Source of the DNA: Salinivirgaceae bacterium
GTDB taxonomy: Bacteria > Bacteroidota > Bacteroidia > Bacteroidales > SZUA-534
Assembly: GCA_027858735.1 (NCBI GenBank)
Contig: JAQICC010000325.1
Span: 1 to 34,732, forward strand
Length of the DNA stretch: 34,732 nt
Direction: 5' to 3'
The notes under the pieces are model-generated. The model searched no databases. It worked only from the letters and a program-made list of their open reading frames with translations, and had not been told where the DNA came from. Shown here piece by piece: positions 1 through 34,732 of the stretch (positions are counted from its first letter, which is position 1; each line of letters begins with the position of its first letter). The position numbers were made by a program, and so were the translations under genes.

Positions 1-12
1 CGGGAGGGTTAT

Positions 13-60
13 ACCTAAGTAAAGCGCCTCTTCACTTTGTTCGAATCGCTCAACTTAGGT
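13..60. repeat. Hairpin at the left window edge
   Basis: Inverted repeat: acctaagt at 13-20 and acttaggt at 53-60 are perfect complements. A second inner stem, agcg/cgct, follows after two unpaired bases on each side. There is no T-run after it, so it is a poor intrinsic terminator. It may belong to the 3' end of a gene left of the window or to a dispersed palindromic repeat. Confidence 0.5.
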
Positions 61-69
61 AGAAGCTAA

Positions 70-115
70 AGCGAGATGCACTAAAGTACATAGTTTTAAC
101 TACTAATGAGACCAA
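70..115. repeat. Short TAA-flanked repeat, copy A
   Basis: A 46-bp unit flanked by TAA at 67-69 and 116-118. It aligns to the 48-bp unit at 6427-6474 with two one-base gaps and about 39 of 48 positions identical. The right end is strongest: 21 identical bases run across the 3' TAA flank (99-119 here, 6458-6478 in the other copy). Copy A lies between the hairpin and the small ORF. The function is unknown; a tiny mobile or palindromic repeat is inferred. Confidence 0.6.
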
Positions 116-130
116 TAAAATTATAAACAG

Positions 131-370
131 ATGAAAGATATTGAGAAACTATCCCTCCCTGAACTTAAAACCTATCGCGATCTACTTGATAAAAGAATAA
201 GTGAACTTCGCCATCACCAAATAGGGGATGAGTATTATCCGCCCTATACCGACAAAGATATTAATGAAGTTAAAGAATTTGAAAACCAAGCAATAAAGGC
301 ACTATCTGCGGTTAATAAGATTATTAGGAGAAAACTCGACGAATTTATAAGCTCCATAAAATATAATTAG
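131..370 (+). CDS. Small hypothetical protein (79 aa)
   Basis: I do not recognise this protein. It is short, highly charged (rich in Lys, Glu and Asp) and predicted mostly helical, with leucine/isoleucine spacing that would allow a coiled coil at residues 5-30 and 45-75. It has no signal peptide, membrane segment or metal motif. The ATG lies 12 bases after the end of repeat copy A in an A-rich context typical of Bacteroidota starts, without a Shine-Dalgarno sequence. It ends 15 bp before the convergent M28 peptidase stop. Composition and the clean ATG favour a real gene, but its size means a chance ORF cannot be excluded. Confidence 0.5.
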   Translation: MKDIEKLSLPELKTYRDLLDKRISELRHHQIGDEYYPPYTDKDINEVKEFENQAIKALSAVNKIIRRKLDEFISSIKYN

Positions 371-385
371 CATTAGGCCAAACTT

Positions 386-1648
386 CTAATACGCTTTCTC
401 AAAATCAATTAGCAATTGTTTTAAATCGAAAAACTTAGTTAAGGGCAGGGTTTCAGGTGCATCTTTTAGGTTATGATAGTGCTTAAACTCCTTTCCCATT
501 GTGTAAATAAATACAGCGGGCACACCCTTTTTATGAAAAAAACAATGATCGCTGTTGCACGACTCTCCTCTTATTTTAATAGCCGAAAAAAGTGAATCTT
601 TTGCATTTATAACCTGAATTGTTTCCGTAATTCTGGTGTTTGTTTCTCCATTTACTATAGCTATCCCCTCGCTACCCGTTCCAACCATATCAAGGTTTAT
701 AAGCGCTTTTATTTTATTTAGTGGAATTAACGGATTATTAACAAAATAAGACGACCCAATTAACCCACTTTCTTCAGCGGCGAAAAACAAAAAGGCCACA
801 GAACTTTTGGGTTTATTTTCAGGTTTCGAAAAGTAGTTAGCCATCCATAATACCATAGCTGTTCCACTGGCATTATCATTTGCTCCTCTAAAAACATTGT
901 CCTTCCCCATAGAACCTAAATGATCGTAATGTGCTGTAAACACTAGAAAAGAATCGGGTTGTTCGCTTCCCTCAACATAAGCCAGAACATTTTGAGTTTG
1001 GTGCTTCTTCTTAAATTTATTTTCAATATTTAATGTAATCTTTTGAGGCTTTTTACGCATTAGCGAATCGCTTACTAAAATCACTGGAAGGTCTGCAACG
1101 CTATGTCCTGTGGATGCCCACCAGAAAAAACTTTTTTTAGGTATGATAATTCCTGAAGCTTTAAAGGGTTTATCTTGGTAAATACTTCTGCTAGGAAAAT
1201 TTGCAACAACAAACTTACCGGAATAATCCTGCATAGTAAGGCTATCATATAAGGTATCGTTGGTATCGGCAGCCTTAGGTAAATAATGCAACATAAAAGT
1301 TCCTTTAGTGCTTTTGCACTCAGGAGCTACAACAAATTCACTTACAGGATTTAAATTATCTCTATCTAAAAATAATTCCATTTTACCGGGAAAGGTATTC
1401 ATAGGAAAAGAAAATTCTTGATAATACGATTTATCGCATGGACCAACTTTATATGATTTAAGCACATGTTTTATGTAGTGTGCAGCCTTTTTATCCCCAT
1501 TCTTCAAATAAGCTCTTCCCTGCATTTTAAGCGACGACAGTTCGTTTATATGAGCTTGGGGTATGGTTAAGTCCTGCGCCTGCACACCTCGATTATAAAG
1601 CGATAGTATTGACAATACAGAAAATAAAATCACTGCCTTTTTTAACAT
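386..1648 (-). CDS. Secreted M28-family zinc aminopeptidase
   Basis: Metallopeptidase of family M28, predicted to remove N-terminal residues from peptides outside the cytoplasm. Residues 1-24 form a signal peptide ending in VQA-Q. The binuclear zinc site is visible: H240 with D242 in AHYDH, the bridging Asp D258 in GANDNASG, the catalytic and ligand pair E292-E293 in AAEESG, D320 in NLDMVG, and the last ligand H392 in YHNLKDAPETL. The family's conserved SDH motif is at 366-368. Residues 25-215 carry the N-terminal extension common in exported Bacteroidota members. At 420 aa it has normal length. It is monocistronic, convergent with the small ORF and divergent from the receptor at 1912. Substrate specificity cannot be read from the sequence. 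Confidence 0.9.
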   Translation of the reverse strand: MLKKAVILFSVLSILSLYNRGVQAQDLTIPQAHINELSSLKMQGRAYLKNGDKKAAHYIKHVLKSYKVGPCDKSYYQEFSFPMNTFPGKMELFLDRDNLNPVSEFVVAPECKSTKGTFMLHYLPKAADTNDTLYDSLTMQDYSGKFVVANFPSRSIYQDKPFKASGIIIPKKSFFWWASTGHSVADLPVILVSDSLMRKKPQKITLNIENKFKKKHQTQNVLAYVEGSEQPDSFLVFTAHYDHLGSMGKDNVFRGANDNASGTAMVLWMANYFSKPENKPKSSVAFLFFAAEESGLIGSSYFVNNPLIPLNKIKALINLDMVGTGSEGIAIVNGETNTRITETIQVINAKDSLFSAIKIRGESCNSDHCFFHKKGVPAVFIYTMGKEFKHYHNLKDAPETLPLTKFFDLKQLLIDFEKAY

Positions 1649-1802
1649 AAGTCATATTAAATTACATGGTAAAGCTAAAAAAAAGTCTTAATGTTGCGCC
1701 ATTTGTACTAGGGCAATTAATTTGCTTTAATAAACCCGATTCCACAAACGATTTCTACAATACTTAAGCCCCAAAAGCATAATTAAAATTTATACAATCT
1801 AT

Positions 1803-1816
1803 TACAATCAGTTGTA
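1803..1816. promoter_or_regulatory. Palindrome TACAA-N4-TTGTA (operator candidate) upstream of the receptor gene
   Basis: Perfect 5+5 inverted repeat with a 4-bp spacer, preceded by an extra TACAATC at 1793-1799. It lies 96 bp upstream of the receptor ATG and overlaps the likely -33 region: GTTG at 1811-1814, 20-bp spacer, TAATTTG at 1835-1841. The same palindrome, followed by a similar TTGTATT...GTTGC stretch, precedes the YfiR-like gene at 5633-5646. A shared regulator is inferred. Confidence 0.4.
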
Positions 1817-1911
1817 TTGTTGCCATTTTTGTGGTAATTTGTCAACGGGTAAACTAAAAAACTAACAGCACTTAAAAGTGGTATAGGACTATATATAAAA
1901 CTCACAGAAAC

Positions 1912-3915
1912 ATGAGAAACTTATTAAATAAATTAGCAGTACGATTTAAGCTTCTTTCAAGCTTTTTGCTTTTGGCAATCTTTATTTTAATATTAGGATT
2001 AACTGCAATTTTTATTCAACAATCAATAAAAAAGAACCAAAAGGAAACTCTGGCAAGTATAAATTTATCGGATGCCTTTTTCGAAGGCAAATACTTTCTA
2101 AGAGCTGATATGCATATATATACTGAGTTAGAAAAAACATACGATAAAAATCGTTTAGATTACTGGTGGGGAGAACATGAATTTCAGATTCAATTTTTTA
2201 ACGACCAATTAGAGAAAGTTGAAGTCGAATTTTTAATAAATAAAAGCTTTGATACCGATTCCTTACAAACTGAATTGATAGCTATTACTACAGCCATTGC
2301 ATACGATTATGACAAAAAGCTACTTCCAGTATTCAACCAATTTAAAATTTTAAAGAATCAAGAAATTCAGTTATTAAACGATCTTAATAATCCGAAAATT
2401 GACAGTGTAAAAAGAGTTCGAATTAAGCAACAAATTAACTTGCTGACAGAAAAATATGAAGGTCTTGATCAGGAAGTAACTGAATTCGGACTTGGTATTA
2501 TTACAAAACTTGACCGTGGGAAAGATCTGGTTAGATTAGTAATTATTGATATTGAAGAGAAAGGGCTACAGTTACTAACAAGCTCTTTTATAATTTTCCT
2601 TATTTTTACTATTGTAGGTGTATTATTCTCAATATTTATAGCACTTTACATTTCAAAGCTTATTACCAGACCTGTTAATAAAATTCTTCATCATGTCGAT
2701 TTGCTGGGTAAAGGAGAACAGCCCAAACCATTAAACATTTTAATGGAAGACGAATTTGGAGCTATTCAAGAATCCTTAAATACATTAACAGAGTCATTAA
2801 TTCGAACCTCAGAATTCTCAAAAGAAATTGGTGAAGGCAACTTCGAAAGCGATTTTAAAACTATGGGTGCAAATGATATTCTTGGAAATTCATTATTACA
2901 CATGCGAGATAGTTTGAATAACGCACGCACCGAAGAAAATAAACGTCGCCTCGAGGACGAAAGAAGAAGTTGGGCCGCTAATGGCATTGGTAAATTTGCC
3001 GATATTATGCGCCAATCCGGCGAAAGCCTTAACAACCTTGGATACAACCTAATAAGTAGTTTAATTGATTATGTTGGAGCTGTTCAAGGAGCCTTGTTTA
3101 CTATTAACGACGAAGACCAAGATGATGTCCACTATGAATTAATATCTGCAATTGCATACGACAGAAACAAAAGAATGCAAAAGAAAATTAAGATAGGTGA
3201 AGGACTGGTTGGTCGGGTTATATTTGAAGAAAAAACTATTTACTTAAAAGAAATTCCTGAGGATTATGTGAAAATCACCTCTGGTTTGGGCGATTCAAAT
3301 CCTACAACTCTACTTCTTGTTCCAATTAAATTAGAAAATACTGTAAATGGTGTAATTGAACTCATTTCGTTTAAACCATTTGAACCGTATCAAATTGATT
3401 TCATTGAAAAAGTTGGTGAAAACATTGCCTCATTCGTTTCTTCAATAAAAATTAACGAAAAAACAGCAAATTTGTTAGGCGAGTCGCAGCATAAATCAGA
3501 AGAATTAGCTGCGCAAGAAGAAGAAATGCGCCAGAATATGGAAGAACTTCAGGCAACCCAAGAAGAAGCTGCACGAAGGGAGGAAGAAAGAATTCAACTT
3601 TGGGAATCGTTAGGTGAATTTATTGGAATTATTGAAACCGATTTAACCGGTAGCATTTTAAATGCCAATGTAAAAGTAAGTAGTATTCTTGGTATGGGAA
3701 TTGGAGAGCTGAGTACTTTAAATTACCGTTCGGTATTCTTTGGCAATAATGAAGAAAAAATAACAGAATTGTGGAATAAAGTTACTTCAGGTATTCCCGT
3801 TAAAACCGAATCGGTTTACCAAACTAGTACCAAAGAAATAAATCTCTCGCATGAACTAGCATTTGTTGGCAGTGACAATGATGCCGGTGCAAAAATATTG
3901 GTATTAATTCGATAG
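1912..3915 (+). CDS. Transmembrane HAMP-GAF-PAS receptor without a recognisable output domain
   Basis: Membrane signalling protein of 667 aa. TM1 is about residues 13-37, followed by a periplasmic helical sensor (38-220, four-helix-bundle style), TM2 222-248 and HAMP 249-300. A second HAMP-like stretch with EIGEGNF covers 301-350. A GAF domain lies at about 375-515 (GEGLVGRVI at 429-437, LLVPI at 468-472). A glutamate/glutamine-rich coiled coil follows at about 527-562, of the type repeatedly found between sensory modules in Bacteroidota receptors, and then a C-terminal PAS-like domain at 563-667. No histidine kinase, GGDEF, EAL, phosphatase or MCP signalling tip is visible, so the output must come from a partner or from the PAS domain. 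It is transcribed alone and ends at a bidirectional terminator. The shared upstream palindrome links it to the YfiR-like gene. Confidence 0.8.
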   Translation: MRNLLNKLAVRFKLLSSFLLLAIFILILGLTAIFIQQSIKKNQKETLASINLSDAFFEGKYFLRADMHIYTELEKTYDKNRLDYWWGEHEFQIQFFNDQLEKVEVEFLINKSFDTDSLQTELIAITTAIAYDYDKKLLPVFNQFKILKNQEIQLLNDLNNPKIDSVKRVRIKQQINLLTEKYEGLDQEVTEFGLGIITKLDRGKDLVRLVIIDIEEKGLQLLTSSFIIFLIFTIVGVLFSIFIALYISKLITRPVNKILHHVDLLGKGEQPKPLNILMEDEFGAIQESLNTLTESLIRTSEFSKEIGEGNFESDFKTMGANDILGNSLLHMRDSLNNARTEENKRRLEDERRSWAANGIGKFADIMRQSGESLNNLGYNLISSLIDYVGAVQGALFTINDEDQDDVHYELISAIAYDRNKRMQKKIKIGEGLVGRVIFEEKTIYLKEIPEDYVKITSGLGDSNPTTLLLVPIKLENTVNGVIELISFKPFEPYQIDFIEKVGENIASFVSSIKINEKTANLLGESQHKSEELAAQEEEMRQNMEELQATQEEAARREEERIQLWESLGEFIGIIETDLTGSILNANVKVSSILGMGIGELSTLNYRSVFFGNNEEKITELWNKVTSGIPVKTESVYQTSTKEINLSHELAFVGSDNDAGAKILVLIR

Positions 3916-3927
3916 ATTGTTACTACA

Positions 3928-3970
3928 AATAAGAAAGGTATTCAATTAAAGGAATGCCTTCTTATTTTAT
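3928..3970. terminator. Bidirectional intrinsic terminator between the receptor gene and obg
   Basis: The arms at 3928-3943 and 3952-3966 pair almost completely (one bulged A and one G-T pair) around an 8-base loop. A T-rich run follows on the plus strand and the matching A-rich start gives T's on the minus strand. It sits exactly between two convergent stop codons. Confidence 0.75.
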
Positions 3971-3980
3971 AATAAACTTA

Positions 3981-4970
3981 CTATTGACCTAATGCTTTCC
4001 AAATAAGGTCTTTAACTTCATTTAATCCCACTTGTGCTACCGATGAAATAAAAACATAAGGAACATCAGGCAAGTCGTGTTTAATCTCATCTTTTAATTC
4101 ATCATCCAGCATATCTGATTTTGATATCGCTAAAACTCTTTGCTTATCAAGTAATTCAGGATTATACAGCTTAAGCTCATTAACCAGTATATTATACTCT
4201 TTGTTTATATCTTCACTATCGGCAGGCACCAAAAATAATAACATTGAGTTACGTTCAATGTGGCGCAAGAATCTTAATCCAAGACCCTTCCCCTCACTTG
4301 CTCCTTCAATGATTCCTGGAATGTCGGCCATTACAAATGAACGGTTATCGCGATACGAAACAATTCCTAAATTAGGAACCAGAGTAGTAAAAGCATAATC
4401 GGCTATTTTAGGTTTCGCTTCAGAAACTACCGATAGCAAAGTTGACTTTCCAGCATTTGGAAACCCAACCAAACCAACATCAGCTAAAAGTTTAAGCTCA
4501 AAAACACGCCATCCTTCAATGCTCTCTTCGCCAGGCTGAGAATAACGTGGAGCCTGATTTGTAGATGTTTTAAAGTTGTTGTTTCCTAAACCACCCATTC
4601 CTCCCTTCATCAATATATATTCTTGATTATGCTCGGTAATTTCAAACAACTCTTCAAAAGTTTCAGGGTCTTTAATAACAGTTCCTAAGGGCACTTCAAG
4701 TACAACATCACCTCCATCCGATCCCGTTTTAAGTCCGTCTGAACCTGATCCGCCATCTTCAGCAAATACGTGTTTTTTGTATTTTAAGTGTAACAAAGTC
4801 CACATTTGCTCATTCCCGCGCAAAATAATATGGCCACCTCTACCTCCATCTCCACCATCGGGTCCGCCCTTTGCAATATACTTTTCACGGCGCATATGCG
4901 ATGAGCCTGACCCACCATTACCACTTCTGGTAAAAATCTTTACGTAATCAATAAAATTCGATTGTGCCAT
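3981..4970 (-). CDS. obgE: Obg family GTPase
   Basis: Essential ribosome-associated GTPase involved in 50S maturation and stress control. Residues 1-160 form the glycine-rich Obg fold ([19 protein letters not shown]). The G domain follows: P-loop GFPNAGKS at 169-176, the switch region with TT at 195-196, DIPG at 216-219, the G4 element as SKSD at 283-286 in place of NKxD, and SS near 309-310. At 329 aa it lacks the C-terminal OCT extension of the Bacillus protein, which is usual for Bacteroidota. It has its own promoter within 55 bp of the ATG and a terminator just after the stop, so it is probably monocistronic. Confidence 0.97.
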
Positions 4971-4993
4971 ATTTCCTATCCTTGAATCTGATG

Positions 4994-5022
4994 CAAAGAT
5001 AATTTCATTTTATTAAAACCAA
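4994..5022 (-). promoter_or_regulatory. Bacteroidota-type promoter of obg
   Basis: On the minus strand, TTG (5022-5020), an 18-bp spacer, then TATCTTTG (5001-4994), matching the TAnnTTTG -7 consensus and followed by C. Transcription would begin near 4987, about 17 bases before the obg ATG. Confidence 0.6.
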
Positions 5023-5194
5023 CGATCTTTCACAGTTCAATACTTATCATGATTGATTCACAAATTTTATTAAAATTGATTTAATATTCTGATTATCAAT
5101 TTTAAAAGGCAATTTGATAATGTAAAATAATTATTAAGAAAATTTTCGGGCGCGTTTATTTTAATGCATTCCGCCATTGCAGAACAGATACTGT

Positions 5195-5300
5195 TTCGCC
5201 TGCCTGCCGGCGAGGCCAAGTTGCAATCCCGAAGGCTTTCGGGATGAAATATATCGATATGTCTGCGGTTTCCTACGCACCCGAAGTAAATTCGGGACAA
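5195..5300. repeat. Cluster of GC-rich hairpin repeats
   Basis: Three palindromic units lie close together in otherwise AT-rich DNA. Around 5200-5219 is a hairpin centred on gccggc. At 5226-5245, atcccgaa and ttcgggat form a perfect 8-bp stem with the loop ggct. At 5280-5296, cccgaa and ttcggg form a 6-bp stem. The last two share the cccgaa/ttcggg core. This looks like a composite dispersed intergenic repeat. A 76-aa reading frame across it (5070-5300, minus) is not credible as a gene. Confidence 0.5.
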
Positions 5301-5330
5301 GCTTTACAGCTACATCAAACTAAACACATG

Positions 5331-5455
5331 AATTATTCAGCTTATATCTATCACCCAAATTGAGCGATTCGCTATCGCAAATCTGCTCAATTACATTTTC
5401 TAACAAAAAAATACTTTATTGCTAAAAAAAACATGAATATAAGCTATAAATAATT
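5331..5455. repeat. Fold-back (MITE-like) element
   Basis: The left arm 5331-5347 (aattattcagcttatat) is complementary to 5437-5455 (atataagct...aataatt) apart from a small internal difference. Inside lies a further hairpin, aattgagc at 5358-5365 with gctcaatt at 5385-5392, extended by gat/atc. No coding sequence fits. With the neighbouring hairpin cluster it explains most of the 761-bp gap 4971-5731. A small non-autonomous element is inferred; no target duplication was established. Confidence 0.4.
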
Positions 5456-5632
5456 ATAATTATTCATCTAATATTGTGTCGTTTAATCAATTATTCTTAA
5501 AAACAGATTATGAAATTAATAGAAATCGTGTATCTTTAGCGGCAATAAATAAGGAATAATCGCTTTAAAACAAAACAATTAGGGTAATTCAAAAAATAGA
5601 ATATTGTTTCAAAACAAACTAAGTTAAATTGA

Positions 5633-5646
5633 TACAAACAATTGTA
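5633..5646. promoter_or_regulatory. Palindrome TACAA-N4-TTGTA upstream of the YfiR-like gene
   Basis: Same 5+5 inverted repeat as at 1803-1816, located 85 bp before the ATG and followed by TATTATTGTTGC. Comparable placement before two signalling genes suggests a common operator. I could not fix the promoter elements here with confidence. Confidence 0.4.
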
Positions 5647-5731
5647 TTATTGTTGCGTATTATTAGTAATGATTTTTATAACGGTTTTTAATAGCGTAAT
5701 TTACCTTTTATTTTAGGTTAATTTTTATAAT

Positions 5732-6250
5732 ATGAAAAAGTCTGTTTTTTTAATATTAATGGTTATAAGCACTGCATCATTTGCACAAAATGCGGCTGTA
5801 GCTAAATACAAGGCCATGTTTACACTTAATTTTATTCGTTACATTGGTTGGCCAGATGCTGCCAAAGAGGGCGATTTTATAATAGGTGTAGTAAAGGAGA
5901 GTCAAATATTAAAAAATCTTCAAGCTCAAACCGTGGGTAAAAAATTTGGTTTCCAGAATATTGTTGTTAAGGAATTTAATAGCATTGATGAAGTAACCGA
6001 TTGTCAAATTTTATTCTTTTCAAATAATCAGAATTATTCAAAAAATGCTGATATTATTGCACAAAAACTAGGTGGAAAAAATTCTCTTATAATTACCGAG
6101 ATTGAAGGTGGAACAAAGCACGGTTCCATGATAAACTTTGTTGTTCGTGAAGGCAAACTAAGATTTGAACTAAGCGCAGCTAATTGCGAAGCTTTTGGGC
6201 TAAAATTTAGTAGTTCGCTTACCTCGTTATCAAATGCTATTGTAAAATAA
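5732..6250 (+). CDS. YfiR-like periplasmic protein (DUF4154 family)
   Basis: Exported protein of 172 aa with a signal peptide ending TASFAQ (about residues 1-19). The remainder resembles the YfiR/DUF4154 fold: an N-terminal helix with a KYKAMFTLNFIRYIGWP pattern, a central I-I-G-V-V-K-E strand, and a C-terminal NF-V-R-EGKLRFELS segment. In Pseudomonas, YfiR is a periplasmic inhibitor of the diguanylate cyclase YfiN. No YfiN homologue or GGDEF protein is present in the window. Bacteroidota members usually accompany receptors or kinases, and the HAMP-GAF-PAS receptor at 1912 is a possible partner, supported only by the shared palindrome. It converges with the ACT-domain gene, with 8 bp between stops. 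Confidence 0.8.
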   Translation: MKKSVFLILMVISTASFAQNAAVAKYKAMFTLNFIRYIGWPDAAKEGDFIIGVVKESQILKNLQAQTVGKKFGFQNIVVKEFNSIDEVTDCQILFFSNNQNYSKNADIIAQKLGGKNSLIITEIEGGTKHGSMINFVVREGKLRFELSAANCEAFGLKFSSSLTSLSNAIVK

Positions 6251-6258
6251 AACTATTC

Positions 6259-6603
6259 CTAAACCAAATATTGAAACAAGTTAGGCTTATCATTTATATA
6301 CTCATAATCAAAACCTTTATCTTTTAATCGTTGAATTAATCCGGCAAAATTCTCTTTATTCTGTAACTCAATACCTATTAAAGCTGGTTCTTTTTCACGA
6401 TTGTGTTTTTTTGAATATTCAACTAAACCACTATGGACTGAAAGTACCATAGGTTTGACTACTAATGAGACCAATAAAGTAATATCATCACCCAATCCTA
6501 AAATCTGGTTTACAAACACACCCAAAGCCCCAGCATGTCGCGGAAAACGTATAATGAAATAATGTTTTAATCCTTCATATACTTCTTCGTTATTACGAGT
6601 CAT
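6259..6603 (-). CDS. Orphan C-terminal ACT-like regulatory domain of threonine dehydratase (IlvA), with an inserted repeat
   Basis: 114 aa matching only the C-terminal regulatory domain of Bacteroidota threonine ammonia-lyase: YEGLKHYF near the start, FPRHAGAL, GDDIT, EYSKKHNRE, PALIGIEL and the terminal DKPNLFQYLV. The PLP-binding catalytic domain is absent, and the 73 bp upstream hold a terminator instead of coding DNA. Between GDDIT and EYSKK, where the family has two residues, this protein has 19. The extra residues are encoded by the 48-bp repeat at 6427-6474 plus one TAA triplet. The frame stays open through the insert. It may be a relic of a deleted ilvA or a free-standing regulatory domain acting on a catalytic subunit elsewhere. 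It follows the ilvN terminator, so expression is doubtful. Confidence 0.75.
   Translation of the reverse strand: MTRNNEEVYEGLKHYFIIRFPRHAGALGVFVNQILGLGDDITLLVSLVVKPMVLSVHSGLVEYSKKHNREKEPALIGIELQNKENFAGLIQRLKDKGFDYEYINDKPNLFQYLV
6427..6474. repeat. Short TAA-flanked repeat, copy B, inside the IlvA ACT-like domain
   Basis: A 48-bp unit between TAA at 6424-6426 and TAA at 6475-6477. It contains the hairpin ctatgg/ccatag. Removing the unit plus one TAA (51 bp) leaves the protein reading GDDIT-LV-EYSKK, which is the canonical family spacing. Copy A at 70-115 has the same flanking TAA on both sides. This supports an insertion with a 3-bp target duplication, although TAA is common in AT-rich DNA. 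Confidence 0.65.
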
Positions 6604-6623
6604 TTTTCAAGGTTTTAATAAAA

Positions 6624-6652
6624 AAGGCTGCCCAAATAAATAGACAGCCCTT
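6624..6652 (-). terminator. Intrinsic terminator after ilvN
   Basis: On the minus strand AAGGGCTGTC pairs with GGGCAGCCTT (one bulge, one G-T) around a short AT loop and is followed by TTTTTATT. It lies 24 bp after the ilvN stop and before the orphan ACT gene, closing the ilvDBN operon. Confidence 0.8.
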
Positions 6653-6676
6653 TACTATATCTTTTATAGCGTAAAT

Positions 6677-7225
6677 CTAAACTGTTACAGGATCGCGATG
6701 CTCTTTTTCAAGATTTTCAAGATACGAACTTAAATGTTCTTTTTTAAGTCTCGTAATAGCCACTCTACCTGAACGAACAAATTGCAGAACACCATAAGGT
6801 TTAAGCTGTTCAAAAAGCTCTTGCGTTTCAGCTTTATGCCCTGTTTTTTCAATTACCGTATATTCTTTTGTAAGTTCAAGTATTCGGGCATTGTATCTAC
6901 GAATTATACCCTCAATTAAATTTGTTTCGAGTAAAGACGAAGTTTCAATTTTATACATCGCAATTTCTTGATGCAAGATTTCATCCTCCGTTAGGTAAAA
7001 TGCACGAATAACATCAATTTGCTTCTCCATTTGCTTAACCAAATTTTTGGCCATCTGCTCGGTAGAGTCAACAACAATAGTAAATTTAAAAATACCTTTT
7101 AATGCTGACTCTGAAACCGTTAAACTATCAATGTTTATTTTACGTCGTGTAAATATTATGGTAATTCGGTTTAACAAACCTATGCTGTTTTCCGAAAATA
7201 TTGTTAATGTAAATTCTTGATTCAT
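6677..7225 (-). CDS. ilvN: Acetolactate synthase small (regulatory) subunit
   Basis: Regulatory subunit of acetohydroxyacid synthase, which activates the large subunit and confers valine feedback inhibition. The N-terminal ACT domain (residues 3-75) has the family pattern FTLTIFSENSIGLLNRIT followed by RRKINIDSLTVSES. The C-terminal half, residues about 85-175, carries the AHAS small-subunit domain (EIAMYKIE, YTVIEKTGHKAE, FVRSGRVAITR). Its 182 aa is normal length for the long form. It lies 11 bp after ilvB in the same direction, so the two are certainly cotranscribed, and a terminator follows. Confidence 0.96.
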   Translation of the reverse strand: MNQEFTLTIFSENSIGLLNRITIIFTRRKINIDSLTVSESALKGIFKFTIVVDSTEQMAKNLVKQMEKQIDVIRAFYLTEDEILHQEIAMYKIETSSLLETNLIEGIIRRYNARILELTKEYTVIEKTGHKAETQELFEQLKPYGVLQFVRSGRVAITRLKKEHLSSYLENLEKEHRDPVTV

Positions 7226-7236
7226 AGCTCTGAGTT

Positions 7237-8985
7237 TTATTTTTTATTTTCGTCTCCGTATAGTATATCGCTCACTGAAGCTCCGGCCGGAACCATTGGA
7301 AATACATTTCCTTTAGCCGTAACCTTAATCTCAAGAATATAAGCTCCTTCAGAATTATACATGCGTTCTATTGCATCTTTAAGGGTGCTTCTATCTAATA
7401 CGGTCTCGCCTTCAATTTTATACGAAGCCGCTAAAGCTACAAAATCAGGACTGCTAATTGGCGTATTGGAATAACGTTCTTCAAAGAATAATTCTTGCCA
7501 CTGGCGAACCATACCTAAGAAATTGTTATTCAATACAATCATTTTAACAGGTAGTTTATTATAGGCTATTGTTCCTAATTCTTGCATGGTCATTTGAAAA
7601 CCACCATCGCCCGAAATTGAAACAACTTTTTTATCAGGACACCCAAATTGAGCACCCATAGCCGCTGGCAAACCAAAACCCATAGTTCCTAATCCACCCG
7701 ATGTTACCCAAGTACGTGTGCTATTAAAATTGCAATAGCGCATAGCAAACATTTGATGCTGACCTACATCGGTACAAATAATAGCATCGCCTTTTGCACT
7801 ATCATTCAATACTTCAATAACTTCACCCATGTTTATTTTTCCGTCGGCAGGATGCAATTCCTCTTTTATAACGCGGTCATATTCAACTTTATCACATGCT
7901 TTAAACTCAGCTAGCCATTCAGGATACTGTTTTGGTTGAATATAATCTAGTATCTGTGCCAGAGTTTCTCCTACATTACCTAGAACCGGGGCATCAACCT
8001 GAATAATTTTATTTATTTCAGCTTTATCAATTTCAAAATGAATTTTTTTGGCCTGAGGTGCATACTTGGCTACAACACCTGTAACGCGATCATCAAAACG
8101 CATTCCAATTGCAATTAGCAAATCGCAGTCATTGGTTTTTATATTTGGCCCTGCATTACCATGCATACCTACGGTACCTGTATACTGAGCATGATTGTTA
8201 GGAATGGCTGACAAGCCCAGTAAGGTTGTGGCAACAGCAACACCCGATTTATTTACAAAATCAAGTAATTCTTTTTCTGCATTACCTAAGATTACCCCTT
8301 GCCCTACAACTGCCAATGGTTTTTTAGCTTCATTAATTAGCTTAGCAGCAGCCTCAATTTGTACATTATTTACTCGTGGCTCAGGTATGTAGCTACGAAT
8401 GTATTTGCATCTTTTATAGCTATAATCACATTTGTTCATCATGGCATCTTTGGTAACATCAATAACCACTGGTCCCGGACGACCTGAACAAGCAATGTAA
8501 AAAGCTTTTGCAATTGCTTCAGGAATTTCTTCTGCTTTTGTTACCTGATAATTCCATTTCGTAACAGGCATGGTAACACCTACAACATCCGTTTCTTGAA
8601 AACCGTCAGTACCTAACAATGCAGAAAATACTTGGCCTGTAATACAAACTAAAGGCGTTGAATCCATATACGCATCGGCAATACCAGTAATAAGGTTTGT
8701 TGCACCCGGACCAGAGGTTGCAAAGCAAACTCCGGGCTTTCCGGTAACCCTTGCAAATCCTTGAGCAGCATGTATTGCTCCCTGTTCGTGGCGGGTTAAT
8801 ATATGTTTTAATTTATCTTTATAGTCCATTAATTTATCGTACAGTGGCATAATGGCTCCACCCGGATATCCAAATATTGTTGAAGCTCCTTCTGTTATTA
8901 ATGATAAAAGCAAAGCATCGGAACCAGTAACATTTACTGTTTCTGTTTGAGCTACTTTTTTTTCTTCAATGGTTTGTGTTCCCAT
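7237..8985 (-). CDS. ilvB: Acetolactate synthase large (catalytic) subunit
   Basis: ThDP-dependent enzyme making 2-acetolactate from pyruvate, or 2-aceto-2-hydroxybutyrate from pyruvate and 2-oxobutyrate, the first common step of Val/Leu/Ile synthesis. The catalytic Glu is E67 in RHEQG. SGPGATN follows at 91-97. The central FAD-binding domain is about 205-350, and the ThDP/Mg motif begins GDG at 459-461 and ends NN at 487-488. W496 matches the tryptophan conserved near the herbicide site. The length of 582 aa is normal. It sits 74 bp downstream of ilvD and 11 bp upstream of ilvN. Confidence 0.97.
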   Translation of the reverse strand: MGTQTIEEKKVAQTETVNVTGSDALLLSLITEGASTIFGYPGGAIMPLYDKLMDYKDKLKHILTRHEQGAIHAAQGFARVTGKPGVCFATSGPGATNLITGIADAYMDSTPLVCITGQVFSALLGTDGFQETDVVGVTMPVTKWNYQVTKAEEIPEAIAKAFYIACSGRPGPVVIDVTKDAMMNKCDYSYKRCKYIRSYIPEPRVNNVQIEAAAKLINEAKKPLAVVGQGVILGNAEKELLDFVNKSGVAVATTLLGLSAIPNNHAQYTGTVGMHGNAGPNIKTNDCDLLIAIGMRFDDRVTGVVAKYAPQAKKIHFEIDKAEINKIIQVDAPVLGNVGETLAQILDYIQPKQYPEWLAEFKACDKVEYDRVIKEELHPADGKINMGEVIEVLNDSAKGDAIICTDVGQHQMFAMRYCNFNSTRTWVTSGGLGTMGFGLPAAMGAQFGCPDKKVVSISGDGGFQMTMQELGTIAYNKLPVKMIVLNNNFLGMVRQWQELFFEERYSNTPISSPDFVALAASYKIEGETVLDRSTLKDAIERMYNSEGAYILEIKVTAKGNVFPMVPAGASVSDILYGDENKK

Positions 8986-9059
8986 AAGAATTGGTTTTTA
9001 ATGACTATTATTTTTATGAATTGGCTCAGCCTATCCCGTATTATTTATTGTTGCTATTT

Positions 9060-10898
9060 CTAATCAATTTCTCTAACGGCTCCTTTATCAGCAGAACTTA
9101 CAAAATAAGCATACTGCTTAAGAGCCTTGCTGACGACTCGCACACGGTTTGGTTGGTATCCTTCTTTACCTTTAGCTTCTTCAGCGTCTCGCCGCGCTAG
9201 CAACTCAGCCGCATCAACAGCTAAATTCATGCTTCTGTTAGGTATATCAATTTCAATAGTATCTCCATCTTTAACCAATGCAATTGCTCCCTTACTTGCA
9301 GCTTCAGGCGATGCATGACCAATTGATAAACCTGATGTACCTCCTGAAAAACGACCGTCGGTAATTAAAGCACAAACTTTTCCTAAACCTTTACTTTTTA
9401 AGAATGATGTTGGATAAAGCATTTCTTGCATACCCGGACCACCTTTAGGCCCTTCATAACGAATAACGACTACATCTCCCGCTTTTACCGAACCGTTTAA
9501 TATTCCTGTGCAAGCATCATCTTGCGAATCAAATACTTTTGCCGGGCCTGAAAACTTCCATACAGATTCATCAACACCGGCTGTTTTTACAATACATCCG
9601 TTTTCGGCTAAATTTCCGAAAAGTACTGCTAAACCACCATCTTTAGAGTAGGCACTTTCAACACTTCTAATACATCCGTTATCACGATCCGTATCTAAAG
9701 TTTTAAATTTAACAGAGTGCGATCCCATGGTTAAGTTTAAACCAGTGCGGGCAGGTGCTGATGAATATATGTTTTTTGCTTCATCGCCCTGTGAATCCAA
9801 AGTAACGTCGAATTGCTCTAAAGCTTGTTTTAAAGTAAGACCGTCGGCTCTTGATACTGATGTATCAAGTAACCCTCCTTTGTCAAGCTCACTTAGTATA
9901 GACATAATACCACCTGCACGGTTAACATCTTCTATGTGATATTTTGGCGTATTGGGTGATACTTTACACAAATAGGGTACTTTTCTCGATAACTCGTCCA
10001 TTTCCTTCATGGTAAAATCAACTTCAGCCTCGTTGGCAATAGCTAATAAGTGAAGTACTGTATTGGTTGAACCACCCATGGCAATATCCAAACTCATTGC
10101 GTTAAGAAATGAAGCCTTAGTTGCAATATTTCTTGGTAAAACCGAAGTGTCACCGTCTCTATAATAAGCATAGGTGCTTTTAACAATTTGTTTTGCGGCT
10201 TTTTTGAACAACTCAACACGATTCGTATGTGTAGCTACAACAGTACCATTACCTGGTAATGCCAATCCTATAGCCTCGTTTAAGCAATTCATTGAGTTTG
10301 CGGTAAACATACCCGAACATGAACCACAAGTAGGACAAGCATTTTGCTCAACAGCTTTAAGGAGTTCTGGTTGCGTTTTATCGTCGGCACCCAACACAAT
10401 GGCATCAACCAAATCGTACTTTTTACCATTCACTACACCCGCCTCCATTGGCCCGCCTGATACAAAAATTACAGGAATGTTCAAACGCATGGCGGCCATT
10501 AACATACCCGGAGTAATTTTATCGCAATTGCTAATGCAAATCATGGCATCGGCTTTATGCGCGTTACACATATACTCAACACTATCGGCAATTATTTCGC
10601 GCGAAGGAAGTGAATACAGCATACCATCGTGTCCCATGGCAATTCCATCATCAACAGCAATGGTATTAAATTCTGGAGCAAAACACCCTTCAGCTTCAAT
10701 TATTTTTTTTACTTCTTGTCCTATGTCTTTTAAATGAACATGACCTGGAACAAATTGAGTAAACGAATTAACTACGGCAATAACAGGTGCTTTAAATTGG
10801 TCTTCTTTCATTCCATTTGCTCTCCACAGTGCTCGGGCTCCTGCCATTTTAGCACCTAACTTTGTGGTATTACTTCTTAAAGGTATTTTGTAATTCAT
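9060..10898 (-). CDS. ilvD: Dihydroxy-acid dehydratase
   Basis: Iron-sulfur enzyme dehydrating 2,3-dihydroxy-isovalerate and -methylvalerate to the 2-oxo acids before the last transamination. It has 612 aa, close to E. coli IlvD. Cluster cysteines are visible as C125 in NCDK and the group C188-C191-C194 in CPTCGSC. Residues 43-55 read [13 protein letters not shown], as in the E. coli type, without the extra early Cys of the [2Fe-2S] class. Catalytic-end motifs [15 protein letters not shown] and SPEAA are present. It is the first structural gene of ilvDBN. Its ATG lies about 125 bp after the attenuator, which would make it the main target of leader control. Confidence 0.97.
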
Positions 10899-11022
10899 GT
10901 TTAATATTATTAAGTATTCTTATATTTCTATTTTTATCTATCAAAACATGCCCATTTCATAAAATATATAATTATTGCTTCGACATGTCTCAATAATTAT
11001 ATCAGGTGTGGCCTGTTTTACT

Positions 11023-11054
11023 AAAAAAGGCCCTTCATACACTGAAGAGCCTTT
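11023..11054 (-). terminator. Intrinsic terminator (attenuator) in the ilvDBN leader
   Basis: On the minus strand, AAAGGCTCTTCA (11054-11043) pairs along all 12 positions with TGAAGGGCCTTT (11037-11026) around the loop GTGTA, and is followed by TTTTTT. The single non-Watson-Crick pair is G-U on this strand but C-A on the plus strand, so the hairpin is built for the ilv transcript. It lies 21 bp after the leader-peptide stop and about 125 bp before ilvD. Confidence 0.85.
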
Positions 11055-11075
11055 GGTAAAATATTTTAATTTTAA

Positions 11076-11147
11076 CTATAACACTCCTGTTTCGTTGCCA
11101 ATATTGACAAGAACGACTGAAATGACTATGTTAAGGTTTATTATCAT
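11076..11147 (-). CDS. ilv operon leader peptide (23 aa)
   Basis: A short ORF from ATG at 11147 to TAG at 11078-11076, too short for standard gene finding. Residues 1-16 read MIINLNIVISVVLVNI and the end is GNETGVL. Thirteen of 23 residues are Ile, Val or Leu, including the run VIS-VVLV. These are exactly the amino acids made by the genes downstream. It starts about 15-20 bases after the predicted transcription start, stops 21 bp before a strand-specific intrinsic terminator, and precedes ilvD-ilvB-ilvN. By analogy with enterobacterial ilv leaders, ribosome stalling at these codons when charged tRNAs are scarce would prevent termination. I found only a weak candidate antiterminator pairing (AGGAGU near the end of the leader with GCUCUU of the terminator arm), so the exact RNA switch is unresolved. 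Confidence 0.8.
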   Translation of the reverse strand: MIINLNIVISVVLVNIGNETGVL

Positions 11148-11168
11148 TATTATTTTTAAAATGTAAAA

Positions 11169-11198
11169 CAAATTTAAGGATTATTTTTTAAGCACAAA
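11169..11198 (-). promoter_or_regulatory. Promoter of the ilvDBN operon
   Basis: On the minus strand TTTG at 11198-11195, an 18-bp spacer, and TAAATTTG at 11176-11169, a full match to the Bacteroidota -7 element TAnnTTTG. A second TTTG at 11202-11199 would give a 22-bp spacer. Transcription would start near 11162, just before the leader-peptide ATG. Confidence 0.7.
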
Positions 11199-11417
11199 CA
11201 AAAAAATAAAATTTAAATACAATACCCAATTAGACAAATTACCTATGTTTATATTATTATAATGTTATTATTCAACACTTAACAACATTACATCAATCCA
11301 TTTTCCATATGCATATTCTTTACTGAAAAAAGTATTAATGGTTGTATTAATTTCATTTTACAAATAAATATACTCATTTTTGCGCTAAGTTGGTAATAAA
11401 AATTAACCGCTATTATT

Positions 11418-12728
11418 ATGAGTGTAGATATTGGAAGAAATGATGCATGCCACTGTGGTAGCGGTAAAAAGTATAAAAAGTGTTGTCTTATTTCTGATCA
11501 GGAAAACGAAAAACTTGAGGTATTAAAAACAAAATATATAGCTGAGAATACAGACTTACCTGAGCCTTGGGATAATCCTGAGGATTGGATATCATCGGAC
11601 GATGAGGATACACCGTACAAAGATCCAAATTTGACTGATGAACAAAATGAATTGCTTGACAAATGGTGGGATGATTTTAGACTACTAAAAGATTATAAAG
11701 CACAAATAGCCCACCTTAACCTCCTTTTTGATACAATGCCAGATCTTGTTGAATATGCTGGTTTAGAGAATGAAGCAATTTTTGAATTGGTAGCACCACA
11801 TCTCAAAGATGATAAATATGATGATTTTATTGCATTCTTATTAAACTTTAAAGAACGTTACCCTGAAGCATACAAATTGGCTGATGATTACTATAATTAT
11901 TATGTTATAGTATGGTTACTTGTAAATGACAGGCAAAATGAAATACCTAATTATTTGGATATTTATATAGACAAAGGAAGCGAGAAGTTGGCTGAAGTAG
12001 TGGAATTGTTACGGTCAACAAATAATTGTAAAATTTTAATCCCTTTTTTAGAGAAAAACTATAAAGTAATTATTGAAAGTGAAGCATATTGGAATGCTTG
12101 GTTTTTAATTCAACCTCTACTCGACAATGCATGCGCTCCTTGTTTAAAACCAAATATTGCAGATCGTGATATTGCTAAGACCATTTTAAACTTGAAAAAC
12201 ATTGATTACGAATTTATTGATGAAATATTTGAACCAAGTTATTGGCAAACAATGTCGACAGAATTATTTAAACCTTTTGAACCATGGCCCAATAAAATAC
12301 CCGCTAATAAAACGGCATTTAATGAATTATTGAATAAAGTAAGCACACAATATTTGGGCTTTTTAATTTCAAAAAAAGAATTTTCAAGCAATTACTCTTT
12401 TCATTTATATCATAAAATAAACTCATTTATTTTTGAGTATTATGAGCAAAACTCGAAAAAAAGCAAATCTTTATTTAAGTTTTCAATAAAAAAAATTGAT
12501 GAGACCATAATAACACTTACAAAAAATATGATGTGGTTAAACTATATCGAGTTGCACTCCCTATTTTTAACTACTTATTACTTTATGGAATATTTGGAAT
12601 TGTGTGGCAACCTAGATTCGGAAGAAAGAACTAAAATACAACAAGAAATTTCTGAGTTGTTTAATTCAAACAGAAGAAATTTTTTAGACTACTATGAGGA
12701 GGCGTTAATAATTAAAAGCATACCGTAG
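11418..12728 (+). CDS. SEC-C motif protein with a long helical region
   Basis: 436 aa. Residues 6-23 form a SEC-C zinc-binding motif (GRNDACHCGSGKKYKKCC; ligands C11, C13, C22, C23 or a neighbour), the module also found at the SecA C-terminus and in many unrelated proteins. The rest is acidic, rich in aromatic residues and predicted almost entirely helical, consistent with helical repeats. I recognise no catalytic motif and no signal or membrane segment, so it is probably cytoplasmic. The AraC gene starts 30 bp downstream on the same strand, suggesting cotranscription. The function is unknown; the SEC-C assignment is firm, anything beyond it is not. Confidence 0.8.
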   Translation: MSVDIGRNDACHCGSGKKYKKCCLISDQENEKLEVLKTKYIAENTDLPEPWDNPEDWISSDDEDTPYKDPNLTDEQNELLDKWWDDFRLLKDYKAQIAHLNLLFDTMPDLVEYAGLENEAIFELVAPHLKDDKYDDFIAFLLNFKERYPEAYKLADDYYNYYVIVWLLVNDRQNEIPNYLDIYIDKGSEKLAEVVELLRSTNNCKILIPFLEKNYKVIIESEAYWNAWFLIQPLLDNACAPCLKPNIADRDIAKTILNLKNIDYEFIDEIFEPSYWQTMSTELFKPFEPWPNKIPANKTAFNELLNKVSTQYLGFLISKKEFSSNYSFHLYHKINSFIFEYYEQNSKKSKSLFKFSIKKIDETIITLTKNMMWLNYIELHSLFLTTYYFMEYLELCGNLDSEERTKIQQEISELFNSNRRNFLDYYEEALIIKSIP

Positions 12729-12758
12729 TATTATAAAAATGAACCGTTTTAAAAACCC

Positions 12759-13631
12759 GTGGCAAATTCAAAACACATACCCACTTATAGCTTAGGAGAA
12801 TTCACTACTCCTAATCAACGCAGTAAAATGTATCAAGTTGAAGTATTCGATGCCAACCGCCATTTTCAAGTATCGTATCCTCATAAGCACGATTTTTATG
12901 AAGTGTTGTTTTTAACCAAGGGCTCTGGTTTTCATATTATCGATAGTCACAAATATTTTATAAAACCCCCATCTATTTTTTTCCTATCGCCAGGGCAGGC
13001 TCATAAGCTTGAACTTTCGCATGACATTCATGGCTATATTTTTCTGTTTACTGCGGAATTCTATCTTTTAAATCAGGCCAATAAAAACAAATTGTTGGAA
13101 CTCCCTTTTTTCTTTTCAGTTGATCAGGATAACCCTCCGCTTTTGTTAAAAGAAGAAACGGATATTAACTTTTTGCATCAACTTTTTATACGTGGTTGCC
13201 AAGAAGTTACTAGTGAGAATAGTGAATTGGTTAGCTCCATACTCGATTTAATATTACAAACCTGCAACAAACTTTACCCGGCCGAAACTTTTGGTATTCA
13301 AAAAAGCCGAGGACATTTACTGGTAAAAAACCTCTTCCAATTAATTGAAGAAAACTACCAAAAAAACCTTTCAATAAATGAATATGCCGAAATGCTTTCT
13401 ATAACTCCTAACCATTTAACTCAAATGGTTAAACAGGTTACGGGCAATACATCGGCCAAATTGCTGCAAAATAAGGTTATACTAGAAACCAAACGCCTGC
13501 TAATACACACCGAAATGACTGTAACCGAAATTGCCGACTATATGAACTTTTCTGATCAAAGCTATTTTACTAAGTTTTTTAAAAAGGCTTGTGGCACTAC
13601 GCCTTTGCAGTATAGAAAGAGGAAACAATAA
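12759..13631 (+). CDS. AraC-family transcriptional regulator
   Basis: 290 aa. The N-terminal cupin-like sensor domain (about 10-160) has the ligand-pocket pattern PHKHDFYEVLFLTKGSG near residue 41. The C-terminal double helix-turn-helix domain (about 188-288) contains LSINEYAEMLSITPNHLTQ and VTEIADYMNFSDQSYFTKFFKK, and ends with the family signature TPLQYRK. A GTG start at 12759 is chosen because it keeps the segment IPTYSLGEF typical of this subfamily; the nearest upstream ATG is out of frame and the next in-frame ATG (12828) would cut it. It faces the lipoprotein cluster tail to tail, and degraded copies of its 3' end lie beyond that cluster. The effector and targets are unknown. Confidence 0.9.
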   Translation: MANSKHIPTYSLGEFTTPNQRSKMYQVEVFDANRHFQVSYPHKHDFYEVLFLTKGSGFHIIDSHKYFIKPPSIFFLSPGQAHKLELSHDIHGYIFLFTAEFYLLNQANKNKLLELPFFFSVDQDNPPLLLKEETDINFLHQLFIRGCQEVTSENSELVSSILDLILQTCNKLYPAETFGIQKSRGHLLVKNLFQLIEENYQKNLSINEYAEMLSITPNHLTQMVKQVTGNTSAKLLQNKVILETKRLLIHTEMTVTEIADYMNFSDQSYFTKFFKKACGTTPLQYRKRKQ

Positions 13632-13655
13632 TTTAAAGCATCAATTAAGTTATAC

Positions 13656-15431
13656 TTATTCTGGTATCTCATAGCCCTCAATTTTTGAGGTTGTTATATC
13701 AATGCCTGGCAGCACATACTCAATATCTATTAAAGGGTAGTCAATTGTTGTAATACTATTATCTTTTATTATTTCCCACAGACTTTCCTTTTGAGGAAAT
13801 GGATCGTTTGCAAAAGGATAATGGTTCTCGAAGTCAATTGCTGCTAAAGCAGTTACATAATATACCCATTGCATCCGTGTTTCTTCAACAACATATTCCT
13901 TTTCTTGAATATTTTCATCACTTAAAACTTCTTGGCTATTAAAAAATATGGCATTCAAAGGTGGGTAATCAAATTTCTTATAAATCTCAATTCTCCCAAA
14001 ACTTAAATCATCTATCGAATACATCGCCAGCTCTTTTGTATTCTCCATAATTGAAGGGACACCCCCCGTAAAACGCAGTAAACTTATGCTTTGCTTTGTT
14101 GCGTTGATATCATAGCTTTCATATAAATCATAGTATTCATAAACACCGTTGCAATATATGGGAAATGATCTTCCAATGACGACATTGTTCCTGTCAATCG
14201 TACCGAACGTTGACCTTATTAAGCTTAATGGTTCTTCGCTCTCCCATTTATCTATAAATGAATTATAGTGACTCGTGCGAAAATGGTAGGAATAAACTAC
14301 ACTTTCATCGTCAACTCCTCCTGTCAAATCTACTCGGTATATAGTTTCATTCTTTAAAAGGTTCGTAGGCATTTCATACTCGAAAAGTTGCTTGTCATTA
14401 TTGTAAACAAGATCTGAAACTTCATTTTCATTAGTTTGAATATCTTCAATTTTAACTTTATAATTATAAGTGCGTAGAAATTTAGTTAACGACCTTTCAT
14501 TAGGTATAAAGTAACCAAAATCGTATTCGTTTTTTAAAAAGTTCAGTTGTCTATATAAGGGATAAGTAACTTGAAAACTTTCATTTGTAATATTTTCGAA
14601 TCCAACTTCACTAACACGAATCTTTAAATCTTTAATTTCATAAAAACCTTCGCAATACTGCCAATTTCCAAATTCGTGCTTTACCTTCCATTTTCCAATA
14701 ACTCTGTATGTGTAATCCTTACCTTGTCCAAGATTATTAGCATATTCTAACTGTATTTGTTTATCGTTAACAAAACTATATCCAATTTCAATTTCAGTAT
14801 CATCTGATAATAATTTACATTCCAATTCATATTTATAAATGGCATCACCTCTTTTTTCATACTCCTCGTTTGGTAATTTTCGTAAATCCAGTTTTGGTTC
14901 ATAAAAAACTGAAGCAGTAAGAGAACTTTCTTCAAATTCATCCAAAGCAATAAAAGGTAATTTTGCCTTCCCATTAATTGTAATCGTTTCACTAACCGAT
15001 TCTATCAACACTGATCCAGAATCACTATATTTATTATTATCAGCATCTTCATAATACCAAGTTCCCGATACAGTTATTTCAACAAGGCCTGCTTCAGGCA
15101 AGCCTTCAATTGAAGTAACTCTCACGGAATTATCCATGAAGAAAAAATCAACAGCAATCTTTTTGTCATTAACTGCTACCGAAACACTATCATACTTAAC
15201 AAAATAACTTAACTCGATATTATTCGAAGGAAATTCTTTTCTATTTAAGTCTAATTCAAACTGGAAGTATGCATATACACTTTCTGGAATTTCGCCTAAA
15301 ACCAGTTTTACATTTTGAGATTTAATTTCTTTTTCAAAATCAGCATAATCCCATATATAATTCTCTTCCTTTTCAGTACAGCAAAAAATTAATAACGAGG
15401 AAAATAAAAGAGCATAAAACGTATATTTCAT
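13656..15431 (-). CDS. Lipoprotein of unknown function, paralogue 1 of 3
   Basis: 591 aa from the ATG at 15431. A longer frame reaches 15488, but the 19 extra residues precede a clean signal sequence, MKYTFYALLFSSLLIFCC, so the shorter start is preferred. The signal ends in a Cys-Cys pair (residues 17-18) followed by TEKEEN, an acidic stretch as in Bacteroidota surface-export signals; the residue before Cys is atypical for a lipobox. The mature part looks beta-rich, with no catalytic motif seen. Landmarks shared with the two neighbours: YxW near the N-terminus, YPLYRQLNFL at 291-300, YHFRTS at 382-387, a PPLNAI-type motif near 490, and YVLPGI near 572. It is last in the transcription order. 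Function unknown. Confidence 0.8.
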   Translation of the reverse strand: MKYTFYALLFSSLLIFCCTEKEENYIWDYADFEKEIKSQNVKLVLGEIPESVYAYFQFELDLNRKEFPSNNIELSYFVKYDSVSVAVNDKKIAVDFFFMDNSVRVTSIEGLPEAGLVEITVSGTWYYEDADNNKYSDSGSVLIESVSETITINGKAKLPFIALDEFEESSLTASVFYEPKLDLRKLPNEEYEKRGDAIYKYELECKLLSDDTEIEIGYSFVNDKQIQLEYANNLGQGKDYTYRVIGKWKVKHEFGNWQYCEGFYEIKDLKIRVSEVGFENITNESFQVTYPLYRQLNFLKNEYDFGYFIPNERSLTKFLRTYNYKVKIEDIQTNENEVSDLVYNNDKQLFEYEMPTNLLKNETIYRVDLTGGVDDESVVYSYHFRTSHYNSFIDKWESEEPLSLIRSTFGTIDRNNVVIGRSFPIYCNGVYEYYDLYESYDINATKQSISLLRFTGGVPSIMENTKELAMYSIDDLSFGRIEIYKKFDYPPLNAIFFNSQEVLSDENIQEKEYVVEETRMQWVYYVTALAAIDFENHYPFANDPFPQKESLWEIIKDNSITTIDYPLIDIEYVLPGIDITTSKIEGYEIPE

Positions 15432-15586
15432 TGTATATAAGTTTTGATTTAAATGTCTTAAAAATAGTATTTGTTTAATAAATTTCAATTCGGTACTTCA
15501 ATTACAGGGTTGGTTTACCTTATCCTATAATTAAAAAGTTTGTGGTACTTCTCCTTTGCATCATAGCAATAAGAATTATCATTAAC

Positions 15587-17374
15587 CTAATTCTCTTCAT
15601 CAACCCAACCGGGAATTACATAATTGTTAAAAGTAGTAGTTGCTATGTTTATTCCTGGTAAAACATATGAAATTTCCATGGATGGAAGTTCTATCTTTAA
15701 ACCTGTAACCTTATCTCTTATTTTTTCTTTATCAGGGTATGCTGAATTAACTCTTGCAACCACCGGGTCTAAATCCAATGCAGCCAAGGCTGTTACAAAA
15801 TAAACCCAAGTGTAAATATTGCCTAAAATATACTCTCCCCCATTTATATATTCATCTGATAAAAACAACCTATCCCCACTAAAATAAATAGCATCTAAAG
15901 GAGGATAACCAAATTTCTCATATTTATCATCTCTATTAATGGTGATATTGTCAATCGAATACAGAGCTAATTCTGAAGTTCCTTGCATTATTTCAGGAAT
16001 TTCAGAACTAAATTGAATTAATGGAAATTCACTCGACATTAAAGTTGAACTATTATTTTCGTACCGATCCATTTCCTCGTTTACTGGAAAAACATTCATG
16101 CCAAAAGAATATCCAATAATTAAACTCTCACCCGGACGTAATTGAGACATGCTCCACATATTGCTATAGGAGCTTAGCAACCCCTCTCCATTCCATTTTT
16201 CAGTGAAGGTATTGTAATAACTTGTTCTAAAATGATAGTCATATATTGACTCATCTTCGTTTTCAGAATTAAATAAACTTAGCTTATAGATTATTTCGTT
16301 TTTTAAAAATTCGGTCGGCAAATCATATTCAAATGAATTATTATTTTCATTGTACTTTATTATTGCATTTTCACTTTCATTATTAATTATATCGTATATG
16401 GTTACAAATAAATCATTGTTAGTTAAATACTTAGCAAGCACCCTATCCTTAGGCAAAAAATAACCTTTATTGTACTCATCTTTTAAAAAGTGGAATTGTC
16501 TGCTAATTGGATAGGTAGCCAAAAAACTTCCGCTAGTTATTTCCGGAACTGAGGCCTCAACAGAAATTATTTCTTGCTCTAATATTTCATCATAACCTTG
16601 GCATGATTGCCATAATCCACGTGAATCTTGTCTAAACCATTTAGCAATAACACCAAACTGATACTTCTGATCTAACTCCAAGCTGCCATTGCACATTAAC
16701 TGAATTACATTGTGTTCTAAAGATTTGTATGTTAAATCAATCGATTGGTTATTATGTTTTAAATAGTATTCAAGTGCATACTTGTACCTTATGTTCTCCT
16801 TTTTATATTCAATATCTGGTACATACCTTAAGTTTACTATGGGTTCGTAATAAATTGAATTTGTTTGCTCGTTTTCTTCAAAACCTTTAAAAGCTTCAAT
16901 TGGTAATTTAGAATTTGTATGCAACTTTATTGTTTGACTTACTGGCTCAATATATACTGGATTTCCATCAGTATATTTTTGCTCTTGCCGGTCTCTATAA
17001 AACCAACTACCCCAAATAGTCAATTCTAAATCTCCAGTCTCATAAATTGCTTCACTGGATGTAATAATAACCGAATCGTTACGAAAGCTATATTCTATTT
17101 TCAATTTTTTAGTATTGACCTCAGCTATTACACTATCGTATTCAATGTTATATAAAAGATCTTTGTCGTCATTTAAGTACTTCGTTTCATTTAACGCTAG
17201 TTCAAAATTGAAATAAGCATAAACATCCGAATTTACTTCATCCTTTACCAGATTTATATTTTTTGATTTTATTTCTGTCGAAAATTGCTCATATTCCCAA
17301 ACATTAAGGTCTTCCTTTTTAGAACAACATACAAAAACAACCATTAATATCGCTATATATTTTCTCATTATCAA
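15587..17374 (-). CDS. Lipoprotein of unknown function, paralogue 2 of 3
   Basis: 595 aa; an ATG two codons later (17368) is an equally good start. Signal sequence with a Cys-Cys pair at 16-17, then SKKED. The same family landmarks occur in order: VWEYEQF, YYEPIVNLRYVP, ISRQFHFLKDEYNKGYF, YHFRTSYYNTFTEKW, FGYPPLDAIYF, and the end YVLPGINIATTTFNNY. The C-terminal motif is nearly identical in all three proteins while the middle diverges, as expected after old tandem duplication. It is 155 bp from paralogue 1; both upstream gaps contain a similar ggtac...aattacag stretch. No promoter match was found in the gap, so it is likely cotranscribed from paralogue 3. I do not recognise the family. Confidence 0.8.
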   Translation of the reverse strand: MIMRKYIAILMVVFVCCSKKEDLNVWEYEQFSTEIKSKNINLVKDEVNSDVYAYFNFELALNETKYLNDDKDLLYNIEYDSVIAEVNTKKLKIEYSFRNDSVIITSSEAIYETGDLELTIWGSWFYRDRQEQKYTDGNPVYIEPVSQTIKLHTNSKLPIEAFKGFEENEQTNSIYYEPIVNLRYVPDIEYKKENIRYKYALEYYLKHNNQSIDLTYKSLEHNVIQLMCNGSLELDQKYQFGVIAKWFRQDSRGLWQSCQGYDEILEQEIISVEASVPEITSGSFLATYPISRQFHFLKDEYNKGYFLPKDRVLAKYLTNNDLFVTIYDIINNESENAIIKYNENNNSFEYDLPTEFLKNEIIYKLSLFNSENEDESIYDYHFRTSYYNTFTEKWNGEGLLSSYSNMWSMSQLRPGESLIIGYSFGMNVFPVNEEMDRYENNSSTLMSSEFPLIQFSSEIPEIMQGTSELALYSIDNITINRDDKYEKFGYPPLDAIYFSGDRLFLSDEYINGGEYILGNIYTWVYFVTALAALDLDPVVARVNSAYPDKEKIRDKVTGLKIELPSMEISYVLPGINIATTTFNNYVIPGWVDEEN

Positions 17375-17451
17375 TTAATTATGTACTAAAGGTTTTAATT
17401 AAAGGTACAATTACAGTATCTCATCAGCTTTAAATGTAGTAAGGACAATTT

Positions 17452-19212
17452 TTATCTTACCTCATAATTCTCAAAAGTTGTGGTGGCAACATTTATACCC
17501 GGTAAAACATAGGAAATATCTATTAGTGGAAATTCAAATGCATTTCCACCCACCCCAAAATTAATATTCAAATCATCAAATGAATCTAATGCAATTCCTG
17601 CCTTCGATTTGTTATTTTCATAATCCTGAAACATCTGACCTATCACATTCCATGTCCAATTATGACCAAAATCAATAAACTCATATGGTTCCCCATTAAT
17701 ATGACCATCCGATAAAAAGAATGGAGTATTACAAAACTGAATTGCATCAATAGGAGGTAAACCAAACTTTTGATCATTCGCATCTCTGTCTATAATCAAA
17801 TTTCTAACAAAATAAATTTGATATTGCTTTGTTTCTTTCCATTCTTCGGGTATTTGCGATTTAAATTGAATTAATGGTAATTGGGTTGCCACATCACCGC
17901 ATGCAATACTTTCATAGCCATCCATTCTTTCATTTACAGGCCAAACATTAATTCTAATACCAGTTGATCCTGGAACACCCCAGGTGCCACCTTCAGTTAG
18001 TAACTCTTCCTTTATCCATTTTTCTTCAAATGAACGATACATGCTTGTTCTAAAATGATAATTGTATACAGCCTTCTCGTTAGAATCAATAAAAAAAGAA
18101 ACTGAATAAATATGCTCAAGTTCTAAATAATCATCAGGAATATCGTATTCAAATACATCAAGTTGATTATTATAGTTTGCGTTCATTGTTATTGAATCGC
18201 TAGATTCAATGTCGGAAAACTTAACATAAAAGGTTTGTTCTGAGAAATATTTAACCAATTCCCTGTCTGAAGGTCTAAAATATCCTTTAGAATACTCATC
18301 AATTAAAAAATTACATTGCCTATATAAAGGATAGGTAACATCAAAATTTTGATTGGTTAAATCTAAATCAATAATCGGCATAGTTGTAAACTCCTTTTCA
18401 ATGGTTTCCACATAATCCTCGCAAAGTATCCAATCGTCAAACATATGTTTAACAAACCAATTAGCATTAACTTTACAGGTATACTTGCTATTTAACTCTA
18501 ATGATCCCTCATAGGTCAGATAAACCAAGCTATCAGTAACAACTTCCGTTAATTGCAACTCCTCTCCATTCTCACGTTTCAACAAATATTCAAGTTCAAA
18601 TTTATACTTGTCATTGTATCCATACCTTGGGTGACTAAAAATTTCATTGGGCTTGTAATCAATTCTAAATTGCGGAACAAAATATATCGTATTATCATAT
18701 TTTGCATCCTTAAATGAACTTAAGGTTTCTAATACTTGAATATTTTGTACATTAATTTGTATCTCTTCTTTTTCAATACCAAAAAACATCTCATCACCAT
18801 TAGTATAATCTGAGCCTTCTTTATCTTTATAATACCATGATGCCCATAGTGTAACCTTTAAAGTACTACCTTTTGTAAATTTATTTTTAGAATAAAGAAA
18901 AGCAGAGTCCTGGTCTTGTATGTTGTAATTCACAAGTATCTGGTTATCATTTTCATGAACTGTAACGCTATCGTAATACAAAAAATAACTTACTGGTTCA
19001 ACACGGCTATACGTCCTCCTTAATTCTTGATTTAAATCTAGAGCAATCTGACTATATTCATACACCCTTTTCGATGCTACATCCAAAATAAAATCATGAA
19101 CTCCTACTTCTATTTTCTGAGCAAAATCATCATCTTCCCATATATATGTTTCGTCCTCTTTACAATTACTAAATACAGTTATTGTGATAAGTACAATCCA
19201 GAAATATTTCAT
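17452..19212 (-). CDS. Lipoprotein of unknown function, paralogue 3 of 3
   Basis: 586 aa. Signal sequence MKYFWIVLITITVFSNC with the lipid-attachment Cys at 17, followed by KEDETY, an acidic export-type stretch. Shared landmarks: YIWEDDDF, YPLYRQCNFLIDEYSKGYF, YHFRTSMYRSFEEKW, FGLPPIDAIQF, and YVLPGINVATTTFENY at the end. It is first in the direction of transcription and has a good promoter at 19248-19277, so it probably leads a three-gene operon. No enzyme, SusD or TonB feature is recognisable. An outer-membrane or surface structural or binding role is a guess from the signal only. Confidence 0.8.
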   Translation of the reverse strand: MKYFWIVLITITVFSNCKEDETYIWEDDDFAQKIEVGVHDFILDVASKRVYEYSQIALDLNQELRRTYSRVEPVSYFLYYDSVTVHENDNQILVNYNIQDQDSAFLYSKNKFTKGSTLKVTLWASWYYKDKEGSDYTNGDEMFFGIEKEEIQINVQNIQVLETLSSFKDAKYDNTIYFVPQFRIDYKPNEIFSHPRYGYNDKYKFELEYLLKRENGEELQLTEVVTDSLVYLTYEGSLELNSKYTCKVNANWFVKHMFDDWILCEDYVETIEKEFTTMPIIDLDLTNQNFDVTYPLYRQCNFLIDEYSKGYFRPSDRELVKYFSEQTFYVKFSDIESSDSITMNANYNNQLDVFEYDIPDDYLELEHIYSVSFFIDSNEKAVYNYHFRTSMYRSFEEKWIKEELLTEGGTWGVPGSTGIRINVWPVNERMDGYESIACGDVATQLPLIQFKSQIPEEWKETKQYQIYFVRNLIIDRDANDQKFGLPPIDAIQFCNTPFFLSDGHINGEPYEFIDFGHNWTWNVIGQMFQDYENNKSKAGIALDSFDDLNINFGVGGNAFEFPLIDISYVLPGINVATTTFENYEVR

Positions 19213-19247
19213 TACTATATCAATTTTGGTTTGGGTTTCAAAAATAG

Positions 19248-19277
19248 CAAATATATAGGTCTTGGCAAATCAGACAA
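19248..19277 (-). promoter_or_regulatory. Promoter of the lipoprotein cluster
   Basis: On the minus strand TTG at 19277-19275, a 19-bp spacer and TATATTTG at 19255-19248, a full match to the -7 element. The predicted start is about 30 bases before the paralogue 3 ATG. Confidence 0.55.
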
Positions 19278-19290
19278 GCAAGTTATGACA

Positions 19291-19373
19291 CAAGCTTAGT
19301 ATGACCATTTTTAAAACGGTGAGTATTACTATATACTTTGCATTATAGAAAGGGGAAACAGTAATTTAGGAAA
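19291..19373 (+). pseudogene. Relic of an AraC-family gene 3' end (copy 1)
   Basis: DNA aligns with the last ~80 bp of the intact araC gene (to about 13640). The final stretch is strongest: tttgcattatagaaag here against tttgcagtatagaaag there, continuing through the stop codon into the 3' flank. With one 1-base shift it would encode ...LHYRKGKQ-stop, matching PLQYRKRKQ-stop. Upstream parts are degraded by indels and stops. Confidence 0.6.
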
Positions 19374-19514
19374 ACGCACAGCCTTGCACTTTTAATTCAC
19401 TTTAAAGTTAGAACATGCTTTTAAGTTCTTGCACTAGGTTTATCCCGAATTTACAAACATACACTATTATGTACTTTTATGTAAGATTGCACATATGTAA
19501 ATTACTTGGTAAAT

Positions 19515-19573
19515 GTTTTAAAAAACGAAAAGTGTTGTTACTTCCTTTGCCGTATAGGAAAGGTTACTAATAC
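19515..19573 (+). pseudogene. Second relic of an AraC 3' end (copy 2)
   Basis: cctttgccgtataggaaag at about 19552-19570 matches the intact araC cctttgcagtatagaaag region at 17 of 19 positions and reads PLPYRKGY-stop in frame, after a KK-containing stretch. Upstream similarity fades quickly. It may be a duplicated araC fragment or an att-like repeat. Confidence 0.45.
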
Positions 19574-19576
19574 TGA

Positions 19577-19636
19577 ACCACCGGCTTCCAAGCAGTATAT
19601 TAAATAGTTTTTTAATACGGTCTGGAAAACGGCGGT
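19577..19636. repeat. Large imperfect hairpin upstream of ilvC
   Basis: The arms at 19577-19604 and 19611-19636 match at about 20 of 26 positions, with a 6-base loop. It lies between the second AraC relic and the ilvC promoter. It could be an old terminator or the end of an inserted element. The remaining DNA of the gap 19213-19788 shows no gene. Confidence 0.5.
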
Positions 19637-19707
19637 AAATTCAACCCATGAAAAGTACCTAAATCACCACCATTTACATCAACAATAATTATTGCATTAG
19701 TATTTAC

Positions 19708-19738
19708 TTTGTATCATGCAGTTATCTCATTACATTTG
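19708..19738 (+). promoter_or_regulatory. Consensus promoter of ilvC
   Basis: TTTG at 19708-19711, exactly 19 bp, then TACATTTG at 19731-19738: a perfect fit to the Bacteroidota promoter. The start would be about 19745, giving a short leader of about 45 bases with no leader ORF or terminator. Confidence 0.8.
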
Positions 19739-19788
19739 CGCTGTAAGAACATTGTAAACTAGTAATAACATTAAATACATATTGTAAA

Positions 19789-21264
19789 ATGGCAAATTAT
19801 TTTAATTCACTTCCATTACGTCTTCAGTTAGAAGAGTTAGGAAAATGCGATTTCATGGATGAATCAGAATTCGCTGACGGAGTACAAAAACTTACAGGTA
19901 AAAAAATCGTTATTCTTGGTTGTGGAGCTCAAGGGCTTGCTCAAGGTTTAAACATGCGCGATAGCGGTCTTGACATATCTTACGCAATTCGCCAAGAGGA
20001 AATTGACGAGAAACAAGTTTCATATACCAATGCTATTGAAAACAATTTTGAAGTAGGTACTTTCGAAGCTATGATTCCTCAAGCAGATTTAGTTTTAAAC
20101 CTTACTCCCGATAAATATCATACTCCTGTAGTATCAAAAACAGTTCCTTTAATGAAAAAAGGTGCTTGTCTTTCTTACTCACACGGTTTTAACATTGTTG
20201 AAGAAGGAATGCAAATTCGTGAAGACATTACGGTTATCATGGTTGCTCCGAAGTCTCCAGCTTCTGAGGTTCGTGCTGAATACTTGCGCGGATTTGGTGT
20301 ACCTACCCTAATTGCTGTTCACCGCGAAAACGACCCTAATGGCGACGGATTAGAAATTGCTAAAGCATATTGCGTTGGAACTGGTGGTCATAAAGCCGGC
20401 GTTTTACTATCAAGCTATGTTGCTGAAGTAAAATCGGATCTTATGGGTGAGCAAACCATTCTTTGTGGTGTATTGCAAACAGGTTCAATTCTTAGCTTTA
20501 ACAAAATGGTTGAAAAAGGAATTGACAAAGGTTATGCTTCGAAATTAATTCAATACGGTTGGGAAGTTATTACTGAAGCATTAAAACTTGGTGGTATTAC
20601 CAACATGATGGATCGTTTATCGAATCCTGCAAAAGTTAAAGCTTTTGAATTAGCCGAAGAATTAAAATCAATTATGCGCCCATTGTTCGAAAAGCATATG
20701 GACGACATTATAGACGGAACTTTCTCATCAACTATGATGGAAGACTGGGCTAATAGCGATAAGAATCTTTTAGCTTGGAGAGCTGCAACAGGCGAAACTG
20801 ATTTTGAAAAAACGCCGGCCAGAGATGTTGAAATTTCAGAACAAGAATACTTCGATAATGGTGTTTTATTAGTTGCTTTTGTTAAGTCGGGTGTTGAGTT
20901 AGCATTTGAAGTAATGACAGAAAGTGGAATTAAAGAAGAATCGGCTTACTACGAATCGCTTCACGAAACTCCACTTATTGCTAACACTATTGCTAAGAAA
21001 AAACTATTTGAAATGAATCGTGTAATTTCTGATACTGCTGAGTACGGATGTTACTTGTTCGACCATGCTTGCAAGCCTTTATTGGCTGATTTTATGTCCA
21101 ACATTGACACCAATGTTATTGGTAAAAACTATAATGAAGGTATAGGAGCCGGCGTTGATAACAAATTATTAATTGCTATAAACGACGAAATTCGCAATCA
21201 CTCTGTTGAATACATTGGTGAAGAATTACGTTCTGCAATGACTTCAATGGAATCAATCCTCTAA
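19789..21264 (+). CDS. ilvC: Ketol-acid reductoisomerase (class II, long form)
   Basis: NADPH- and Mg-dependent isomeroreductase converting acetolactate and acetohydroxybutyrate to the dihydroxy acids that IlvD uses. The Rossmann motif GCGAQG is at 44-49, with the cofactor-specificity loop after YAIRQ. The 491-aa length with two C-terminal knotted domains is the E. coli-like class II form ([20 protein letters not shown], then a repeat of the domain after about residue 350). It is separated from ilvDBN by 8.9 kb and on the opposite strand, so it has its own promoter and terminator. Many Bacteroidota keep ilvC next to ilvDBN, so the accessory region between them may be a later insertion or rearrangement. 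Confidence 0.97.
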
Positions 21265-21287
21265 TATTTTTAATAAAAAATATATTT

Positions 21288-21318
21288 AAAGCCACTACCA
21301 ATCGGGAGTGGCTTTTTT
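21288..21318 (+). terminator. Intrinsic terminator after ilvC
   Basis: aaagccact pairs with agtggcttt, with an inner cc/gg, around a short loop, followed by a run of T's. It lies 24 bp after the ilvC stop. Confidence 0.85.
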
Positions 21319-21496
21319 AAATTTATACATTCTACCTTTAAAAAGGCTTAGTTTTACCTACAGCTTTTGTTATTAACCTAAGTTCTATATAAAATACCCA
21401 TCTCTCAAATCGCCGTGCAAAAATCCACCTTCACCGAATAAACTTTGCTTGTTTTTATTGTATTTGCTTGTTTTGCACATCTATAAAATTACAATT

Positions 21497-22648
21497 ATGA
21501 AATATTTGGTATTCATTATTTTCTTTACAGTCTTCCTTGGTATTTTCTTTTTAGGATCGTGGTATGTTTACAACAGAGGAGCTCAAGCATTATCTGAAAC
21601 TCAATACGGTACAGTCTTTAAATGGGTATTCTGGATTCTATCCTTTTCATTTATTTTAGGCCAATTTTTAGAACGCGGAACTCCAAATGCTCTTAGCAGT
21701 GTAATAACATACATAGGCTCTTTTTGGCTTGTTATTCTTTGGTACCTTTTTTTATTTGTTGTGGCCATTGATATTGTTCGCCTAACCAATGGTTGGTGGC
21801 AGTACATTCCTCATAATTTGCTAAGTGGCATATTAAAAGGCCCAAATGTTTTCGTTGCTGTAATGTCCGCTACATTATTATTGGTTTTTGCAGGGCATAT
21901 AAATGCCTTAAATGCAAGAATTATAAATGTCGATTTGGATATTGACAAACCTGGAAATGGTAAAAAGGAATTGAAAGTGGCACTGGTTACCGATATTCAT
22001 ATGGGACATATTATAGGTAACAAAAGAGTATCAAAGCTAATTGATCAATTAAATAAACAAAGTCCTGATTTGGTTCTTTTTGGTGGCGATTTAGTCGATC
22101 ACAATCCACTACCTGTTATTAAAGAAAATATGGGAGAACATTTTGATCGTTTGAACCCACCTTTAGGAAAGTTTGCAGTAACAGGAAACCATGAATATAT
22201 TGGTAAGCCAGATATTAGTATCGATTACCTGTCAAAATTCGGAATTCAATACATACGCGATACCATTGTTAATGTAAACGACGTACTTTATATTATAGGT
22301 CGTGAAGACCGCGAAATGCCAAGATTTAATGGTAAAAACCGACAGAATGTGAGTAAGCTGGTAAATGGTGAGGCTGAAAATAAACTTGTAATTCTTATGG
22401 ATCACCAGCCTGTAGAATACAATTCAGTAGCCAAAGCCGGTATTGATTTAATGGTTTCTGGTCATACCCATAAAGGTCAATTCTGGCCATTCGGAATGAT
22501 TACCAAACGTGTTTTTGAACTTGATTGGGGTTTAAAGAAAAAAGGGAATACCCATTTTTATGTGTCATCGGGTTACGGAACATGGGGACCTCCGGTGAGA
22601 ATTGGAAGTAGACCAGAAATTGTAATTTTTAATATTAAATTGAACTAA
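21497..22648 (+). CDS. Membrane-anchored calcineurin-like metallophosphoesterase
   Basis: 383 aa from the ATG at 21497. A frame extended to 21449 begins with TTG in the likely promoter region and is rejected. The N-terminal third has about four membrane helices (3-23, 43-58, 67-92, 117-137), followed by a metallophosphoesterase domain. Its dimetal motifs are complete: DIH at 166-168, GDLVD at 197-201, GNHE at 230-233, DHQP at 302-305 and GHTH at 322-325. This is the YkuE/YaeI-like arrangement; some relatives hydrolyse lipid-linked pyrophosphates such as UDP-diacylglucosamine. The substrate here is not known. It is probably monocistronic, as the TetR gene follows after 246 bp with its own regulatory region. 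Confidence 0.9.
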   Translation: MKYLVFIIFFTVFLGIFFLGSWYVYNRGAQALSETQYGTVFKWVFWILSFSFILGQFLERGTPNALSSVITYIGSFWLVILWYLFLFVVAIDIVRLTNGWWQYIPHNLLSGILKGPNVFVAVMSATLLLVFAGHINALNARIINVDLDIDKPGNGKKELKVALVTDIHMGHIIGNKRVSKLIDQLNKQSPDLVLFGGDLVDHNPLPVIKENMGEHFDRLNPPLGKFAVTGNHEYIGKPDISIDYLSKFGIQYIRDTIVNVNDVLYIIGREDREMPRFNGKNRQNVSKLVNGEAENKLVILMDHQPVEYNSVAKAGIDLMVSGHTHKGQFWPFGMITKRVFELDWGLKKKGNTHFYVSSGYGTWGPPVRIGSRPEIVIFNIKLN

Positions 22649-22702
22649 ATATCGGCTTACATTTAGGTTAGTAAAAAAATGCAACAAAGCACAGTCCAAT
22701 AT

Positions 22703-22744
22703 CGTTTTTGTGAATTTCACCGAGCCGTTTTTACAATTCACCGA
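22703..22744. repeat. Direct repeat with palindrome GTGAA-T-TTCAC
   Basis: Two similar units, cgtttttgtgaatttcaccga (about 22703-22723) and cgtttttacaattcaccga (22726-22744). The first contains the odd palindrome GTGAA-T-TTCAC at 22710-22720. They lie about 150 bp upstream of the TetR gene. Regulatory binding is possible but unproven. Confidence 0.35.
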
Positions 22745-22830
22745 TTTTTTTTCGGCCAATTATAAAGTAATATATACTTTCGCATCGGTTTATTATGACT
22801 TCTTTTAATAAATAGAGTCAAAACATAAAA

Positions 22831-22856
22831 CTTTTAGCGGTAAATATCGTTAAAAG
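22831..22856. promoter_or_regulatory. 26-bp imperfect palindrome, likely TetR operator
   Basis: cttttagcggta and tatcgttaaaag are inverted repeats matching at 10 of 12 positions around AA. It ends 38 bp before the TetR ATG. Size, symmetry and place fit an autoregulatory TetR-family operator for the efflux operon. Confidence 0.55.
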
Positions 22857-22894
22857 TGAAACTATAAAAACTTTAAAAGTATTGAAAGTTTACA

Positions 22895-23518
22895 ATGATT
22901 GAAAGGAAACATATAATTGAAAAGTCGGCGCAACTTTTTAGATCATCGGGTATTAGAACCAATACCATGGATGATATTGCATGCGCTGTTGGCATTTCAA
23001 AAAAAACACTTTATCAACATGTTGCCGACAAAAATGAATTAATTACTGAAGTAATTGCCTCTGAATTTGTTGTAATTAAAAGCTCTATTGATCATATATT
23101 ATTGTCATCGGCCAACAGCATTGAGGCACTTTTGCGTTTTAATGCATTTATTGTGCGCTTTTTAAACACAATAAATCCTGTTGCAATTACCGATTTACAT
23201 AAGCTTTATCAAGCAATTCATAATGAATGGAAAGATAAATTCCAGAAACTATTTTCAGATGCCATTAAGAATAGCATTGTTAATGGTAAAAAATCAGGAA
23301 TTTTTAGAGACGATATAAACGAAGAATTAATTACGCAACTACATACCGAGAAAATTGATCAGTTTCATGAAACTGATGGATATAAGAATTCATACGCAGA
23401 AAGAGTTGAAGTAATTAAAGAAATGGCGACTTACTATATACGAGGTTTGGTAACCAAACAAGGCGAAACAATACTAAATAAACATTTAACCGACTTTAAT
23501 AAATACTTAAAAGAATAA
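22895..23518 (+). CDS. TetR-family transcriptional regulator of the efflux operon
   Basis: 207 aa. The N-terminal helix-turn-helix covers about residues 5-50, with the family pattern AQLFRSSGIRTNTMDDIA followed by VGISKKTLYQHVADKNEL. The C-terminal ligand-binding and dimerisation domain is helical and unspecific, as is normal for the family. The stop codon is only 2 bp from the TolC start, so the regulator is the first gene of the operon it probably represses through the palindrome at 22831-22856. The ligand is unknown. Confidence 0.92.
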   Translation: MIERKHIIEKSAQLFRSSGIRTNTMDDIACAVGISKKTLYQHVADKNELITEVIASEFVVIKSSIDHILLSSANSIEALLRFNAFIVRFLNTINPVAITDLHKLYQAIHNEWKDKFQKLFSDAIKNSIVNGKKSGIFRDDINEELITQLHTEKIDQFHETDGYKNSYAERVEVIKEMATYYIRGLVTKQGETILNKHLTDFNKYLKE

Positions 23519-23520
23519 CC

Positions 23521-24906
23521 ATGATGAACAGATTAAAACAAATAGCACTAATGCTAATACTTGGGCTGTTCGGCGGGCAAGTTTTTGCCCAAAACGACAC
23601 AATATACAAATTCACATTGCAGCAAGCTCAAGAATTTGCTATTGACAACTTTTTTGTAAGTAAAAATGCCAAGTTAGATATTAAATCGGCACAAAAGAAA
23701 ATTTGGGAAACTACAGCCATTGGCTTGCCTCAAATTAGTGGAGGAATTGATTACACTTATATGCCCGAAATTCCGGAGGTTAATTTTCCTCAAACAATAA
23801 TGGGGGCAAATAAAGGAGATAATGAACCTATTTATGGTGGGGATTTTAGAAACCCTGATTTTTATAGCATGGTTCCTGGAGAACCAATTACCATGGGTGT
23901 AACCAACAATGTATCATACAACATAATGCTTACACAGCTTATTTTTAGTGGTGAGTACATTATAGGTTTGCAGGCTACTAGAGCATATAAAGCATTTGCT
24001 CAAGAAAATTACAATAAGGTAAAGATAGATATTCGTGAAGGAATTGCTGGATCATATTATGCCATTCTAATTTTGAACGAAAACAAGATCGTGCTTAAAG
24101 AAACACTTGAAAATTTAAAATTAAATTATGAGCACACAGTTAAATATTACGAGCAAGGATTAGTAGAAGATACTGATGTTGATCAACTGAATTTGACTGT
24201 TAAGCGAACCGAAAATACATTAAGAACAATTGAAAATCAAATTCAGTATTTATCAAATCTATTTAAATATCAGATTGGAATTGAAGCGAATGTTGAAGTT
24301 GAGTTAGTTGAGAAGCTTGAAGATATGTTAGAAACCAACATTATTGAACCTGTCAGTTACCAATTTAACCTTGAGGAAAATATTGATTACAAAATGTTAA
24401 GTACTCAAGAAGATTTGCAGTCTTTAAGTTTAAACCGTGAGAAATCAATGTTTCTGCCAACACTTTCAGGGTTCTACCAATACAAAGACCAATTTGAAAC
24501 ACCCGATTTTAACACCAATATTCGCCATATTGTGGGTATAAGCTTATCGGTTCCAATTATTTCAAGTGGAATGCGTATTGCAAAAGTTGGACAGGCAAAA
24601 ATTGAGCTCGATAAAGCTCAAAACATGAAGGACCAAGAAGCAGAGCGAATTAAGATAACTGCCAATCAAGCATTATCAGATTATGGGACTGCACTTCAAA
24701 ACTACTATAACGAACGTGAGAATTTCGAGCTTTCCGAAAAAGTATTGAATAAGGCTACAATTCGTTTTAGAGAAGGTGTTGTTTCATCATTAGAATTATC
24801 AATTTTTAACAATCAATACTTACAATCGCAATTAACGTATGCTACTGCAATACAAGAACTGTTAACAGCAAAAATTGCTCTTGATAAAGCATATAATAAA
24901 CTTTAG
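23521..24906 (+). CDS. TolC-family outer-membrane efflux protein
   Basis: 461 aa. Signal peptide about 1-23 ending QVFAQ. It contains the two long helical repeats of outer-membrane efflux channels: the first with TLQQAQEFAIDNFFVSKNAKLDIKSA-type sequence near 32-57, and the second ending in NNQYLQSQLTYATAIQELLTAKIALDKAYNKL-type sequence at the C-terminus. It provides the outer-membrane exit duct for the RND pump. A second ATG one codon later is possible. It is 26 bp upstream of the adaptor gene, in the same operon. Confidence 0.93.
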   Translation: MMNRLKQIALMLILGLFGGQVFAQNDTIYKFTLQQAQEFAIDNFFVSKNAKLDIKSAQKKIWETTAIGLPQISGGIDYTYMPEIPEVNFPQTIMGANKGDNEPIYGGDFRNPDFYSMVPGEPITMGVTNNVSYNIMLTQLIFSGEYIIGLQATRAYKAFAQENYNKVKIDIREGIAGSYYAILILNENKIVLKETLENLKLNYEHTVKYYEQGLVEDTDVDQLNLTVKRTENTLRTIENQIQYLSNLFKYQIGIEANVEVELVEKLEDMLETNIIEPVSYQFNLEENIDYKMLSTQEDLQSLSLNREKSMFLPTLSGFYQYKDQFETPDFNTNIRHIVGISLSVPIISSGMRIAKVGQAKIELDKAQNMKDQEAERIKITANQALSDYGTALQNYYNERENFELSEKVLNKATIRFREGVVSSLELSIFNNQYLQSQLTYATAIQELLTAKIALDKAYNKL

Positions 24907-24932
24907 TAAAAAAACCCAAAACAGATATAAAA

Positions 24933-26051
24933 ATGAAAACACTTGTAAAAATATTACCCATAGTTCTTTTGCTAGCATCTTGTGGTCGTTCAGGCGATGA
25001 AGCTATAAAAAAGCAGATTCTACAAAAGAAACAGCAAATAATAAATATTGAACAACAAATAGCTGGGTTAGAAAAAAAATTAACAGATACCGTTCATAAA
25101 TCAAATAATATTCCCGTATCGGTAAAAGAAATGTTAGGCGAAGAGTTTAACCATTACTTTTTGATTTACGGTAATGTTGAAGCCGATAAATATGGAATGA
25201 TTTCGCCAGAAATGAATGGCAAAATAAAAGATATATTGGTTAAAGAAGGTCAGGTGGTTGAAAAGGGAACTTTACTGCTTACTTTAAATACCGAAGCTAT
25301 TGAAAATCAGATTAAGGGAATAAAATCTGGTTTGGAAATGGCTACCACATCCTATGAAAAGCAAAAAACATTATGGGATCAAAAAATTGGTTCTGAAATG
25401 CAATACCTTCAGGCTAAATCGGCCAAAGAAGGATTAGAAGCCCAACTTGATGCTTTACAATCTCAGATGAGAATGTCGCAACTTCGTGCGCCTTATGCCG
25501 GAACAGTAAATAAAATTTACCATAAAAAAGGTGAAATGGCAGGCCCCGGTATGCCTGTAATTGAGTTTGTTAATTTGAGTAAAATGACCATTAAAGCAAA
25601 TGTTTCTGAAAAATACATTGGAAAGGTTATTAAAGGACAAAAAGTCAATCTTTACTTTTCATCGTTACCTAATTTTATTGAAGAAACAAGCATTGTAAGG
25701 GTATCGAAAGTTATTAACCCAAAAAGCAGAACTTTTGAAATAGAGCTTAATATTGATAACCCAAAAGAAATTATTAAACCTAATATGGTTTCTACCATTC
25801 AAATAAACGATTTTACATCTGATAATGCTTTTGTGGTTCCATCCTTAGTAATTCGCAAAGATATTTCCGGTAATTATGTATATGTGGTTAAAAATAAAAG
25901 CAACGAACAATTAGTTGCAAAAAAATACATTACAACGGGTCTTTCATACCAAGAAAAAACAGTTGTAGCCACTGGCCTTGATAAAGGTGACAAAGTAATT
26001 GTTAAAGGATTTAACATGGTAAGTACCGGTATTCCAGTTGATATAAAATAA
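24933..26051 (+). CDS. RND efflux periplasmic adaptor (membrane fusion) lipoprotein
   Basis: 372 aa. Lipoprotein signal with lipobox LLASC (Cys17). Residues about 22-55 form an extra N-terminal coiled coil rich in K and Q. The biotinyl-lipoyl-like half follows (MNGKIKDILVKEGQVVEKGTL, near 93-113), then the alpha hairpin to about 180 with LRAPYAGTV at its end, then the beta-barrel and membrane-proximal domain ending GFNMVSTGIPVDIK. It bridges the pump and TolC. The pump gene starts 20 bp downstream. Confidence 0.94.
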   Translation: MKTLVKILPIVLLLASCGRSGDEAIKKQILQKKQQIINIEQQIAGLEKKLTDTVHKSNNIPVSVKEMLGEEFNHYFLIYGNVEADKYGMISPEMNGKIKDILVKEGQVVEKGTLLLTLNTEAIENQIKGIKSGLEMATTSYEKQKTLWDQKIGSEMQYLQAKSAKEGLEAQLDALQSQMRMSQLRAPYAGTVNKIYHKKGEMAGPGMPVIEFVNLSKMTIKANVSEKYIGKVIKGQKVNLYFSSLPNFIEETSIVRVSKVINPKSRTFEIELNIDNPKEIIKPNMVSTIQINDFTSDNAFVVPSLVIRKDISGNYVYVVKNKSNEQLVAKKYITTGLSYQEKTVVATGLDKGDKVIVKGFNMVSTGIPVDIK

Positions 26052-26071
26052 CTTTTTGATACTTTCTTAAA

Positions 26072-29000
26072 ATGAGTACAAATATAAATAATGACAATAA
26101 GCACAGGGAGTTTAAACTAACTACCATTGCTTTAAAAAATAAAAATACGGTTTATCTATTAACCGCAATTCTTTTAATTTTCGGAATAAGTTCATACCAA
26201 ACACTTCCAAAAGAACTTTTCCCTGAAATTGTGTGGCCACAAATTGTGGTTAATACAGTATATCCGGGTAATGCCCCTGAAGATATTGAAAACCTCGTTA
26301 CTCGTCCGCTTGAGAAAGAGTTAGAGAATGTTCGTGGTTTAAAAGAAATTACTTCAATTTCGGCACAAGATGCATCGATGATATTTGTTGAATTTAACAC
26401 CGACGTTGATATTGAAGATGCTTTACGTAGAGTGAAAGACGGGGTTGATAATACGGCTGGTGAACTTCCCAATGATTTACCCACCGACCCTATGGTTATG
26501 GATATTGACTTTTCGGAATTTCCTATTCTAAACATAAACCTATCGGGCGATTATAGCATTGAAGAACTTAAAAAATATGCGGAATATCTCGAAGATGAGA
26601 TGGAGGAAATAAAAGAAGTTTCGAAAGTATTAATTGAAGGTGTAAACGAGCGTGAAATTAAAATTAACGTTGATTTATTTAAACTTGAAGCTTACGACTT
26701 ATCTTTCAATAATATTATTGGAGCCGTGCAAGGTGAAAACATTACCATGTCGGGTGGTGAAATTATGCTTGGACAAACGCGAAGAAATATTCGTGTATTG
26801 GGTGAGTTCGATTCCATGAAGGACATTGAGAATATCATAATTAGCACTAAAGACGGCAATATTGTTTATTTGCGCGATGTGGCTGAGGTAATTGATGGTT
26901 ACGAAGAACCCTCAACTTTTGCCCGTTTGAATAATGAAGCTGTAGTATCGGTTCAGGTAGTTAAAAAGGGGGGTGAAAATTTACTTTCTACTACCAAACA
27001 GGTTTTTGAGGTACTCAACAAATCACAGGCAAATAATATGTTGCCTAAAGATTTAAAAATATCAATAACCAACGACCAAAGCGAGCAGGTAAAAGAACAA
27101 TTAAGCAATTTAGAGAATAGCATGATTATGGGAGTAATCTTCGTAATTGTAGTTCTTTTCTTCTTTTTAGGGACACGAAATGCATTGTTTGTTGGATTTG
27201 CAATTCCTACCTCAATGATGATATCGTTTGTGATTATCAATTTAATTGGATTCCGAATTAACATGATGGTGCTTTTCGCACTTATATTGGCTCTGGGAAT
27301 GTTGGTGGATAATGCCATTGTTGTAGTTGAAAATATTTACCGCTATGTTGACAATGGTTTTAAACCTTGGGAGGCCTCAAAAAGGGCGGTAGGTGAAATT
27401 GCTATTCCAATTATCGCATCAACCCTAACTACTCTGGCAGCCTTTTTACCGCTAGCAATGTGGGGAGGTATTATGGGTGAATTTATGAAGTATTTACCCA
27501 TTACTTTAATTATCGTACTCTCATCATCATTGTTTGTAGCATTGGTTATTATTCCTGTTTTTTCAAGTTCATTTATAAAAACAAAAGGAGTAACAAAAGA
27601 GAGCGAGGCCAAAACCAGAAAAGTTGGCTTATATTCGGGTATAATAATGATCGTTTTAGGAGGTCTCTTACTATTGGCTAATAAAATGACCATTGGTAAT
27701 TTACTGGTACTTTTCGGAATAATCGGCATCTTCAATATGCTATTCCTCAGCAGAATGGAATCGTGGTTTCAAGATATTTTCCTGGTAAAACTTGAACGCG
27801 TTTACGAAAAAGCTCTTAGGTTTGCCATTAAGGGATGGAATTTGGTTTTTTTCTTTGGTGGAACTATCCTTCTTATGATTATTACCATAATGTTATTCTT
27901 CACAAGTTCTCCTAATATTGTTTTATTTCCAGATAGCGATCCGGGATTTATAAATATTGTGGCCGAACTACCTGTGGGTACTGATATTACAGGAACTAAC
28001 GATTTTGTATATAAACTTGAAGAAGATATAATTGGTTTCTTGAAAGAAGAGGGTGCACTGATTCCAAATGATACAACCAGCGTGGTTGAATCTATTTTAG
28101 CAACAGTAGGTAAAGGCGATCCTAACGATTTTTCATCGAGTGGTTCGCCAAACAAAGCCCTAATTACCGTGAGCTTTATTGATTTTGATCTTAGGGGAGA
28201 AATGAACACCTCATTAATTATGAGAGATTTAAGCGATTTTTTAGCTGGAAGATATCCTGGTGTTGAACTTGCAGTAACTAAGAACAGTATGGGACCCCCA
28301 ACGGGGAAACCTATAAACTTAGAAATTATAGGTCAGGATTTTGATCAGCTAGTACATTTAGCCGATACCATAAAAACAGTTATTGACCGATCAAATATTG
28401 AAGGTATTGAAGGACTAAAAATGAACGTTAGCACCCAACAACCAGAACTATTAATTCATATTGATAGAAACAAAGCCCAACGTTTTGGCTTAAGCACAGG
28501 TATGATTGCATCTACCTTACGAAATGGACTATTTGGATTTGAAGCCTCTGATTTTAAAGTGGGTGAAGATGAATACCCCATTCAAGTACGATTAAAAGAT
28601 GAATACAGATACGATTTGACCGCACTTGAAAATATGAAAATAACGGTATTTGGTGATGGTCCTCCAACACATATACCATTATCATCGGTAGCTGAATTCG
28701 AGTACAGTACTACTTTTAGCTCTGTTCGCCGTAAAGACTTGGATCGTGTTGTTACCCTTTATTCAAATGTAAATGAGGGCTACAATGCCAATACCATTAA
28801 TGTACAAATGGCAGCTGTTTTAGAATCGTTCGAAATGCCAAACGGATATAGTTTTGAATTTACCGGAGAACAACAAGACCAGCAAGAGTCGTCAGATTTC
28901 TTAGGTAAAGCTATGCTTATAGCATTAGCATTAATTATGTTGATTTTGGTAACCCAATTTAACTCGCTCATTCGCACCGTAATTATAATGATGAGTATAC

Positions 29001-29554
29001 TATTTAGCACCATCGGTGTATTTGGTGGGCTTTGGACATTCAACATGGACTTTATAATTGTAATGACTGGTGTTGGAGTAATATCTCTGGCTGGTATTGT
29101 GGTAAATAATGCCATTGTATTAATTGACTACATTGAATTACTAAAGATCGAAAAACGAAGAGAATTAGGCTACGAAGAAAATGCCTTTTTACCTGTTAGT
29201 ATTGCAACGGAGTGCATAATTCAAGGAGGTAAAACCCGATTGCGTCCGGTACTTTTAACTGCTATTACAACCATACTCGGACTTATACCAATGGCCATTG
29301 GTTTAAATATTGATTTTCAAGGTATGTTTGCATCGTATAGCCCTGATATTTCATTTGGTGGCGATATGGCCGCCATGTGGAGCCCAATGAGTTGGACTGT
29401 AATATTCGGACTTACATTTTCAACGTTCTTAACATTGGTTATTGTACCTGTAATGTACCGCATGACAACCATTGCACAAAAGAAAATGATGGTAATCATG
29501 GAAATGCTAAAAGAAAGAAGCAACGGAAATACAGCTGTTGAAGCTGAAGTTTAA
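26072..29554 (+). CDS. RND-family efflux permease
   Basis: 1160-aa inner-membrane proton-driven pump of the AcrB/MMPL-like RND superfamily. TM1 is about 25-43, TM2-TM6 lie between 348 and 500, and TM7-TM12 in the two C-terminal regions, with two large periplasmic porter loops. The proton-relay helix TM4 reads LVDNAIVVVEN at 411-421: one Asp (D413) with Asn after it, where AcrB has Asp-Asp. A two-helix insert at about 519-560 between TM6 and TM7 makes it longer than the usual ~1040 aa. TM10 carries AGIVVNNAIVLIDY. It is the last gene of the TetR-TolC-adaptor-RND operon, before a strong terminator. Substrates cannot be predicted. Confidence 0.95.
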   Translation: MSTNINNDNKHREFKLTTIALKNKNTVYLLTAILLIFGISSYQTLPKELFPEIVWPQIVVNTVYPGNAPEDIENLVTRPLEKELENVRGLKEITSISAQDASMIFVEFNTDVDIEDALRRVKDGVDNTAGELPNDLPTDPMVMDIDFSEFPILNINLSGDYSIEELKKYAEYLEDEMEEIKEVSKVLIEGVNEREIKINVDLFKLEAYDLSFNNIIGAVQGENITMSGGEIMLGQTRRNIRVLGEFDSMKDIENIIISTKDGNIVYLRDVAEVIDGYEEPSTFARLNNEAVVSVQVVKKGGENLLSTTKQVFEVLNKSQANNMLPKDLKISITNDQSEQVKEQLSNLENSMIMGVIFVIVVLFFFLGTRNALFVGFAIPTSMMISFVIINLIGFRINMMVLFALILALGMLVDNAIVVVENIYRYVDNGFKPWEASKRAVGEIAIPIIASTLTTLAAFLPLAMWGGIMGEFMKYLPITLIIVLSSSLFVALVIIPVFSSSFIKTKGVTKESEAKTRKVGLYSGIIMIVLGGLLLLANKMTIGNLLVLFGIIGIFNMLFLSRMESWFQDIFLVKLERVYEKALRFAIKGWNLVFFFGGTILLMIITIMLFFTSSPNIVLFPDSDPGFINIVAELPVGTDITGTNDFVYKLEEDIIGFLKEEGALIPNDTTSVVESILATVGKGDPNDFSSSGSPNKALITVSFIDFDLRGEMNTSLIMRDLSDFLAGRYPGVELAVTKNSMGPPTGKPINLEIIGQDFDQLVHLADTIKTVIDRSNIEGIEGLKMNVSTQQPELLIHIDRNKAQRFGLSTGMIASTLRNGLFGFEASDFKVGEDEYPIQVRLKDEYRYDLTALENMKITVFGDGPPTHIPLSSVAEFEYSTTFSSVRRKDLDRVVTLYSNVNEGYNANTINVQMAAVLESFEMPNGYSFEFTGEQQDQQESSDFLGKAMLIALALIMLILVTQFNSLIRTVIIMMSILFSTIGVFGGLWTFNMDFIIVMTGVGVISLAGIVVNNAIVLIDYIELLKIEKRRELGYEENAFLPVSIATECIIQGGKTRLRPVLLTAITTILGLIPMAIGLNIDFQGMFASYSPDISFGGDMAAMWSPMSWTVIFGLTFSTFLTLVIVPVMYRMTTIAQKKMMVIMEMLKERSNGNTAVEAEV

Positions 29555-29573
29555 TTACTTTTAAAATATATTT

Positions 29574-29614
29574 AAACAGCTCGGTATTGAAAAGTATCGG
29601 GCTGTTTTGCTTTA
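29574..29614 (+). terminator. Intrinsic terminator of the efflux operon
   Basis: aaacagctcggta (29574-29586) pairs along 13 bp, with two wobbles, with tatcgggctgttt (29595-29607) and is followed by a T-rich run. It lies 20 bp after the RND stop. Confidence 0.85.
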
Positions 29615-29624
29615 TTTATTACCG

Positions 29625-29639
29625 TGTGAAAATTTCACA
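29625..29639. promoter_or_regulatory. Palindrome TGTGAAA-A-TTTCACA
   Basis: Perfect 7+7 inverted repeat with one central base. It resembles CRP/FNR half-sites, but the TGTGA-TCACA spacing is 5, not 6. It lies about 50 bp upstream of the likely promoter of the haem-type MCP gene. An operator is inferred. Confidence 0.45.
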
Positions 29640-29676
29640 GTTTATTTCAATTTTATAATGCTGCTCCTTAACATTA

Positions 29677-29710
29677 TTTTGGTTTTTTTTGTTAATATCA
29701 TGTATATTTA
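29677..29710 (+). promoter_or_regulatory. Probable promoter of the MCP gene
   Basis: TTTTG at 29677-29681, a 21-bp spacer, TATATTTA at 29703-29710 (one mismatch to TAnnTTTG). The predicted start is about 40 bases before the ATG at 29761. Confidence 0.4.
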
Positions 29711-29760
29711 AAAAACCAAATTATTCGACAATAGTACTTTATCCCTTAAACCCTAAGCTT

Positions 29761-31251
29761 ATGTCATTACGAAACAAACTTTTAACCTTAGTGGTACTGC
29801 CTGTTGTAATTTGTACAACTATTGCAGTTCTTCTATCATCAATAAAAATTCACAATCAAGGTATTCAAGGATTAACAGATAAAAGTAATGCCATTTTAAC
29901 CATAAATATTCTAGAATACATTCATACTCATGCTGAATTTGGTTCCATTGTTGAAATTAATAGAGAAGAAGCCTTAGAAGGAGTAACTTCAAAAATCGAT
30001 TCATCATCTCAGAACTATAAGTTTAGAATTTCATCGCCCGATCCAATAAACGATAAACATACAGCAACCCAAGCTGAATTAGAATTTATTAAACGTTTCG
30101 AAAATGAAAACATTGAAAGCATTACCCATATTGATAAGGAAAATAACAACTTGTTGATTATGAGACCTGTTTATATGGATAAGGCAAAAGGCTGTCTGGA
30201 ATGTCACGAGAGGTCAGAGAATTCGAGTTCCTCAGACCATGGCAATTTACGAGGAATTTTTATGGTTGAGTCAGATATGGAAACTATTCAGAGCCAAGTT
30301 AGAGGTGCTATTACCCAAACCAGTCTATTGGGTTTTATAATTATGATTATTGCAATTTCTTTAGGAATATTAATTGTTGGTAAAATATCAAAAGCCATTG
30401 CTCAAATTATTAATGTAAGCCGAAAAGTTTCTGAAGGAGATTTGAATGACCGTGTAGATATTAGAACAAATGATGAGCTTGAAGAAGTTGGAAAGCATAT
30501 AAATGGAATGGTTGAATCGTTAAATAAAGTTTTAACAGGAGTACATGATGCTGCCAATGAATTAAATACTGCAACTGGTGAAATGACCACTACTTCGTCG
30601 GTAATATCAACCGGAGCCCAAAACCAGATTGTACAATTTCAGGAATTATCAGATTCTGTGAAAGATACAACTCAAAATATAACCTCAGCATCTGAATTCA
30701 TAAAGAAAACCGATGCGAATGCTGGAGAAGCAGAAATAGGTATGAACAATACGATAAACTCAATCGCTAAAATTGAGGAAAGTTCAAAAAAAATATATCA
30801 AAAAGTGCAAACCATAAACAGTATAGCTTTTCAAACAAAAATTTTAGCCTTAAACGCCGCTATTGAAGCTGCACGCGCAGGCTCGCATGGCAAAGGCTTT
30901 GCGGTTGTTGCTGCTGAGGTTCAGAAGCTTTCTGAGATATCTGAAAACTCATCGAAAGAAATAAACCATTTAACTGCAAAAAGTTTAAAACAGGTTGAAG
31001 ACGGTGTAAAAATAGCCATGGATGCAGGACTTAAAATAAAAGAGATTATTAAAATGGTAACTGAAATTTCTGCCAACCTAAGCCAAATTTCAGCAAGTGC
31101 CATTGAGCAATCTCAAATAGTTGAAAGAAATACTGAAATAACAAGTTCCAATGCTGCCGCTGCTGAAGAATTAGATGCCTCAACCATGGCTTTAAAAGAT
31201 CAGGCCGACGCATTGTTAGATATAGTACGTTATTTTGATTTGAAAGCTTAA
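29761..31251 (+). CDS. Methyl-accepting chemotaxis-type receptor with a CXXCH haem-binding sensor domain
   Basis: 496 aa from the ATG at 29761. A TTG-initiated extension to 29689 overlaps the promoter and is rejected. TM1 is about 8-28; the periplasmic domain 29-185 contains CLECH at 145-149, a c-type haem attachment motif, after [10 protein letters not shown] and before a [10 protein letters not shown] strand, as in the Tll0287-like (DUF3365) sensor family. TM2 is about 187-207 and HAMP 208-260. The MCP signalling domain has a clear hairpin tip at about 354-392 ([19 protein letters not shown], then [14 protein letters not shown]). It probably senses redox state, oxygen or another haem ligand. 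No che genes are nearby. It is monocistronic. Confidence 0.9.
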
Positions 31252-31646
31252 GCTTCTATGCCAAACAAACCTATTTGTCACATTGAAGTTCTTTAAAAAT
31301 GGGTTATCATTAAATCAGTTTCCTCTGTTGAAGAATCTATTTTTAGAAACGGCATGTAGCAACATCGATTAATGCTATGGCATGATATTATTGTTTCAAC
31401 TGCTAAGAGAGAAAAAACAAGGTTAAAAAAAATGAATAAGTGTATCTCCTTAATTCTCGAAGGAAATGGTATGAAAGATAAATATAGGTAAACCTTTGCA
31501 TAAGTAATTCAGTGGACTTATAAATTGAGCATTTGTGCATTATTTATTAATCCAGAATAATCAATTAAAATAAAGCTCCGAATATTCCCAAACTTTGCTA
31601 ATTTTGCGGCATAAATCAGAATAAGGTTTAATAACTAATTCCTACT
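31252..31646. other. Gene-free gap before purL
   Basis: 395 bp without a convincing gene. A 19-codon ATG frame at about 31432 has no features supporting it. Small palindromes such as atgc-tatg-gcat occur but no terminator or riboswitch fold that I can recognise. A TAATTTTG -7-type element at 31599-31606, lacking a matching -33 box, is the likely purL promoter. Confidence 0.5.
31599..31606 (+). promoter_or_regulatory. -7 element of the purL promoter
   Basis: TAATTTTG followed by C matches TAnnTTTG and lies 40 bp before the purL ATG. The expected upstream TTTG is not present at 19-20 bp, so the call rests on the -7 box alone. Confidence 0.35.
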
Positions 31647-34600
31647 ATGGTTAAATTCTTTCAAACTCCTGATGGCAAGGTGATTGCTGCAAAATCATCA
31701 AGCTCCTTAAATCAAATCGACGTATCGAAACTAGTATGGCTTTTTGACGAAGCAATTGCTTTAAGTCAAGAATTCTTAGATGGAACTTTTATCGGTCCAC
31801 GTAAAGAAATGATTACTCCCTGGAGTACCAATGCCGTTGAGATAACCCAAAATATGGGCATTTCAGGCATCACACGAATTGAAGAGTTTGTAAAAGTTGA
31901 TACGGATAATCCCGAATTTGACCCCATGCTTAAAGCACTAAGCAAAGGCTTAAACCAAAAAATTTTTACCATTGACATTCTGCCAGAACCGGTTCTTTCT
32001 ATAGAAGATATTGCAGCCTACAATAAGCAAGAAGGTTTGGCTTTAAACAACGATGAAGTTGGATATTTAGATGGATTAGCTAAAAAATTAGGCCGCAAAT
32101 TAACCGATAGTGAAGTTTTTGGTTTCTCACAAGTAAACTCAGAGCACTGTCGTCATAAAATTTTTAATGGCCAATTTGTTATCGATGGAGAGGAGAAAAA
32201 AGACTCGCTTTTCCAATTAATTAAGAAAACTACGAATACAAACCCTAACAATATTGTGTCGGCCTACAAAGACAATTGTGCTTTTATGGAAGGCCCATCT
32301 TTAGAGCAATTTGCTCCTAAAACACAAGACAAGCCCGACTTTTTTGAAGTTAAAGATTACAAATCGGTGTACTCATTAAAAGCCGAAACACATAACTTTC
32401 CTACTACGGTTGAACCATTTAATGGTGCTGCTACAGGTACCGGAGGCGAAATTCGTGACCGTATGGCTGGTGGCAAAGGCAGCATGCCTATTGCCGGAAC
32501 TGCGGTGTACATGACAAGCTACTCGCGTTTAGAAGAAGGGCGTGAATGGGAACAAGCAACAACGGCTCGCCCATGGCTATATCAAACACCTGAACAAATT
32601 TTAATTAAAGCATCAAATGGTGCCAGCGACTTTGGTAACAAATTTGGTCAACCACTTATCTGCGGAAGCGTTTTAACTTTTGAACATTTCGAAGCTTCAA
32701 AAAAGTTTGGCTTCGATAAAGTTATTATGATGGCCGGTGGTGTTGGTTATGGTAAAAAAGCCGACAGCCTAAAAGATAAGCCTGATGTAGGCGACAAGGT
32801 TGTAGTTATGGGTGGCGATAATTACCGCATTGGAATGGGTGGTGGAGCCGTTTCGTCGGTTGATACCGGAGAATTTGCAAACGCCATTGAATTAAATGCT
32901 GTACAACGCTCGAATCCTGAAATGCAAAAACGCGTTTCTAATGCTGTTCGTGCTTTAAGTGAACTTGATGAGAATCCTATTGTATCAATTCACGATCATG
33001 GTGCAGGTGGACACTTAAACTGCTTATCGGAATTGGTTGAAGAAACTGGCGGAAAAATTGAAGTTCGCAAATTACCCATTGGTGACCCCACCCTATCGGC
33101 AAAAGAGGTTGCCGGTAACGAGTCGCAAGAGCGCATGGGATTGGTGATGAAAGGAAAAGACATCGGTCTTCTAAAAAGAATTGCTGACCGTGAGCGTGCT
33201 CCAATGTACGTTGCTGGTGAAACTACTGGCGATATGCAGTTCTGCTTTCACGATGAAAAGGATGGTTCAAAACCAATAGATTTACAGCTCTCCGACATGT
33301 TTGGTAACCCACCAAAAACCATTATGGAGGATAAAACGCTCAATGATAATTACCAAGAATTAAACTATAAAAAAGAAGATATTCAGAAGCACCTTGAGAA
33401 TATGCTTCAACTTGAATCGGTTGGTTGTAAAGACTGGCTTACCAACAAAGTTGATCGTTCGGTTACGGGCAAAATTGCGCTACAGCAAAATGCAGGCCCC
33501 TTACATTTACCCCTAAATAATTGTGGCGTAGTTGCCTTAGATTACCGCGGTGTTAAAGGTATTTCAACCTCAATTGGTCATGCCCCTGTTAGTGCCATGT
33601 TAAATGCTGCCAAGGGTTCGCGCCTTGCAGTTACCGAAGCATTAACTAACATTGTTTGGGCTCCTCATAAAAATCAAATTAAAGGTATTTCCCTAAGTGC
33701 CAACTGGATGTGGCCATGTAAAAACCCTGGTGAAGATGCTCGTTTATACGAAGCTGTTGAAGCTTTAAGCGATTTTTGTATTGAACTTGGAATTAATGTT
33801 CCAACGGGTAAAGACTCGCTTTCTATGACTCAGAAATATAAAGATGGTGAGAAAGTAATTGCCCCGGGTACCGTTATAGTTTCTGGAGCTGGTGAGGTAA
33901 CCGACGTAAAAAAAGCGGTTAGCCCTGTTCTTCAAAAAGTAAATAACGCTCCCTTATTCTATATTGATTTATCAAAAGATGATCGCAAATTAGGAGGTTC
34001 GGCATTTGCTCAGGTAATTGAAGGCTTAGGCAAAGATTGCCCCGATGTAACCGATGCTGCTTATCTGGTAAAAGCCTTCAATACACTTCAAAAATTAATT
34101 GAAGATGGCCAAATACTATCCGGACACGATATTTCAACAGGGGGTTTAATCACTACTTTATTGGAAATGACCTTTGCCAATAACGAATTGGGTATCGATG
34201 TTGATTTCTCATCTTTAAACGAAGCCGACCCTGCAAAAATACTTTTTGCAGAAAACCCCGGATTAATTATACAGGTTAAAGATGCCGATAAGGTAGCTTC
34301 TGTATTAAATGCAGCAGGTATTGACTTTTTAAACATTGGTGGACTTGGTAAAGCTGGTGAGGTAAATGTAAATACCGGAGAGTGCTGGTACTCATTTGAC
34401 ATGATGCAGCTTCGCGACGTTTGGTATAAAACCTCTTACTTATTAGATAGAAACCAAAGTGGTGCTGATTTGGCAAAAGAACGCTTTGAATCATATAAAA
34501 ACAATACCCTAAGCTGGAACTTTAAAGATTTTACTGGTAAAGCTTCTGATTTAGGCATCGACCTAAAACGTCGTGCTAAAACAGGAACAAAAGCTGCCAT

Positions 34601-34732
34601 TATTCGTGAAAAAGGTGTAAACGGCGATCGTGAAATGGCCTACACTTTGTATTCTGCCGGTTTCGATGTTAAAGACGTTCACATGACTGACCTTATTACC
34701 GGTCGTGAAGACCTTAGCGATGTTAACATGAT
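31647..34732 (+). CDS. purL: Phosphoribosylformylglycinamidine synthase, large single-chain form (partial, 3' end outside the window)
   Basis: Fourth step of purine synthesis: converts FGAR and glutamine to FGAM with ATP. The frame is open from the ATG at 31647 to the window end, 1028 codons, so about 200 residues are missing compared with the ~1230-aa family. The N-terminus (VKFFQTPDGKVIAAKS) is typical of Bacteroidota. The ATP-binding synthase region has FGFSQVNSEHCRHKIFNG and KAETHNFPTTVEPF, then GAATGTGGEIRDR. The second synthase half contains GKDSLSM. The start of the glutamine amidotransferase domain is reached at the edge (DVHMTDLITGREDLSDVNM). The catalytic Cys-His-Glu triad of that domain would lie beyond the window. 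Confidence 0.97.
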   Translation, partial: MVKFFQTPDGKVIAAKSSSSLNQIDVSKLVWLFDEAIALSQEFLDGTFIGPRKEMITPWSTNAVEITQNMGISGITRIEEFVKVDTDNPEFDPMLKALSKGLNQKIFTIDILPEPVLSIEDIAAYNKQEGLALNNDEVGYLDGLAKKLGRKLTDSEVFGFSQVNSEHCRHKIFNGQFVIDGEEKKDSLFQLIKKTTNTNPNNIVSAYKDNCAFMEGPSLEQFAPKTQDKPDFFEVKDYKSVYSLKAETHNFPTTVEPFNGAATGTGGEIRDRMAGGKGSMPIAGTAVYMTSYSRLEEGREWEQATTARPWLYQTPEQILIKASNGASDFGNKFGQPLICGSVLTFEHFEASKKFGFDKVIMMAGGVGYGKKADSLKDKPDVGDKVVVMGGDNYRIGMGGGAVSSVDTGEFANAIELNAVQRSNPEMQKRVSNAVRALSELDENPIVSIHDHGAGGHLNCLSELVEETGGKIEVRKLPIGDPTLSAKEVAGNESQERMGLVMKGKDIGLLKRIADRERAPMYVAGETTGDMQFCFHDEKDGSKPIDLQLSDMFGNPPKTIMEDKTLNDNYQELNYKKEDIQKHLENMLQLESVGCKDWLTNKVDRSVTGKIALQQNAGPLHLPLNNCGVVALDYRGVKGISTSIGHAPVSAMLNAAKGSRLAVTEALTNIVWAPHKNQIKGISLSANWMWPCKNPGEDARLYEAVEALSDFCIELGINVPTGKDSLSMTQKYKDGEKVIAPGTVIVSGAGEVTDVKKAVSPVLQKVNNAPLFYIDLSKDDRKLGGSAFAQVIEGLGKDCPDVTDAAYLVKAFNTLQKLIEDGQILSGHDISTGGLITTLLEMTFANNELGIDVDFSSLNEADPAKILFAENPGLIIQVKDADKVASVLNAAGIDFLNIGGLGKAGEVNVNTGECWYSFDMMQLRDVWYKTSYLLDRNQSGADLAKERFESYKNNTLSWNFKDFTGKASDLGIDLKRRAKTGTKAAIIREKGVNGDREMAYTLYSAGFDVKDVHMTDLITGREDLSDVNM

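Follow-up and report, generated by a model that had tools for sequence, protein, structure and literature searches.

A putative Ile/Val/Leu-responsive transcription attenuator upstream of ilvDBN in a Salinivirgaceae bacterium and in related Bacteroidota

The region upstream of ilvD raises the question of what a short ORF rich in Ile, Val and Leu codons, placed between a promoter and a terminator-like hairpin, might do for the genes behind it. In enterobacteria, transcription attenuators with leader peptides are known for ilv (ilvGMEDA and ilvBN), leu, trp and his. The analysis of the window, that is, the whole 34,732-nt stretch of DNA, together with related loci points to a ribosome-mediated transcription attenuator of ilvD-ilvB-ilvN sensing charged Ile-, Val- and Leu-tRNA, a reading to which we assign a probability of about 0.9. 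The operon downstream of this element is the pathway for the very amino acids that would be sensed (Table 1).

Table 1. Positions of the putative attenuator elements and of the downstream genes in the window
Feature	Positions	Strand	Basis or remark
-33 box TTTG, Bacteroidetes-type promoter	11195..11198	-	sequence
-7 box TAAATTTG	11169..11176	-	TAnnTTTG-type; 18 nt between TTTG and box
Leader ORF MIINLNIVISVVLVNIGNETGVL	11076..11147	-	23 codons, 13 I/L/V; stop TAG 11078-11076
R1, leader codons 5-10	11119..11134	-	1:2 protector with R2/stop region; fold, codon permutation
R2, antiterminator strand CAGGAGTGTTA	11079..11089	-	immediately 5' of leader stop codon
R3, terminator 5' arm AAAGGCTCTTCA	11043..11054	-	partners R2 or R4
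R4, terminator 3' arm TGAAGGGCCTTT	11026..11037	-	sequence and fold
Terminator six-T tract	11023..11028	-	three T's common to stem
ilvD, dihydroxy-acid dehydratase, proposed regulated gene	9060..10898	-	NF009103 and TIGR00110 above cut-off
ilvB, acetolactate synthase large subunit	7237..8985	-	TIGR00118 above cut-off
ilvN, acetolactate synthase small subunit	6677..7225	-	TIGR00119 above cut-off

The consensus promoter claimed in an earlier note on this DNA was located as TTTG-N18-TAAATTTG and is of the Bacteroidetes type; its TTTG matches the Bacteroidetes -33 consensus. A 21-nt spacer separates the -7 box from the leader ATG at 11147 (minus strand), the start context of which is A-rich, with no obvious Shine-Dalgarno site. 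A TAnnTTTG sequence within 70 nt of the leader ATG was present at 60 of 70 loci, the window included, compared with 3.6 expected from mononucleotide shuffles. The same -7 consensus is also given in the available text of PMC9723704. A generic sigma-70/terminator scan returned 11 sigma-70-like sites versus 5.1 expected, and neither the terminator hairpin nor the TAAATTTG promoter was among its matches.

The leader peptide was found as the earlier note had described it. Among 5000 dinucleotide shuffles of the 170-nt local stretch, 11 yielded an ATG ORF of at least 15 aa with at least nine I/L/V per 12 residues. The terminator hairpin consists of 12 pairs with the loop at 11042-11038 (minus strand), and a T-run follows it 3' on the ilv strand only. 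The previous description of a 12-bp hairpin and then six T's held for the pairs and failed for a separate T tract, as the structure is either 9 bp with six T's or 12 bp with three. The claimed strand-specificity was borne out, the single wobble being U-G in the ilv RNA and a mismatch if read from the other strand. The fold of 11175-11022 had a z value of -4.5, and none of 200 shuffles was equally stable. The upstream gene (11418-12728, plus strand) is divergent from the ilv operon; therefore, the hairpin belongs to the ilv 5' untranslated region and cannot end an upstream gene of the same strand.

Between the terminator and ilvD, the window carries an AT-rich inverted repeat, ATATAATTATTG / CAATAATTATAT (11002-10966, minus strand), and the spacer is longer than in the nearest relatives. 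The AT-rich stretch 10890-11025 was considered as a mobile repeat and rejected, since it is single-copy in the genome. In addition, the sigma-70/terminator scan listed one short hairpin resembling a terminator, its tail rich in T, at 11003-11015 on the plus strand, opposite to ilv (0.1 such sites expected).

For comparison, the best 80 of at least 596 IlvD loci from named genomes were used, along with genomes of the same family and order. The loci were chosen by IlvD similarity and are not independent, and the percentages describe the sample, not the phylum. At no fewer than 69 of the 92 distinct Bacteroidota loci with at least 250 nt upstream of the gene (window included), ilvD was preceded by an ATG leader rich in I/L/V and then a mapped terminator; none of the 22 loci bearing names of other phyla had this module. 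Named loci with the module include L008 (Marinifilum), L031 (Bacteroides graminisolvens) and L039 (Phocaeicola faecalis). By the same method, 21 of the 92 Bacteroidota loci, several Prevotella-labelled ones among them, gave no module. The 23 loci scored without the module also include L066 and L090, in which the leader is present and which had been dropped earlier as duplicates; among the remaining 21, L024 has a leader without ATG and L115 a leader without terminator. A fixed detector found the module at 71 of 116 ilvD upstream regions (all phyla, duplicates kept) and at none of the 275 other long ORFs of the same loci, three of which were preceded by a leader-like ORF alone. Twenty further order-level loci, some of which may duplicate species of the named-genome set, yielded the leader in 17 cases and the leader with the terminator in 16. 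The wider phylum sample contained a short leader and terminator in 5 of 39 loci (L164, L167, L172, L179 and L181), the leader of L179 starting with TTG approximately 300 nt upstream of ilvD.

In the nearest relatives, L082 and L083, the gene-proximal leaders have exactly 23 codons; those of the window (L001) and L082 differ at eight third, three first and five second codon positions. The 72 leaders taken together are 15 to 32 aa long, with 56% I/L/V, and the listed sequences are otherwise widely different between groups. Such strongly hydrophobic peptides might suggest a small hydrophobic (membrane) protein, with the terminator merely setting the ratio of small-protein to enzyme transcripts. 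However, the variable length and the divergence of the sequences beyond I/L/V richness do not favor a conserved product, the tie of ORF and terminator to ilvD (0/275 at other genes) is not expected for one, and both the covariation of the R1:R2 and R2:R3 complementarity and the writing of Val with an otherwise less used codon, described below, speak against this explanation, which we consider very improbable.

The earlier note had not clearly found an antiterminator for the proposed attenuator. By comparison of the loci it could be placed: R2 can pair with R3, and the two strands covary in relatives. R3 and its best upstream partner R2 were mapped in 72 of the 75 leader-bearing loci, window included; the mapping method yielded no terminator in L010, L079 and L115. 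In 69 of the 72, R2 is wholly or partly inside an interval that runs from approximately 16 nt upstream to 12 nt downstream of the leader stop, and in 40 it includes a base of the stop codon. Examples of the pairing are TGAGAAAGGTA with AGCCTTTCTC in L121, AGGAAGGGCTG with GGCCCTTCC in L093, AAGAATGGTT with GGCCATTCT in L100, and AGGAGAGCTA with AGGCTCTTCAT in L082. The mean R2:R3 energy was -13.1 kcal/mol for the strands of the same locus versus -10.0 kcal/mol for swapped ones (72 loci, window included). No permutation among 20,000 reached the observed sum for the 72 sequences, and the same was true of the 67 distinct types and of 20 representatives less than 60% identical.

In the window itself, a G-G mismatch divides R2:R3 into six and two pairs, two of these being wobbles; at -7.8 kcal/mol the duplex is the fifth weakest of the 72, and 9.6% of shuffles of the R2 zone pair as strongly. 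The sister locus L082 has eight continuous pairs at -12.8 kcal/mol. Taken by itself, the window pairing would not be convincing; over the loci as a set, the antiterminator excludes the terminator and covaries, the signal in the window being weak. The comparison of relatives that the earlier note had proposed as a check was thus in its favor, and the interpretation held up because relatives carry a conserved leader ORF, a terminator and compensatory changes.

In the free leader RNA of the window, R2 was predicted to fold onto the R1 codons. Permutation of the leader codons gave a median z of -1.3 (n = 72), with -2.5 for the window and -5.2 for L093; the 1:2 signal was uneven, z being -1 or higher in 31 of the 72 and above zero in 17 of those. 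Own R1:R2 partners outperformed swapped ones, as 0 of 20,000 permutations (72 sequences) and 2 of 20,000 (20 representatives) did as well. According to these predictions, all three classical pairings are supported across the set, 1:2 less evenly than the others.

The effect of a ribosome was modeled by masking a footprint of generally known size, which extends roughly 16 nt upstream and 14 nt downstream from the first base of the A-site codon. Among the 72 free RNAs, 1:2 was predicted in 69 and 3:4 in all. With the ribosome stalled in the I/L/V run and the polymerase just past R3, 2:3 formed in 58 and was absent in 14. Placing the ribosome at the stop codon left 2:3 in five of the 72 before R4 had been made and in none afterwards, when 3:4 formed in every case. 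For a stalled ribosome with R4 already made, equilibrium folding kept 2:3 in 17 loci and gave the terminator in 55. For the free RNA, for a stalled ribosome before R4 is made and for a ribosome at the stop codon, the window matched the predictions; stalled with R4 made, it lost 2:3 at equilibrium. In most loci, equilibrium folding favors the terminator as soon as R4 is available, even when the ribosome is stalled; the choice must therefore be kinetic and fall before R4 is made. The trp attenuator is likewise decided before the 3' arm of its terminator is made.

Alternative RNA structures would equally be expected if the terminator were under a ligand- or protein-binding, riboswitch-like RNA and the leader ORF were incidental, and ppGpp-riboswitch control of ilvB occurs in some bacteria according to the available text of PMC10272879. 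A search with Rfam 15 gave no match in the window at gathering scores and so no leader-family membership, and at a relaxed threshold over the window leader it gave two chance-level matches, both on the plus strand. No conserved unpaired core was seen by eye in 22 leaders, in which the codon content beside exchangeable arms is what recurs. This argues against a riboswitch-like element, which we regard as highly unlikely.

What sequence and comparison establish is a conserved leader, a terminator and pairings that exclude one another. From these we infer that in the cell the leader would be translated, that ribosomes would stall on uncharged tRNA and that transcription would terminate at 11023. 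With ample charged tRNA, the ribosome at the leader stop would cover R2, R3 would pair with R4, and transcription would stop at about 11023. When charged tRNA is scarce, the ribosome would wait on an Ile, Leu or Val codon within R1 and leave R2 free; R2 would then capture R3 once it is made, R4 would be left without a partner, and the polymerase would continue into ilvD. If the leader were not translated, R1 would pair with R2 and the terminator would form by default. The classical layout of ilv attenuation recognized in the earlier note, now with leader, terminator, 2:3 and 1:2 all present, suggests this mode of regulation.

Codon choice in the leaders differs from that in genes for Val. GTC makes up 2% of Val codons in 13 genes of the window versus 51% in the 72 leaders, and three of the five Val codons of the window leader. 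Its share was higher in the leader than in the genes of the same locus in 43 of the 47 loci where counts allowed the comparison; genes averaged 4% in the 9 AT-rich loci, compared with 20% in the other 38. The common Ile codon ATT has the same frequency in leaders as in genes. The GTC excess might make the leader more responsive to Val-tRNA charging, or it might favor the pairing of R1. The same figures for GTC would be in line with a ribosome stalling on the nascent peptide or on rare GTC codons, as a general translation sensor, and not on uncharged BCAA tRNA; GTC within R1 may also aid the 1:2 pairing. Against such a sensor, no arrest-like motif was seen by eye among the 72 leaders, which combine all three pathway products, Ile, Val and Leu, and ATT is no rarer in them than elsewhere, so that we give this possibility very slim odds compared with attenuation by BCAA tRNA charging.

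Other BCAA genes of the genome were also inspected. At the end of the ilvDBN cluster (6259-6603, minus strand), the C-terminal regulatory domain of threonine dehydratase (PF00585) stands by itself, with a length of 114 aa. In three relatives (L198, L201 and L203), this domain is the end of a 424-462 aa open frame, a whole ilvA; in relatives L199, L200 and L202 it had no match. The best match to the catalytic domain in the genome (C404) ends at its own stop codon, without the regulatory domain. The ilvC gene (19789-21264, plus strand) is apart from ilvDBN on the other strand, and a search of 576 nt upstream of it revealed neither an I/L/V-rich ATG leader nor a terminator. Likewise, leuA (L186) of the same genome had no I/L/V-rich ATG leader. 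Elsewhere in the window, at 13656-19212 (minus strand), there are three adjacent long ORFs of 610, 595 and 586 aa that gave no Pfam matches up to E = 0.001.

Some relatives carry the attenuator twice. Of ten loci with a possible second leader, five (L083, L086, L008, L027 and L030) had two complete modules of leader, R2 and terminator in tandem before ilvD; L083 and L086 belong to the same family as the window organism, and the second module of L030 has a weak R2:R3 (-7.9 kcal/mol). No second attenuator was seen upstream in the window, which has one leader with at least eight I/L/V in 12 residues. The ORF at -339 was considered as a second leader and rejected; it starts with TTG, and no terminator was detected after it by a finder that tried even stem lengths only. 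For mgtCBR, the title of PMC3641672 points to a tandem arrangement.

A different type of ilvD leader was observed in other classes of the phylum (L150-L161 and L163). These leaders are mostly about 50-59 aa long with a C-terminus rich in Ile, Leu, Val and Gly; in several, the inverted repeat GGTCAAYCCC ... GGGGTTGACC comes after the ORF, and a clear poly-T terminator is mostly lacking. Both patterns in their strict form occurred in 6 of 39 loci (L145-L183) and in none of 124 others. For this type, no Rfam match up to E = 1 was obtained in the 11 loci tested. In 15 wider-phylum loci, Rfam gave four matches below threshold; each was to Phe_leader, with 26-34 bits (gathering score 55) and E no lower than 0.017. 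One match each in L164, L167 and L172 coincides with the ilvD leader module and has its orientation; the fourth, in L172 on the plus strand, does not. The three may reflect a shared attenuator layout; membership in Phe_leader was not accepted at 26-34 bits against a gathering score of 55.

The proposed element resembles enterobacterial attenuators in having a leader ORF rich in codons for the product, 1:2, 2:3 and 3:4 pairings and a terminator before the first gene, and it resembles the enterobacterial ilv systems in its multivalent Ile/Val/Leu leader. It differs from them in the Bacteroidetes promoter, the A-rich start context where no Shine-Dalgarno site is obvious, the position of R2 at or across the leader stop in most mapped loci, the lack of an Rfam match in the window, the proposed control of ilvDBN and the tandem copies in some relatives. 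It is reasonably likely, though well short of the confidence given to the attenuator itself, that the ilv leaders of Bacteroidota form an undescribed attenuator family, in which R2 at or on the leader stop makes the terminating ribosome the off switch, Val is written with GTC, less used in the genes of these loci, and the module is doubled in several lineages.

Within the phylum, strong clues in the available text of PMC9723704 suggested leader-peptide attenuation upstream of amino-acid operons in Flavobacterium psychrophilum, with transcribed 5' regions seen in that organism. The proposed mechanism is the same; the conserved structured elements listed there include those of pheA and hisG, and ilv has no occurrence in the main text. 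In addition, leader-like short ORFs in Bacteroides thetaiotaomicron are mentioned in the available part of PMC7366714. In the main text of PMC10272879, where the string Bacteroid has no occurrence, the ilvB-II, ilvB-OMG and ilvB motifs likewise place an upstream ORF rich in BCAAs ahead of a BCAA gene, and ilvB-II has a terminator as well. However, ilvB-II belongs to Corynebacterium, the ilvB motif to Leptospira and ilvB-OMG to various phyla, its peptides being rich in Thr besides BCAAs. For Actinobacteria, the accessible portion of PMC1262725 reports predicted ilvB leader peptides, and replacement of the candidate codons in Streptomyces was without effect there, which cautions that a layout of this kind may not hold up at the bench. 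No report of an ilvD attenuator in Bacteroidota was present among the matches listed for the open-access literature, a scope outside which the work of Lopatovskaya et al. 2010 falls. That work is said to be a survey of attenuation across phyla and may already contain some of these leaders. As for the statement in the earlier note that regulation is little known in this phylum, the ilvD case is new among those matches, but leader-peptide attenuation had been suggested before (PMC9723704, available text). Judged from its sequence, the putative attenuator is a further case of a known mechanism, already suggested in Flavobacterium in the same source.

Attenuation by a leader peptide requires early loading of the ribosome and its tracking of the polymerase. 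According to the available texts of PMC6847099 and PMC9976891, Shine-Dalgarno pairing is not used in Bacteroidota, and the tightness of ribosome-polymerase coupling in these bacteria is therefore of interest. A ready reporter for this coupling is offered by the ilv attenuator, which is conserved, has covarying strands and belongs to an element group without an Rfam 15 match in the window; it would also mark a point of control over BCAA synthesis in Bacteroidota of the gut and the environment. If the reading is true, the spread of the attenuator would mean that the first ribosome follows the polymerase closely enough for classical attenuation, without Shine-Dalgarno pairing.
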